From: Actinomyces urogenitalis DSM 15434
GTDB lineage: Bacteria; Actinomycetota; Actinomycetes; Actinomycetales; Actinomycetaceae
Direction: 5' to 3'
Assembly: GCF_000159035.1 (NCBI RefSeq)
Contig: NZ_DS999574.1
Coordinates: 1,022,923 to 1,086,922 of the forward strand
DNA length: 64,000 bases
Part shown: piece after piece, positions 1 through 64,000 of the stretch
Layout: the number at the start of each line of letters is the position of its first letter
Numbering within the stretch: the first letter of the stretch is position 1
Made by a program: the position numbers and the translations under genes
Notes under the pieces: generated by a model
Databases searched by the model: none
What the model saw: the letters and a program-made list of their open reading frames with translations, nothing else
What the model was told of the DNA's origin: nothing

Positions 1-1
1 G

Positions 2-262
2 TGGGGCTACCAGGGCCTGGTCATGACCGACTGGGTTGTGGACGGCATAACCCGCACCGACGCGCCGCACCCGCGGGCCACCGCTCCGGCCACGATCAAG
101 GCCGGCAACGAGCTGTTCATGCCCGGCTGCGAGAACGACCGTCAGGCGATCCTGGCCGCCCTGCGCGGCGAGGAGGGGGCGATCGTCGCTCTCAGCCGTG
201 AGGAGCTGGCCAAGCAGGCCGCGCGCGTGGTGCGCATGGTCTGGCAGCTCGCCGGGCGCTGA
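2..262 (+). CDS. GH3 family beta-glucosidase, C-terminal fragment
   Basis: The 5' end is cut by the window edge; the frame is open from base 2 to the TGA at 260-262. The peptide begins WGYQGLVMTDW, which matches the GH3 barrel segment carrying the catalytic aspartate (usually SDW or TDW), and continues with AGNELFMPG, another conserved GH3 segment. Only about 75 residues follow the TDW motif, so the barrel appears to be the last domain. In standard GH3 enzymes an alpha/beta sandwich domain follows the barrel, so this looks like the permuted class in which the sandwich precedes it. The substrate is probably a beta-glucoside, but the specificity-determining part is outside the window. Confidence 0.8.
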   Translation, partial: WGYQGLVMTDWVVDGITRTDAPHPRATAPATIKAGNELFMPGCENDRQAILAALRGEEGAIVALSREELAKQAARVVRMVWQLAGR

Positions 263-293
263 TCGCAGCCTGGCCCCCGGGGCTGAACGCGTA

Positions 294-342
294 CGACGGC
301 GACCGGGTGAAGAGACATATCCTCTTCACCCGGTCGCCGTCG
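294..342. terminator. Perfect 21-bp hairpin, bidirectional terminator
   Basis: A perfect inverted repeat, arms 294-314 and 322-342 with a 7-nt loop, lies between the convergent GH3 gene and the flavoprotein gene. There is no T-tract. Position and stability suggest termination in both directions. Confidence 0.8.
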
Positions 343-393
343 CGTGTGCCGGGCGTTGCGCCTCAGCCTGGGAGCGTGGAAGCGCGGGGCGTG

Positions 394-921
394 TCAGCAT
401 GCCGGCGCGCTCAGCCAGGAGCGGTAGGCCTCGGCCTGACGCTCCAGGTCCGCGTCGCTGATCTGCATGGCCCCGGCCGTGACGAAGGGCTCGACGAAGC
501 GGGTGCCAATGAGCTTGCTGGTGGTGGCAAAGGGCAGCAGGAGCTGGTCCACGGTGACCTGGTACAGGCCGGTGGGCGTGTAGCGCTCGGCAGCCGCTCC
601 TGGCGAGACAGCCACAGCCAGCTCCTTGCCGTGCAGGGCCGTGCCGGTGGACCCGTAGGCCCAGCCGTAGGTCAGCACGTCGTCCTCCCACTGCTTGAGC
701 AGGGCGGGGGAGGAGTACCAGTAGAGGGGAAATTGCCAGACGATGCGGTCGGCTGCCTCCAGGACGCGCTGCTCGGCCTCGACGTCGATGCGGAAGTCAG
801 GGTAGAGGCCATAGAGGTAGCGCACCTCGACGCCGTCGATGGCCTCGGCGGCGTGGGTCAGGCGCGCGTTGACGCGCGAGGTGGCGATGCTGGGGTGGAA
901 GACGAGGACGGTGGTCTTCAT
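394..921 (-). CDS. NAD(P)H dehydrogenase (quinone)/KefF-MdaB-like flavoprotein
   Basis: A 175-residue flavodoxin-fold oxidoreductase of the NAD(P)H:quinone reductase type, probably FMN- or FAD-dependent, cytosolic, reducing quinones by two electrons. The N-terminal MKTTVLVFHP is the first beta strand, and the following SIATSRVN forms the flavin phosphate loop. The segment QFPLYWYSSPALLKQW at about residues 63-78 is highly characteristic of the family. Length is normal (170-200). The gene is monocistronic and convergent with the GH3 gene. The exact electron acceptor cannot be read from the sequence. Confidence 0.85.
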   Translation of the reverse strand: MKTTVLVFHPSIATSRVNARLTHAAEAIDGVEVRYLYGLYPDFRIDVEAEQRVLEAADRIVWQFPLYWYSSPALLKQWEDDVLTYGWAYGSTGTALHGKELAVAVSPGAAAERYTPTGLYQVTVDQLLLPFATTSKLIGTRFVEPFVTAGAMQISDADLERQAEAYRSWLSAPAC

Positions 922-1080
922 GAGGATTCCTTCAGTGGTCTGAACAGGGTGAACGGCCCCACGGTAGGACCCATGCCTGTCACGAGCCAGGTACGGTCAG
1001 TGCCCGTCACCTTCGGTGGTCTTCCTCAGGCGCAGGGGCAGGAGTGGAGGGGAAGACATGCGGCCCGGGGATGCCTGCTA

Positions 1081-1092
1081 GTGTCAAGACAC
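1081..1092. promoter_or_regulatory. Short palindrome upstream of isochorismatase-family gene
   Basis: GTGTCAAGACAC is an interrupted palindrome 20 bp before the ATG of the downstream gene, inside the 190-bp divergent gap with the flavoprotein gene. It could be an operator; no known regulator is assigned. Palindromes this short also occur by chance. Confidence 0.3.
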
Positions 1093-1111
1093 CTTGAGTG
1101 AAAGGACCGTC

Positions 1112-1705
1112 ATGGCACTCCCACAGCCCCAGCCCACCACCTGGCAGCAGTCCACCGGCATCGACGCCTCCCGCGCGGCGCTGGTCGTCGTTGACGTCCT
1201 GGGAGGATCGGGTGAGGTGATCGAGCCGCTGCACGAGATGGCGGCCAACGCCGTTGCCCTGGCACAGGGGGCGCGCGCTGCCGGGGTCCCGGTGTTCTTC
1301 GCCTGCGACAACCACCTGCCCGGCACCGATCTGGAGACCGAGCTGTGGGGTGCGCACTCCGTGCGCGGAACCGAGGACTCCAAGCCCCTGGACGCCTTCC
1401 AGGTCACCGACGCCGACTACGTGGTCCCCAAGCGCCGCTACTCGGCCTTCGTGGGTACGGACCTGGACCTCACCCTGCGCGAGCTGGGGCGGGAGGTGCT
1501 CATCGTCGTCGGCTTTGACACGAACATCTGCGTCCTGCACACCCTGGCCAGCGCCTACTACCTGGGCTACCGCACGATTGTGCCTGCGGACGCCACCGCG
1601 AGCTTCCTCGTGGGTACCCAGGACGGCGGCCTGGAGTACTTCTCGCGCGTCTTCGACTCCCGCGTGGTGACGACGGCGCAGGTGCTTACCGAGCTTCAGG
1701 GCTGA
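1112..1705 (+). CDS. Isochorismatase-family cysteine hydrolase
   Basis: A cytosolic hydrolase of the isochorismatase/nicotinamidase superfamily, 197 residues from the ATG at 1112. That start is preceded by AAAGGA at 5-nt spacing; an upstream in-frame TTG at 1094 lacks such a site. The catalytic triad is visible as Asp28 (LVVVDVL), Lys107 ([10 protein letters not shown]) and Cys140 ([10 protein letters not shown]). The substrate is uncertain: nicotinamide, isochorismate, N-carbamoyl amides and others are handled by close relatives. No siderophore or NAD-salvage genes are adjacent to narrow this. Confidence 0.85.
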
Positions 1706-1757
1706 GGGGGCGGCGCAGGCCCTGAGGCTAGGCCAGGGTGCGTGGCAGGATCGGGGC

Positions 1758-2345
1758 ATGACCACCGGCGACTCTGCCCGTTCCACGTACGTCCAGGCCT
1801 ACTCCTCGCCCCTGGGACCGATGACGCTGGCTGCCTCCACCGGCGAGGGCCTGCCTGACGGCGGCGCGCTCACCGGCGTCTGGTTTGACGGCCAGGCTCA
1901 CGACCGCGCCGGACTGCCCGACGACGCCGTCCTCGTCAGTCCGGGGGACGACGGCGAGCCGGTCGTGCTCGCCGCCGTGCGCGTATGGCTGGACGCCACT
2001 TTCGCAGGCACCGACCCGGGCAAGCCTCCGCTGCTTGCACCGGCTGGTACCGACTTCCAGCTCCGGGTCTGGGAGCAGTTGCGTGCCATCCCGCGCGGGC
2101 AGACACTGACCTACGGGCAGATCGCTGCCCGGTTAGAGCCGGTCCTGGGCCGGCCCACCTCGGCCCGCGCGGTAGGCGGCGCTGTGGGGCGTAACCCGCT
2201 GTCCGTCGTCGTGCCCTGCCACCGGGTACTCGGAGCCGACGGGGTGCTCACGGGCTACGCCGGCGGCCCCGAGCGCAAGGCCTGGCTGCTCCGCTCAGAG
2301 GGAGCGGCCGTGACCGCGCTCGCTGGTGGTGAATCGCTCTCGTGA
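1758..2345 (+). CDS. ogt: Methylated-DNA--[protein]-cysteine S-methyltransferase
   Basis: Suicide repair protein that transfers the methyl group from O6-methylguanine in DNA to its own cysteine. The active-site motif PCHRV is present with Cys154, preceded by [10 protein letters not shown] and followed by [13 protein letters not shown], all typical of the C-terminal Ogt/AGT domain. The helix-turn-helix DNA contact region is TYGQIAARL at about residues 118-126. At 195 residues it has the stand-alone Ogt size without an Ada regulatory domain. It starts 52 bp after the preceding hydrolase. Confidence 0.93.
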
Positions 2346-2507
2346 CGCGACGCGTCGGTGGGTTACGCTCACGCGGCTGCAGGGCAGGACTATGGCCTGT
2401 GCTCACAGGCCAGGTTGAGCACGCCGTCTGAGGGCGGGACCGCGCTCGCGGACCAGGCCTCGCCCGCTGGCCTGACGCCTCACCACCTCACTGTCCCGGA
2501 AGGTCCC

Positions 2508-5500
2508 ATGCTCGAGCTCCGCGCCGTTACCAAGGCCTACCGCACCGCCACGCTCGCCCAGACTGCCCTGGACGCGGTCAGCGTCTCCTTCCGGGACAAC
2601 GAGTTCGTCGCGGTCCTGGGCCAGTCCGGTAGCGGCAAGACCACGATGCTCAACGTCATCGGCGGGCTGGACCGCTTTGACTCCGGGGACCTCGTCATCG
2701 ACGGCATCTCCACCCGGGACTACAAGGACCGGGACTGGGATGCTTACCGCAACAACCGCATCGGCTTCGTCTTCCAGGCTTACAACCTCATTCCGCACCA
2801 GAGCGTGCTGGCCAACGTCGAGCTGGCGCTGACCCTGTCCGGGGTCTCCCGGGCGCAGCGGCGTGAGCGGGCCCTGGCGGCGTTGGACTCGGTGGGCCTG
2901 GCAGATCATGTGCACAAGCGCCCCAACCAGCTCTCTGGTGGCCAGATGCAGCGCGTAGCGATCGCCCGCGCCCTGATCAACGATCCCGAGATCCTGCTGG
3001 CGGATGAGCCGACCGGCGCCCTGGACTCGGCGACCTCGGTACAGGTGATGGACCTGCTGCGCGAGGTCGCTGCCGATCGCCTGGTCATCATGGTCACCCA
3101 CAACCCCGAGCTGGCCCACGAGTACGCCACGCGGATTGTTGAGCTGGCTGACGGGCGAGTCGTGGCCGACTCTGACCCGTACGAGCCGGATAGCCAGGAC
3201 GCTCGCGAGGCGAAGGAGGCCCGGCGCACGCGCATGGGGACGCTCACGGCGCTGTCACTGTCCTTTAACAACCTCATGACCAAGAAGGGCCGCACGATCA
3301 TGACCTCCTTCGCGGGGTCGATCGGGATCATCGGCATCGCCCTCATCCTGGCTCTGGCCAACGGCGTCAACGGCTACATCGCGCGTACCGAGGAGGAGGC
3401 CCTGACCTCCTACCCGCTGTCGATCCAGTCCACCGGCGTGGACCTGGCCGGTCTCATGCGCGCCGGCGAGGGCGAGCGGGCCGAGGCCAAGGACGGGGAG
3501 ATCCTCATGACCGAGGGGATCACCTCCACCATGGAGTCCACCACCACCAACGACCTGGCCTCGCTCAAGACCTTCCTGGACTCTTCCGGCTCGGGTGTGG
3601 CCGGGCACGTGGCGGCGATCGAGTACTCCTACGACGTCTCGCTCCAGATCTACCTCGCGGACACCTCCGACGGCGTCGTGCGTGTCTTCCCGGACCAGGC
3701 CATGAGCCCCATGACATCGGCGATGGGGGACAGCCCGCTGTCAGCGATGACCTCCTTTGACGCCTTCCACCAGCTGCCCGAGGCCAGCACGCTGTATGAG
3801 GACCAGTACGACGTCGTCGCCGGGCACTGGCCCCGGTCCGCCAACGAGCTGGTGGTGGTCACGAGCCAGCGGGGCACCCTGGACAACCTCTACGAGTACA
3901 CGCTGGGCCTGCGCCCCCACGCTGAGCTGCAGACGATGATGAGCGACTTCATGGCTGGTCGCGCCGTGCAGATCGGGGCAGAACCAGCGGGCGCCTCCCC
4001 AGCCGCCACGAGTGCGGCGCGAGCCGACGGCGCAGGCCCGGCCACGCCGTCGGCCGGACCGAGTGCCACGGCGACGGCGGAGCCGAGTACGACGGCAACG
4101 GCGAGCAATGAGCCGGCCGTGCACAGCTACTCCTACGACGACGTGCTCGGGCGGACCTTCTCCCTGGTACCTGCAGCGGCGCGCTACGCCTACGACGCCG
4201 AGCACCGGGTGTGGACCGACCGCTCGGACCAGGAGGAGGTCATGCGCCAGGCGGTGGCCGCGGGGCAGCAGCTGCGCGTGGTGGGGGTGGTGCGTGCGAC
4301 CGACGACACCACCACCCTCCAGCCCGGCATCGCCTACACCCCGGAGCTGACCCGCCAGGTGGTGCGCGAGGCCGCCGACGCCCAGATCGTGCGCGCCCAG
4401 CTCGACCACCCGGACACGGACGTCTTCACCGGACGCACCTTCGCTGATCTCGCCGAGGGCGTGGGCGGCGGGGAGCTGGATATGTCCTCGCTGTTCACCA
4501 TTGACGGCGAGAAGCTCACGGCCGCCTTCCAGGTGGACCCCAGCGCCCTGCAGACTGACCTGACGGGTCTGGACCTGGGCGCGCTGAGCCTGCCTGACCT
4601 GGATACCAGCGGCCTGGACTTCAGCGAGGTGGACCTGAGCGGTCTCGACCTGGCTGCCCTGGCGGGTCAGGTGGACCTGTCGGGCCTGGACCTGGCGGAC
4701 CTGGCCACGCGCTATCCGCAGCTCGGGCAGATCGACTACGGCGCCGTCGTCGCCTCGGCCCTGGAGGACGGCGTGATCAAGGACGGCGCCGGGGAGTACC
4801 TGGCGGGCGTGGCGGGCTCGTTGCTCCAGGGCTTCATGGACTACGTGGCTTCCCAACCGGGCCAGGACACCGACGGCGATGGCGTGCCTGAGCGCGACTG
4901 GGCGGGCCTGGCCCGCTCCTACCTCGCCCAACCTGAGGTACGCGAGCAGCTTGCGCAGGCGGCCGGCTCGGACCAGGTGGTCGACTCCGAGCTGCTGACC
5001 CAGCGGCTCATCCAGACGCTGGGTGAGGACCCTGCGGTGGAGGAGATCGCCTCGCAGGTCTCGGCGGACCTGGCAGGGGCAGTGGCCTCGCAGGTGGGTA
5101 GTCAGTTGACCGCCTCGCTCACGAGCGCGGTCTCCGGTGCGCTGGCCTCCTCGCTGGAGGCGAGTGTGGGCGGGGCGATGACGCAGATGATGACCTCGCT
5201 CCAGACCCAGATCGCCACTCAGCTCCGCACCGCGATGGAGGGTTTGGCTACCTCGCTGGCCAGTGCGGTGAGCCTGGACGGCTCGGCTTTTGCCCAGGCC
5301 TTCCAGCCCACGATGGACCAGGACGACCTGGCCGCCCTCCTGGCGACCCTCATGACGACGACGGTGCCCACCTACGAGGGCAATCTCGCCTCGCTGGGGT
5401 GGGCGGACGAGTCCCGCCCCTCCCAGATCGACATCTACCCCACGAGCTTCGCGGACAAGGACGCGGTCAAGACGATCCTGGACGACTACAACGCCTGGGC

Positions 5501-5990
5501 GACCGAGGCAGGGCAGGACGCCAAGGTCGTCACCTACACCGACCTCGTAGGTACGCTCATGAGCTCGGTGACGCGGATCGTCAACATCATCACCTGGATG
5601 CTCATCGCCTTCGTGGCGATCTCGCTGGTGGTCTCCAGCATCATGATCGCGATCATCACCTACATCTCGGTGCTGGAGCGGAAGAAGGAGATCGGCATCC
5701 TGCGTGCGATCGGGGCCTCGAAGTCGGACGTGCGGCACGTCTTTAACGCCGAGACCATCATCGAGGGACTCATTGCGGGCCTCATGGGCGTGGGGATCAC
5801 GCTGCTCATCTCGGTTCCGGCCAACGCCTTTGTCCAGGCCCGGTTCAATGTCTACCCGATCGCCCACCTGCCGGTGAGTGCCGGGGTGGTGCTCGTGGTG
5901 ATCTCGGTGGGGCTGACGCTTGTTGCCGGCATCCTGCCCTCGGGGCGGGCGGCCAAGGAGGATCCGGTCGAGGCGCTGCGGGCTGAGTAG
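2508..5990 (+). CDS. Fused ABC transporter ATPase-permease with large extracellular insert
   Basis: A single 1160-residue polypeptide joins a MacB-type ATPase to a split FtsX permease. The ATP-binding domain has Walker [10 protein letters not shown] (38-46), signature LSGGQMQRV (142-150), Walker B ILLADEP (162-168) and switch His198. A first membrane helix lies near residues 265-290 and three more near the C-terminus. Roughly 700 residues between them should be extracellular. That insert contains a Pro/Thr/Ala linker (about 490-530), a repetitive Leu/Asp-rich stretch (about 684-733, units like SGLDLADL), and an Ala/Ser-rich region probably forming long helices (about 845-930). The ATG at 2508 is chosen because the longer frame from 2358 adds unrelated sequence. 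Family members export peptides or remodel the envelope; the substrate here is unknown. Confidence 0.88.
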
Positions 5991-6089
5991 CCGGGCCACG
6001 GCCCTGCGTGCCGTCAGTGGGGGCCCGCCCTGCCCGGGAGCGTAGGGTCAGCAGTGACCACGACGGTGCTGAGGGAAGGACGCAAGGCG

Positions 6090-6680
6090 ATGGCTGAGTT
6101 CAGGGCGGCGACGGACAAGAAGGTCGCGGTGCTCGTGGCCCCGGGGCTGGAGGAGGTTGAGGCGCTGGCGCCGCTGGACATCCTCTTCCGCGCCGGTATC
6201 CCGGCGCACCTCATCTCCATCACGCACTCGCGGCAGGTGACGAGCTCTCACCAGGTGGTGCTCAGCTGCACCGCGACCCTGGACGAGCTGTCCGAGGCCG
6301 ATCTGGACTCCTACGACATGGTTTTCCTGCCTGGTGGGATCCCGGGTACCCCGAACCTCAAGGCTGACGCGCGGGTACGTGAGCTGGTGACGCAGCGCGT
6401 GCGTGCGGACCGCCCGGTGGCTGCCATCTGTGCGGCGCCCTCGATCCTGGCCGAGTTGGGGCTGCTGGAGGGGCGCCGGGCGACAGCGAACCCGAGCTTT
6501 GTCCAGGTGCTGGCCGATCACGGGGCTCAGGTCAGCGAGGCGAGCGTCGTCGTCGACGGACGGCTGCTCACGAGCCGGGGTATGGCCACGGCCGTGGACC
6601 TGGGCCTGGAGATGGTGCGCTTCTACCTCGGTGACGTGGCTGTGGAGGAGATGAAGGAACGGATCGTCTACCAGGGCTGA
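6090..6680 (+). CDS. DJ-1/PfpI family protein
   Basis: A 196-residue member of the DJ-1/PfpI superfamily, closest to the DJ-1 branch (protein deglycase, glyoxalase III or redox-chaperone activities have been reported for the family). The conserved glutamate is in GLEEVEA (Glu22), the PGG motif is FLPGGIPG, and the nucleophilic elbow cysteine is in AAICAAPS (Cys114). The ATG at 6090 follows a GGAAGGA ribosome-binding site; a GTG at 6054 is possible but unsupported. It is transcribed after the ABC transporter and ends at a strong shared terminator. Confidence 0.85.
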   Translation: MAEFRAATDKKVAVLVAPGLEEVEALAPLDILFRAGIPAHLISITHSRQVTSSHQVVLSCTATLDELSEADLDSYDMVFLPGGIPGTPNLKADARVRELVTQRVRADRPVAAICAAPSILAELGLLEGRRATANPSFVQVLADHGAQVSEASVVVDGRLLTSRGMATAVDLGLEMVRFYLGDVAVEEMKERIVYQG

Positions 6681-6712
6681 GGCCTGGTGCGCCTACGCGC
6701 CCGGTGATGTGA

Positions 6713-6763
6713 ACGTGGCCTGGCCAGGGCGGAGGCGTTTCCTCCTGCCTGGCCAGGCCACGT
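6713..6763. terminator. Hairpin terminator between convergent genes
   Basis: Arms 6713-6728 and 6748-6763 match perfectly over 16 bp, and the stem continues inward with one bulge. It separates the DJ-1 gene and the aldo/keto reductase gene and probably serves both. Confidence 0.85.
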
Positions 6764-6788
6764 CATCAACGTGCCATGTAGACGAGCC

Positions 6789-7655
6789 TCAGAAGTCGAC
6801 CTGGTCAGGGTCAGAGTGCTCGGTGTCGTCGACGACGGCGCGTACGGCCTCCATCTGGGCGGGACTGAGCTCGAAGTCGAACAGCTCGGCGTTGGAGCGG
6901 ATGCGCTCGGGCGTGACGGACTTGGGCAGGATGGCGATGTCCTGCTGCAGCAGCCAGCGCAGGGCCACCTGGGCCGGGGTCCGGCCGATCTGGGCGGCGA
7001 CGGCGCCCAGCGCAGGATCGCCCAGGACGCGGCCAGATCCCAGCGGGCTCCAGGCCTCGACCGCCAGGCCGTTAGCCTTGGAGCACTCGGCGGCGTCCCA
7101 CTGGCCGAAGCCGGGGTGCAGCTCGATCTGGTTGACCATGGGGGCCACGCTGGCGTCAGACAGGAGCGCCTCCAGGTGCTTGCGGGTGAAGTTGGAGACG
7201 CCGATCGCCCGGGCGCGGCCGGAGGCGTAGATCTCCTCCATGCCGGACCAGGTGGAGGCATTGAGGGCGCGCCAGTCCTGCGGGTGCTGGCGGGAGTTGG
7301 CGGGCCAGTGGATGAGGTAGAGGTCCACGTAATCCAGGCCGAGGCGGGACAGGGACTCCTCGATCCCGGCCAAGGCGGCGTCGTGGCCGCGGTGGTCGTT
7401 CCACAGCTTGGTGGTGACGAACAGGTCCTTGCGGCTCAGGCCGGCCTCAGCCAGGCCTTCGGCGATACCGCGGCCCACGGCTTCCTCGTTGCCGTAGACG
7501 GCGGCGGTGTCGATGTGGCGGTAACCGGCGGCGATTGCCTCCTTGACGCCGGCCGTGGCCTGGGCGGCGTCGGTGACCTGCCAGGTGCCGTAGCCGATCA
7601 TCGGCATCTGGGTGTTGTGAGCGAGAGGCGTGGTGCCATCCAGGGTGGTGATCAT
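6789..7655 (-). CDS. Aldo/keto reductase, 2,5-diketo-D-gluconate reductase type
   Basis: NADPH-dependent reductase of aldehydes and ketones, 288 residues with a TIM-barrel fold. The full catalytic tetrad is visible: Asp49 and Tyr54 in HIDTAAVYGNE, Lys83 in VTTKLWND, His116 in YLIHWP. The C-terminal cofactor segment ILPKSVTPERIRSNAELFDF is the AKR5-type NADPH-binding region. The family includes 2,5-diketo-D-gluconic acid reductases and general detoxifying enzymes, and the natural substrate cannot be told apart here. It is monocistronic and has about 560 bp of non-coding DNA upstream. Confidence 0.9.
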   Translation of the reverse strand: MITTLDGTTPLAHNTQMPMIGYGTWQVTDAAQATAGVKEAIAAGYRHIDTAAVYGNEEAVGRGIAEGLAEAGLSRKDLFVTTKLWNDHRGHDAALAGIEESLSRLGLDYVDLYLIHWPANSRQHPQDWRALNASTWSGMEEIYASGRARAIGVSNFTRKHLEALLSDASVAPMVNQIELHPGFGQWDAAECSKANGLAVEAWSPLGSGRVLGDPALGAVAAQIGRTPAQVALRWLLQQDIAILPKSVTPERIRSNAELFDFELSPAQMEAVRAVVDDTEHSDPDQVDF

Positions 7656-8026
7656 GAGGATCCTTCCGCAGGTGCGGGACGTGGGGGCGCGCGGTGCGGT
7701 GCCGTGGCCAGGCTAGGGGAGCAGGTGCTGGGACGGGACCGGTGTTGCTAGGAGCGAATCGGGGAACAAGGGCGTAGGAGAGCTCGGGGAGACGGGCGGC
7801 GAGTATTTCCCATGGATTTTTCAGGTTCCCGGGGGGTGATTGTTCAGGGTGAGCGGGTTACATATGAGTCACCGCCGGACGGAACAGGTCACGAGGGTTG
7901 GGGAACCCGATGACCGGCCTGGACCGAGACGGCCACGAGTACTAGGGAGCTCGGGGCAGTCGCTTCGGTGAAGGAGGAGCGCTCCGTGGGCCTGGGAACC
8001 CACGTCGAGCACCTCAGTGACACAGG

Positions 8027-8056
8027 CCCTCGGGCCCGGGAGACCGGGCCCGAGGG
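8027..8056. terminator. 13-bp GC-rich hairpin
   Basis: Arms 8027-8039 and 8044-8056 pair perfectly around a 4-nt loop, with outer CACAGG/CCTGTG also complementary. There is no T-run. It would end a plus-strand transcript from the gene-free region if one exists. Confidence 0.55.
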
Positions 8057-8129
8057 CTTCGTCCTGTGTGAGCCGCGGTGGGCTGGGGTTGCCTGGCTGG
8101 CTGCGTCAGTTCGTCGCTTTAGGTGGTGA

Positions 8130-8168
8130 ACAGTCGGTTCCCATGCTTGCCGCACCCGAACCGACTGT
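8130..8168 (-). terminator. Hairpin downstream of the PspC operon
   Basis: An 11-bp perfect stem (8130-8140/8158-8168) lies about 50 bp beyond the stop codon of the membrane gene ending at 8220, so it probably terminates that minus-strand operon. Confidence 0.65.
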
Positions 8169-8219
8169 CCAGGGCCTGAAGCGACGCGCTCGGGGGAGAC
8201 GACCCGCCAGAACAGGACT

Positions 8220-8873
8220 TCAGCGAGCGGGACGGCGTTTGGGCAGGACCGCGATGACGAGCAACGCTGCCCCGGCCGCTGCCAGCAGGACGATCGCCGC
8301 GCTGACCGGGTCGATCCTCAGCCCTAGTCCCGTAGCCAGCAGCACCACGCCGATCGTGACCAGGATGAGGCCCCACAGGAGGGTCCCCGGGCGCGGGCCG
8401 GAGCGACGAGCCGGCTCCTCGGCCTCGGGCCCCCTGGCCAGCGAGGATCCGGACCACACGACCTCGGGGTCCTGCGGATTCGCGCCGAGGCTGCGTGCCT
8501 GCTCAGCGCTGGAGGCGGAGATGGCGGATGCGCGTCCGGCCTCCTCGCCGCTGCGTGCGCCAGGCCAGGGGCGGGTGGAGCGGATCGCCTCCAGAGGGTC
8601 GGTCGGCGCCAGGTCATCTGCCGTGGCAGGCGCGGACCAACCTGCCTGAGACAGCTGCTCGGTGGCGGCAGTCGTGGGCAACGCCTCGGTCGGCGCAGCG
8701 CCTGGAAGGACCTCAGTGACCTGAGGGGTCTTCTCCGCGGCTGCCTCAGCATCTTCCGGAGACATGACGGTGGTCGGCAGATCGGCAGGCGAGGGGGCGG
8801 ACATCGGCTGGGTGGGGGAGGTCATGGCTTCTTCTCCTGGTAAGGGTTGCTGAGACGATGGGGTGGCGCTCAT
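8220..8873 (-). CDS. Hypothetical membrane protein with long disordered N-terminus
   Basis: 217 residues. The first 150 are low-complexity, rich in Ala, Pro, Ser, Thr and Glu and probably disordered. The C-terminus has two hydrophobic segments, LLWGLILVTIGVVLLATGL and a second beginning AAIVLLAAAGAALLVI, then a basic tail KRRPAR. The start overlaps the upstream PspC gene stop as ATGA (8870-8873), implying coupled translation. An internal ATG at 8825 with a good AGGAGA site is an alternative start, giving 201 residues. The function is unknown. Operon linkage to a PspC-domain protein suggests a role in membrane stress, which is inference. Confidence 0.7.
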   Translation of the reverse strand: MSATPSSQQPLPGEEAMTSPTQPMSAPSPADLPTTVMSPEDAEAAAEKTPQVTEVLPGAAPTEALPTTAATEQLSQAGWSAPATADDLAPTDPLEAIRSTRPWPGARSGEEAGRASAISASSAEQARSLGANPQDPEVVWSGSSLARGPEAEEPARRSGPRPGTLLWGLILVTIGVVLLATGLGLRIDPVSAAIVLLAAAGAALLVIAVLPKRRPAR

Positions 8874-11032
8874 GCGGCGGGCTGAGCGGACTGGGTAGCG
8901 GTGGGCTCGGCCTCAGCGGACGGGCTCGGGGTGGCTGAGGGATCCGTGGCGGTGGTGGTGCCCTCCTTGGGCACGGAGCCCGTGGCAATGACCTGGTCTA
9001 GGCAGCTGGCCATCGCCGCCTTAGCGGTCGGGGTCAGCGAGCTGAGGTTGTCCAGCGTGACCCACTCGTCGGAGTTCTCATAGGAGTTCAGGTCCTCCTC
9101 GTCCTGGCTGGCGTACTGCTTGGCGGACAGGGCCTTGGCCTGCGTCAGGCACTGGTTGGCCTGCCCTGCGGAGACGACCGGGTGCGTCATGTCAGGAATC
9201 GGTAGATCAGAGTCGGAGTGAGTCTTGCCCTTGACATCCGTCCACGAGTCGACGATCCAGTAGTCGCCCATCTTGTAGCCGGCCCAGAATGGTGAGCCTG
9301 CTGCTCTCTCGGACACGGCGATCTCTCCCATGCCGAGCACGGCCTTGATGCTCAGTGCCGGTTCCTCCGCTGCGGCATTCTCCGAGCGCAGCGTGGCGTG
9401 GGTGGACAGGCCGTCGTTCTCGTAGATGACGGTGGACAGCAGGCGCTCTCCGGAGAAGGTGAATCTCTCCGGCCACGTCGTGCTGGTCAGGTCGGTCTGG
9501 GCACCGTCAGCCGTCCAGCGCCCGTGGACGTCGCCGTGCAGAGTGCCGAGGTTGACAGCGGTGATGGCCTCCATGCTCTGGGTCTGCTTGGTGAGCAGAC
9601 GAATCGCGCCACTGCCGACCTCGATCGTGACGTTCTTGACCGGGTACGGGCCGTCGCCGAGCTTCGTGAGATCCACAGTCACGTCAGCGGCTCCGTAGGA
9701 TCCAAGGTCCAGCACCTTGTCCCTCGACTGGGCAGCGTCCTGGAGCATCCGGTCAGTGACGGTCACGACCACGGGACGCAGCTCGACGGCGCCCGAGACA
9801 GATCCGGAGGGAAACGCGGTTCCCAGGGCGAGGACGGGGACGGCCGCGAAGGCGGCCAGCCAGCCGAAGCCGGTCATCCAGCCACCACGCCGACCTCGCA
9901 GCGCGCTGATGGTCACCCCCAGCCCCAGCAGGCCGACGACGGCACCCGCCGCCACGAGCCCGGCGCCCAGCACACCCAGCGTGCCAGTCGAGACCCCCAG
10001 GACGCTGGCTGCCAGCGCGAGGAGGGCCAGGCCCAGGACGATGAGCGAGACCGTGCGGCCAGGACCGGGGACTCGTGGCTTGGGGGGACGCGGAGGCTGG
10101 ACCGGCTGGAGCGGGCGTGCCGGGGCGGCGGCCGACGGCGGTGGCGTCGACACTCTGGCACCTCCAGGTGCTCCGCTGTAGGTGTAGACCGGTCGTGGGC
10201 CACTGCCAGCCGGCGCCTGGGCAGTTGAGGGCGCTGGTCCGGGCTGAGGCGTAGCGGCCGGTGCCGGCGCGGGCTGAGGCGTAGCTGCAGGTGCCGGTCC
10301 GGGCTGAGGCGCGGCTGCCGAGCGCGGCGCCTGCCACGCCGCCGTGCCCTGAGGAGGCACAGGTCCTGCTGCCATTGCCGCAGTCTGAGCCTGACGGTGC
10401 TCACGCCGACGCTGGATCACCCGTACCACGGCCCAGACGACCAGACACACGACGGCCACGTTGAGACCGAACCATGCCATACCGGCGATCACGTGGCCGA
10501 GGCCCTCACCGACGAACCACCCAGGCAGTATGCCGTGGTCACTGAGCGCCGCACCGGCGAGGATGGCGGCAATCGCGCCAGCCAGGCCGGCGTCGACATC
10601 GCCCTCCAAGGCCTGCTGGACGTGAATGCGCCCGTCACGCTCCTCAGGCATGAGCGCCCAGCCCAGCCCGTAGATGATGAGCCCGACGCCGGTAAAGACG
10701 CACAGCACCGCCCACACGCAGCGCACGAGCACGGGATCGACGCCGAGGCGACGTGCCAGCCCACCAGCCACACCACCGACCCACCGCTGCTCGGTGCGGA
10801 CCAGGCCGGTGCGACGCACGGAGTCAAAGAAGCCATCGGTGGGACGCGGACCCCCAGGGGCCTGGTAGTGGTAGCCGGTGGGGTCTGGCTGCGGGCCTGG
10901 GTGCCCAGGACCCGCCTGGTAGCCAGGGCCCGCCTGGAAGCCGGCTTCGGCCTGCGCGGACGGGCCAGCGGACTGCTCGCCGCCCTGGGCGGGATCGTGG
11001 GGGGCCTGTGAAGGCTGCTCGGGATTGCTCAT
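8870..11032 (-). CDS. PspC-domain membrane protein with large C-terminal extension
   Basis: 720 residues. After a Gln/Pro/Gly-rich N-terminus, a PspC domain spans about residues 75-132 (WVGGVAGGLARRLGVD, then a membrane helix ending YGLGWALMPEE). Further hydrophobic helices, a Pro/Ala-rich linker with repeated PQPGPAPAATPQPAPAP-like units (about 240-330) and a multi-helix block (about 345-430) follow. The C-terminal 250 residues form a polar, probably extracytoplasmic domain ending in a Ser/Thr/Pro tail. PspC proteins sense membrane stress. It is divergent from a PspC-histidine kinase across 136 bp, so the two are probably functionally linked and may be controlled by that kinase. Confidence 0.85.
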   Translation of the reverse strand: MSNPEQPSQAPHDPAQGGEQSAGPSAQAEAGFQAGPGYQAGPGHPGPQPDPTGYHYQAPGGPRPTDGFFDSVRRTGLVRTEQRWVGGVAGGLARRLGVDPVLVRCVWAVLCVFTGVGLIIYGLGWALMPEERDGRIHVQQALEGDVDAGLAGAIAAILAGAALSDHGILPGWFVGEGLGHVIAGMAWFGLNVAVVCLVVWAVVRVIQRRREHRQAQTAAMAAGPVPPQGTAAWQAPRSAAAPQPGPAPAATPQPAPAPAATPQPGPAPSTAQAPAGSGPRPVYTYSGAPGGARVSTPPPSAAAPARPLQPVQPPRPPKPRVPGPGRTVSLIVLGLALLALAASVLGVSTGTLGVLGAGLVAAGAVVGLLGLGVTISALRGRRGGWMTGFGWLAAFAAVPVLALGTAFPSGSVSGAVELRPVVVTVTDRMLQDAAQSRDKVLDLGSYGAADVTVDLTKLGDGPYPVKNVTIEVGSGAIRLLTKQTQSMEAITAVNLGTLHGDVHGRWTADGAQTDLTSTTWPERFTFSGERLLSTVIYENDGLSTHATLRSENAAAEEPALSIKAVLGMGEIAVSERAAGSPFWAGYKMGDYWIVDSWTDVKGKTHSDSDLPIPDMTHPVVSAGQANQCLTQAKALSAKQYASQDEEDLNSYENSDEWVTLDNLSSLTPTAKAAMASCLDQVIATGSVPKEGTTTATDPSATPSPSAEAEPTATQSAQPAA

Positions 11033-11168
11033 GGCTCTATGCTCCCGGGCGGGCCTGTCCCAGCGCGATGAGGGGAGACCCTGAGCCGCCCCTGATTCCT
11101 CGACTCCGCGCCCCTGGTTCCACCCTCAGGGAGGTATTTCTGTCTCACCCACGTGCCACGATGGAGCC

Positions 11169-12521
11169 ATGACGACGACGGCCACACCACGACGCGCCTC
11201 CACGCGCCTGCCGCTGCGCCGCCCTCTGCGTGCCTCTGCGTCCGCCGTGGTCCCCGGTGCTCACGGCACGCCCCTGCCCCAAGAGGCTCCACGCCGTGTG
11301 GTCGGCGGAGTCTGTGCCGGTCTGGCCGCGCACCTGGGACTGGCGGTGGCCGGGGTCCGTCTCGCTATGGTGGCGGCTGCCTTCATGGCGGGAGCGGGCG
11401 TCCTGCTCTATCTCCTGCTATGGGCCTTCGTGCCAGCCGGCGATCCCTGGGCTGAGGCCGCCGGTCAAGTCCCGCCAGCGCGCGCCCGGCTCGCCTCACG
11501 CCTGCAGTCCCCCTCCGACGGCGCCTCACGTCTGTCCGCCAACGCCACCACGCTGCTGGGTGGAGGCGCGCTCGTACTCGCCGCGCTGCTCATCACCGTG
11601 TGGCGGGCCGGCTACCTCCCGGCCGGGCAGTGGTTGCTGCCGGCCCTGGTCATCGCAGCAGGCGCAGCCCTGTCCTGGTCCCAGATTGACGCTGTGACCG
11701 GGCCTGAGCGTGACCGCGGCGCCACACTGCGCCTGGCAGGCGGGGTCGTCCTGGCCGCCGTGGGCATCCTCCTGGTCATCGGCGCGGACACCCCTCCACG
11801 GGTCCTGCTGACCGGAGCGCTGACGGGCGGTGCGCTGGTGATCTGCATCGCGCTCGTGCTCGCGCCCGTGTGGCTGCAGACCAACCGGGCCATGAACCAG
11901 GCCCGCGCCGCTGAGGTGCGCGAGGCCGAGCGCGCGGACATCGCCGCTCACCTTCACGACTCTGTCCTGCAGACCCTCACCCTCATCCGCAAGCGGGCGG
12001 ACGAGCCTGAGACCGTGGCCCGTCTGGCGCGCTCCCAGGAGAGGGAGCTGCGTGCCTGGCTCTATACCGACCGTCCGGAGGCCGGCACCTCGGTGGCCGA
12101 TGCCGTGCGGGACCTGGTGGGGGAGATCGAGGACCGCTACGGCGTGGGGATCGACCTGGTCATCGTCGGGGACCGTGCCCCGGACCGTGAGACCGAGGTC
12201 GTCGTGGCCGCGGCGCGTGAAGCCCTATCCAACGCCGTGCGCCACGGCGCCCCACCGGTCAGCGTCTATGCCGAGATCGCGGCGGAGAGCCTGGAGGTCT
12301 TCGTGCGAGACCGTGGGACCGGCTTCGATCTCGACGAGATCGCTTCCGACCGCCACGGCGTGCGCGAGTCGATCATCGCCCGCATGTCTCGCCACGGTGG
12401 CCAGGCCAGGATCCGCCGTCTGGAGCAGGGCACCGAGGTCCATCTGGCACTCACGTCCTCCCTCCCCGCATCTTCCTCGTCCTCCTCGCACCGTCCCACC
12501 TCCGTATCCTCAGGATCATGA
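11169..12521 (+). CDS. PspC-domain sensor histidine kinase (NarL-type)
   Basis: 450 residues. An N-terminal PspC domain (about 40-90, RRVVGGVCAGLAAHLGLAV plus a membrane helix) is followed by four more hydrophobic segments. The cytoplasmic HisKA_3-type dimerisation region carries HLHDSVLQTL with phospho-acceptor His263, and the HATPase domain contains ALSNAVRHG and DRGTGFDLDEI. Replacing a dedicated sensor domain with PspC implies that the signal is a membrane or envelope state. The response regulator gene overlaps its stop codon (ATGA, 12518-12521), so the pair is co-translated. Similar PspC-kinase fusions occur in other Actinobacteria. Confidence 0.92.
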   Translation: MTTTATPRRASTRLPLRRPLRASASAVVPGAHGTPLPQEAPRRVVGGVCAGLAAHLGLAVAGVRLAMVAAAFMAGAGVLLYLLLWAFVPAGDPWAEAAGQVPPARARLASRLQSPSDGASRLSANATTLLGGGALVLAALLITVWRAGYLPAGQWLLPALVIAAGAALSWSQIDAVTGPERDRGATLRLAGGVVLAAVGILLVIGADTPPRVLLTGALTGGALVICIALVLAPVWLQTNRAMNQARAAEVREAERADIAAHLHDSVLQTLTLIRKRADEPETVARLARSQERELRAWLYTDRPEAGTSVADAVRDLVGEIEDRYGVGIDLVIVGDRAPDRETEVVVAAAREALSNAVRHGAPPVSVYAEIAAESLEVFVRDRGTGFDLDEIASDRHGVRESIIARMSRHGGQARIRRLEQGTEVHLALTSSLPASSSSSSHRPTSVSSGS

Positions 12522-13240
12522 TGGCCTCGACCTCCTCCCTCCCCGCCGGCTCTGCCTCACAGGAGACTGGCAGCGGGGCTCCTGCCCGCCTACGACTCCT
12601 CGTCGTTGACGACCACGCCCTGGTACGTGCCGGGGTGCGCGCTGAGCTGACCTCCCACGCCGCCGACCTCGAGGTGGTGGCCGAAGCGGACGACGTCGAG
12701 GGTGCGATTGCTGCGGTCCACGCGCTTGCGCCCGACGTCGTCCTCCTCGATGTCCACCTGCCCGGCGGCAACGGTGGGGGAGGGACAGAGGTCGTGGCCT
12801 CCTGCCATGACGTGCCTGCCACCCGTTTTCTGGCGCTGAGCGTCTCCGACGCCTCCGAGGACGTCGTCGGCGTCATCCGCGCGGGCGCCCGGGGCTACGT
12901 CACCAAGGCCATCTCCACCGCGGACCTGGCCCAGGCCGTGCGGCGCGTGGCCGCCGGTGACGCCGCCTTCTCCCCGCGGCTGGCCGGATTCGTCCTGGAC
13001 GCCTTCGGGGCAGGGACGGGAGAGGTCGCCGTGGCCGACTCCGAGCTGGACCGCCTGTCTGCGCGTGAGCGCGAGGTCATGCGGCTTATCGCCCGCGGCT
13101 ACACCTACAAGGAGTGTGCCTCCGAGCTCTTCATCTCGGTCAAGACGGTGGAGACACACGTATCCGCTGTGCTGCGCAAGCTTCAACTGTCCAACCGCAA
13201 CGAGCTCACTCGCTGGGCCGCCGCGCGGCGCATCGTGTGA
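12518..13240 (+). CDS. LuxR/NarL-family response regulator
   Basis: 240 residues. The receiver domain has the acidic pair Asp31-Asp32 (LLVVDDHAL) and phospho-acceptor Asp78 (VVLLDVHLPGG). The C-terminal LuxR helix-turn-helix is complete (LSAREREVMRLIARG, then SVKTVETHVSAVLRKL). It is the partner of the upstream PspC-kinase by overlap. Likely targets include the divergent PspC operon, which is an inference from gene order. The first ATG (12518) gives the ATGA overlap; the second ATG (12521) is adjacent and in frame. Confidence 0.93.
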   Translation: MMASTSSLPAGSASQETGSGAPARLRLLVVDDHALVRAGVRAELTSHAADLEVVAEADDVEGAIAAVHALAPDVVLLDVHLPGGNGGGGTEVVASCHDVPATRFLALSVSDASEDVVGVIRAGARGYVTKAISTADLAQAVRRVAAGDAAFSPRLAGFVLDAFGAGTGEVAVADSELDRLSAREREVMRLIARGYTYKECASELFISVKTVETHVSAVLRKLQLSNRNELTRWAAARRIV

Positions 13241-13274
13241 GGCGGTCACCGGGGGTGAGCAGGATCGTGGGAGG

Positions 13275-14003
13275 ATGACCGACGTGAACGAGGACCGGAC
13301 CCTGAGTACCGTCGTCGCGCATGTGCGTGACGGGGGGCTCGTCATCATCCCGACCGACACGGTCTACGGCATCGGCACTCTCGCCTCGGACGCGGCCGCC
13401 GTTGCACGCCTGCTGGCAGCCAAGGGCCGCGGGCGCCAGATGCCCCCGCCCGTTCTCGTCGCAGGGCCTGACCAGCTCGACGGCGTGGTCGGAGCGCTGC
13501 CGCCTGCCGCCCAGGCGCTGATGGAGGCCTTCTGGCCCGGTGCCCTGACCATCATCCTGGACGCCGCACCGGACCTGGGCTGGGACCTGGGGGAGACCGG
13601 CGGGACTATCGCTGTGCGCATGCCTGACCACCCTCTCGCCCTGGAGCTGCTGCGCGCCACCGGCCCGATGGCGGTCACCAGCGCTAACCACACCGGTCAG
13701 CCCCCGGCTACAGACGCTGCCAGCGCGCGGGTGGCCTTCCCCGGCCGCGTGCGCGAGGCCGGCTCACCGGGCGCCGGCTCGCCCGACCGCAGCGAGGGGG
13801 ACATTCTCCTGCTCGACGGCGGAGCCACCCCGGGCCCAGTCCCCTCCACGATCGTCTCGCTGGCCGGGGATCATGCCTACTCTCCCCGTATCATCCGCGA
13901 CGGCGTGCTCTCACTCAGCCAGCTCGCCGTCGTCCTGGACCCGGTCCTCACGCAGGCGGGAGCGTCCCCGATGACGGCCGGCAGCGAGGTCCCGCGTCCG
14001 TGA
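13275..14003 (+). CDS. tsaC: L-threonylcarbamoyladenylate synthase
   Basis: Makes threonylcarbamoyl-AMP from threonine, bicarbonate and ATP, the first step of the t6A37 modification of ANN-decoding tRNAs. The YrdC/Sua5 fold is shown by IIPTDTVYGIGTLASD, the basic KGRGRQMPPPVLV loop, TIAVRMPDHPLA and AVTSANHTGQPP. At 242 residues it resembles actinobacterial Sua5-like forms. It sits directly upstream of wecA and the atp operon, as in Mycobacterium. The start may be ATG 13275 or GTG 13284; the latter is better spaced from a GGGAGG site. The frame remains open far upstream, but that overlaps the regulator gene. Confidence 0.9.
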   Translation: MTDVNEDRTLSTVVAHVRDGGLVIIPTDTVYGIGTLASDAAAVARLLAAKGRGRQMPPPVLVAGPDQLDGVVGALPPAAQALMEAFWPGALTIILDAAPDLGWDLGETGGTIAVRMPDHPLALELLRATGPMAVTSANHTGQPPATDAASARVAFPGRVREAGSPGAGSPDRSEGDILLLDGGATPGPVPSTIVSLAGDHAYSPRIIRDGVLSLSQLAVVLDPVLTQAGASPMTAGSEVPRP

Positions 14004-15136
14004 GGCTCTACCTGCTCATCATGCTTATCGCGGCGGCTGTCACCTACCTGACGGTCCCCGTGGTCCGGCACGTCGCCTTGGTCACCAACGCCCTGACGCC
14101 GGTGCGTGCCCGAGACGTGCACTCCACGCCGATCCCCCGCCTGGGTGGGGTGGCGATGTTCGCGGGCTTCGCCACGGCGATGGCGGTGGCTTCGCGCGTG
14201 CCCTTCCTCGGAGGCGTCATCGACCGCTCGGCCTGGGCCGTGGTGCTGGGAGCGGGGCTGGTGTGCCTGCTGGGTGTCATCGATGACCTGTGGGACCTGG
14301 ACTGGCTGACCAAGCTCTCCGGGCAGGTGCTGGCGGCCGGCCTCATGGCGTGGCAGGGAGTCCAGCTCATTACCTTCCCCATTGGCGGGCTGACCATCGG
14401 TTCCTCGCGCCTGTCACTGATCTCCACGGTGCTCGTGGTGGTTGCGGCAATCAACGCCGTCAACTTCGTCGACGGTCTGGACGGGCTGGCGGCCGGCATC
14501 ATCGGCATCGGTGCCAGTGCCTTCTTCGCCTACGTCTACGTGCTGACGCGCATAACCTCGCCGGGCTCCTACACCTCGCTGGCGGCTACGGTGGTCGCGG
14601 CGCTGCTGGGCATCTGCCTGGGGTTCCTGCCGCACAACTTCCATCCCGCCAAGATCTTCATGGGGGACTCCGGCTCGATGCAGCTGGGGCTGCTGTCCGC
14701 CGCGGGCACGATCATCGTCACCGGCCAGATCGATCCTGGTGCCTTCGCCGGGCAGACGGCCCTGCCGGTCTTCCTGCCGATCCTGCTGCCCCTGGCCGTC
14801 CTCCTGCTGCCGCTGACGGACATGATGATGGCGATCGTGCGGCGTACCCGGGCGGGCCACAGCCCCTTCCATCCCGACCGTATGCATATGCACCACCGCC
14901 TCCTGGCTGCCGGGCACTCCCACCGCCGTGCCGTGCTCGTGATGTACCTGTGGGCCGCCGTCGCCTCCTACTCCGTGGCAGCGATGGCCTTCTTCCCCCT
15001 GCGCTGGGTGCTGCCCGGGGCAGGAATCGCCCTGGTGTTCACCGTCCTCATGACGGTTGACCTCATGCCGGGCCTGCGTCAGGCCTGGCGCCGACGCATG
15101 ACGACCCGCCGGATCCGCCCGAAGGACCTTTCATGA
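14000..15136 (+). CDS. wecA: Undecaprenyl-phosphate GlcNAc-1-phosphate transferase (WecA/MraY family)
   Basis: Polytopic membrane enzyme of 378 residues that transfers a sugar-1-phosphate, usually GlcNAc-1-P, to a polyprenyl phosphate and so begins assembly of cell-wall linkage or surface polysaccharides. Diagnostic segments are VIDDLWDLDWLTKL, NAVNFVDGLDGLAAG, IFMGDSGSMQLG and the C-terminal histidine loop HMHHRLLAAGHSHRRAV. The GTG start overlaps the tsaC stop (GTGA at 14000-14003). The conserved position before the ATP synthase genes matches Mycobacterium (rfe/wecA). About ten hydrophobic segments are visible. Confidence 0.92.
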   Translation: MRLYLLIMLIAAAVTYLTVPVVRHVALVTNALTPVRARDVHSTPIPRLGGVAMFAGFATAMAVASRVPFLGGVIDRSAWAVVLGAGLVCLLGVIDDLWDLDWLTKLSGQVLAAGLMAWQGVQLITFPIGGLTIGSSRLSLISTVLVVVAAINAVNFVDGLDGLAAGIIGIGASAFFAYVYVLTRITSPGSYTSLAATVVAALLGICLGFLPHNFHPAKIFMGDSGSMQLGLLSAAGTIIVTGQIDPGAFAGQTALPVFLPILLPLAVLLLPLTDMMMAIVRRTRAGHSPFHPDRMHMHHRLLAAGHSHRRAVLVMYLWAAVASYSVAAMAFFPLRWVLPGAGIALVFTVLMTVDLMPGLRQAWRRRMTTRRIRPKDLS

Positions 15137-15579
15137 CTCCCACGCCACCGCCTCCTGGCCCGCTCAGCCACCAGGAGGTCTTCCGCCGTACTGCTCGGCG
15201 TGTGCTCGTCGTCGGCCTCGTGCTGGCGGCCCTGGCCTTGGCAGGGGGAGGGGTGACAGGCGGTCAGGCCTGGTCCGGTGTGCTGTGGGGAGCCGGGGCA
15301 GGAGCCGTGCTGACGATCGTGACGGCGGCGGCACTGGCTGTGCCGTGGGATCGCTACCCGCTGCTGGCCTCCAGCGGCGTCATGATCTCCTTCGCCGCCA
15401 AGATCGTGGTCATGGTCGCCGTGGTGGTGCTTGCCGGACCGTACAAGGCCAGCTTCTCTGCGGGCTGGTTCTTCGCCAGCCTGGCTGTGATCCTTCTCGC
15501 GGTCACGGCTGTCGAGGTCGGCAGCCTGGCCACAGGCCGCACACTGACCGTCCAACCTCCTCAGGACACCGACGACTGA
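15133..15579 (+). CDS. AtpI-like small membrane protein
   Basis: 148 residues with four hydrophobic helices (about 25-43, 49-69, 75-98, 105-125). It overlaps the wecA stop by ATGA (15133-15136) and lies immediately before atpB. That is the position of the AtpI-like protein in actinobacterial atp operons. AtpI proteins assist assembly of the c-ring. Sequence conservation in this family is low, so the call rests on size, topology and position. Confidence 0.7.
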   Translation: MTPTPPPPGPLSHQEVFRRTARRVLVVGLVLAALALAGGGVTGGQAWSGVLWGAGAGAVLTIVTAAALAVPWDRYPLLASSGVMISFAAKIVVMVAVVVLAGPYKASFSAGWFFASLAVILLAVTAVEVGSLATGRTLTVQPPQDTDD

Positions 15580-15589
15580 GGTGGACCAC

Positions 15590-15614
15590 GCGTCACTTTC
15601 GGCTAGAGTGACGC
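15590..15614. promoter_or_regulatory. Hairpin in the atpI-atpB gap
   Basis: GCGTCACT (15590-15597) and AGTGACGC (15607-15614) form an 8-bp stem with a 9-nt loop in the 83-bp gap before atpB. It could be an attenuator, an mRNA-stabilising element, or an operator at an internal promoter. Confidence 0.45.
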
Positions 15615-15662
15615 ACGACGCCGTCCCGTCCCGACGGTATCCCATCATCCAAAGGAGGTCTG

Positions 15663-18203
<2,541 letters not shown>

Positions 18204-18223
18204 CGCCGCCCACACCACACGTC

Positions 18224-18239
18224 CCGGTCCTTGGACCGG
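18224..18239. other. Palindrome between atpH and atpA
   Basis: CCGGTCC TT GGACCGG in the 62-bp intercistronic gap. The 2-nt loop is too tight for a standard hairpin, but breathing at the top would allow one. It may be an mRNA processing or stabilising element setting the dosage of F1 subunits. Confidence 0.4.
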
Positions 18240-18265
18240 TTCCACCACCCACAAGGAGACGACAG

Positions 18266-19897
<1,632 letters not shown>

Positions 19898-19898
19898 C

Positions 19899-20843
19899 GT
19901 GGCAGGCAACCAGCGCGTCTACAAGCAGCGGATCCGCTCCACCCAGACCCTCCAGAAGGTCTTCAGGGCGATGGAGCTCATCGCCTCCTCGCGGATCGGT
20001 GTTGCACGTCGCAACGCTCAGGAGGCGGGGCCCTATGACCACGCCCTGAGCCAGGCGGTGGCCGCCGTTGGTACCCACTCCAGCCTTGACCACCCCATCA
20101 CCCAGGAGCGCAGCGACACCAAGCGGGTGGCGGTCCTCGTGGTCACCTCGGACCGAGGCATGGCCGGCGCCTACTCCGCCACCGTCCTGCGTGAGTCGGA
20201 GCGGCTGATCGACCAGCTCGTCGAGGAGGGCAAGGAGCCGGTGGTCTTCACCGCCGGACGCCGGGCCCTGTCCTACTTCTCCTTCCGCGAGCGTGAGGTC
20301 GAGCGGTCCTGGACCGGCGAGTCAGATCGCCCCGGCGAGGAGATGATCGAGGACATCGCCCAGGCTCTGCTGGAGAGCTTCCTGGCTCCTGCCGAGCAAG
20401 GGGGCGTCGCCGAGGTGCATATCGTCTTCACCCGGTACGTCTCCATGGTCTCCCAGGTCCCCGAGGTCCGGCGGATGCTTCCGCTGACCGTCGTGGACGT
20501 GGACGGTCCCAGCGAGCTGGACCGTGAGGACCACGTGCGCGGCACGGAGTACCAGAAGGCTGAGGCCACCGGTGCTGCCCCGCTCTACGAGTTTGCTCCC
20601 TCAGCTGAGCTGGTCCTGGATGCGCTGCTGACCCGCTACGTGCGCAGCCGCATCCGCAACGCCCTCCTCCAGGCCGCGGCCTCGGAGCTGGCCAGCCGCC
20701 AGCAGGCCATGCACACGGCCACGGACAATGCTGAGGACCTCATCAACACCTACACCAGGCTCGCCAACCAGGCGCGCCAGGGAGACATCACCCAGGAGAT
20801 CTCTGAGATCGTCTCGGGTGCCGACGCCCTGGCCGCTGAGTAG
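19899..20843 (+). CDS. atpG: ATP synthase F1 subunit gamma
   Basis: Central rotor shaft, 314 residues. The N-terminal helix (YKQRIRSTQTLQKVFRAMELIASSRI) and the C-terminal helix (SRQQAMHTATDNAEDLI) form the coiled coil. It begins with GTG one base after the atpA stop. The central Rossmann-like domain contains VLVVTSDRGMAGAYSA. Confidence 0.97.
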   Translation: MAGNQRVYKQRIRSTQTLQKVFRAMELIASSRIGVARRNAQEAGPYDHALSQAVAAVGTHSSLDHPITQERSDTKRVAVLVVTSDRGMAGAYSATVLRESERLIDQLVEEGKEPVVFTAGRRALSYFSFREREVERSWTGESDRPGEEMIEDIAQALLESFLAPAEQGGVAEVHIVFTRYVSMVSQVPEVRRMLPLTVVDVDGPSELDREDHVRGTEYQKAEATGAAPLYEFAPSAELVLDALLTRYVRSRIRNALLQAAASELASRQQAMHTATDNAEDLINTYTRLANQARQGDITQEISEIVSGADALAAE

Positions 20844-22705
<1,862 letters not shown>

Positions 22706-22706
22706 G

Positions 22707-23111
22707 ATGACGGCAACGGGCTGGTGCGTGCTTGCGGTGCTTGCCGCCGCGCTGGTGCTCGTCGCCCTCATCCTTCTGCGGGTGCGCCTGCTGGCCAGCC
22801 AGGTCGGTTCCTTTGAGTGCGCGCTGCGCCGTCCGCAGGACCGCCGCTGGATGAGCGGGGTCGCCTGCTTCGGTGACGAGGCGGTGGAGTGGTACCGGCT
22901 CATCTCCCTGTCCTGGCGCCCGAAGTTCCGTATGCCTCGCGAGGACATGGTTCTGACGGACGCACGACGGCGGGGTACCGCCGGTCGCGTCGTCGACGTG
23001 GCCTGCCAGGTGGGCCAGGCACGCTACGACCTGGGCATGCTGGAGGACTCCCACTCGGCCCTGGTGGCGTGGCTGGAGTCGGCGGCGCCCACGCAGCCGC
23101 GACTGTTCTAG
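22707..23111 (+). CDS. DUF2550-family membrane-anchored protein
   Basis: 134 residues. One N-terminal membrane helix (VLAVLAAALVLVALILLRV) is followed by a soluble domain with SFECALRRP, WMSGVACFGDEAVEWYRLISLS and RREG-like motifs typical of DUF2550. It starts one base after the atpC stop. Conserved linkage to atpC, as with Rv1312 in M. tuberculosis, supports the family call. The function is unknown. The open frame extends upstream to 22554 but that part overlaps atpC. Confidence 0.85.
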   Translation: MTATGWCVLAVLAAALVLVALILLRVRLLASQVGSFECALRRPQDRRWMSGVACFGDEAVEWYRLISLSWRPKFRMPREDMVLTDARRRGTAGRVVDVACQVGQARYDLGMLEDSHSALVAWLESAAPTQPRLF

Positions 23112-23355
23112 GCGTCCCCCGGCGCCATGCCTACCAGGGTCTGCCAGCCCCTCCGGTGGCAGGGCCTGGGACTAAGCGGGACGACGGCGCAGCCTGGCCG
23201 AGCGCTGCCACCCCGGCGCCGATCGAGGCGATCCTGGGGGTCGGGCTGTACGGCACGGCGGGGCCCTGGAGGAGGCGGGCCGGGTGATGGCGACAGGAGG
23301 CTACGGACTGCCGGGTGGCTAGGCCGTGCCAGGCAGTGCCGGTAGGCTGCCCGGC

Positions 23356-24051
23356 GTGCGTGTTGTCATTGCCTCCTGCTCCGTGGACTACTCCGGTCGC
23401 CTGGACGCCCACCTTCCCCGAGCCAAGCGCCTCATCATGGTCAAGGCCGACGGCTCGGTGCTTGTCCACTCCGACGGCGGCTCCTACAAGCCGCTGAACT
23501 GGATGAGCCCTCCCGCGCGGCTGGCGGAGGTCGAGGTAGACGAGGAAGACGCCGAGATCGGCGTGGTCCAGCGCTGGGAGGTCTCGGCCACCAAGACGGA
23601 CGACCGGCTCGTCATTCGTCTGTTCGAGGTCTTCTCGGATGAGTCGATGGACCTGGGCGTGGATCCGGGACTGACCAAGGACGGCGTGGAGGCTCACCTG
23701 CAGGAGCTCCTGGCCGAGCAGACCGAGCTCATTGGGCCCGGCTGCCGACTGGTGCGCCGGGAGTACCCCACCCCGATCGGCCCGGTGGACCTGCTCGTCC
23801 GCGATGGCGAGGGCCACGCGATCGCGGTGGAGGTCAAGCGCGTGGGCGGGATCGACGGTGTCGAGCAGCTGACCCGCTACCTCGACATGCTCGACCGCGA
23901 CCCGCTGCTGACCCCGGTCCGCGGTGTCTTCGCCGCCCAACAGATCAAGCCGCAGGCCCGGGTCCTGGCCGAGGACCGCGGTATCCGCTGCGTCGTGCTG
24001 GACTACGACGCCATGCGTGGGATGGACGATCCCAGCTCGCGGCTATTCTGA
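23356..24051 (+). CDS. nucS: Endonuclease NucS/EndoMS (non-canonical mismatch repair)
   Basis: Mismatch-specific double-strand endonuclease that replaces MutS/MutL in most Actinobacteria. 231 residues from GTG 23356 ([16 protein letters not shown] is the typical start). The N-terminal half is the DNA-binding/dimer domain. The RecB-like nuclease core has [22 protein letters not shown], with Asp, Glu and Lys metal and catalytic residues, then [12 protein letters not shown]. The protein ends SRLF, consistent with the C-terminal beta-clamp-binding tail known for NucS. The preceding 244-bp gap holds only weak short hairpins, for example CTGCCA/TGGCAG at 23141-23162. Confidence 0.93.
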
Positions 24052-24107
24052 GCCCGTCCGCGCACGAGACCCAGGCCCCTGCTCCCGGTGCCAGGCAAGG
24101 AGGCTTG

Positions 24108-25442
24108 ATGACGACGTCGAAGCGCAGCCCCGCCCGTCAGCTGGCGGCCCCGGGCTCGTCTGCCCGTGAGAAGTCGCTCCTGCGCATCGTGGCTCAGGGC
24201 CTGGTGGCACAGACCCAGGCGCCGGACCCGGCGGAGGCAGTGCGACGCCAGCTGGCCATCCAGGGCCAGCAGCCGTCAGCTGTGCCTCACGCGATCCTCT
24301 CGCGCGTGCCGGTAGGACTGACACGTCAGGACGTTGACGCCGCCTTCCAGGCCGGAGCACTGGTTCGCTCCTGGCCCATGCGCGGCACGGTGCACATCAC
24401 CACGGCGGCGGACCACCACTGGATGCGGGTGGCCCTGGCCCACCGCATGGATGGCTGGATGGCAGGCGACCGCCGGGACTACGGCCTGGATGAGACTGTC
24501 CTCTCACGGGCAGGCACGACGGCGCTGGCGGCGCTCGGCGCAGCCCGCCGCGAGGGCCGGGCGGGGCTGACCCGCGCTGAGCTCGTCTCCGCCTGGCAGG
24601 AAGCCGGCGTGCTTCAAGGACTGCTTAAGCGCGGGATGCCGCAGCCCGCTGCACGCCGCCACCTCATCCTGGCCCTGCACGTCACCGGCGTCCTGGTCCA
24701 GGGCCCGCGACAGGGCAACGAGCACCTGCTCGTGGACGCCACACAGCTGCCCGGCGCGCATCTGGGGCCAGGGGGCAGTGGCGGCGGGCATGGCGGCGAC
24801 GGACACCGCCAGGCGCTCGCCGAGATCGCCAGGCGGTATGCCACGAGCCACGGCCCGGTCAGCGCGGCCGACCTGGCCCGCTGGACCACTCTGCCGGTGG
24901 GTGAGAGCCGGCGGGCGCTGGAGGACGCCGTCGAGATCACCAACGCCGCGGGCTTCGCTGCCGGCCAGGTCGACGCTGCTGAGCGCGGCTTTGTGCCTCT
25001 GGTCCGTGCGGTCGCCAAAGGAGGCGATCGCGGCCGGGTACGGGCGCTGGAAGGCCAGGCAAGCGTGCAGGCGGCTGCGCCGTCGTCGGGCTCTCGGCGG
25101 GCAGATGACGTGCTCTACATGCGCGCTGATCTGCCCGACCTGTTGGCCGGCAGCCGGGCGGCCGCCCAGGGCACGCTGTTCCTGGCCTCCTTTGACGAGC
25201 TGCACGTGGGCTACAAGGACCGCCTGTGCCTGACGAACGAGGCGGGGGAGCACCTCATCTGTCCCTCCAGGAACGGCATGTTCCGACCCCTCCTGGTGGA
25301 CCGGGGGCGCGTGGTCGCTGTGCGTCCGGTGGGTCAGGGGCTCACGTGGGCGCAGGACGCCAGACGATCAGCCAGGCTCGAGCGAGCTGTCGAGCGGGCG
25401 GTTGGGCGGATGGAGGCCCGGCTGAGCGCCGGTCGGGGCTGA
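24108..25442 (+). CDS. Winged-helix DNA-binding protein, AlkZ/YcaQ-like superfamily
   Basis: 444 residues. The arrangement matches the HTH_42/winged helix DNA-binding domain family, which includes the AlkZ/YcaQ DNA glycosylases. An N-terminal helix bears a Q-x-Q pattern (LAIQGQQPSAV, about residues 46-56), then LVRSWPMRGTVHIT, typical of the family. The middle contains a winged-helix (PVSAADLARWTTLPVGESRRAL) and the C-terminal part has LFLASFDELHVGYKDR. Members unhook interstrand crosslinks or alkylated bases; whether this one is an active glycosylase is not certain. The ribosome-binding site AAGGAGG precedes ATG 24108. Confidence 0.75.
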   Translation: MTTSKRSPARQLAAPGSSAREKSLLRIVAQGLVAQTQAPDPAEAVRRQLAIQGQQPSAVPHAILSRVPVGLTRQDVDAAFQAGALVRSWPMRGTVHITTAADHHWMRVALAHRMDGWMAGDRRDYGLDETVLSRAGTTALAALGAARREGRAGLTRAELVSAWQEAGVLQGLLKRGMPQPAARRHLILALHVTGVLVQGPRQGNEHLLVDATQLPGAHLGPGGSGGGHGGDGHRQALAEIARRYATSHGPVSAADLARWTTLPVGESRRALEDAVEITNAAGFAAGQVDAAERGFVPLVRAVAKGGDRGRVRALEGQASVQAAAPSSGSRRADDVLYMRADLPDLLAGSRAAAQGTLFLASFDELHVGYKDRLCLTNEAGEHLICPSRNGMFRPLLVDRGRVVAVRPVGQGLTWAQDARRSARLERAVERAVGRMEARLSAGRG

Positions 25443-25524
25443 GAACGTACGGGTGCCGGGCCAGCGCTCGGAGCCGGGGCGGCTCGCCTGGCTGGTCTGG
25501 ACCACTTGGCATAGGCTGGCCCCT

Positions 25525-26754
25525 ATGAGCACCGTTGCTTTCACTGGCCGAGTTGTTACCCCCTTCGAGATCATTGAGGACGGCGCGGTCGTCATCACTG
25601 ACGGACATATCGCCTGGGTCGGCGAGACCAGCCAGGCCCAGCAGGCCGGTTTCGGTGAGGAGATCGCCCACGCCACCGCGGCGCCGGAGGACGGCTACCT
25701 CATCCCCGGCCTGGTGGACGTCCACTGCCACGGCGGGGGCGGGGAGTCCTTCCCCAACGCCACCACGCGCGAGCAGGCGATGACGGCGGTCATGGAGCAC
25801 CGCCGTCACGGCACCACCAGCTTGGTGACCTCATGCGTGACGGCCAGCGGCGAGGTCCTCAAGGAGCGCACCCGCCTCTTCGCCGACCTCGCCGAGGAGG
25901 GCGAGATCGCCGGGATCCACTACGAGGGCCCCTTCGTCTCCGTCGAGCGCTGCGGCGCCCAGGACCCCACCTACATCACCGACCCCGACGCCACCCTGAC
26001 ACGCGAGCTGCTGGAGCTCGGGTGTGGGCACGTGGTCACCATGACCATCGCGCCGGAGAAGCCCGGGGTGACGGGGGATGACGGCGTCATCGAGGCACTG
26101 CTGGCTGGCGGCGCCCTGCCCTCCTTTGGACACACTGACTCCGAGTCGGCGCCGGTGCGCCAGGCGCTTGACGATGCTGAGGCCCGCATCCAGGCGCGGC
26201 TCATGGCCGGTGAGCCCGTGCGCTCACCGCTGCCGACGGTCACCCACCTGTTCAACGGCATGCGCCCCATCCACCACCGCAAGCCCGGACCGGTGCCCTC
26301 CTTCCTGGCAGGGGCAGCGGACTGGCGCTGCGTCGTCGAGCTCATTGGCGACGGCGTGCACCTGGCCCCGGAGATCGTGCGCGAGGTCTTTGACCTCGTG
26401 GGCAAGGAGAACATCGTCCTCATCACCGACGCCATGGCCGCAGCCGGGATGGCGGACGGCGAGTACGTGCTCGGCTCCCAGCCGGTCACGGTCGCCGGAG
26501 GTGTTGCTCGTCTGACCGACGGCGGTGCTATCGCGGGCGGGACCGCGCACCTCATCGACGTCGTGCGCACGACGTGGAAGGGAGGAGTGGACCTGCTCGA
26601 CGCGGTCTACTCCGCCTCGGTCCAGCCGGCACGCGTCATCGGCGACGAGAGCATCGGTGCGCTTGAGGCCGGACGGTGGGGTGACGTCGTCGTCACGGAC
26701 GCTGAGCTCAACCCTGTGACGGTGGTGCGCCGCGGCGCCGTCGTCAGTGACTGA
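25525..26754 (+). CDS. nagA: N-acetylglucosamine-6-phosphate deacetylase
   Basis: Amidohydrolase that removes acetate from GlcNAc-6-P, feeding glucosamine-6-P into glycolysis or wall synthesis. 409 residues from ATG 25525. Metal and catalytic residues are visible in VDVHCHGGGG, HYEGPFVS, SFGHTDS and LITDAMAAAGM. The substrate-binding segment HLFNGMRPIHHRKPGPV is conserved. No nagB or nag transporter is adjacent, so it may serve peptidoglycan amino-sugar recycling. Its 3' end overlaps the convergent carbonic anhydrase gene by 11 bp. Confidence 0.95.
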   Translation: MSTVAFTGRVVTPFEIIEDGAVVITDGHIAWVGETSQAQQAGFGEEIAHATAAPEDGYLIPGLVDVHCHGGGGESFPNATTREQAMTAVMEHRRHGTTSLVTSCVTASGEVLKERTRLFADLAEEGEIAGIHYEGPFVSVERCGAQDPTYITDPDATLTRELLELGCGHVVTMTIAPEKPGVTGDDGVIEALLAGGALPSFGHTDSESAPVRQALDDAEARIQARLMAGEPVRSPLPTVTHLFNGMRPIHHRKPGPVPSFLAGAADWRCVVELIGDGVHLAPEIVREVFDLVGKENIVLITDAMAAAGMADGEYVLGSQPVTVAGGVARLTDGGAIAGGTAHLIDVVRTTWKGGVDLLDAVYSASVQPARVIGDESIGALEAGRWGDVVVTDAELNPVTVVRRGAVVSD

Positions 26755-27178
26755 CCTCGGTCAGGGCGCCCGTGGCGACGTCGTAGACGAAGCCGCGGGC
26801 GCGCTGTCCTGCCGGGACGTGCGGGTCTGAGGCCAGGGCCGCCATCATCTCGCGCAGGTCCGCCTCGGCGGACCGGAAGCCCCCAGGCCGCCAGGTCGGG
26901 CGGATCCCGGTGCGCTGAGCCAGACGGTCCGCAAAGTCCTGGTCCGTCAGGCCCTCCATCCCACAGTCCGTGTGGTGGACCAGGGCGATCTCCTCCACCC
27001 CCAGGGCGTGCTGGGTGATCGCGAGCGAGCGGCGGACGTCGTCGGTCAGGACGCCGCCGGCGTTGCGGATGACGTAGGCCTCGCCGTCGTCCAGCCCCAG
27101 GACCGCCAGCGGGTCCAGACGGAAGTCCATGCACGCGACGACGGCCAGACGGGGCTTGGGAGAGCGTGAGGCAGCCAT
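26744..27178 (-). CDS. Beta-class carbonic anhydrase
   Basis: Small 144-residue enzyme interconverting CO2 and bicarbonate. Zinc ligands are Cys16, His69 and Cys72 (ACMDFR and HHTDCG), with the Asp18-Arg20 dyad. The segment VIRNAGGVLTDDVRRSLAI is strongly conserved. It is much shorter than E. coli Can (about 220) but matches the small beta-CAs of Actinobacteria. It converges on and overlaps nagA by 11 bp with no room for a terminator between them. Confidence 0.92.
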   Translation of the reverse strand: MAASRSPKPRLAVVACMDFRLDPLAVLGLDDGEAYVIRNAGGVLTDDVRRSLAITQHALGVEEIALVHHTDCGMEGLTDQDFADRLAQRTGIRPTWRPGGFRSAEADLREMMAALASDPHVPAGQRARGFVYDVATGALTEVSH

Positions 27179-27227
27179 AGACCTAGTGTGCCGCAAAGGC
27201 GCTCGCGCGTGCGCGGACGCGCGAGCG

Positions 27228-28139
27228 TCAGGCGAAGACGACGGTGCGGTGGCCGTTGAGCAGCACCCGGTGCTCGGCGTGCCACTTGACGGCCTGGGCG
27301 AGCACCCGGCGCTCGACGTCCTGGCCCTTGCGCTGGAGCTGGAGGGCGGAGTCGGCGTGCGAGGCGCGGGTGACGTCCTGCTCGATGATGGGGCCCTCAT
27401 CCAGGTCCGGGGTCACGTAGTGAGCGGTGGCGCCAATGAGCTTGACGCCGCGGTCGTGGGCCTGCTGGTAGGGCTTGGCACCCTTGAAGGAGGGCAGGAA
27501 GGAGTGGTGGATATTGATGACGTTGCCGTGTAGCGTCTCGCACAGGGCAGGGGAGAGGATCTGCATGTAGCGGGCGAGCACCACGAGCTCGACCTCCAGG
27601 GAGTCCACGAGCGAGAGCAGCTCGGCCTCGGCCTCCGCCTTGGTGTCCTTCGTGACGGGGATGTGGTGGAAGGGCACGCCGTAGAACTCAGCCACGTCCC
27701 GCAGGGTCTCGTGGTTACCGACCACGCCGACGACGTCGATGGGCAGGCCCTGGCTCTTGGCGCGGAAGAGCAGGTCGGACAGGCAGTGGCCCTCCTTCGA
27801 GACCATGAGGAGGGTACGGATGGGACGGTCGGCCTCGTCCAGGGACCAGCGCACCTCGTAGGTGGCGGCGAGCTCGGCGATATCCGCCTCCAGCTCGGTG
27901 CGCGGGACGCGGGTGAGGACGGCCACACGCATGAAGAACAGGCCGGACTCTGCGTCACCGAACTGCTGGGACTCAGTGATGTTGCCGCCCCGACGGGCCA
28001 GTGCCCCTGTGACCGCGTGGACGATGCCGGGGCGGTCCGGGCAGGACAGGGTGAGGACCAGGTGCTGGGCGTCGCCTGGGGTGGGACAGGAGACTGGGGT
28101 GGCCGCGGTCGCAGGCGTGGTGGTCGGGGCTGAACTCAT
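27228..28139 (-). CDS. purU: Formyltetrahydrofolate deformylase
   Basis: Hydrolyses 10-formyl-THF to formate and THF, balancing the one-carbon pool. 303 residues: an N-terminal ACT regulatory domain (about 26-105, LTLSCPDRPGIVHAVTGAL) and a C-terminal formyltransferase fold. Active-site elements are NIHHSFLPSFKGAKPY and ATAHYVTPDLDEGPI. The nonconserved 25-residue Thr/Ala-rich N-terminus is unusual, but the ATG at 28139 is the only clear start upstream of the ACT domain. Transcribed toward the carbonic anhydrase, 49 bp apart. Confidence 0.94.
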   Translation of the reverse strand: MSSAPTTTPATAATPVSCPTPGDAQHLVLTLSCPDRPGIVHAVTGALARRGGNITESQQFGDAESGLFFMRVAVLTRVPRTELEADIAELAATYEVRWSLDEADRPIRTLLMVSKEGHCLSDLLFRAKSQGLPIDVVGVVGNHETLRDVAEFYGVPFHHIPVTKDTKAEAEAELLSLVDSLEVELVVLARYMQILSPALCETLHGNVINIHHSFLPSFKGAKPYQQAHDRGVKLIGATAHYVTPDLDEGPIIEQDVTRASHADSALQLQRKGQDVERRVLAQAVKWHAEHRVLLNGHRTVVFA

Positions 28140-28220
28140 GGCCAGAGGGTAGCGGCGGTGATTGACCGGGATGTTTCGGGTCCGCGAGGCGGACTGAGAG
28201 GCAGGTGGCCTTGGTAGTCT

Positions 28221-28893
28221 GTGAGTGTGACGCTCGACTCATCACGAGAAGACGAGAACGCCGACGTCGACGAGCCGAAGTTGGGGCTGCGTGACCTTCC
28301 TGCTCGGGACTGGATCATCATCGGCGTCGTGCTGGGCGCGGTGATCGGTGAGCTCATGTGGCTGGTGCTCTCGCCGATCGGCCCCTACGCGCTGCTGAAA
28401 TACGCAGGGCGTGTACTGATACCGGCTGCGATGGCGGTGTTCGGCATCGGCGGGATCTTACGTGTGCCTCGGAACGTTCCAGCTCGCCTGGATGGGGAGG
28501 GGGCGGCCTCGCGCCCTCGTCGTCACGGGGGTGGCGGGGCTGGTGGTGCTGGTGCCACTGACTGCTGGGGCAAGCGCCTGCACGGTGTGGTGGGCCGCGC
28601 CGGTGGTCCAGGACGCGCTCAGCGGGCCGCAACGACGTGTGGTCGAGCGGTGCGAGGGCTGGCAGACGGGGAAGGACTCCAGGACCGAGGAGGAGAGTGG
28701 AGCCGCCGGCTACCGACTGGTGATGGCTGACGGCGTGGTCGAGGAGCGTCAGGACGTACTGCGGCACCGATCGGCCTGGGACAAGCGGCTGCCTGCGAGG
28801 TTGCAGGAGCTGTGCAGCGGCGAGGGCGGGCCCTCCTTCGAGCTGGTGGTCTACCCGCGCACCGGCGGGATCCGGGACGTGCGGGTGCGCTGA
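28221..28893 (+). pseudogene. Small membrane protein, probably frameshifted
   Basis: Two overlapping frames together look like one gene. Frame A (from GTG 28221 or GTG 28227) encodes an acidic N-terminus and two hydrophobic helices through FGIGGILRV near 28468. Beyond that it turns into Arg/Gly-rich out-of-frame sequence. Frame B, shifted by one base and open from GTG 28462, continues with a plausible helix (ALVVTGVAGLVVLVPLTAG) and a soluble C-terminal part ending at 28893. A single-base indel near 28460-28500 would explain this. Two separately translated genes remain possible. No family recognised. Confidence 0.5.
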
Positions 28894-28901
28894 GACGAGA
28901 C

Positions 28902-29243
28902 CTAAGGTCTGGGGTCTGTGTTTCCGTGGTCCTGGTGAAACCACGGTGCCTCGTCCTCGCGACCAAAGGGGATACGGCGACCGCAGGACCTGCAGACCCA
29001 CTCGTAGCGGGTCTGGTCGGTTGTCATCCGTGCATAGCGGCAGCGCCAGCCACAGCTAGGGCCCTCGCCTTCGCTTGCCAGGGTTGAAGCGACGTAGCGG
29101 CTGCTACGACCTGGGTGGTCGGTCTGTGTGCGGCGTCTGCGGATGACGGTGCTGAGAGCCCACATCGCCGGGAGCACGACCAGGAGCACGAGCGCTGTGC
29201 GCCCGATCAGGAACGCGATGAGGTCGCCAAGGTTGGAAGGCAT
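28902..29243 (-). CDS. Hypothetical small membrane protein with zinc-ribbon-like cysteines
   Basis: 113 residues, convergent with the preceding membrane gene. An N-terminal helix LIGRTALVLLVVLPAMWAL anchors it, followed by a basic patch IRRRR and a cysteine cluster: SCGWRC and, 17 residues later, CRSC. That spacing could form a zinc ribbon or knuckle. No function can be assigned. Confidence 0.5.
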   Translation of the reverse strand: MPSNLGDLIAFLIGRTALVLLVVLPAMWALSTVIRRRRTQTDHPGRSSRYVASTLASEGEGPSCGWRCRYARMTTDQTRYEWVCRSCGRRIPFGREDEAPWFHQDHGNTDPRP

Positions 29244-29568
29244 CAGTCTCGCATGCTGTCTGCGGGTGAGGAACAGATTCGTTCTGTCTGTGGTCTATCG
29301 GGGATAGATAGCTGCGAGGTAGACCAGGGACGACGAGGAGGTGAAGTCTCGGTGAGAGGTAGTGGAGCGGGGGTCTCGAGCCCGGACAGGTCCAGGAACA
29401 GGCTTAAGACAGCTCGTCGTCGAAGTAGTTGTTATCGATCTTGGAGAGCGTGAAGCGGCGGGTCTCGTGAACAGCGACGCCGTCGCTCCTTAGCGGAGGA
29501 CAGGGTGACCGGAGGGGATGAACTGATGGTGACGATGACCTCAACGATCTGACGGTTACCATCAGTTC
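29244..29568. other. 325-bp region without a clear gene
   Basis: Composition is less GC-rich than the neighbours. A minus-strand open frame (61 codons, 29404-29589) ends in a natural-looking acidic peptide FTLSKIDNNYFDDELS and could be a gene remnant, but it has no good start. The right end holds the inverted repeat listed separately. Confidence 0.5.
29520..29568. promoter_or_regulatory. Inverted repeat abutting the start codon of the 102-residue gene
   Basis: GAACTGATGGT (29520-29530) and ACCATCAGTTC (29558-29568) are perfect 11-bp arms 27 bp apart. The right arm ends at the base before the ATG at 29569. It may be an operator, or an mRNA hairpin that masks the ribosome-binding site. No Shine-Dalgarno sequence is visible between the right arm and the ATG. 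Confidence 0.5.
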
Positions 29569-29877
29569 ATGAGCGCTATCCAGACGCACGTTGAGGGGAC
29601 TGACTACGACACTCTCCTCAACGAGGCGCTGCCGCTACTCCAGCTGAACTTCAAGAGCCGTACCCTCTCAGGGTTCCACGGAGGCGAACAATTCCTCGGC
29701 GCACATGACGTGGTCATGATGTGCGCCGAGCGAGGCATCCGCCTCAGCGACGAGGCGCTGGCGGACCTGGAGCTCGACGCGACAGACAGCCTGGACGACG
29801 ACTGGCACACCTACCGCCGCTACGCCGCCCGGTCCCTGGACTTCATCGCCCAGATCCGCGCCCTGGACAACGCATAG
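29569..29877 (+). CDS. Hypothetical acidic protein, 102 residues
   Basis: A soluble, acidic, mostly helical protein with no membrane segment or signal peptide. The coding frame has normal GC-rich third positions. Sequences such as FKSRTLSGFHGGEQFLGAHDVVMMCAERGI and DDDWHTYRRYAARSLDFIAQIRALD look like a folded domain, but no family is recognised. The size and the inverted repeat at its start recall small autoregulated proteins such as antitoxins; no toxin-like partner gene is adjacent. Confidence 0.6.
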   Translation: MSAIQTHVEGTDYDTLLNEALPLLQLNFKSRTLSGFHGGEQFLGAHDVVMMCAERGIRLSDEALADLELDATDSLDDDWHTYRRYAARSLDFIAQIRALDNA

Positions 29878-30011
29878 AACCACCAGCCAGCACCTGGAAG
29901 GCCGCCCGCCGCGCTCGCGGACCGGGTGGTTCTGTTGTCTCAGCTTCCCGTATGCCTGTCTTCCTGAAACGGGCAGAAAGAATCGCTCGCGGGTACTGGG
30001 CCCAGTGGTTT

Positions 30012-31151
30012 CTAGGACGCCCGTCTGCCGACGATGGGCGAGGCGAAGACCAACGAGGCCGCTCCGTACGCCCAGGTGTCTTCGGACCAGGGCTGGACCG
30101 TGACCGGGATGTCCCGGCGGTGGATGGGCAGGCGCGACCTGAACCCGTGGGAGAAGCCGGCCTCCCACAGCGGCCATACATCGACTCCCTCGCCAGAGAT
30201 CGTCACGGTGTCCGGATCGAGGAGATGGACGAGATTCGCTGCGGCGCGGCCCAGGAGCAGTGCGGCGTGGTAGAAGACTGACCGTGCCGCCTCATTGCCG
30301 CTCAGGGCCAGAGCATTGAGATGATCCTTGCCTTGGGTTGCGGTCAGCAGGCCGGCCTTGCGAGCCTGGCGGACAAGACCGTCGTCGCCGATGAGGGCCT
30401 CCAGGCAGCCGGAGAGGCCACAGGAACAGGGCACGTCGCTCTCAGTGATCATCGTATGGCCGAGCTCTCCGGCACCGCCGCGTCCGCCGTGGATGATCTG
30501 CCCCTGGCTGGTGAACGCCGCCCCGATGCCGATACCGATGGTGATGAGAAGGTCGTCTCCTGTGGGCTGGGGTGAGTACAAGCGGTGGGCGAGGAGGAGG
30601 GCGTTGACGTCGTTGTCTATGATGACCGGCAGACCCGTGCGCTCACGTACGAGCCGACCCAGGTCCACCTGGTTCCAGCCCAGAATGGGAGCAGTGACGA
30701 TGTCCGGGTCCTGGGGCTTGCTGAATCCTGGGATCGCAAGCCCGACTCCCATGAGCTCGTCCTGGTGTGAGCGTGCGGCCTGGGCCACGGCCTGGGTGAT
30801 CTGATCCAGAGCGCCGGGGGAGCGCATGTCAAGGTCGAGCGAGGTGCTGGGTCCTTGCTCCTTGTTCATCTCCACCTCGGTCACGGCGAGGTGGTTGGGC
30901 GTGATCTTGACTCCGAGGGCGTAGCGTCGCCTGTCATTGAGGTCGAGCAGGGTCGCTGGGCGGCCTCCGCTGGACGCGTCCGTCCCCGCCTCGCGCAGGA
31001 CGCCTTCCTCGATGAGAGAACGGGTGAGGTGGGTGATGGAGGCGGGCGAGACGCCTAGCTGTCGTGCAATGGAGGCGCGTGACAGGGGACCTCTGGTGCC
31101 GATCAAACCGATGATGGCGTCGGAGAGGTCATTTCCCACGTTGTGTCCCAC
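30012..31151 (-). CDS. ROK-family transcriptional repressor
   Basis: 379 residues from GTG 31151, which follows a GAGGAGG site; an upstream in-frame start at 31178 has no site. The N-terminal winged helix-turn-helix (about 8-60: LSRASIARQLGVSPASITHLTRSLIEEGVL) precedes a ROK sugar-binding domain with LAIPGFS, IDNDVNALLLAHR and the zinc motif CSCGLSGCLE. It diverges from the alpha-glucoside transport operon by 124 bp and very probably represses it, with release by a sugar derived from the substrate. A palindrome overlapping the operon promoter is the likely operator. Confidence 0.9.
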   Translation of the reverse strand: MGHNVGNDLSDAIIGLIGTRGPLSRASIARQLGVSPASITHLTRSLIEEGVLREAGTDASSGGRPATLLDLNDRRRYALGVKITPNHLAVTEVEMNKEQGPSTSLDLDMRSPGALDQITQAVAQAARSHQDELMGVGLAIPGFSKPQDPDIVTAPILGWNQVDLGRLVRERTGLPVIIDNDVNALLLAHRLYSPQPTGDDLLITIGIGIGAAFTSQGQIIHGGRGGAGELGHTMITESDVPCSCGLSGCLEALIGDDGLVRQARKAGLLTATQGKDHLNALALSGNEAARSVFYHAALLLGRAAANLVHLLDPDTVTISGEGVDVWPLWEAGFSHGFRSRLPIHRRDIPVTVQPWSEDTWAYGAASLVFASPIVGRRAS

Positions 31152-31211
31152 AAGTCCTCCTCGCTGGTGCTGCCGCAAACATACGTCCCCTTGATCCGGC
31201 TCGGAAGTTGC

Positions 31212-31240
31212 TTGACAGTCATTACTTCATGTCTTACTTT
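31212..31240 (+). promoter_or_regulatory. Promoter of the alpha-glucoside transport operon
   Basis: A consensus -35 TTGACA (31212-31217) and a -10 TACTTT (31235-31240) with 17-bp spacing. The start codon is 36 bp further, with AAGGAG in between. Confidence 0.75.
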
Positions 31241-31256
31241 AGCGCTTAAGAAAGTA
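31235..31256. promoter_or_regulatory. Probable ROK repressor operator
   Basis: Arms TACTTT (31235-31240) and AAAGTA (31251-31256) flank CTTAAG-containing sequence. It overlaps the -10 box, so binding would block transcription. The neighbouring ROK gene makes it the obvious regulator. Confidence 0.55.
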
Positions 31257-31275
31257 CTGAAGGAGTCGAACTGAC

Positions 31276-32172
31276 ATGAGTACTGCTGCAACGACGCGGC
31301 GCTCGCGGGGTGGACATGGGCGGTGGGCGGTCTTCTTCCTCGCGCCCAGCTTCCTGCCGTTAGCGCTCTTCACCTTCTTCCCCATGGCGAAGTCGGTGTG
31401 GATGAGTCTGCACAACTGGAACCTCATCTCCGCGCCGACCTGGGTCGGCGTCGAGAACTACAAGAGGCTTCTCAGTGATTCGGCAACCATCCAGGCCTTC
31501 TGGCACACCCTGCTCTACGTCCTGGGATATCTGCCCTTGGTCTACTGCGGTGGTCTGGCTCTGGCGCTTGTGCTGAACACCCGCCTTCCAGCACGAGGCC
31601 TGCTGCGGGCGGTCTACTTCCTGCCGGTCATCACCTCCTGGGTCGTGGTGGCGCTGGTGTGGAAGTGGATCCTCAACCCCAGTAGCGGTGTAGTCAACAC
31701 CGCGCTGGGGGCGCTCGGTCTGCCCGAACCAGGCTGGTGGACGGACCCCCACTGGGCGATGGCGTCAGTCATCCTGGCCTCGGCCTGGAAAGACCTCGGT
31801 TTCGTTATGGTCATCCTGCTGGCCGGGCTGCAAGGAATCCCGGGGGAGCTGTATGAGGCGGCACGAATCGACGGCGCGACCTGGTGGGCCCGGCTTCGCT
31901 ACATCACCGTCCCGCTCCTGACTCCCTCAACGTTCTTCGTCGTCGTTATCAGCCTCATCAACGGCTTTCAGGTATTCGACCAGGTCTTCGTGATGACTGG
32001 CGGTGGACCGCAAGGGGCCTCACAAGTCGTCGTCGGGCAGATCTATGACCTCACGTTCCGGTACGGGCGAGCCGGCGAGGCGGCGGCCCTGTCCTGGTTG
32101 CTGTTCGGCGTGATCCTGACCATCACCCTCATTCAGATGTGGGGCCAGAGGAAGTGGGTGCACCATGCGTAA
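31276..32172 (+). CDS. ABC sugar transporter permease (MalF/MsmF type)
   Basis: 298-residue inner-membrane subunit of a CUT1 carbohydrate importer. Six hydrophobic segments, with the EAA motif that docks the ATPase at YEAARIDGATWWARLRYITVP. It is the first gene of the operon and overlaps the second permease by 8 bp. No ATP-binding subunit is encoded nearby, so a shared ATPase such as MsiK probably powers the system, as in other Actinobacteria. Confidence 0.93.
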   Translation: MSTAATTRRSRGGHGRWAVFFLAPSFLPLALFTFFPMAKSVWMSLHNWNLISAPTWVGVENYKRLLSDSATIQAFWHTLLYVLGYLPLVYCGGLALALVLNTRLPARGLLRAVYFLPVITSWVVVALVWKWILNPSSGVVNTALGALGLPEPGWWTDPHWAMASVILASAWKDLGFVMVILLAGLQGIPGELYEAARIDGATWWARLRYITVPLLTPSTFFVVVISLINGFQVFDQVFVMTGGGPQGASQVVVGQIYDLTFRYGRAGEAAALSWLLFGVILTITLIQMWGQRKWVHHA

Positions 32173-32986
32173 CCGTCGTCTGCTTGGTCGCGGAGCCTTG
32201 ACGGTCCTGGTCTGCGCCGGCGCCGTGATCATGGTGTTCCCGTTCCTGTGGACCCTCATCACCTCGATCACACCTGAAGGCTCCTTGGCAGGGGGGCCCT
32301 CGCTCGTGGTGAGGAACCCGACTCTTGACGCCTACCGTGAGCTCTTCACAAGCCTGCCGATGATGCGGATCATCGCGAACTCGATCCTGGTCTCCGTGGT
32401 CACTACTGGGCTTCAGCTCCTGACCGGCGCTATGGCGGGGTACGGATTTGCCCGGCTCGAGTTCCGTGCCAAGGGACTCCTCTTTGCCCTCTACCTCGCC
32501 ACCATGATGATTCCGCTGCAGGTCCTGGTGGTGCCCCTGTTCATCATGTTCAAGGACCTGCACCTGCATGACACGTACTTCGCGCTGATCGCCCCGGCGG
32601 TGGCGTCAGCCTTCGGTGCGTTCATGCTGCGTCAGGCGGTCGAGGCCGTGCCGCGAGAGCTTGACGAGGCTGCCACGCTCGACGGCGCAGGTCATCTGAG
32701 GATCTTTGCGTTCATCATCCTTCCTCTCATTAAGCCCACACTCGCCACCGTCGGCATCCTCGCCTTCATGTCCACCTGGAACAGCTTCCTGTGGCCCCTG
32801 GTGGTGATCCGGTCTCCGGAGCTCCAGACGCTTCCCCTTGGTCTAGCGACCTTGCAGGGACAGTTCACCACGCGCTGGGACGTGGTCATGGCGGGCTCGG
32901 TGATCTCCATCCTCCCCATCGCACTGGTTTACCTCTTCGCGCAGCGTCACCTCATCGCAGGCGTGGCGCACACCGGCATCAAGTAA
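32165..32986 (+). CDS. ABC sugar transporter permease (MalG/MsmG type)
   Basis: 273-residue second permease of the CUT1 importer. The EAA loop is DEAATLDGAGHLRIFAFIILP, followed by the typical FMSTWNSFLWPLVVI helix. It overlaps the upstream permease (ATG 32165 before the stop at 32172), which supports coupled synthesis of the heterodimer. Confidence 0.93.
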   Translation: MRNRRLLGRGALTVLVCAGAVIMVFPFLWTLITSITPEGSLAGGPSLVVRNPTLDAYRELFTSLPMMRIIANSILVSVVTTGLQLLTGAMAGYGFARLEFRAKGLLFALYLATMMIPLQVLVVPLFIMFKDLHLHDTYFALIAPAVASAFGAFMLRQAVEAVPRELDEAATLDGAGHLRIFAFIILPLIKPTLATVGILAFMSTWNSFLWPLVVIRSPELQTLPLGLATLQGQFTTRWDVVMAGSVISILPIALVYLFAQRHLIAGVAHTGIK

Positions 32987-33014
32987 CTACCCCACTGATG
33001 AAAGGTTCACGACA

Positions 33015-34283
33015 ATGACGTCTTTGATGACTCGCCGAGGCTTCCTCGGCGCGACGGCGACGGCGGCCTTGGCCTCTGTGGCTGCATGCACGCAGGGCTC
33101 GGCCACCCGCGACAGTGAGGAGGTCGCCGCAGACGGGTCGGTGACCATCACTTATATGAATTTCTCCGCGAACGGAGGCCATGAGGAGGACCTGCAGGCC
33201 ATCGCAGACGCGTTCCACGAAGAAAATCCTCAGATCACCGTCAAGCTGGAGACCGTTCCATACGACTCCTACTTCACCAAGCTCCAGACTGCTGTGGCAG
33301 GCGGGACGGCCTCGGACGCCTTTGAGCTGAACTACGAGAACTTCGTGACCTACGCCTCCAACGGATCGCTCAAGGCGCTCGATGGGATCGACTCCAGCTC
33401 GTACAGGCCCTCGCTCTTTGAAGCCTTTACTCGGGACGGCGCCCAGTACGGACTGCCAGAGTCCTTTAGCAATGTGGTCCTGTTCTACAACAAGACGCTC
33501 TTCGAGGAGCACGGTCTTGGTGTGCCGACGTCGGAGTGGACCTGGAAGGAGGAGCGGGAAGCGGCCGAGAGGCTGACTGACACTGCCACGCAGACATTCG
33601 GCGACTACCAGCCTGTCAGCTTCCACGAGTTCTACAAGGTACTGGCTCAGTCCGGCGGTCAGTTCCTCTCCGATGATGGCACCCGGACGGCTTTCAACTC
33701 TCCTGAAGGCGTTGCAGCGGCCTCATGGCTCGTAAGTAAGCCCGGCGCCGTCATGCCGACCGCCGCTGACGGGGCGGGAGCGCCAGACTTCGACTCCGAA
33801 CTGTTCAAGTCCGGCAAGCTGGCGATGTGGCATTCAGGGATCTGGATGTTCGATGGCCTTCAGGACGTTCCCTTCGACTGGGACATCGTGGTCGAGCCTG
33901 GTGAGACGACGAAGGCCTCAGCAATGTTCACCAATGGTGCGGTTGTCAGCGCGACGACGGCCAAGGCTGAGGCCGCGACGAAGTGGATCACGTACCTCAC
34001 CTCCTCGTCCACGATGAGCGAAATCCGGCTCTCGTCTGCCTGGGAGCTTCCTCCCGTAGCCGATGACGCTGCCTTCGAGAGCTATCTTGACAGTGGTCAG
34101 CCTGCCAACCGTCAGGCGGTCTTGGAGTCCTTGGACAAGACGGTGCTGCCGCCGGTGATTGCCTCCCAGCAGGAGATGCAGGATGCGATGACCCAGGCGC
34201 TGGAGAGCGCGGCAGCCGGGGCGCTGTCGGTGGAGGAAGCACTGGCGCAGGCAGCCTCGAAGATCGACAGCTTGCTGGGCTAG
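33015..34283 (+). CDS. Sugar-binding lipoprotein of the CUT1 importer
   Basis: Extracellular solute-binding protein family 1, 422 residues. The N-terminus TRRGFLGATATAALASVAAC combines a twin-arginine-like motif with a lipobox ending at Cys25, so it is probably lipid-anchored outside the membrane. The mature protein has the usual two-lobe pattern (TITYMNFSANGGHEEDLQ, SFSNVVLFYNKTLFEEHG). The ligand is probably an alpha-glucoside, judging from the GH31 enzyme encoded next. It is 28 bp after the second permease gene. Confidence 0.93.
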   Translation: MTSLMTRRGFLGATATAALASVAACTQGSATRDSEEVAADGSVTITYMNFSANGGHEEDLQAIADAFHEENPQITVKLETVPYDSYFTKLQTAVAGGTASDAFELNYENFVTYASNGSLKALDGIDSSSYRPSLFEAFTRDGAQYGLPESFSNVVLFYNKTLFEEHGLGVPTSEWTWKEEREAAERLTDTATQTFGDYQPVSFHEFYKVLAQSGGQFLSDDGTRTAFNSPEGVAAASWLVSKPGAVMPTAADGAGAPDFDSELFKSGKLAMWHSGIWMFDGLQDVPFDWDIVVEPGETTKASAMFTNGAVVSATTAKAEAATKWITYLTSSSTMSEIRLSSAWELPPVADDAAFESYLDSGQPANRQAVLESLDKTVLPPVIASQQEMQDAMTQALESAAAGALSVEEALAQAASKIDSLLG

Positions 34284-34323
34284 CTCCTCCCTCAACCGAA
34301 TTCGGGGCCGAGGAGAGTCGAAT

Positions 34324-34333
34324 CCCCCCCCCC
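34324..34333. repeat. Homopolymer tract of ten C
   Basis: Ten consecutive C residues in the 140-bp gap between the binding-protein gene and the GH31 gene, just before a strong hairpin. Such tracts are prone to slippage; here it is outside any coding frame, so any effect would be on mRNA or spacing. Confidence 0.6.
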
Positions 34334-34343
34334 GAGCCCCATG

Positions 34344-34385
34344 CCTGCCCGGTTCGGCCGCCGCTCGCGCGCCGAACCGGGCAGG
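34344..34385 (+). terminator. 15-bp hairpin between binding-protein and GH31 genes
   Basis: Arms 34344-34358 and 34371-34385, loop of 12 nt. It probably acts as a partial terminator or 3' mRNA stabiliser that raises binding-protein levels above those of the GH31 enzyme, a common arrangement in sugar operons. Confidence 0.75.
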
Positions 34386-34423
34386 GAGACCACTGCCCTC
34401 AACCGACGAGAGACAACAAGAAT

Positions 34424-36619
34424 ATGACCGACATGCAGATTCTCCATCGCCCCTACGGCGTCGAGCACCCCTATGCGCGCTCCTTGGACCAACGCAGCCC
34501 TGCCGTCGCGGTAGCAGGGGAGGAGCTCATCATTGCGGCCAGGACGACGGCGCCTGCCACGGCCGTTGAGTGTGTACTCTCGCTGCCGTCAGGGACGGTA
34601 CGCCTACCAATGGCCGCCGTCGATGGCGCTGACTCCGACGCCGCCTTGCTGGCTGGGGGCGACGGGCACCTCGCGGCTGCCCAAGAGGCCGCCCTGGAGG
34701 CGGACAACGGATGGCAGGTGGTACTCGCCGCCACGCCGCACGAGACGGGAACCTACTCGTTCGTGGCCTCCGGCGCCGACGGCGTTGTGCGTTCGCAGGA
34801 GTTCTCCTTGCGACCGGCCTCCTGGACACAGGAGCCGTGTGGACGCCTTGAGCTGGACGACGAGCGCCTGATTCCTGGCTCGGTACGGTGGCTGCGCTCG
34901 GCCGCAGGCATTCACAAGGTCAGGTTCGGCATTCGGTTGGCGAGCGACGAGCACGTCGTTGGATTCGGGGAGCGTTACGACTGGGTGGACCAGCGCGGGC
35001 ATTGCCTGGACGCCGTCGTATTTGAGCAGTACAAGTCCCAGGGGCAGCATCACCGGACCTACTTGCCGATGCCATGGGCGATGGTCGTCTCTGAGAACAC
35101 CGGTCGGGCCTGGGGCTTCCACCTTCAGACCTCACGGCGCTCGTGGTACGACGTCGCAGCGTCACAGGACGGAGTCCTCCTCATTGAGGCAGATCTTGAC
35201 CCCACCACCGATCCTGCCCTTCGTGTCGCGACGTGGAGCGGAACCCCACAGGAGACCCTCAACGGTTTCCTCAACGAGGTGGGGCGAGCGACCCAGATGC
35301 CCGAGTGGGTGTTTGGACTGTGGGCCTCTGGAAACGAGTGGAACAGCCAGGCTGCGGTGATGGAGCAGGTGCATCGTCACCAGTCCGAGGGGATCCCGAT
35401 CAGCGCCGTCGTCATTGAGGCCTGGTCTGACGAGGAGAGCTTTACGGTGTTCCGAGACGCCTCCTACGACGTGGGCGGAGGGCAGCTGCCTGCAGCCGAG
35501 AACCTGGTCTATCCCGCAGACGGGGCCTGGCCGGACCCAGCAGGAATGATTCATGACCTTCACGAGCGCGGTATCAAGGTGCTCCTGTGGCAGATTCCCC
35601 TGCAGAAGGCGGAGCAGAGCGACAGCGCTCTAGCACAGGCGCAGAGAGACTCCCTGCTCGCCAGCGGGCACATGGTTAGGGAGGCTGACGGTTCGGCCTA
35701 TCGCAACCGCGGGTGGTGGTTCCCTGGCGCTTACCTGCCTGACCTGTCAACCGCGGCTGGACGGCGATGGTGGACGGAGCAGCGGCGCTACCTGGTTGAG
35801 GACCTGGGTGTTGACGGATTCAAGACCGACGGCGGAGAGCACGCCTGGGGGCACGACTTGTGCTATGCCAATGGTCAGCGAGGCGATGAAGCCAACAACC
35901 TCTTCCCAGTCCACTACGCGGCGGCCTACGGGGAGCTGCTGCGGTCCGCCGGAAAGGATCCAGTGACCTTCAGCCGTTCAGGCTTTGCGGGGTCACAGCC
36001 ACATGGGATCTTCTGGGCCGGGGACGAGAACTCGACCTGGGAGGCGTTCCGGTCCTCGATTACCGCTGGGATCACGGCTGGCGCTAGCGGCATCGTGTAC
36101 TGGGGCTGGGATATCGGAGGTTTCTCCGGGCCGGTCCCGGACGCCGAGCTCTATATGCGTGCCTTTGCTGCGTCGGCGTTGATGCCGATCATGCAGTACC
36201 ACTCTGAGTTCAACCACCATCGCCGTCCGTGCCGTGACCGCACGCCGTGGAACGTGGCGGAGGCTGCAGGTGAGCCACAGGTGGTGGAGGTAGCGCGTCG
36301 GTTTGTGGCACTCCGTCAGCAGCTGCGGCCGTATTTGGCCAGCGAGGCACAGGACTGTGTTGCTGGGGGAGCGCCGCTGATGCGGGCGCTGTTCTTCGAC
36401 CACGCGGACGATCCGGAGATCTGGAACCACCCGTTGCAGTACAAACTCGGCAGCAAGCTGCTTGTTCATCCTGTCACGCAGCCGGGTGCCAAGGAGTGGC
36501 AGACCTACCTTCCTCAGGGTGATTGGGAGGACTTCTGGACCGGTGAGAGGCTCCACGGCGGGCAGATGGTGACCACGGCGGTCGACTTCTTCACGGTGCC
36601 TGTGTTCCGACGGGGCTGA
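34424..36619 (+). CDS. GH31 family alpha-glycosidase
   Basis: 731-residue retaining alpha-glycosidase without signal peptide, so it should act on imported oligosaccharides in the cytoplasm. The nucleophile is Asp469 in GFKTDGGEHAWG and the acid/base is probably Asp534 in FWAGDENSTW. The preceding SRSGFAGSQ segment and the following IVYWGWDIGGFSG are GH31 hallmarks. Substrates in this branch include isomaltose-type alpha-glucosides, alpha-xylosides and others; the exact one is unclear. Last gene of the transport locus. Confidence 0.92.
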   Translation: MTDMQILHRPYGVEHPYARSLDQRSPAVAVAGEELIIAARTTAPATAVECVLSLPSGTVRLPMAAVDGADSDAALLAGGDGHLAAAQEAALEADNGWQVVLAATPHETGTYSFVASGADGVVRSQEFSLRPASWTQEPCGRLELDDERLIPGSVRWLRSAAGIHKVRFGIRLASDEHVVGFGERYDWVDQRGHCLDAVVFEQYKSQGQHHRTYLPMPWAMVVSENTGRAWGFHLQTSRRSWYDVAASQDGVLLIEADLDPTTDPALRVATWSGTPQETLNGFLNEVGRATQMPEWVFGLWASGNEWNSQAAVMEQVHRHQSEGIPISAVVIEAWSDEESFTVFRDASYDVGGGQLPAAENLVYPADGAWPDPAGMIHDLHERGIKVLLWQIPLQKAEQSDSALAQAQRDSLLASGHMVREADGSAYRNRGWWFPGAYLPDLSTAAGRRWWTEQRRYLVEDLGVDGFKTDGGEHAWGHDLCYANGQRGDEANNLFPVHYAAAYGELLRSAGKDPVTFSRSGFAGSQPHGIFWAGDENSTWEAFRSSITAGITAGASGIVYWGWDIGGFSGPVPDAELYMRAFAASALMPIMQYHSEFNHHRRPCRDRTPWNVAEAAGEPQVVEVARRFVALRQQLRPYLASEAQDCVAGGAPLMRALFFDHADDPEIWNHPLQYKLGSKLLVHPVTQPGAKEWQTYLPQGDWEDFWTGERLHGGQMVTTAVDFFTVPVFRRG

Positions 36620-36623
36620 GATC

Positions 36624-36656
36624 GGTGGCCGCGCAGCGCATTGCTGCGCGGCCACC
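36624..36656 (+). terminator. 14-bp hairpin terminator after GH31 gene
   Basis: Perfect stem 36624-36637/36643-36656 with a 5-nt loop, five bases after the stop codon. The downstream sequence is GTCTGCTCTG rather than a T-run. Confidence 0.8.
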
Positions 36657-36750
36657 GTCTGCTCTGAGCGGCTCAGTTGGGATCAACGCAATATCCCCGA
36701 GACGTCGGGGGAGAAGGTCGCGTTTCTCGGCGCAGGCGCCCATTTGCTCC

Positions 36751-39700
36751 TTCGCATCTCCGCTCACGCGGGGTCGACTTTGCGGTCACCCACCGGCGGC
36801 GGCGCTTGCCGGGCTCATCCCCGCTCACGCGGGGTCGACTCCAGGGCGAGGATCTAGAGGCCTCGGCTCTGGGGCTCATCCCCGCTCACGCGGGGTCGAC
36901 CTGGCCGCTACTGGACCGCCCGAGGCAAGGGCGCGGCTCATCCCCGCTCACGCGGGGTCGACGCGCAGGTGGCCTCGACCTGGTACCAGCCCGCCGGCTC
37001 ATCCCCGCTCACGCGGGGTCGACGGGGCAACTCCCGGACTGAGGCCGTGCGGAAACGGCTCATCCCCGCTCACGCGGGGTCGACTCGAGTTTCATCGCCT
37101 GGATACATGCCAGGACGGGCTCATCCCCGCTCACGCGGGGTCGACTCCGGGGTCGTGGCGGGGGTGGTGGGCTCATCCCCGCTCACGCGGGGTCGACGGA
37201 CCCAGCAACCGGATCTGGTGGTGCATGCTGGGCTCATCCCCGCTCACGCGGGGTCGACGATGACGTGGATATCGCCAGCACGACCGCCGCGGGCTCATCC
37301 CCGCTCACGCGGGGTCGACCTGTGGGCTGACGACGGCGGCACCACCCGCGCCGGCTCATCCCCGCTCACGCGGGGTCGACGTGCCGTGGGCTTACACGAT
37401 GGAGCAGGCCCGGGGCTCATCCCCGCTCACGCGGGGTCGACGAGATTGTCGAGGCCTACGACCTGCCTGAGGACGGCTCATCCCCGCTCACGCGGGGTCG
37501 ACCACCTTTCCTGTGCTCAGTCAGGGGGCGGAGCACGGCTCATCCCCGCTCACGCGGGGTCGACCTCGGACCACCGTGTCAAGGGTGAGCATTTTGGGGC
37601 TCATCCCCGCTCACGCGGGGTCGACATAAAGGTGCTTAGCAACAAAAGCGCCTTCGAGGGCTCATCCCCGCTCACGCGGGGTCGACGACTGCTACGGGGA
37701 CGTAGTGGCCAAGGGTGCGGGCTCATCCCCGCTCACGCGGGGTCGACCTCACCACTTCCTAGGGGCCAGTTCTTTTCCTGGGCTCATCCCCGCTCACGCG
37801 GGGTCGACTGGTATTCAGTGGACGGCTTACGGAAAGCCCGGGGCTCATCCCCGCTCACGCGGGGTCGACTAAGTACGGCAAGAATTATGTCGATGGTCGG
37901 CAGGCTCATCCCCGCTCACGCGGGGTCGACCTGTCACTGCCTCGGGGATGGACCTTCGTCCGGGGCTCATCCCCGCTCACGCGGGGTCGACCTGGCCGCC
38001 ATTAGCCAGCAGCGCAAGAATCGGGGCTCATCCCCGCTCACGCGGGGTCGACCCAAGGCCGGGGGTCTGGACTGGAAGAGCCTGCGGCTCATCCCCGCTC
38101 ACGCGGGGTCGACCTAATGGCGGCCAGGAAGTCGAGGCTAATACCCGGCTCATCCCCGCTCACGCGGGGTCGACTGCTGATCCGAGGTCTACCGCCGGGG
38201 GCTGGCCGGCTCATCCCCGCTCACGCGGGGTCGACAAGTCGCCACTTCGACTTCACGCCCTCGGGACCGGCTCATCCCCGCTCACGCGGGGTCGACCAAA
38301 GCCCGGCACGGAATCAGCGGGATCATCCGGGCTCATCCCCGCTCACGCGGGGTCGACCCCCGGTACCACACAAAAAATGGCCGAAAGGCCGGCTCATCCC
38401 CGCTCACGCGGGGTCGACTTGCGGCCAGTTTCAGAGACCGCGCGGATCGTGGGCTCATCCCCGCTCACGCGGGGTCGACCGGCGCCGGACGGGGCCAGGA
38501 TACTGGCGCTGAGGCTCATCCCCGCTCACGCGGGGTCGACCGCGGCACCGTGGCAGAGGTGCGCCGGGGTTGGCGGCTCATCCCCGCTCACGCGGGGTCG
38601 ACGTGGTCACCATCTAGACCCGACCGCGGAAGTTGGGCTCATCCCCGCTCACGCGGGGTCGACGTTTATAAAGGTTTTCAGGGGTCAGGCAAGACGGGCT
38701 CATCCCCGCTCACGCGGGGTCGACCCAAGACGCGGGAGGGGCAGAAACAGCACCGCGGGCTCATCCCCGCTCACGCGGGGTCGACTTCACCGGTCTACGC
38801 AGATGAGTACGCTGATCCGGCTCATCCCCGCTCACGCGGGGTCGACCAGGGGCCCGATCTTCTCCCCGATCCCGGACAGGGCTCATCCCCGCTCACGCGG
38901 GGTCGACTCTGCGCGCCTCCCACGATGTTGGGGGGCGCGGGGCTCATCCCCGCTCACGCGGGGTCGACACCGCCGCCGCCCTGGACCTGGCAGGGACCGT
39001 GGGCTCATCCCCGCTCACGCGGGGTCGACATGAGCACTTTGGTCGCCTAGTCCGCGCTCCAGGGCTCATCCCCGCTCACGCGGGGTCGACGCTTGAACTC
39101 AACGAGGCGGGCACGCGCTTCCGGGCTCATCCCCGCTCACGCGGGGTCGACTCTCCAATCACGCGGATCGGTCTCGAACCCAACGGCTCATCCCCGCTCA
39201 CGCGGGGTCGACGCTCGCTCGCGTGCGGTGCTGCGTGATGTGCATGGCTCATCCCCGCTCACGCGGGGTCGACTGCGCAGGACCCGTAGGTTGCGGGAGT
39301 TCTCCTGGGCTCATCCCCGCTCACGCGGGGTCGACATAAGCCGCACCGACAGGCGTGACGGCCCGGCGGGCTCATCCCCGCTCACGCGGGGTCGACGTCG
39401 CCACCCAGCACCCCAACTACCCCGGCGAGGGCTCATCCCCGCTCACGCGGGGTCGACACGATCCGTCAGGCCCGCGCCGCTGGCTGCCAGGGCTCATCCC
39501 CGCTCACGCGGGGTCGACCCGACTCCTCGACAGACTTCAAGTTCACAGCGCGGCTCATCCCCGCTCACGCGGGGTCGACCCACTTCCCTACAGTGCTGGC
39601 ACCTTTGACACCGGCTCATCCCCGCTCACGCGGGGTCGACAGGAACGCCGGATATGCGACGACTCTTCTTCCCGGCTCATCCCCGCTCACGCGGGGTCGA

Positions 39701-42637
39701 CTAGGGGGCGACCGGCAGCGTCGTGCCGGTGACCGGCTCATCCCCGCTCACGCGGGGTCGACGCAGGCTTGCGGAAAGTTGGCCAGTCGATACGCAGGCT
39801 CATCCCCGCTCACGCGGGGTCGACGTGCCGTAGCACCAGTCCGTGGGCCATGCGAACGGCTCATCCCCGCTCACGCGGGGTCGACCCCGGGCGGCCCCCG
39901 GTGATGCCTCCGTACTCGGGCTCATCCCCGCTCACGCGGGGTCGACTGTGTGCCCGACAGGGGGCGGTCGTAGTCGTCGGGCTCATCCCCGCTCACGCGG
40001 GGTCGACTCGTCAGGCGGGACAGACAGCGGCGGCATCCTCGGGCTCATCCCCGCTCACGCGGGGTCGACTCGTCAGGCGGGACAGACAGCGGCGGCATCC
40101 TCGGGCTCATCCCCGCTCACGCGGGGTCGACGATCTCCTCATAGGTGGGGGCAACAAGACGCAGGGCTCATCCCCGCTCACGCGGGGTCGACTCCCGCTG
40201 CTTCCGTGGCAGCAAGAGACCTTGAGGCTCATCCCCGCTCACGCGGGGTCGACCCCGCCGGCATCCTGTCCTCCCCGTCCGCCACCGGCTCATCCCCGCT
40301 CACGCGGGGTCGACTCAGGGGCCCGATCTTCTCCCCGATCCCGGACAGGGCTCATCCCCGCTCACGCGGGGTCGACCACGGTACGGATAGACCGGCTCAC
40401 TGGTCCGGGGGCTCATCCCCGCTCACGCGGGGTCGACGGCTGGCACCCTCATGTCCATGTGCTGCTGTTCGGCTCATCCCCGCTCACGCGGGGTCGACCA
40501 TCGTCATCTCAAGACCGATGTCTGAAGCGCCGGCTCATCCCCGCTCACGCGGGGTCGACATGGCCCGTTATGCGGTGATGGGCGTGAAGTGGGGCTCATC
40601 CCCGCTCACGCGGGGTCGACGAGGGCCTGGCCGACGTGCGCCGCGATCTGGCGGGCTCATCCCCGCTCACGCGGGGTCGACTATCCGCCGAAGGTGCGGA
40701 TGGGGGTGGTGACGGGCTCATCCCCGCTCACGCGGGGTCGACAAATACGCGACGTTATCGCGGATAGCGAGGAGGGGCTCATCCCCGCTCACGCGGGGTC
40801 GACGACGTCGGGGATACGGGCCTTGAAGAACTGTCCGGGCTCATCCCCGCTCACGCGGGGTCGACCAAGAGTTACGCGAGTTAAGCCTCGCCCATGCCGG
40901 CTCATCCCCGCTCACGCGGGGTCGACGAAACACTCACCTACGACAAATTAGAGGGCGCGGGCTCATCCCCGCTCACGCGGGGTCGACCCCTTAGTCTGAA
41001 AAGCCTGGTCATTGAGGCCAGGCTCATTCCCGCTCACGCGGGGTCGACGTCAGGGCTGCCAGGACCTTGAAGGTGTCCTTGGGCTCATCCCCGCTCACGC
41101 GGGGTCGACTACGCCACCACACGCAACCCCGCCAACCCCACGGGCTCATCCCCGCTCACGCGGGGTCGACTCGTCGTGGGAGTCGAGTGAGGGCGTGCGG
41201 TCCGGCTCATCCCCGCTCACGCGGGGTCGACATAAAGGTGCTTAGCAACAAAAGCGCCTTCGAGGGCTCATCCCCGCTCACGCGGGGTCGACGTCGTACG
41301 CGGTATATCGAGCTTCTGCGCTGCCGGCTCATCCCCGCTCACGCGGGGTCGACATCTTCCGCCCCAACAACAAGGGTGCCCTCGCCGGCTCATCCCCGCT
41401 CACGCGGGGTCGACCCGCCAATCCCTCGGGTCTACCCCATCAAGTACGGCTCATCCCCGCTCACGCGGGGTCGACACCGTCATGCCACGCGGCGAGTTCA
41501 TCCGCGCAGGCTCATCCCCGCTCACGCGGGGTCGACTACCTGCGCCCCATCGAGGACGCCATGACCGCGGGCTCATCCCCGCTCACGCGGGGTCGACGTC
41601 GAGGGCCTGGGCGTTGTCGTCCATGGCGCGGGCTCATCCCCGCTCACGCGGGGTCGACGAGACCCCGGACGTGACGGCGGAGCGGATGCCGGGCTCATCC
41701 CCGCTCACGCGGGGTCGACTGCGCGAGGTCACCGTCGGCACTGAGGAGGTTGGGCTCATCCCCGCTCACGCGGGGTCGACGTCGTGGGCACGTTCGTCGC
41801 AGCCTGGCAGGCCGGCTCATCCCCGCTCACGCGGGGTCGACCACGCCAACTCCTCCCTAATAACGTGTGCGGGCGGCTCATCCCCGCTCACGCGGGGTCG
41901 ACATCACCGCCGTCGTCTCCTTCGACACGCAGGCGGGCTCATCCCCGCTCACGCGGGGTCGACGGTCGAATCATCTAAAGGATGAAGCGGGCGTTGGGCT
42001 CATCCCCGCTCACGCGGGGTCGACGGCCGCGACCTCGCCACCAACTTCGCCGCCTTCGGCTCATCCCCGCTCACGCGGGGTCGACCGTCGGAGAGGATAC
42101 GGATAGACAGAATCGCTGGGCTCATCCCCGCTCACGCGGGGTCGACCCGCAGGGTCCGGCCCATTGCGCGCTGTGTCGCGGCTCATCCCCGCTCACGCGG
42201 GGTCGACGCACGGCGACCATGGGTGGCACGTCCACGCTCACGGCTCATCCCCGCTCACGCGGGGTCGACTGTCATGGTTTCCTCATGAGCACAGCACCCG
42301 CCCGGCTCATCCCCGCTCACGCGGGGTCGACCGCCGTGATCAACGCGCTCATGGCCGATTCCGCGGCTCATCCCCGCTCACGCGGGGTCGACGTCACCAA
42401 CCCGTTCAACCCCGCCACCCGGGGCGGCTCATCCCCGCTCACGCGGGGTCGACTCATCGGTCATCTCAGAAATGCCCGCAGCATCCGGCTCATCCCCGCT
42501 CACGCGGGGTCGACCTCGAAGGGTGCGCGCGACCCAGGCCTACCCGACGGCTCATCCCCGCTCACGCGGGGTCGACGCGAAGGCGGCGTAGTAGTACACG
42601 CTGAAGGCGGGCTCATCCCCGCTCACGCGGGGTCGAC
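36751..42637 (-). CRISPR. Type I-E CRISPR array, 97 repeats and 96 spacers
   Basis: I counted 97 copies of a 28-bp repeat (plus strand begins GGCTCATCCCC, ends GGGGTCGAC; stem CCCCGC/GCGGGG). Spacing is 61 bp (33-nt spacers) in 83 intervals and 62 bp in 12. One spacer is only 24 nt (37146-37169). The leftmost repeat (36751-36778) has four mismatches (positions 1, 2, 4 and 9), the usual mark of the trailer end. One internal repeat (41021-41048) has a C-to-T change at position 9. In the minus-strand direction the repeat has the normal I-E form starting GTCGACCCCGC and ending GGGATGAGCC. crRNAs are therefore made from the minus strand, starting beside cas2. Three spacers occur twice. Confidence 0.98.
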
Positions 42638-42692
42638 CCTTGGAAAACGCTGGAACTTCAAGCAAGCCAGTGAGCGTGTGGGCCGTATTCCT
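42638..42692 (-). promoter_or_regulatory. CRISPR leader region, unusually compact
   Basis: Only 55 bp separate the cas2 stop codon from the leader-proximal repeat. The I-E leader and pre-crRNA promoter normally span 60-150 bp, so they must extend into the 3' end of cas2. No clear -10/-35 pair could be fixed. Confidence 0.5.
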
Positions 42693-43085
42693 TTACTGCT
42701 GACCTAGAGAGCGTTCTGCGGAGTTCCGAAAACGCCGTCGTCGTGCTGCGATCGACCAGGACTCCTTGGCCGGCTTGACTGCTCCGGGTATGGCTGTCCA
42801 GCCCTCAGCGGCACGATAGGACGAACGCATCACCGTGCACCCCTCGATATCGATAGGTTCACGCTCATGCCCCAACGAGGCTACGGCGAAACGCTGTTCT
42901 GAACGGACCGACCAGATCAGGAGAGCGCGTCCGTCCCCGATGTAGGTCTGGACCATCTCCCACAGGTGCTCGCGCACTCGCGCGGACAACCGCCCGACGA
43001 ATACTCCTGGAGAGACCTCCAGGAGCCATCTGGTCACGGCGCCGCGAAGGGAGGCTGGAGCGGCCGAGAGAATCAGGACGACCAC
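42693..43085 (-). CDS. cas2: Type I-E CRISPR adaptation protein Cas2
   Basis: Dimeric scaffold of the Cas1-Cas2 spacer integrase. The I-E signature is at the N-terminus: VVLILSAAPASLRGAVTRWLLEVSPGVFVGRL is spread over the first 33 residues. It is 130 residues from GTG 43085, compared with about 95-120 for most Cas2e. The extra residues form a basic C-terminal tail (ARRRRFRNSAERSLGQQ) encoded next to the array leader. The start overlaps cas1 by 13 bp. It is the last gene of the cas operon. Confidence 0.94.
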   Translation of the reverse strand: MVVLILSAAPASLRGAVTRWLLEVSPGVFVGRLSARVREHLWEMVQTYIGDGRALLIWSVRSEQRFAVASLGHEREPIDIEGCTVMRSSYRAAEGWTAIPGAVKPAKESWSIAARRRRFRNSAERSLGQQ

Positions 43086-44017
43086 GATGCATCCATCCCG
43101 ATCGCATAATTGGCTCCACCTGCGACGGACTGCCGTTGGTAGTCCCACAGCGAGACGACATTGACGGTGAGATCCTCAGTATGTTCTTGGCCGAGAAGCC
43201 GATAGATGTCCGAGACGGAACGCTCAATGACATGCCGCTCGAAGATCTGGTCCCGCACACGACGACGCGTTGTTGCCGAAAGATCTTCCATACCTTCAGC
43301 AACAACGTCGAACGCCACGGGAATCGTCACCTCTGCCTTGTACAGGTCAGCAATGTCGTAGACGAACGATCGTTCGTGGCCGGTGTGGACAAATCCAAGG
43401 CCGGGAGAGCATCCGAGGGCCACGATGACCGCGTGCACGACTCCGTACAGGGCCGCGTGTGCCGCAGAAAGCGCCTGGTTTATGGGATCAGAGGCTTCGA
43501 AGTCGTCCGGCCGGTAATCACGGCGTGTCCACGGAACGCCGGTGCGACGGGAATGACTCCGGTAAATCTCGCGAACGCGTGCGCCTTCCTTTCCGCGAAG
43601 CTGCTGCATTGTCATGCGACTGACATCTTCATTCGCGAATCGCATGCAATACATCTCGCGAGCCACACGAAGCCGCTTCTGTGGCGAGGAAACTCTTGCA
43701 GCTTGCTCGAGAAGAAGACGAGTCGACGTAGCCAGGGAACGTCCGTGCGCGTAATAACGCACACCTCGCTCACCGACCCACACGGCAGTGGTACCGCACT
43801 CTCCGAGGAGCATCATGGCTTGGTGACTGACTGATGTTCCAGGACCGAAGAGGATCGAGGTCAGCGAGGCAGCCGGGAGCCGGATGATCCCCTTGTCATC
43901 CCTCGCCGTCACCGCGCCGTCCTCACGATGGACGACGCAGTGCTCCAGATAGAGAAATGACAACCGGTCCTGGACGCGGGGCAATGCGGAGACCGGAGCA
44001 GGAAGCACCCGCACCAT
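43073..44017 (-). CDS. cas1: Type I-E CRISPR integrase Cas1
   Basis: Catalytic subunit of spacer integration, 314 residues from ATG 44017. Metal ligands correspond to E. coli Glu141, His208 and Asp221: Glu144 in RGKEGARVRE, His211 in GLGFVHTGHERSF, and Asp221/Asp224 in VYDIADLYK. The N-terminal beta domain includes ASLTSILFGPGTSVSHQA. The intact active site implies that the array can still grow. It starts 5 bp after the cas6e stop. Confidence 0.96.
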   Translation of the reverse strand: MVRVLPAPVSALPRVQDRLSFLYLEHCVVHREDGAVTARDDKGIIRLPAASLTSILFGPGTSVSHQAMMLLGECGTTAVWVGERGVRYYAHGRSLATSTRLLLEQAARVSSPQKRLRVAREMYCMRFANEDVSRMTMQQLRGKEGARVREIYRSHSRRTGVPWTRRDYRPDDFEASDPINQALSAAHAALYGVVHAVIVALGCSPGLGFVHTGHERSFVYDIADLYKAEVTIPVAFDVVAEGMEDLSATTRRRVRDQIFERHVIERSVSDIYRLLGQEHTEDLTVNVVSLWDYQRQSVAGGANYAIGMDASWSS

Positions 44018-44022
44018 GGTGG

Positions 44023-44703
44023 TTACCGCACTTTCGCGAGTGTCATGAGACCACAACCGTAGGCTTTGGAACGGCCAATGCCGGATATGAGCGCGGTACG
44101 CAGGAGATCAGGATCAGTGACCTGCAGAAGGCCTTCAAAGACCGTTCGGTTAATCGTCACGCGGTCCCGTCGTCCCTGTTCTGGATTCGACCGACCAAAC
44201 ACAGGCCGTGCCCGACGAACCACCGTCAGCGAGGACCCCACTGACTCCGCAGCCCCGTTAACTGGAAGCATGCGGAAACCATGTGCCGCCGCTCGCGAGA
44301 GCAGCCACTGGCGTTGCTGCTCGAGCGTGACGTGCCCTTGTCGTTTGCCTCGAACACCGATGCCCTGCGAAATCGCTCGGGAAGGGTTGGCGGCTAGGCG
44401 GAACGCCCACACCTGATGCTCAGTCAGCTTGCTCAGGAATGGCTCATAATCAAGGGTTCGGGCCTGCGCCCCGATGCGAGCGGCCTCGTCGAGGAACTGT
44501 GAGCAGTCGGGCCTTGACGGGGTCAGGAGGTACAAGGACATCGTCGAGGATGCCTCATCGACGCGCCACAATACGCGGCCTGGTCCGCTGGAGGCAGTTG
44601 CTCCGGCAGCCTTGAGAACGACGGCGTGCATCACCTGAGGGGAGCCGAGGTACCGGCGTGCCTGTCTCCTACTCGGGTCGAGCTCGATCTTCGTCAGGAA
44701 CAC
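44023..44703 (-). CDS. cas6e: crRNA endoribonuclease Cas6e (CasE/Cse3)
   Basis: Cleaves pre-crRNA at the repeat hairpin base and stays as the head of Cascade. 226 residues. The catalytic histidine is His26 (GSPQVMHAVVL), and the C-terminal glycine-rich loop is GIGRSKAYGCGLMTLA. The start MFLTKIELDP is canonical for the family. It overlaps cas5 by 10 bp. Confidence 0.95.
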   Translation of the reverse strand: MFLTKIELDPSRRQARRYLGSPQVMHAVVLKAAGATASSGPGRVLWRVDEASSTMSLYLLTPSRPDCSQFLDEAARIGAQARTLDYEPFLSKLTEHQVWAFRLAANPSRAISQGIGVRGKRQGHVTLEQQRQWLLSRAAAHGFRMLPVNGAAESVGSSLTVVRRARPVFGRSNPEQGRRDRVTINRTVFEGLLQVTDPDLLRTALISGIGRSKAYGCGLMTLAKVR

Positions 44704-45410
44704 CTTCCCGCCTCCTCGATATCAGACATTGGGTCGTGGCTGTCGGGCCGATCGCTGTCACCGACAGGCACGAAGAGCCTCTCGACTTCCCGAGCTTGGT
44801 AGTCACGTCGTCGCGGATCGAAGGAGACGGGGGAGTCGAGCGTTGTGTATCCGGAGCCTCGCTCATCTGGAGCTAGAGAGGCAGCATCGATGACGATCTC
44901 GGCGCGGAAGCTGTTGTCTTGCCGTAGGCGGAACCAATCTGCGGCCTGCCACGGCTCATCCGTGAGTGCCTGCAGTAGAGAGGCATGCCGGATACCAAGA
45001 GACAACGGTTGACTTGGCGGACAGGAGCGCCGCCCCAGGTAGAGAGGAAACACGGGGTGACGAACAGCTACGTCAAGGCCCTCGAGCAGAGTCTTCTCTC
45101 CCTCGATGGCCGCGAGATAGACGGCGTCGGCAAGGTAGTACCGCTCAGACAGCGGCATGCTTTGCTTGCCGTCCAGCGTTCGAGCGGTGTGGAAGTCACG
45201 CAGCACGGTGCCGGGTTGGTCCTTGCGGACTCCGAAACGTAGCGACAACAAGTCCTCAATCGGATCAGTCCGACGCCGTCCGACGGCGGCAGCCAGCATT
45301 CCGATGACGCCGCTCTTGGTGGGAGCGAGTTCAGTCCCACGAACAGTGAATCTGGACTTGACTCCCCACGACTGCAGAGGTCCAGCAAGTCGAAGGAGGA
45401 GGACAGACAT
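44694..45410 (-). CDS. cas5e: Cascade subunit Cas5e (CasD)
   Basis: Binds the 5' handle of the crRNA in Cascade. 238 residues starting MSVLLLRLAGPLQSWG, the universal Cas5e N-terminus, followed by RFTVRGTELAPTKSGVIGML. The ATG at 45410 shares a base with the cas7 stop (TGATG), so a longer upstream frame start is rejected. The C-terminus after FVPVGDS is a short Asp/Ser-rich tail. Confidence 0.95.
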   Translation of the reverse strand: MSVLLLRLAGPLQSWGVKSRFTVRGTELAPTKSGVIGMLAAAVGRRRTDPIEDLLSLRFGVRKDQPGTVLRDFHTARTLDGKQSMPLSERYYLADAVYLAAIEGEKTLLEGLDVAVRHPVFPLYLGRRSCPPSQPLSLGIRHASLLQALTDEPWQAADWFRLRQDNSFRAEIVIDAASLAPDERGSGYTTLDSPVSFDPRRRDYQAREVERLFVPVGDSDRPDSHDPMSDIEEAGRCS

Positions 45411-46534
45411 CAGCTGTGCTCCGGGGTAAGTCCGTGAGCAGCAGCCTCGCACACCTTTCCAGGCAGGTCAGCGAAGGTGATGCGCTCGCCGAGGCTTGCG
45501 AGCTCTGGGACATCAGCGAGGGAGACCACGAACGAGGCCTGAGGCTTCAGCCCAAAGTTCTCCTCGATCGTGTGCTCGTACCTAGCCAGGGCCTCGACTG
45601 AGCGAGTCAGGAAGCCGTCGGACTCGGTGGTGCGGACGGGCTTCTCGAAGGCACCGACGAGTGAGACCGGCTGGTCGTCCCGCACCGAGACAACCACCGA
45701 GTCCGGCAGCGTCCTGTTGGCAAAGGTGTTCTGCTTCCCAGTGGGCATCGACAGGCAGAAGCCCTCAAGAAACACGCTCAGGGCTCGCAGAGCCGCGTCC
45801 CGGTCTCCCAGGTTCTCGACCAGCATGTCAAGGTTGACGGTCGCGTAGCGATACATCGTTGCCGAGGAGAACTCGACGGTTCCCATCATTCCAGCACCGG
45901 CGTCCTCTTCCATCGCACGTGACTTCTCGTCATCGACGGCGGTGAAGAAGTCATACTCGTTTTCTGCGGCGTGAGTCGAGATGGCGTGCGCGACCTGGCA
46001 TGCAGCATCGACGTTGAGATCGGCGTCGTCGGCGACCATTCGCCCAAACAGGGCGATATCAACCGCATGCTCTTCCTTGAAGATCTTCTTTGTCTCCTTC
46101 GGGTCGATCTTCTCACCTGCGTGAGCAGCGCGGGTAGCCATCTCGGCCAGGCGATTGATCTGACTGGTGGACAGGAAGAGAAGATAGCCAGATTCAGCGG
46201 GTGCGTCCTTCTTGCCGCGAGGTGGCGCGACCTTGATCTTGGCTGCGGAGAACACCTGCTCGGCTAGAGCGAGGGCGGAGTCGGCAAGGTCGGGAGCGAT
46301 CGCGCTGATCCGGTCTGCGAGGAGCTCAACGACTCGTTTGGTGCGGATGCCGACGTCAGTAGCATCGAGGTGCTCGTTGAAGTAGAGACGAGTGGCGCGC
46401 TTCCAGGACTGGCTCGAGACCCGCAGGCGTCGAACACCGCCGTAGAGAGCGGACTTGGGAGAGCCCGAGTCATCTCGGTTGACGCACGAGGGCGGAAGGC
46501 TCTGAATCAGGTGGATGTCGACGAAGGTGCTCAT
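45410..46534 (-). CDS. cas7e: Cascade backbone subunit Cas7e (CasC/Cse4)
   Basis: Six copies coat the crRNA spacer in Cascade. 374 residues starting MSTFVDIHLIQSLPPSCVNRD, then GSPKSALYGGVRRLRVSSQSWKR, both conserved in Cse4. The thumb-region motif appears as ALSVFLEGFCLSMPTGKQN. The start at 46534 is one base after the cse2 stop; the frame is open further upstream but overlaps cse2. Confidence 0.96.
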   Translation of the reverse strand: MSTFVDIHLIQSLPPSCVNRDDSGSPKSALYGGVRRLRVSSQSWKRATRLYFNEHLDATDVGIRTKRVVELLADRISAIAPDLADSALALAEQVFSAAKIKVAPPRGKKDAPAESGYLLFLSTSQINRLAEMATRAAHAGEKIDPKETKKIFKEEHAVDIALFGRMVADDADLNVDAACQVAHAISTHAAENEYDFFTAVDDEKSRAMEEDAGAGMMGTVEFSSATMYRYATVNLDMLVENLGDRDAALRALSVFLEGFCLSMPTGKQNTFANRTLPDSVVVSVRDDQPVSLVGAFEKPVRTTESDGFLTRSVEALARYEHTIEENFGLKPQASFVVSLADVPELASLGERITFADLPGKVCEAAAHGLTPEHS

Positions 46535-46535
46535 A

Positions 46536-47225
46536 TCAGTGCTCCAAGGTTGAGTGGGAGTCAGTGGAATCGGTGTTGTCAGGGGTAGGGGTGTGCTCAA
46601 GGCCGGCGTACTGCCTCGCCCAGGTGAGTCGGACAGTCTTGGCGCCGTCCGCTTGTTGGAAACGAACAAGCTCGTCAGCTAGCGCTGCGTAGTCGAGTGG
46701 AATACGGCGAGCGCGCAGCTGCGAGACGAACGCCTGAAGGTGATGCGTCAGTTCGCTCGTCGTCGTCGAGGTCACGAGTGCGTTGAAACGTGCTCTGGCA
46801 GAGGACAGCTCGTCGTCAGGAGGCCCGATCAGGGTGCGGGCGGCCTGGCCGAGGCCTCGGCCAGGAACATGCATCGGTTCAGTGCGTGACTGCTGGTGGA
46901 TACCATAGAGAGTCATCGCCGTGTGAACAGCGATTTCTTCTCTCGTCGGAGCGTCGCCGTGTCCGGGTGGCACCGGGCACTCGGTGAGCGCCCACACCTC
47001 GGGCAACGCACCAGGGGGCATGCGGGCCGCCCGACGCAAGGCAGCGAGCTCTGCTCTGCCGGAGGACTCTCCGCCGCAGTAGCGCTGCTGGAGGCCTCGT
47101 GGTCCGCCCAGCCGCCTTTCGACCAGGGAACCTTCCCGGCGCAGTGGTCGGCGGCGCCGTGTGGCGGAATCCGACGGGCCGCTGGTGCTCTCGGAGGGCT
47201 GAGGGTCTGAGATGGGTGCTGTCAT
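46536..47225 (-). CDS. cse2: Cascade small subunit Cse2 (CasB)
   Basis: 229 residues, all-helical. It binds the non-target strand and locks the R-loop in Cascade. The core pattern GRAELAALRRAARMPPGALPEVW is typical, as is DYAALADELVRFQ near the C-terminus. The N-terminal 35 residues are Ser/Arg-rich and probably disordered. The ATG overlaps the cse1 stop (ATGA at 47222-47225). Confidence 0.93.
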   Translation of the reverse strand: MTAPISDPQPSESTSGPSDSATRRRRPLRREGSLVERRLGGPRGLQQRYCGGESSGRAELAALRRAARMPPGALPEVWALTECPVPPGHGDAPTREEIAVHTAMTLYGIHQQSRTEPMHVPGRGLGQAARTLIGPPDDELSSARARFNALVTSTTTSELTHHLQAFVSQLRARRIPLDYAALADELVRFQQADGAKTVRLTWARQYAGLEHTPTPDNTDSTDSHSTLEH

Positions 47226-48877
47226 TGATCTGCCCTTTCATCGTCATGGGCTGCGGGGATCTGGGAGCCTGGCCTCGGCAGGACTTCTGCGAGCTTTCTG
47301 CGGAAGAAGAACAGCGCTCGACCGACGTCCATGCGGGATGTTCCGTCCCCGCGGCCTGTGAATGCCGTGCTGGGTGCGTTCTGTGCGAGATGCTCAGCCT
47401 GGCGATGTGCCTCCGAGCGAAGGACCTCCCGCCATTGCTCGGCAACGGACTCGGGGTCCGCGTCTGCGATGTCAGCGAGCCACCGGGGGAAGCGCTCATC
47501 AATGGCTTGGTAGAACTGCGCTCCAGCCCGTTGACGGGCGGCAGAACTAGTATCGGGGCTTCCGCCAGCAGCACGGTCCAGGTTGGCCGCGAGGTTTCTC
47601 AGTGTTCCCGCCGCCTGCTCAGTGACCTCAATAGCGTCGCTCACCAGGGTCAGGAGCCGTGTGTTGTCCCGGCCGAGCAGGGCCGAGGGCACATGAAGAG
47701 TGTCCTCGACGAGCTCAGTAATCACGGCCTCCTGGGCGCCGTATTCCATACCGACGGCGTGGATTGGTAGAAGCTTGCGAGGCGGAATGACGCGCTGATA
47801 CATGAGCCGCTGATAGAACGTGATCACTGCCGGCGGGAGGAAGCGACTGACCTGGCCCCCGGCTTTGGTCGACACCATCGGGCTGAGATGCGGGACGACC
47901 GTCGGGAGACCACGCCACATCGCGCGATCCGTTGGGAGCTTGCGAGGCATGTAGACCGTCGCCTTGGCCTTCTGACTCTGGGGCTCTGAGTAGCGCCAGG
48001 CTGTGAGGGGCTCGACGTGCTGCCGGTTTTGTGGCGTCGCCTTGTCTCCATTGCCGAGGAACAGGGAGGTAACCTCCTCCTTGCCGTGGAGAAGAACGCG
48101 TCGGGTTTGCCACGTGTAGCAGGACACTGGTCCAGTGGGCTGCTTTGACGCGGACCCTCCCGGTCCGTCTGCGGGGCGCTCCCACGGCGGTAGGTCTCGC
48201 GACAGGTCGACTTCCTGCAGCCCTTCGACGCAGTTGCACACCACGGTGTTGAGCAAGAGCGTCTGCTCGAGGTTGTCGCCAGCCAGCGTGATCGTCCCGA
48301 TCTGTCCCGTCCAACCTGGTCCGATGGGATATCCCTTCCCATTTCTTACCTGAGGGTCCCCAACGGCGCCAGAACGGATTCCTGAAGGATCGAAAGCATG
48401 GACATGGATGAGCCAACGTGCTGCCTCGGCCCAGGTCATCTGGGACAAGCCCTCACCCATCCGGGTGGTGAAGAACGGATGCCCGTTCGGGATGTCTGCG
48501 ATTAATGACTCTAGGCCGGAGCTCTTCCCTGAAGCAGTGTGGATACCGGCAACCTGGAAGAACGGCTGCTCGGGATCGCGCAGATCGAAGCGACTGCGGA
48601 ACCGCTCCAGGTAGGTCGATGCGTCCTGTCCGAGGCTTCCTGGCGAGCTCCAGTATTCTCTCCAGACCTCGAGATCCTCTGGTCCGTCCATCGTCCTGTG
48701 GCAGATCGCCAGGAGTAGCCGAAGGATGGCGATGTTCTGGCTGGCGATCTCGCCGTGAATGCCCTCGATCTGTGTAGCGTCGCGAAACAGCGTCAGCAGC
48801 GATACCTCTTCTGACTCACCGCTCAGCCAGGTCACGCGGATCCAGGGTTCGTCAAGAAGATTGAAGCTCGGTGTCAT
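47222..48877 (-). CDS. cse1: Cascade large subunit Cse1 (CasA/Cas8e)
   Basis: PAM-recognising subunit that recruits Cas3. 551 residues. The N-terminus FNLLDEPWIRVTWLSGE, then SLLTLFRDATQIEGIHGE and LRLLLAICHRTMDGPED, are conserved family blocks. The zinc-like cysteines of some relatives are not obvious. The C-terminal four-helix bundle includes LADIADADPESVAEQWREVL. It overlaps cas3 by 4 bp at its start. Confidence 0.95.
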   Translation of the reverse strand: MTPSFNLLDEPWIRVTWLSGESEEVSLLTLFRDATQIEGIHGEIASQNIAILRLLLAICHRTMDGPEDLEVWREYWSSPGSLGQDASTYLERFRSRFDLRDPEQPFFQVAGIHTASGKSSGLESLIADIPNGHPFFTTRMGEGLSQMTWAEAARWLIHVHAFDPSGIRSGAVGDPQVRNGKGYPIGPGWTGQIGTITLAGDNLEQTLLLNTVVCNCVEGLQEVDLSRDLPPWERPADGPGGSASKQPTGPVSCYTWQTRRVLLHGKEEVTSLFLGNGDKATPQNRQHVEPLTAWRYSEPQSQKAKATVYMPRKLPTDRAMWRGLPTVVPHLSPMVSTKAGGQVSRFLPPAVITFYQRLMYQRVIPPRKLLPIHAVGMEYGAQEAVITELVEDTLHVPSALLGRDNTRLLTLVSDAIEVTEQAAGTLRNLAANLDRAAGGSPDTSSAARQRAGAQFYQAIDERFPRWLADIADADPESVAEQWREVLRSEAHRQAEHLAQNAPSTAFTGRGDGTSRMDVGRALFFFRRKLAEVLPRPGSQIPAAHDDERADQ

Positions 48878-51819
48878 CGGGGTGAGACCTCCTTGAGACC
48901 CGTAGACGAGGAGTACTCGAGCGTGATGCCTGCCAGGGTGGCTCGGCCGTGTTCCAGGGGGAGGACTAGCTGGCCAGCAAGCTCAGGAATACTCTGCCAG
49001 GCAGGTACGAGCCGTGTCTCGAGTTCGGAGATCACGGTGTCGATCACGCGAGGGTTGGAGAGCCGAGGAGGTAGCCGTACCGCGGACATCGCCATAGCTC
49101 GTGCGACTTTGGGCTCAGGAGCGTCGTCGTCAGGAATCGGGAGAGCCGGTGCTCCTGCCGTCGGCAGCGTGTAGAGACCGACCTGCCCGCCCTGCCGTCG
49201 AGCGTCGATGAGGATGACCTCGAGAGAGTCCTCGCCGTCGCGTACCTGGGCACGCCCCTTCTCATCATTGTCTAAGGCTGCGGAATGCAGCCATCCGATC
49301 AGCGACGATGCGCAGGACGCGCGTGGAGGTGATGACAGGAGGAAGGTCCGTGCGGCATCGGTCTTCGCTCTCTTGAGCTCGTCAGCCTTGCTCGCGGCTT
49401 CCGCGAGCGCTTTGTCCCAGGCTGGAGGAGTGGATACCAGCTCTCCGTAGACACCCTCGATCAGGGCGTGCACGTCCTGCGGGATGCGTACTTCTCCTGG
49501 TCCTTCCATGACCTTGTGCAGCACGGCAGCGCTGCGCAGCAGGTCCAGGGAGCCGTAGATCGCCTGAGCGCCGCCCTCCAAGGAGGGGCTCTCCGATGTC
49601 GGCGTCGGCAGCCAGTCAACGAGGCAGGTCGCCTCTGTCAGGCTTGCGGGTCGAGGTCGTTCATGGCGATGAAGACGTCCCATGCGCTGGAGGATCAGAT
49701 CGATCGGCGCCAGATCGGTGATGAGCAGGTCGAAGTCGACGTCGAGAGACTGCTCGACGACCTGCGTTGCTACGACGACGGCGCGATGGGGACGGTCAGG
49801 GCCGCTGCGGGGAGGGCCGAACTTCTTCAGCAGCTCGTCGTCCTTGGCGAGCCTGTCACCGACCGTGAACCGTGCGTGGTGGACGCTCACCTCCTCTCCG
49901 AGCTCTGAGCGCAGCAGCTCGTAGGTCTCCTGCGCACGGCGCACTGTGTTCCTGACGACGAGTGCGCACCCGCCGTCGGACAGTGCCATACGCAGGGTGG
50001 GAACGAGCTGGTCCCGTCCGAGCCGATCAACGTGCACGCGGGCCGTACGACCGGCCGATGAGGAACCGACGACGCGGGATCCTGCCAGTCCGGTGGAGAC
50101 CAGACAGGGGAAGGGCGTGCTCAGAGGATCTGGGGACGGGTGTCGTGGCACCCGCTGACCGTCGGCTAGGGCAAGCCCGTGCCGGTAAGCGGAGGTGAGC
50201 TCGGCGCAGCGCGCCTGCGAGAGTGTCGCCGAGAGCAGGATGACAGGTACCCCGTAAGCGGCGAGCCACGTCAGAGCGCGGTCAAGGTAGACGTTCATGT
50301 GTGTGGAGTAGGAGTGGACCTCGTCCACGATGACCACTTTGCGGGAGAGACCAAGATGACGCAGTGCCAGGTGTGGGGACCGCATCGCGCCGAAAAGGAG
50401 GTGATCAACGGTGGTGACGACGAAGTCAGCCAGCATGGCCTTCTTGCGTCCGTTAAACCACGCGCCGATCGCGATATCTGCGCGCCTGCCGTGGGAGCTG
50501 TCGAGCTCGCGACCGGCGCGCGCCTCGATCTCGTCCCAGCCGATCTGACAGGGGTGGGGGAGTGTCGAGTCGTCCCCACCAAGGGAACCGAGAAGCTGGC
50601 TGCGCAGCTCATATCCGCGGCGGCGGAGCTGACCTGCCTGCTTGTTCAGACGCGCACGGCCGTGAATGAGCTGGACCGCGAAGGTCGATGGAGCGCCGTC
50701 AGAGGCATATGCCTCCTCCAGGCTCTCCAACCAGGACAACTCTCGGGCGAACATGGCGTCTGTAGTGGCTTGGGTGGGAAGGGCGAAGAGCACCCCTGCA
50801 CGTCCGCTGCGCGCGGCGAGCACCTCTGCCGCCATGAGTGCAGCCTCGGTCTTCCCACCACCGGTGGAGTCCTCGATGATGAGCATGCCTGGCATGGGCA
50901 TCGTTCGGGCCATCTCGACGGCACGAGTCTGAACCTCGGTGGCCGTGGACCCTTCCGGCAGTGAGAACCGGTGTCTCAGGGTGTCGCTGACGCCAGCCTC
51001 CTCGTCCCTGGGCCTCCATGGTGCCGGAAGCTCGATTCGGGCCAGTCCTTGTGTGACGCGCTGGCGGTGTCGGTCAGGGGCAAGAAGGTCTCGGCCGTCG
51101 TCGTCGGCAGAGACAAGAGGGAAATAGTCTTCAGTGGAGGCCAGCCAGTCAGCAACGATGACCAGACCGGACAGAATGACCAGGAACGGCTGGGACCACG
51201 TGCGCTTAGACCAGTGGGCAAGTAATGAGCTGACCTCGCAGTGCTCCGTCACCAGCTCGAGCAGCTCGTTCTGGACCGTGGTCCACGTGCCGGTGCCGAT
51301 GAGCGGCTCGCGTCCCTCGCTCTCCTGCAGGCTGGCGTACGTGGGCGGGATGCCATGGTGAGCTCCGACTATGCAGGCCAGTGCCTCGGCGGACTCGAAG
51401 GACCATCCGTGAACGTTCTCCAGCCATTGCTGAAAGATGCGATGTCCGGCTAGACCGTGGGGGACTTTACGGCGCTCGAGTGGATCTACTGGGACGCGCT
51501 CGAATCCGGACTCGCACATGCGGTCGTACAGCTCAGGAACCTTGCTGGCGAACGCGGGGGAGGCCTTGCCGATGTCATGGACGCCCGAGATCCATGCGGC
51601 TAAGGCAGTGAACTCCTCAGAAGGGGACAGGCCAGATGGGGACGTGGCGAACTCGCGGTCGATGATCGAACAGATCGATGGGGAGAGCCAGTTCTTGGCG
51701 AGGTGGCGGGAGACGGCGGCCGTATCAAGAAGATGGATCGGAAGTGGAAGCCATCTTTCGCGCTCAGGGTTGTAGCCAGATTTCGCCCAGGCTGCGGCGG
51801 CAGTGCTCGACAGGTTCAT
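48874..51819 (-). CDS. cas3: CRISPR-associated nuclease/helicase Cas3 (HD + DEAD domains)
   Basis: Degrades DNA marked by Cascade. 981 residues from ATG 51819, which follows AAGGAG; the open frame before it has no site. The N-terminal HD nuclease has His29 (PLPIHLLDTA), His81-Asp82 (SGVHDIGKASPAF) and HHG at VGAHHGIPP. The SF2 helicase has Walker A STGGGKTEAAL, the DEVH box VIVDEVHSYST, SATLSQ, and a C-terminal domain with QVVEQSLDVDFDLLI and QRMGRLHRH. All catalytic motifs look intact, so interference should be functional. It is the first gene of the operon, reading away from the two diverged repeats. Confidence 0.96.
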   Translation of the reverse strand: MNLSSTAAAAWAKSGYNPERERWLPLPIHLLDTAAVSRHLAKNWLSPSICSIIDREFATSPSGLSPSEEFTALAAWISGVHDIGKASPAFASKVPELYDRMCESGFERVPVDPLERRKVPHGLAGHRIFQQWLENVHGWSFESAEALACIVGAHHGIPPTYASLQESEGREPLIGTGTWTTVQNELLELVTEHCEVSSLLAHWSKRTWSQPFLVILSGLVIVADWLASTEDYFPLVSADDDGRDLLAPDRHRQRVTQGLARIELPAPWRPRDEEAGVSDTLRHRFSLPEGSTATEVQTRAVEMARTMPMPGMLIIEDSTGGGKTEAALMAAEVLAARSGRAGVLFALPTQATTDAMFARELSWLESLEEAYASDGAPSTFAVQLIHGRARLNKQAGQLRRRGYELRSQLLGSLGGDDSTLPHPCQIGWDEIEARAGRELDSSHGRRADIAIGAWFNGRKKAMLADFVVTTVDHLLFGAMRSPHLALRHLGLSRKVVIVDEVHSYSTHMNVYLDRALTWLAAYGVPVILLSATLSQARCAELTSAYRHGLALADGQRVPRHPSPDPLSTPFPCLVSTGLAGSRVVGSSSAGRTARVHVDRLGRDQLVPTLRMALSDGGCALVVRNTVRRAQETYELLRSELGEEVSVHHARFTVGDRLAKDDELLKKFGPPRSGPDRPHRAVVVATQVVEQSLDVDFDLLITDLAPIDLILQRMGRLHRHERPRPASLTEATCLVDWLPTPTSESPSLEGGAQAIYGSLDLLRSAAVLHKVMEGPGEVRIPQDVHALIEGVYGELVSTPPAWDKALAEAASKADELKRAKTDAARTFLLSSPPRASCASSLIGWLHSAALDNDEKGRAQVRDGEDSLEVILIDARRQGGQVGLYTLPTAGAPALPIPDDDAPEPKVARAMAMSAVRLPPRLSNPRVIDTVISELETRLVPAWQSIPELAGQLVLPLEHGRATLAGITLEYSSSTGLKEVSPR

Positions 51820-51849
51820 AGGGACTCCTTCGTCGTTCGGGTGCCACGA

Positions 51850-51877
51850 TATGACCTGGCGCGAGCTGGGATGAGCC
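51850..51877 (+). repeat. Degenerate CRISPR repeat copy 1, upstream of cas3
   Basis: Read on the plus strand, 21 of 28 positions match the array repeat in its crRNA orientation, including the whole 3' part GGGATGAGCC. Where the stem differs, pairing survives with G-U wobbles: CCTGGC and GCTGGG still form six pairs around GCGA. It lies 31-58 bp upstream of the cas3 ATG, inside the probable cas promoter region, in the opposite orientation to the cas operon. Confidence 0.75.
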
Positions 51878-51899
51878 GGCATAACGTAACGGCGACACC
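51878..51899 (+). other. 22-nt spacer-like segment between degenerate repeats
   Basis: The segment starts GGCATAACGTAACGG and ends ACACC. It is shorter than any normal spacer of the array, as are the spacers of known Cas-regulating RNAs. Its target is not known; no long match was noticed elsewhere in the window. Confidence 0.45.
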
Positions 51900-51927
51900 G
51901 TTCACCCCGCGTCAGCGGGGATCTGCG
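51900..51927 (+). repeat. Degenerate CRISPR repeat copy 2
   Basis: 22 of 28 positions match the array repeat in crRNA orientation, and the CCCCGC/GCGGGG stem is perfect. The 3' terminal bases differ (ATCTGCG in place of ATGAGCC), as is common for a trailing repeat. It is directly followed by a 12-bp hairpin. Confidence 0.8.
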
Positions 51928-51964
51928 CAGGCGAGGTGCTGAGACTTCTCACCCTCGCCTGCGC
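51925..51964 (+). terminator. 12-bp hairpin following the degenerate repeats
   Basis: Arms 51925-51936 and 51953-51964, with an inner TGAG/CTCA extension, followed by TCTTGG. It lies between two divergent genes, where a terminator is not expected unless a short plus-strand RNA ends there. It also precedes the glyA -10 box, so it is not part of the riboswitch transcript. Confidence 0.65.
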
Positions 51965-51973
51965 TCTTGGACG

Positions 51974-51979
51974 TACCAT
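51974..51979 (+). promoter_or_regulatory. Likely -10 box of glyA-folD transcript
   Basis: TACCAT, seven to ten bases before the first nucleotides of the riboswitch fold. No good -35 hexamer is seen. Confidence 0.45.
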
Positions 51980-51982
51980 GGC

Positions 51983-52127
51983 CCCGTCGTCGTGACTGGC
52001 GTTTGGGTGGACCACCACCGGGGAGCGGCGATCGTGCTCACGGCCTGGCCGTCCACCAGCCTGGCTGGAGGCCTGCCGTACCCGGCCACGAGCACGCACC
52101 TGTACCTGGTCGCCCGCCTGGGCCGAG
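51983..52127 (+). ncRNA. ZTP (pfl) riboswitch
   Basis: The conserved core GTGACTGGCG (about 51992-52001), the GTGG/CCAC hairpin and CCGGGGAGCG (about 52018-52027), and the downstream CCGCCTGGGC (about 52114-52123) form the ZTP-binding pfl fold. Between the two halves an approximately 80-nt linker folds into its own stem (CGTGCTC/GAGCACG). A GC-rich hairpin (GCGCGG/CCGCGC, about 52138-52153) between the aptamer and the ribosome-binding site is the likely expression platform. ZTP and ZMP accumulate when 10-formyl-THF is short, and glyA and folD restore it, so the context fits. It should raise expression of both genes. Confidence 0.9.
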
Positions 52128-52178
52128 GTCGACGCCCCGCGCGGTACGCCGCGCTCAGACAACGCACCGAGGAGAACC

Positions 52179-53489
52179 ATGACTGGTCCCGCCGCCACCT
52201 CACTCAACGCCATGCCGCTGGCCGAGCTCGACCCTGAGATCGCCGCCGTCCTGGACGGCGAGCTCGCCCGCCAGCGCGAGACCCTGGAGATGATCGCCTC
52301 GGAGAACTTCGTTCCCCGCGCGGTCCTCCAGGCCCAGGGCTCGGTCCTGACCAACAAGTACGCCGAGGGCTACCCCGGCAAGCGCTACTACGGCGGCTGC
52401 GAGGTCGTCGACGTCGCCGAGTCGCTCGCTATCGAGCGTGCCTTGAAGGTCTTCGGTGGTGACTACGCCAACGTCCAGCCCCACTCCGGCGCCCAGGCTA
52501 ACGCCGCGGTCCTTCACGCCCTGGCGCAGCCGGGTGACACCATCCTCGGCCTGGCCCTGCCCCATGGTGGCCACCTCACCCACGGCATGAAGATCAACTT
52601 CTCGGGCCGCCTGTACAACGCCACCGCCTACGGCGTGGACGAACACACCCACCGCATCGAGATGGACCAGGTGCGCGAGGCCGCCCTGCGCGAGCGCCCC
52701 AAGGTCATCATCGCCGGCTGGTCCGCCTACCCCCGCCACCTCGACTTCGAGGCCTTCCGCTCCATCGCGGACGAGGTCGGTGCCTACCTGTGGACGGACA
52801 TGGCCCACTTCGCCGGACTCGTCGCCGCGGGCCTTCACCCCAGCCCCGTCCCCTTCGCCGACGTCGTGTCCACCACGGTCCACAAGACCCTCGGCGGCCC
52901 GCGCTCGGGCATGATCATCTCCTCGCGCGGTGAGGAGCTGGGCAAGAAGCTCAACTCCGCCGTCTTCCCCGGCCAGCAGGGTGGCCCGCTCATGCACGTC
53001 GTCGCCGCCAAGGCGGTGGCCATGAAGGTCGCCGGCACCGAGGAGTTCAAGGACCGCCAGCGCCGCACCGTCGAGGGCGCCGCGATCCTGGCCGAGCGTC
53101 TCCTGCGCGAGGACGTGGCCAAGGCCGGCATCACGCTGGTCACCGGCGGTACTGACGTCCACCTGGTCCTCGTTGACCTGCGTGACTCTGCCCTGGACGG
53201 CCAGCAGGCCGAGGACCTCCTCCACGCCGCTGGCATCACCGTCAACCGCAACGCGGTCCCCTTCGACCCGCGTCCGGCCCGCGTCACCTCGGGACTGCGT
53301 ATCGGTACCCCGGCGCTGGCCACCCGCGGCTTCGGCGCCACCGAGTTCACCGAGGTCGCGGACATCATCGCCACCGCCCTCGTGGCCGGTGCCGCCGGCG
53401 CGGCCGACGACGAGCTGCTCGCTGGCCTGCGCGCCCGCGTCCAGGCCCTGACCGAGGCCTTCCCGCTCTACCCGGGGCTGGACCAGTGA
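52179..53489 (+). CDS. glyA: Serine hydroxymethyltransferase
   Basis: PLP enzyme converting serine and THF to glycine and 5,10-methylene-THF, the main one-carbon source. 436 residues. The PLP lysine is Lys236 in [14 protein letters not shown]; other landmarks are [20 protein letters not shown] and [11 protein letters not shown]. The ATG at 52179 has a GAGGAG site. It is controlled by the ZTP riboswitch in its leader and co-transcribed with folD through a GTGA overlap. Confidence 0.98.
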
Positions 53490-54382
53490 GGGCCCCCTGG
53501 ACCGGCGCCGCCCAGGTCCTGGACGGCAAGGCCACCGCGGCCGTCATCAAGGCCGAGCTCAAGGAGCGTGTGGACGCCCTGCGGGAGCGCGGTATCACCC
53601 CGGGGCTCGGGACCGTCCTAGTGGGTGAGGACCCCGGTAGCGTCAAGTACGTGGCCGGCAAGCACGCCGACTGCGCCGAGGTCGGTATCGCCTCCATCCG
53701 GGTGGACCTGTCGGCCAGCGCCACCCAGGCCGAGATCGAGGCAGCGGTCGATCGTCTCAACGCCGACCCTGCCTGCACCGGCTACATCGTCCAGCTGCCG
53801 CTTCCCAAGGGCGTGGACACCAACGCCATCCTGGAGCGGATCGACCCGGACAAGGACGCGGACGGCCTCCACCCGACCAACCTCGGGCGCCTGGTCCTGC
53901 GTGGCTCTGAGCCGATCACCTCGCCTCTGCCGTGTACCCCGCGTGCCTGCATCGAGCTCATCACCCGTCACGGGATCGCTCTGGCGGGCAAGGACGTGTG
54001 CGTCGTGGGTCGAGGCGTGACCGTGGGCCGCTCCATCGGCCTGCTGCTCATGCGCAAGGACGTCAACGCCACCGTCGACGTCTGCCACACCGGCACCGCG
54101 GACCTGGCTGAGCACGTGCGCCGCGCTGACGTCGTCATCGCCGCCGCCGGCTCGGCCGGGATCATCAGCCCTGACATGGTCAAGCCCGGCGCCGTCGTCC
54201 TGGACGTGGGCGTGAGCCGCGTCGTGGACCCGGCCACCGGTAAGGGCCGGATCATGGGAGACGTGGCCGACGGCGTGGACCAGGTCGCCTCGTGGCTCTC
54301 ACCGAACCCCGGGGGAGTGGGACCCATGACTCGCGCCCTGCTGCTGGCCAACGTCGTCGAGACGGCTGAGCGGCAGGCCTGA
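53486..54382 (+). CDS. folD: Methylenetetrahydrofolate dehydrogenase/cyclohydrolase
   Basis: Bifunctional enzyme turning 5,10-methylene-THF into 10-formyl-THF with NADP+. 298 residues. Catalytic Lys59 is in [12 protein letters not shown], the PLP-like signature is [12 protein letters not shown], and the dinucleotide fold has [13 protein letters not shown] and the C-terminal [14 protein letters not shown]. It begins with GTG overlapping the glyA stop, and ends at a strong terminator. Together with glyA it supplies formyl groups for purines and initiator tRNA. Confidence 0.97.
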
Positions 54383-54400
54383 GACAAGCCTGAGAAACAG

Positions 54401-54440
54401 GCGGCGCCGTCGTTCCTGCGCTGAGGGACGACGGCGCCGC
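54401..54440. terminator. 13-bp hairpin terminator between folD and arcC
   Basis: Arms 54401-54413 and 54428-54440 are perfectly complementary; the loop is 14 nt. Convergent flanking genes suggest bidirectional use. Confidence 0.8.
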
Positions 54441-54481
54441 TCGTCCTCTCGGCCAGGCAGGGCCAGGTGGCCATGGCCGGC

Positions 54482-55390
54482 TCAGCCAGGCACCACCTGG
54501 GTCCCGGCCCGTCCCGCCACGATCTGAGCGGCCTGGCCCAGCGCCCCGATGACAGCGCGCCCGCCGGTGCGCTCGACGAAGGAGGCACACGCCCGCGCCT
54601 TGGGGCCCATCGACCCCTCCGGCAGCCCGAGGGCCCGTAGCCGGGCCGGAGTCACCTGCTCCAGCAGCTGTGCCTCGGCGGTCCCGTAGCCCTCCACCAC
54701 GCCGGGCACATCCGTGAGCACAATGAGCAGCTCGGCCCCGATCTGCTCGGCCAGCACCGCGGAGGCCAGGTCCTTGTCCACCACTGCCTCCACGCCCTCG
54801 TGCGTCCCGTCCTCCCAGGTGCGCACGGCAACGCCCCCGCCACCGGTGCACACGACGACGGCGCCCTGGTCGAGCAGGCGGGCGACGACGTCGGCCTCGA
54901 GCACGGAGCGGGGCTCAGGGGAGGGGACCACGCGGCGCCAGTGCTCACCGTCGCGCGCCATCGTCCAGCCGCGCTCGGCGGCCAGCAGCCGCGACTCCTC
55001 CTCGCTGAGCACCGCGCCCACGAACTTGGTGGGCTGGGCCATCGCCGGGTCAGCGGGGTCGACGAGGGTGCGCGTGAGCAGCCCCGCCACCGCACGCCCG
55101 GGCAGGGCGTCAGACAGCGCCTGGGTGATCCAGAAGCCGATCATGCCCTGGGTCTGAGCCACCAGGGTGTCCAGCGGGTAGACATTCGCCGGTAGGTCCG
55201 AGGAGGCTGTGGCTGCCGCGAGCAGCCCGACCTGTGGTCCGTTGCCGTGGGTGATGACCAGCTCGTGGCGCGCGGCCAACGGCGCCAGCGCAGCGACCGC
55301 CAGGCGTACCTTGGCCACCTGGATCGCCGTGTCGGGCGTCGCGCCGCGAGGAAGCAGAGCGTTGCCACCCAGCGCGAGGACGATCCTCAT
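54482..55390 (-). CDS. arcC: Carbamate kinase
   Basis: Forms ATP and carbamate from carbamoyl phosphate and ADP, usually the last step of arginine deiminase or other ureido catabolism. 302 residues from ATG 55390. Conserved blocks are MRIVLALGGNALLPRG, ITHGNGPQVGLLA, VVCTGGGGVAV and AVVDKDLASAVLAEQI. No arcA or arcB is nearby, so its carbamoyl phosphate source is elsewhere in the genome. Confidence 0.94.
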   Translation of the reverse strand: MRIVLALGGNALLPRGATPDTAIQVAKVRLAVAALAPLAARHELVITHGNGPQVGLLAAATASSDLPANVYPLDTLVAQTQGMIGFWITQALSDALPGRAVAGLLTRTLVDPADPAMAQPTKFVGAVLSEEESRLLAAERGWTMARDGEHWRRVVPSPEPRSVLEADVVARLLDQGAVVVCTGGGGVAVRTWEDGTHEGVEAVVDKDLASAVLAEQIGAELLIVLTDVPGVVEGYGTAEAQLLEQVTPARLRALGLPEGSMGPKARACASFVERTGGRAVIGALGQAAQIVAGRAGTQVVPG

Positions 55391-55476
55391 ACCAGTCCCT
55401 TCTTCCGGCACCTACTCACCAGGAGCCACCTGAGCGCAGCGCCTGCCAGCCTGCTGGATCGTGCGGGTGGCTGCGC

Positions 55477-56301
55477 CTAGAGCTGGTACTCCACCACCAG
55501 CGGAGCGTGGTCGCTCCACTGCTCGGCGTAGGAGGCGGCGCGGTCGACGACGGCGCTCACCGCCCGGCCGGCGAGGGATGGGGTCGCCACCTGGTAGTCG
55601 ATGCGCCAGCCGGCGTCATTGTCAAAGGCCTTGCCACGCTGGGACCACCAGGTGTAGGGCCCCTGAGCCTCAGGTTCGAGGTGACGAGCCACGTCCACCC
55701 ACCCAGAGGCGAACCAGCCCTCTAGGTGCGCGATCTCCTCATCCAGGACACCGGCGACCTTGTTGTGGTTCGGCTTCCAGTTCTTGATGTCCCGCTCGCT
55801 GCGCACCACGTTGAGGTCACCGGCCATGACCACCTGCGGCCCGCCGGCCTGGGCACTGGCCAGGAGCTCACCCATCCGGGTATCGACGAGCTCCAGGTGG
55901 GCGTACTTCTGGTCCATCTTCTCCGTGCCGATCTGGCCCGAGTGCAGGTAGGCGGACACGACGGTGAGGACGGTCTGAGCATCGGCGTCGGCCAGGTCCA
56001 CCTCCAGCCAGCGCCCGGAGTCCACGTCCGGCTCCTCGGCCTGGCCAGCCACGCCGTAGCGGGACTCGCCCAGGCGGACCGGCCCGCCCTCGCGCACGGC
56101 GACGCCCACCCCAGCGCGCCCCTTGATCCGGCAGGGCCAGATCAGCGAGGAGTAGCCGGGCAGCAGGGCCGCGGCCGTCTCCTCGTCCGCCCGCACCTCC
56201 TGCAGCAGCAGGACGTCAGGAGCTGAGGCCTCCAGCCAGGTCCCCATGCCCTTGCGGGCGGCGGCCCGGATGCCGTTGACGTTGACAGTGGCGATTCGCA
56301 T
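55477..56301 (-). CDS. xth: Exodeoxyribonuclease III / AP endonuclease
   Basis: Base-excision repair nuclease of the endonuclease/exonuclease/phosphatase fold, 274 residues. Active-site residues correspond to Asn7 (TVNVNGIR), Glu35 (DVLLLQEVRADE), the GDLNV strand, DNDAGWRIDYQ and the terminal SDHAPLVVEY histidine. Length matches ExoIII (268). Single gene, 86 bp from arcC. Confidence 0.95.
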   Translation of the reverse strand: MRIATVNVNGIRAAARKGMGTWLEASAPDVLLLQEVRADEETAAALLPGYSSLIWPCRIKGRAGVGVAVREGGPVRLGESRYGVAGQAEEPDVDSGRWLEVDLADADAQTVLTVVSAYLHSGQIGTEKMDQKYAHLELVDTRMGELLASAQAGGPQVVMAGDLNVVRSERDIKNWKPNHNKVAGVLDEEIAHLEGWFASGWVDVARHLEPEAQGPYTWWSQRGKAFDNDAGWRIDYQVATPSLAGRAVSAVVDRAASYAEQWSDHAPLVVEYQL

Positions 56302-56390
56302 GCGACCAGACTACGTGGCCCCACGCCTCCTCCAGAGGCAAGCAAGTCATAGAATCGTGCTATCCCGAGGCCGGCGAAGGCGAGGAGACC

Positions 56391-56672
56391 ATGAGGAGCA
56401 ACGAGACCAGCGCTGCCACCCTCGCGCAGGCGGAGCTGGAGCGCGCGCGGCGCACTGACACCCGCGGTAAGCGGATGCTCATCGCAGGCCTGGTCATCAT
56501 GCTCGCCGCGGCCCTGTTCCCGGTCCTCGCCTCCTGGGCGCTCGACGGCGAGGCCGCCACAGCACTGTGGCTCGCCTCGATGCCCCTGTGCCTGGCCGGG
56601 GCAGCGCTCGCCGCCGTGGGCCACACGCGCCGTCGTAGCGTCTCTAGCCTGCTGCGGGAGGACTGGGGCTGA
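56391..56672 (+). CDS. Hypothetical small membrane protein (two helices)
   Basis: 93 residues with a GAGGAG ribosome-binding site before ATG 56391. The N-terminus is a charged helix (LAQAELERARRTDTRGKR). Two membrane segments follow, LIAGLVIMLAAALFPVLASW and ALWLASMPLCLAGAALAAVG. A basic cytosolic tail ends it. No family is recognised. It is convergent with the ABC permease gene, whose end is 5 bp away. Confidence 0.65.
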   Translation: MRSNETSAATLAQAELERARRTDTRGKRMLIAGLVIMLAAALFPVLASWALDGEAATALWLASMPLCLAGAALAAVGHTRRRSVSSLLREDWG

Positions 56673-56677
56673 GGCCG

Positions 56678-58003
56678 TCAGATCCTGATGGCGTCGATCG
56701 GGCGGATCCGCACCGCCACGATCGCCGGGATGATGCCGGCCAGCGCCCCGACCCCGCTGGCTGCCGCCAGGCCGATGAAGGCCGCGGACATCGGGAAGGG
56801 CGGGCGGTTCGTGATCTCGGTCTGCATGAGGGTCTCCAGGGGGATCACGCGCATGGCGATGATGGCGATGATGATGCCGACCACGCCGGCCACCACCGTG
56901 GCGACCACGGACTCCAGCATGATGGAGAAGAAGATGCGCCGGTTGGTCGCCCCGAAGGAGCGGCGCACACCGATCTCGTGGATGCGCTGGCGCACGGTGA
57001 CCAGGGAGATGTTGATCAGTCCTAGGGCGCCCAGGACCATGATGAAGACGCCGGCCCCGGTCACGGACAGGGTGAAGACCCGGTTGAAGTCCTCGGACTG
57101 GCCGAAGTCGTTGTCGTAGACATTGGTCGCCCCGCGTCCGAAGACGCCGTCGAAGTAGGTCTTGGCCAGCGCGGTCATCTCCTTGCTGCGTCCGGCACCC
57201 GCCCACACCTCGAAGGTGGGCTCCTCAGGCTGGACGGTGGCGGGCAGGAGCCTCTCGAAGGGCTCGGCCAGGACGAAGGCCTTGAGCTCCTCGCGGCACA
57301 CCATCTCCCTGTCCTCCCCCTTCGTGCAGAACTGACCGCCGTCGGGGTCGGCGGGCAGGACGCCCACGACCGTGTAGGTGGCCTTCATCGGTGCCAGGCC
57401 TGTGACCTGGACCGGCTCGGTGAGGGAGTCGATGCCTAGCTGGGTCAGCAGCGAGCGGGAGACGACGATGCTGGGGGACAGGTCGTCAGCGTCCTCGGCC
57501 CTGAACCAGCGGCCCTCGGCCAGCTGGGTGGGGTGCAGGAGGCCGTAACCGGGTGAGACCACGGTGGTGGACACCGCCGCAGGCCCGTCCGCCAGGCTCA
57601 GACGCAGGTTCTGGGAGTAGCTCGTGGCCCACCGCGTGATCTCGTAGCGGCTGACAAAGTCCGTGCGGGCCGCGGCCAGACGAGCCTTCGTGTCCGTGCC
57701 GGTGTCCTGGGCCGGGTCCTCCAGGCCAGCCGCGGCGTCGGCGTCCAGGACGCCGGAGGAGCCGTCCTGCGTCCCGGTGGCAGGCGAGACCATGATCTGC
57801 ACCGTGCCTGGGCGCCCGGCCCACTTCTCCATCAGGTCCTGCTGGACCGCGGAGGAGACCTGCCCGAAGGCGATGATGAAGGTCATGGCGGCTACCGCCA
57901 CGGCCACGCCGATGAGGGAGAGCATGACGCGCAGCTTGCCGATGCGCAGCTGGGCCCAGGCCTCAACGAGGGCGCCGACGACGCCGGTGACGAACCCGTT
58001 CAT
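56678..58003 (-). CDS. MacB/FtsX-type ABC exporter permease
   Basis: 441 residues. It has the MacB topology: an N-terminal helix (VMLSLIGVAVAVAAMTFIIAFG), a large extracytoplasmic domain (about 50-300), then three helices ending ARIRPIDAIRI-like. It belongs to a three-gene exporter with an ATPase and an adaptor. In a Gram-positive cell there is no TolC, so the adaptor and permease probably expel a peptide or lipid-like compound at the outer face of the membrane. ATGA overlap with the ATPase gene. Confidence 0.88.
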   Translation of the reverse strand: MNGFVTGVVGALVEAWAQLRIGKLRVMLSLIGVAVAVAAMTFIIAFGQVSSAVQQDLMEKWAGRPGTVQIMVSPATGTQDGSSGVLDADAAAGLEDPAQDTGTDTKARLAAARTDFVSRYEITRWATSYSQNLRLSLADGPAAVSTTVVSPGYGLLHPTQLAEGRWFRAEDADDLSPSIVVSRSLLTQLGIDSLTEPVQVTGLAPMKATYTVVGVLPADPDGGQFCTKGEDREMVCREELKAFVLAEPFERLLPATVQPEEPTFEVWAGAGRSKEMTALAKTYFDGVFGRGATNVYDNDFGQSEDFNRVFTLSVTGAGVFIMVLGALGLINISLVTVRQRIHEIGVRRSFGATNRRIFFSIMLESVVATVVAGVVGIIIAIIAMRVIPLETLMQTEITNRPPFPMSAAFIGLAAASGVGALAGIIPAIVAVRIRPIDAIRI

Positions 58004-58827
58004 GCTGGCACCTCCTCCAGGGTCTGGAGCGAGCCGTGCGTACGACGCTCCACGCTGATGGGCGTCAGGCGCCCCTCCTCCAGCCGGTACTGCGTGCGCG
58101 CCCGGCTGGCCACGGCCAGGTCATGGGTGATGATGATCAGAGCCGCGCCGGTCTGCGCGCACTGAGCCTCCAGCAGGTTCATCACCGAGGCGCCGGTGTC
58201 CACGTCCAGGGCGCCGGTGGGCTCATCGGCCAGAATGATCCGAGGCTTGCGGGCCAGCGCACGTGCGATGGCCACGCGCTGCTGCTCGCCTCCGGACAGG
58301 CGGTTGATAGGCCCACCGATCTTGTCCTTCAGGCCGACTGCCTCCAGCAGCTCCTCGGCCCGGGCGGTGCGGCCCCAGAAGGCCAGGCCCCGGTCGTAGA
58401 GCAGAGGCGCAGCCACGTTCTCCGTGGTGGTCAGGCCGGGGATGAGGTTGAAGGTCTGGAAGACGAAGCCGAAGGTACGCCCGCGCAGGTGCGCCCGGCG
58501 GGACTCGCCCAGCGTCGCCGTGTCCACCCCGTCCAGCAGGTAGCTGCCGGCGCTGGCCTGGTCAATGAGGCCCAGGATGTTGAGCAGCGTCGACTTTCCG
58601 GTTCCCGAACGCCCCACGATGGCCACGTGCTCACCGGGGTAGACGTCCAGGTTGACGTCGGTCAGGATGTGGAGCGGATCGGCGTCGGGCACCTCGAAGG
58701 TGCGGGCAATGCCGCGCAGGCTGAGTACCGGCGCGTGGCCGGCGGGTGGTGCCGGCAGCAGGTCAGTGGCCTCCTGCGCCTCCAGCGGCTCCGGCGGTGA
58801 GGACGGCGTCGGGGCAGAGGTGGTCAC
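58000..58827 (-). CDS. ABC exporter ATP-binding protein (LolD/MacB class)
   Basis: 275 residues. Walker [10 protein letters not shown], signature [10 protein letters not shown], Walker [13 protein letters not shown] and switch His in IITHD. An N-terminal Pro/Ala-rich extension of about 30 residues is unusual but not domain-like. It overlaps both the permease gene and the adaptor gene by 4 bp (ATGA), so all three proteins are coupled. Confidence 0.93.
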
Positions 58828-59888
58828 AGGATCTCCTGACCGTTCTCGTCGTAGCAGACGTAGTCGTCACAGGTGTTGGGCTCACCTGTGCGGGTGGTGT
58901 CCTTGCCCGGAACGAACAGGAGGATCTCCTCGCCCTCGCTCAGCCCCTCGGTGACCTGGATGTTGACGCCGTCATTGATGCCGAGCATGACCTCACGCTT
59001 CTCGGCCTTCTCGGGCGCCTCGGGGTCGGTGACCACCCAGACGTTGCCCTTGGTCGTCGAGCCCTCGACGGCGGTGACAGGCACCAGCAGCGCCCCGGTG
59101 GCTGAGCCGGCGTCGATACCGATCGTCACCGGCAGGCCGGGGAAGACCTTCTGGTCACCCGGTACCGGGCAACGTACCTCCACGCTCGTGCCGTCACCGG
59201 TGGTCGTGGTGACGTCTCCGGAGGTCGGGTCGGTCGTCGTCGAGGTCCTGGCCTTGGTACCGATGCTCAGCCCCTGGCACTGGAAGGGCGCCGGGCCGCC
59301 CTCGAGCGTGAGCTCGGCCGTGGTGGGAGCGTTGGTCAGCTGGTACTGCTGGGAGGGCGTGATGGTGCCGGTGGCGGAGAAGGTGCCCGGTGCGACGGTA
59401 GCGACCACCATGCCGACGTTGGTCTGCTGGTCCTTGATGACGTTGAAGGAGACGACGCCGGCTGCCGGGGCGTAGACGACGGCGCGCGTGACCTTGTCTG
59501 GCTGGGGCACCTCACGCGTGGTGACCATGCCCTCCTCATCGGTCTCCTCGATGACCTGAGGGTCCTGCGCCTCGGTCTTGACGATCGTCAGCAGCGGCGC
59601 CCCCTGAGTGACCGTGGCTCCCTTGTCCACGGCGAAGCCCTCGATGACGCCCTCCAGGGTCGCCTGCGCCTCCAGTGCGGCGTCCTCGACGATCTGTCCC
59701 TTGACGTCGATGGTGTTGGAGATGTCGCCGAGCGTGGCGGTCGTCGTCTGGGTGCCGACGCTGAAGCCTGGGGTCGGGCCGGCGGAGGCACCCTCTGTCT
59801 GGCTGGGGAAGAAGGCGATCTTGGTCAGTGCCACGGCGATGACCAGGGCGATGAGGATCTTCAGGGCGGGCAGGACGTAACGCTTCAC
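58824..59888 (-). CDS. MacA-like efflux adaptor (HlyD family)
   Basis: 354 residues from GTG 59888, placed by GGAGG five bases upstream; the frame-extending GTG at 59900 includes that site. One N-terminal membrane anchor (LPALKILIALVIAVALTKI) is followed by a barrel-sandwich/lipoyl region interrupted by a short hairpin, with TVTQGAPLLTIVKTEAQ and GVVSFNVIKDQQTNVG. The C-terminus [15 protein letters not shown] has two cysteines that may form a disulfide. It is the first gene of the exporter operon. Confidence 0.85.
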   Translation of the reverse strand: MKRYVLPALKILIALVIAVALTKIAFFPSQTEGASAGPTPGFSVGTQTTTATLGDISNTIDVKGQIVEDAALEAQATLEGVIEGFAVDKGATVTQGAPLLTIVKTEAQDPQVIEETDEEGMVTTREVPQPDKVTRAVVYAPAAGVVSFNVIKDQQTNVGMVVATVAPGTFSATGTITPSQQYQLTNAPTTAELTLEGGPAPFQCQGLSIGTKARTSTTTDPTSGDVTTTTGDGTSVEVRCPVPGDQKVFPGLPVTIGIDAGSATGALLVPVTAVEGSTTKGNVWVVTDPEAPEKAEKREVMLGINDGVNIQVTEGLSEGEEILLFVPGKDTTRTGEPNTCDDYVCYDENGQEIL

Positions 59889-59995
59889 GGGTGCCTCCAC
59901 CTAGGGCAAGAAGGGACGGGAGTCAGCGGCAGCATAAATAACGCTCGTCCCTCCAGGGCTCATCCTTGAGGAGGAGCTGCCCCTGAGACTCATCA

Positions 59996-60042
59996 CCCGT
60001 GGGGCTCAGGGATGTGCCAGGCACATCCCTGAGCCCCACGGG
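59996..60042 (-). terminator. Near-perfect 23-bp palindrome after galK
   Basis: Arms 59996-60018 and 60020-60042 are fully complementary around a single base. It lies 20 bp past the galK stop and before the exporter operon, both read on the minus strand. Confidence 0.85.
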
Positions 60043-60061
60043 CTGGACAGATCGCGATGGC

Positions 60062-61354
60062 TCAGGCCAGGCGGCCAGCCGGTGCGGAGGGCACGGCGTC
60101 CAGGAAGGCCGGGGCACCGAAGCCTTCACGGGCATAGGCCTGGACGACGGCGCGAGCCACCTGCTCGACGGCGTCGGCGTCCACCAGCGCGATCGCGGAG
60201 CCGCCAAAGCCGCCACCGGTCATCCGGGCCCCGTACGCGCCGGCAGCGCGAGCAGCGTCGACGGCGACGTCGAGCTCGGGGCAGGTGCACTCGTAGTCAT
60301 CGCGCAGGGAGTCGTGGGAGGCGTTGAGCAGCGTGCCGACCTCGGCCAGCTTGTCACCGGCCAGCGCCTGGCCGTCGCTGAGCAGAGCGACCAGGTCCTT
60401 GGTTCGCTGGATCTCCGTGACTACGTGACGGGTGCGCTTGACCAGCTCCGCGCCGTCCTCGCCGCTGGCCTCCAGGCGCTCAAGCGCCTGGGGAAGGGCC
60501 TCGGGTGAGACCTCGACCAGCAGGTCCACCCCGAGCAGCGAGGCAGCCTTCTCGCAGGCCGCGCGCCGTGAGCCGTACTGGCCGTCAGCGTGGGAGTGCT
60601 TGGCCTTGGTATCGATCACCAGCAACGCGAGCCCTGCACCCGCCAGGTCGAGGGGGACCTGACGCACCTGGCCGCTGCGGCAGTCCAGCTCCAGGGCGTG
60701 CCCGGCCTGGCAACGCAACGAGGCGGACTGGTCCATCCCTCCGGTGGGGGCGCCGGCCATCTCGTTCTCCGCGCGCACGCAGGAGGTCACCAGCCGCTCG
60801 CGCCCGGCGTCATTGGGCTCCTCAGCGCTTCCTGCCAGTCCCAGGGCGTTGACCTCATCCAGCGCGACGACGGTGGCTCCCTCCAGGGCCGCCGAGGAGG
60901 ACAGCCCGCCGCCCAGCGGCACGCAGGAGTACAGCGCTGCGTCGAAGCCGCTGACCGGTCCCAGCCCGTCCTGCTCCAGGGCCCAGGCCACGCCGGCGAC
61001 GTAGGCGTTCCAGTGCCGGACCTCGCCCGGGGTGCCCTTGGGGCCGATCTGGTCCAGGTCGAGGACGTCGATCGTCTCGCGCGTCTGGGGCGAGACCAGG
61101 CGGATGGTGCGGTCCTCACGGCGACGCAGCGCCATGTGGGCTCGGTGCGGCAGGGCGATGGGCAGGGCCAGCCCACCGTTGTAGTCCGTGTGCTCGCCGA
61201 TAACGTTGACCCGCCCCGGCGCGTACCACACGCCGTCGGGTTCACAGTCAAAGGCCTCGTGGAACAGTGCGGTGGCGGCAGCAACTCCCTCGTCGGGGGA
61301 CAGTGCGGGGGAGAAGACAGGGTCGTGGGGGGCGGATGTGCTCTCGTAGGACAT
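60062..61354 (-). CDS. galK: Galactokinase
   Basis: GHMP kinase phosphorylating galactose at C1 (Leloir pathway). 430 residues. The signature APGRVNVIGEHTDYNGG near residue 45, ATP loop PLGGGLSSSAALE, and C-terminal ARMTGGGFGGSAIAL are all intact. galT and galE are not in the window. It is divergent from the YihY gene and ends at the 23-bp palindrome. Confidence 0.96.
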   Translation of the reverse strand: MSYESTSAPHDPVFSPALSPDEGVAAATALFHEAFDCEPDGVWYAPGRVNVIGEHTDYNGGLALPIALPHRAHMALRRREDRTIRLVSPQTRETIDVLDLDQIGPKGTPGEVRHWNAYVAGVAWALEQDGLGPVSGFDAALYSCVPLGGGLSSSAALEGATVVALDEVNALGLAGSAEEPNDAGRERLVTSCVRAENEMAGAPTGGMDQSASLRCQAGHALELDCRSGQVRQVPLDLAGAGLALLVIDTKAKHSHADGQYGSRRAACEKAASLLGVDLLVEVSPEALPQALERLEASGEDGAELVKRTRHVVTEIQRTKDLVALLSDGQALAGDKLAEVGTLLNASHDSLRDDYECTCPELDVAVDAARAAGAYGARMTGGGFGGSAIALVDADAVEQVARAVVQAYAREGFGAPAFLDAVPSAPAGRLA

Positions 61355-61492
61355 GGCTTCATCCTGCCAGATCAGGACGGGGACCGTACGGCCTGTGGTC
61401 CCCTCCTGCTCTGCCCGGCGTTAGAGTGGGGCGGCCACCCTCCTGCTGGCCCACCTGACCGTGCCCGCTCCCCACTCTGCCAGGAGACCTCG

Positions 61493-62728
61493 ATGGATGC
61501 TGCTCGTGCCCAGGACCGTTCCGCCCCCGACACTCCGCCGGAGGGCTGGGGTGAGCCCGAGCGCGCTGAGGACCAGGAGCCGCGTGGCGCCGTCGGGCGC
61601 GTGCTGAAACGTGTCCAGGCCGTGCTGGAGTGGTGGAACCGAAGCCGGCTAGGGCGGATGCTGGCGCGTTACGGCAACGTCCGCGGTGGCCTGCTGGCCG
61701 GAGGTATCGCCTACACCGGGCTGTTCTCCGTCTTCGCGGGACTGGCCATCGGAGTCAGCGTCCTCATGGCGACCATCGGCCGCCACCCGCAGATCCGCGA
61801 CGCGGTCCTCGACTCCATCGGCAGCCTCCTGCCTGGTGTGGTGGACGATGGCAGCGGCGGCGGACTGGTGAGCATCGACCAGCTCACCCTCGACTCCGCC
61901 CTCAACCTCGGCTCCGTCCTGGGTCTGCTCACCATGCTCTACTCCGCGATGGGACTGATGGGGGCGCTGAAGAACGGGGTACGGGCCATGTTCGGCATCG
62001 TCACTCTGCCCCACAACCCGGTGGTCAACCAGCTGGCGAACCTCGCCGGCTTCCTGGTCATCATGGTGGCGGTGCTGGCCACGGCCATGGCCTCGGTCCT
62101 GACCAGCGCGGTAGCCGGAGCGATGGACTTCCTGCCCTCCTGGCTGTCGGGGCCAGGGGTCAAGGCGGCCACGCTCGCGCTGTCCTTCCTCATTGACGCC
62201 GGGGTGCTGGCACTGATCATCCGCCTGTCCGGACCACGTGTGCCGCGCCGGGACCTCGTGGCTGGTGCGGCGATCGGCGCGCTGGCCTTCGGAGCGCTGC
62301 GCCAGGTGGGAACCAGCGCAGTGGGCTCAGTCTCGAGCAACCCCATGCTGGCCTCCTTCGCAGCGCTGGTGGTGCTCATCCTGTGGCTCCACCTGGCCAG
62401 CCGGGTGGTGCTGTACGTCTGTGCGTGGATGGCCAATCCGCCGCGGCCCCAGGCCGTTGACCACCCTGACGAGCTGCATGCCGGCCAGACCCCCAACTAC
62501 GTCACGCTCTCGGTGCCTGCCACGCTGGCCTGGCCGCGTCAGTCGCTCACCGGCACCCTCGAGGTCGACTCCACTGCCCACCCCGACTACGTGCCTCCGG
62601 TGGCGCTGGAGGAGGCGGAGCCGGAGCCGGGCGGAAAGCGAGGGCTGCGGGCGCGCCTGACCCTGTGGCGCTACCACCGCGCCCAAGCCAGGGCGCAGGC
62701 GCACCTGGCCCGATATCGTGAGCTCTAG
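61493..62728 (+). CDS. YihY/BrkB-family inner-membrane protein
   Basis: 411 residues with six hydrophobic helices in the YihY pattern (GGIAYTGLFSVFAGLAIGVSV, then SALNLGSVLGLLTMLYSAMG, DLVAGAAIGALAFGALRQ). The C-terminal 80 residues are charged and cytosolic. The ATG at 61493 follows AGGAGA; the open frame extends 900 bp upstream but only across galK on the other strand. The family was once called RNase BN in error; its function is unsettled. Confidence 0.88.
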   Translation: MDAARAQDRSAPDTPPEGWGEPERAEDQEPRGAVGRVLKRVQAVLEWWNRSRLGRMLARYGNVRGGLLAGGIAYTGLFSVFAGLAIGVSVLMATIGRHPQIRDAVLDSIGSLLPGVVDDGSGGGLVSIDQLTLDSALNLGSVLGLLTMLYSAMGLMGALKNGVRAMFGIVTLPHNPVVNQLANLAGFLVIMVAVLATAMASVLTSAVAGAMDFLPSWLSGPGVKAATLALSFLIDAGVLALIIRLSGPRVPRRDLVAGAAIGALAFGALRQVGTSAVGSVSSNPMLASFAALVVLILWLHLASRVVLYVCAWMANPPRPQAVDHPDELHAGQTPNYVTLSVPATLAWPRQSLTGTLEVDSTAHPDYVPPVALEEAEPEPGGKRGLRARLTLWRYHRAQARAQAHLARYREL

Positions 62729-62752
62729 CCTGCGGTCGCCTACGCTGGAGAG

Positions 62753-63898
62753 GTGACTGAGCCCAACACCGCGCCCCGTATCCACGCGATCATCCCGGCC
62801 GGAGGCGCCGGAACCCGGCTGTGGCCACTGAGCCGCCGCAACCGGCCGAAGTTCCTCCTTGACCTCACCGGCACCGGACGCACCCTCCTCCAGGGCACCG
62901 TCGCCCGCCTGGAGCCCGTGGCGGACTCGGTCACCGTGGTCACCGGTGTGGCGCACCTGGACGCCGTGGCGGGCCAGCTGCCGCAGGTCCCGGCCGCCAA
63001 CCTCCTGGCTGAGCCGAGCCCACGCGACTCCATGGCGGCCATCGGTCTGGCGGCCGCGGTCATCGCCCAGCGCCACGGGCGCCAGGCCCTCGTCGGCTCC
63101 TTCGCCGCGGACCACGTCATCGCCGATGAGCAGGCCTTCGCCCAGGCGGTCCTGCAGGCTGCCGCGCTGGCCCAGGAGGGCTGGGTCGTCACCATCGGTA
63201 TCCAGGCCACCGGGCCATCCACCGCCTTCGGCTACATCCACGCCGGCCAGAGCACCGCGGTAGCCGGCGCGCCTGACGGTCGCGTGGTCCTGGGCTTCAC
63301 CGAGAAGCCGGACGCCGCCACGGCTGCGCAGTACCTGGCCAGCGGCGACTACCGCTGGAACGCTGGCATGTTCGTCTCGCGGGCCGGAGTGCTGCTGGAC
63401 CACCTCGCCCGCCAGCGCCCGGGGCTTGCGGCCGGCGTCGAGGAGATCGCCGCCGCCTGGGACACCCCGCAGCGCGAGGAGACCCTGGCCCGCGTGTGGC
63501 CGGGGCTGGAGAAGATCGCCATCGACCACGCCATCGCCGAGCCCGTGGCCGCGGCCGGGGGCGTCGCCGTCGTCCCGGCCTCGATGGGGTGGGACGACGT
63601 CGGTGGCTTCGACGCGCTGGCTGAGCTCGTTCCCGCCCGTCAGCAGGGTCCGGCGGCCGGCACAGCGGTGCTGGACGCCCTGGCCGAGGCGGGCCAGGAG
63701 ACCGACGTCGAGGCCCGGGGAAGCGACGGCGCACTGGTCGCCTCGACCACCGGTCGTAAGGTGACGCTGCTGGGGGTACCCGGACTGGTCGTCGTCGACA
63801 CGCCTGACGCCCTGCTCATCACGACGCCGCAGCACGCCCAGGAGGTCAAGGGCGTGGTTGACCGCCTGCGCGAGGAGGGGCGCACGGACCTGTTGTGA
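62753..63898 (+). CDS. manC: Mannose-1-phosphate guanylyltransferase
   Basis: Makes GDP-mannose from mannose-1-P and GTP, a donor for mannosylated glycans and glycoproteins. 381 residues, GTG start. The nucleotide-binding signature is IIPAGGAGTRLWPLSRRNRPK, followed by VGSFAADHVIADE, GYIHAG, GFTEKPD and YRWNAGMFVSRAGVLL. It lacks the isomerase domain of bifunctional AlgA-type enzymes. It follows the YihY gene by 24 bp and may be co-transcribed with it. Confidence 0.94.
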   Translation: MTEPNTAPRIHAIIPAGGAGTRLWPLSRRNRPKFLLDLTGTGRTLLQGTVARLEPVADSVTVVTGVAHLDAVAGQLPQVPAANLLAEPSPRDSMAAIGLAAAVIAQRHGRQALVGSFAADHVIADEQAFAQAVLQAAALAQEGWVVTIGIQATGPSTAFGYIHAGQSTAVAGAPDGRVVLGFTEKPDAATAAQYLASGDYRWNAGMFVSRAGVLLDHLARQRPGLAAGVEEIAAAWDTPQREETLARVWPGLEKIAIDHAIAEPVAAAGGVAVVPASMGWDDVGGFDALAELVPARQQGPAAGTAVLDALAEAGQETDVEARGSDGALVASTTGRKVTLLGVPGLVVVDTPDALLITTPQHAQEVKGVVDRLREEGRTDLL

Positions 63899-64000
63899 GC
63901 CGGGAGCCAGCGGCCTGGCGCGCCAGTGTGCTTGATGGGAATCTGTCGGGAAGATGTCCGGCAGGTGTCGTGCTCACAGGCCGAGCGTTTATTCTGAGCG

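Follow-up and report, generated by a model that had tools for sequence, protein, structure and literature searches.

A putative orphan creA upstream of cas3 in a type I-E CRISPR-Cas locus of Actinomyces, with candidate CreTA modules in its relatives

Introduction

CRISPR-repressed toxin modules (CreTA), in which creA is the antitoxin-RNA half, have been tested experimentally in haloarchaea, Acinetobacter and Citrobacter, according to the portions of the literature drawn on here, and the present analysis extends them, as candidates, to the type I-E systems of Actinomyces. The closest described case is the type I-E CreTA of Citrobacter rodentium. In the part of that report used here (PMC12055562), the module resembles those that we describe in Actinomyces: it belongs to a type I-E system, occupies an intergenic region adjacent to cas3, has creA opposite to a small ORF and presents a PAM-flanked, partially matching target near the ORF promoter. 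The C. rodentium ORF has 96 bp and those of Actinomyces 27-47 aa, and the same text describes toxicity as an experimental result that needs translation of the ORF. For H. hubeiense, the excerpted account has positions 1-5 and 7-11 of the CreA guide pairing with a PAM-flanked site upstream of creT (PMC8501985). Judged by titles and the first lines of abstracts, none of the papers that our literature searches retrieved describes CreTA in Actinomyces; earlier bacterial CreTA predictions exist in supplements.

The DNA analysed here is a 64-kb stretch of Actinomyces urogenitalis DSM 15434, called the window throughout. A preliminary description made from its sequence had pointed to two degenerate CRISPR repeats beside cas3 and proposed a Cre RNA that might regulate the cas operon.

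Materials and Methods

Relatives of Cas3 were sought in 149 genomes, and 30 cas3 loci, that of the window included, were cut out, oriented and scanned. One locus, L029 (G038), was cut from inside cas3, its upstream region being covered by the model search only. Unit scores refer to the array repeat GTCGACCCCGCGTGAGCGGGGATGAGCC. The guide was defined as the 20 nt from the second spacer position, and its best site was sought within 400 nt on the cas3 side, on both strands and with no demand for a PAM. A covariance model was trained on the window and nine relatives, leaving out G089; the first-look candidates scored per genome were 97 for the genus, 22 for the family and 12 for the order. Because the model scored this limited number of candidates, we rely on direct scanning of the sequence upstream of cas3, and not on the model, when we call creA absent from an array-rich genome. 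The Cas3 tree excludes G012 and G038; in it, G080, G089 and G054 form long rows of uncertain placement.

Results

The window carries on its minus strand cas3 (48874-51819; HD nuclease-helicase, 981 aa, TIGR01587 and TIGR01596 above cut-off when scanned with one extra leading codon), followed by cse1, cse2, cas7e, cas5e, cas6e, cas1e and cas2e (42693-48877), each recognised by one or more models above the curated cut-off, and by a CRISPR array of 97 repeats of 28 nt (36751-42637, 97 pattern matches, period mostly 61-62, spacers of about 33 nt). Judged by these matches, the type I-E operon beside the element is intact. The best-fitting start of cas3 is the ATG at 51819-51817, with AAGGAG ahead of it and 30 nt between the start codon and the element; a longer in-frame ORF extends to 51882. 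Given this start, the element lies upstream of the cas3 gene, between glyA and cas3, in the same place as in G019, the nearest relative, whose Cas3 is 90% identical to that of the window. The orientation opposite to cas3 that had been described for the element holds.

The element itself is on the plus strand. Its first repeat-like unit, psiR1 (51850-51877, TATGACCTGGCGCGAGCTGGGATGAGCC), matches the array repeat at 21 of 28 positions and keeps its stem through two G-U pairs, with one pair changed on both sides. A 22-nt spacer-like guide, psiS (51878-51899, GGCATAACGTAACGGCGACACC), separates it from psiR2 (51900-51927, GTTCACCCCGCGTCAGCGGGGATCTGCG), which scores 22/28 and is identical to the G019 copy. 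The coordinates, common direction, scores and wobble-kept stem given in the preliminary description agree with our recomputation. psiR1 aligns with unit 1 of nine relatives, and would yield an intact 5' handle (ATGAGCC followed by G). The 18-nt core of psiR2 is an exact fit to the pattern CCCCGCGTNAGCGGGGAT and matches the array core at 17/18; 0.70 matches to this pattern with up to three mismatches are expected by chance per 64 kb. Outside the array, the two units are the best matches to the array repeat in the whole window, where ten sites score 18/28, one 19/28, two 20/28, one 21/28 and one 22/28. The two units are neither a product of chance nor unique.

A 12-bp hairpin (51925-51964, arms 51925-51936 and 51953-51964) follows psiR2 and presumably marks the end of the RNA. 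Folding of the plus strand at 51843-51980 is better than that of 200 shuffles (z -4.5). The hairpin had been taken for a terminator; no T-run follows it, and for this reason 0 terminator sites were called. The promoter/terminator scan as a whole returned nothing.

Ten relatives have a crRNA-like gene of this kind, with two diverged repeats, next to their type I cas operon. In nine Actinomyces it lies upstream of cas3. In five of them (G019, G025, G017, G021 and G028) both units reached the 18/28 threshold of the repeat score; the other four (G022, G036, G015 and G012) have a single unit at this level, and their second unit was assigned through a search for handle, AA and seed at the same 49-nt spacing. 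The tenth, G089, is of another genus, also has the gene upstream of cas3 and was found only by a search that demanded a handle-like motif, AA and a seed match. Hairpins after unit 2 are visible by eye in the relatives too. In 16 loci without creA, the best repeat-like scores were 14-17/28.

With the covariance model, at least 11 of 49 genus genomes score above 60 bits, namely the nine relatives, the window and G040, and the rest of the matches listed have 51.8 bits at most. The family search, which includes the genus, gave at least 15 of 213 genomes at E <= 1e-8, G089 not being flagged among the matches listed, and the order search gave at least 3 of 396 evenly drawn genomes at E <= 1e-9. Across the window and nine relatives (G089 was not aligned), 93.3% of the stem cells are paired, and two-sided changes occur at 4 of 12 stem pairs, against 0.9 in shuffles; in the ungapped alignment, two pairs of helix 1 are broken in three rows.

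Presence of the gene is patchy. A Cas3 close to that of the window occurs in 27 of the 49 genus genomes, ten of which, the window included, have the element. On the Cas3 tree of 28 rows, its presence takes 7 changes, at least 5 of them forced by well-supported branches, and is not clustered beyond chance, a number as low as this arising in 94 of 500 shuffles. The preliminary description had named one pattern as evidence against a Cre RNA, loss of the repeats from close relatives whose cas operon persists. Such a pattern is seen, at least as regards cas3: the element is present in G036, and its sister on the Cas3 tree, G004, shows none upstream of cas3.

Some copies have unusual surroundings. 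In G012 (L027) the cas3 match is in three pieces, one with three in-frame stops, which may be an assembly error, and creA, target and small ORF look intact; an intact module would be expected there if repression needs Cascade and not Cas3. G040 (L043 1501-1577) has a two-unit element at a contig end, adjoining a gene that looks transposase-like by eye; this genome gave no Cas3 match, and the model matched nothing else in it at E <= 0.01. Also, G247 (L064 1501-1577) has a two-unit element with a 21-nt spacer and a strong hairpin, among genes that by eye resemble those of mobile elements and with no target seen nearby by eye.

We found that the best site of the guide lies in all ten relatives on the same strand, 55-147 nt from R1, and is preceded by AAN, so that in 10/10 the guide has a PAM-flanked seed match ahead of a second gene. 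For G089 this count is not independent, its discovery search having demanded AA; among the guides set by repeat score alone (the five pairs and G036), AAN is present in 6/6. Guide positions 1-5 match in all ten and position 6 is mismatched in seven, a position at which Cascade tolerates mismatch. Shuffled regions score as well in 0-6 of 300 trials and shuffled guides in 0-2 of 300. A spacer of the window array matches two related Microbacterium phages at 30/33, both AAC-flanked, which on sequence grounds is independent support for an AAN PAM. When every position was used as guide, seed-plus-AA matches appeared in 10 of 18 loci where creA was not found; in L007 and L013 they are inverted-repeat terminators, in L005 a close tandem copy, and the others are scattered, and no repeat-like unit was recognised by eye beside the matches in these ten loci.

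In nine of nine Actinomyces, the target is followed, toward cas3, by one SD-led ORF (SD 5/7 or better) of 27-47 aa, divergent from creA; the one of G017 has two possible starts, and G089 does not show this arrangement. TANNNT lies 13-26 nt before the target in 8 of the 9 and overlaps it in G019, although the motif is short and no control stands behind the count. By eye, several loci show hairpins ahead of cas3 that could terminate the small gene. The nine peptides share little sequence and have no credible Pfam match, three families appearing in one member each with E 0.018-0.42. Their best 18-residue hydropathy is 1.66-2.23. At a cut of 1.6, set afterwards, none of 30 comparable ORFs from the cas3 upstream regions of 19 creA-less loci (among them L029 of G038, as coding sequence) passes, nor does any of 72 in cas3 frames. 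These ORFs are possible toxins, a role suggested by length and hydrophobicity, and the relatives thus offer nine candidate hydrophobic micro-toxins.

The window itself has neither target nor toxin gene at this place. Its alignment with G019 has two blocks: one runs from glyA into the element, at 93.6% over 1465 columns, and the other begins just ahead of the cas3 start. These blocks stop on either side of a junction of 27 nt (51832-51858), which includes the first 9 nt of psiR1 and corresponds to 343 nt in G019, a net 316 bp fewer in the window. Those 343 nt hold the target, the small ORF and promoter-like sequences, and we infer a deletion or replacement of creT at the junction. The genome assembly is in 67 contigs and 93.6% complete, so that a local misassembly is possible at the element. 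psiR2 and the hairpin are nearly identical to those of G019, psiR2 itself fully so, against 20/28 for psiR1 and 8 of 22 positions for the spacer, which suggests that the cas3-side half of the element was exchanged or diverged fast. Faster wear of psiR1 than of psiR2 is described for haloarchaeal CreTA in the available part of PMC9458426, and the divergence seen here fits it. By eye, 11 nt of the window spacer resemble the creT-side region of G025.

On the cas3 side, the window guide has no site that stands out from shuffles: 296 of 300 shuffled regions and 292 of 300 shuffled guides do equally well. Genome-wide it has no match above control, AANGCATANCGTA with at most one mismatch giving 1 match and the reversed pattern 4. 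Additionally, the 70 nt before R1 of the window contain no TANNNT, a hexamer that seven of the ten relatives have 21-34 nt ahead of R1.

Discussion

The element is probably an orphan creA, the antitoxin-RNA part of a type I-E CreTA module. This reading draws on what the loci themselves display: a gene of two units, stems changed on both sides, targets flanked by a PAM, small ORFs and, in the window, the missing block. That the element is a Cre-RNA gene of a type I-E system, as first proposed, is well supported by its recurrence upstream of cas3, the two-sided stem changes and the AAN-flanked seed matches.

Transcription, Cas6e processing, repression and toxicity are steps that we infer. In the relatives, creA would be transcribed away from cas3, and Cas6e cleavage at its two worn repeats would release a short crRNA-like guide for Cascade to take up. 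The loaded complex would then bind the AAN-flanked partial match, presumably too little for interference, at a site that follows the -10-like region and precedes the start codon of the divergent small-peptide gene, keeping the peptide silent. If Cascade were lost or blocked, the peptide would be made and the cell harmed, and the cas operon would thus be kept in the genome. The window lacks the peptide gene with its target, and also the promoter-like sequences of the two genes, so that psiR1, psiS, psiR2 and the hairpin are left with no target. Lacking target and peptide gene, and probably a promoter, this orphan creA is probably a relic, most likely an unexpressed or useless one. Against this, the kept stem of psiR1 and the near-identical psiR2 and hairpin are more order than plain decay requires.

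The preliminary description raised possible autoregulation of the cas operon. This is not supported by the family, which looks like the antitoxin CreA and not like the cas regulator CreR, because the target precedes a separate small ORF in 9 of 10 relatives; the window guide, for its part, has no convincing target. A CreR in the window, whose RNA would have outlived the toxin, would still load Cascade and would repress cas3 through a weak leader site beside psiR1, seems unlikely to us. The candidate site (51835-51854, minus strand, PAM AGG at 51857-51855) matches guide positions 2-5 and 7-9, and one as good is found by 51 of 5000 shuffled guides. However, positions 1 and 6 are mismatched, the first of them counting against the site, and the PAM is AGG and not the AAN of the ten relatives. 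AGG is within the E. coli PAM list, but this list was chosen afterwards, and the lack of TANNNT in the 70 nt before psiR1 also speaks against this reading. A guide of this kind may exist in G089, where an 11-nt seed match is found some 99 nt ahead of the point at which the Cas3 match begins and no SD-led ORF follows it; this gene (L030 1178-1254) is a natural candidate for a type I-E CreR. The wider idea of an evolutionary switch from CreTA to CreR, in which a toxinless antitoxin RNA would be re-used by Cascade to repress cas3 with its guide reading the cas3 leader, is unlikely and has this one weak site in its favour.

A working antitoxin, with its toxin target elsewhere in the genome or missing through an assembly error, would agree with the stem and intact 5' handle of psiR1 and with the 93.6% completeness of the assembly. 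We consider it quite improbable, since the genome holds a single match to the guide pattern against four for the reversed control.

The notion of a decayed remnant, kept in the preliminary description as the main alternative, stands in part: the element is probably a remnant of a CreTA module. That it remains from an ordinary immune array once placed upstream of cas3 is very unlikely, even though its units do resemble a worn array repeat. With repeats at 21/28 and 22/28 and a 22-nt spacer, it departs from the near-identical repeats and spacers of about 33 nt of an immune array, those of the window array included, and both the two-sided stem changes and the recurrence in ten relatives of a two-unit gene with 21-22-nt spacer and a nearby target argue against such an origin. 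The targets beside the elements of relatives largely refute it for the family, and less so for the window taken alone.

A phage-type RNA anti-CRISPR (Racr-like) mini-array left behind by a mobile element is extremely unlikely, since the element sits between glyA and cas3 in both the window and G019 and the guides of ten relatives have cas3-side targets, against which stand short-period mini-arrays beside phage lysis-type genes within the family (G057, G062) and three- and four-repeat mini-arrays in two actinobacteriophages.

These mini-arrays are observations in their own right. In G057 (L063, L066, L067) and G062 (L065), CRISPR-like arrays with a period of about 50 nt and spacers of about 22 nt come just after phage lysis-type genes, with an endolysin match in L063 and a holin match in L065 (PHROGs); G057 has no Cas3 match. 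It is possible that these arrays are phage RNA anti-CRISPRs for type I-E. The Corynebacterium phage Dina (L070 2501-2593) and the Saccharomonospora phage PIS 136 (L071 1501-1707) contain unannotated mini-arrays of three and four I-E-like repeats respectively, and the same part of the query is matched by eleven further Corynebacterium phage records.

Returning to the orphan creA, the patchy presence of the gene and a toxinless copy beside an intact operon mean that a loss of CRISPR addiction could be watched across species.

Compared with known systems, the window element resembles CreR in being a crRNA-like RNA linked to cas genes, but CreR, in the section of the review used here (PMC12737573), targets a cas promoter and works without a toxin, whereas the window element has no convincing cas target. 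The haloarchaeal CreTA, going by the excerpts of PMC8501985 and PMC9458426, likewise has two worn repeats and a gap at position 6 of the guide pairing; it differs in being type I-B and archaeal, with a creT that sequesters a rare tRNA. The Acinetobacter CreTA, as the consulted portion of PMC10097628 presents it, also has two diverged repeats, with psiR2 closer to the array repeat than psiR1, and a PAM-flanked target followed by an SD-led mini-ORF divergent from creA, but it is of type I-F, with a 33-bp ORF and a toxin described as a small RNA. From C. rodentium, again within the part of PMC12055562 used here, the Actinomyces modules differ in place (between cas3 and casA there; before cas3, with neighbours on the glyA side, here), in PAM (ATG there, AAN in the relatives) and in toxicity, shown there and predicted in Actinomyces, the ORF being missing in the window. 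CreTA of type I-E is already known from C. rodentium, and the Actinomyces modules, as predicted from these comparisons, would extend this kind to Actinomyces.
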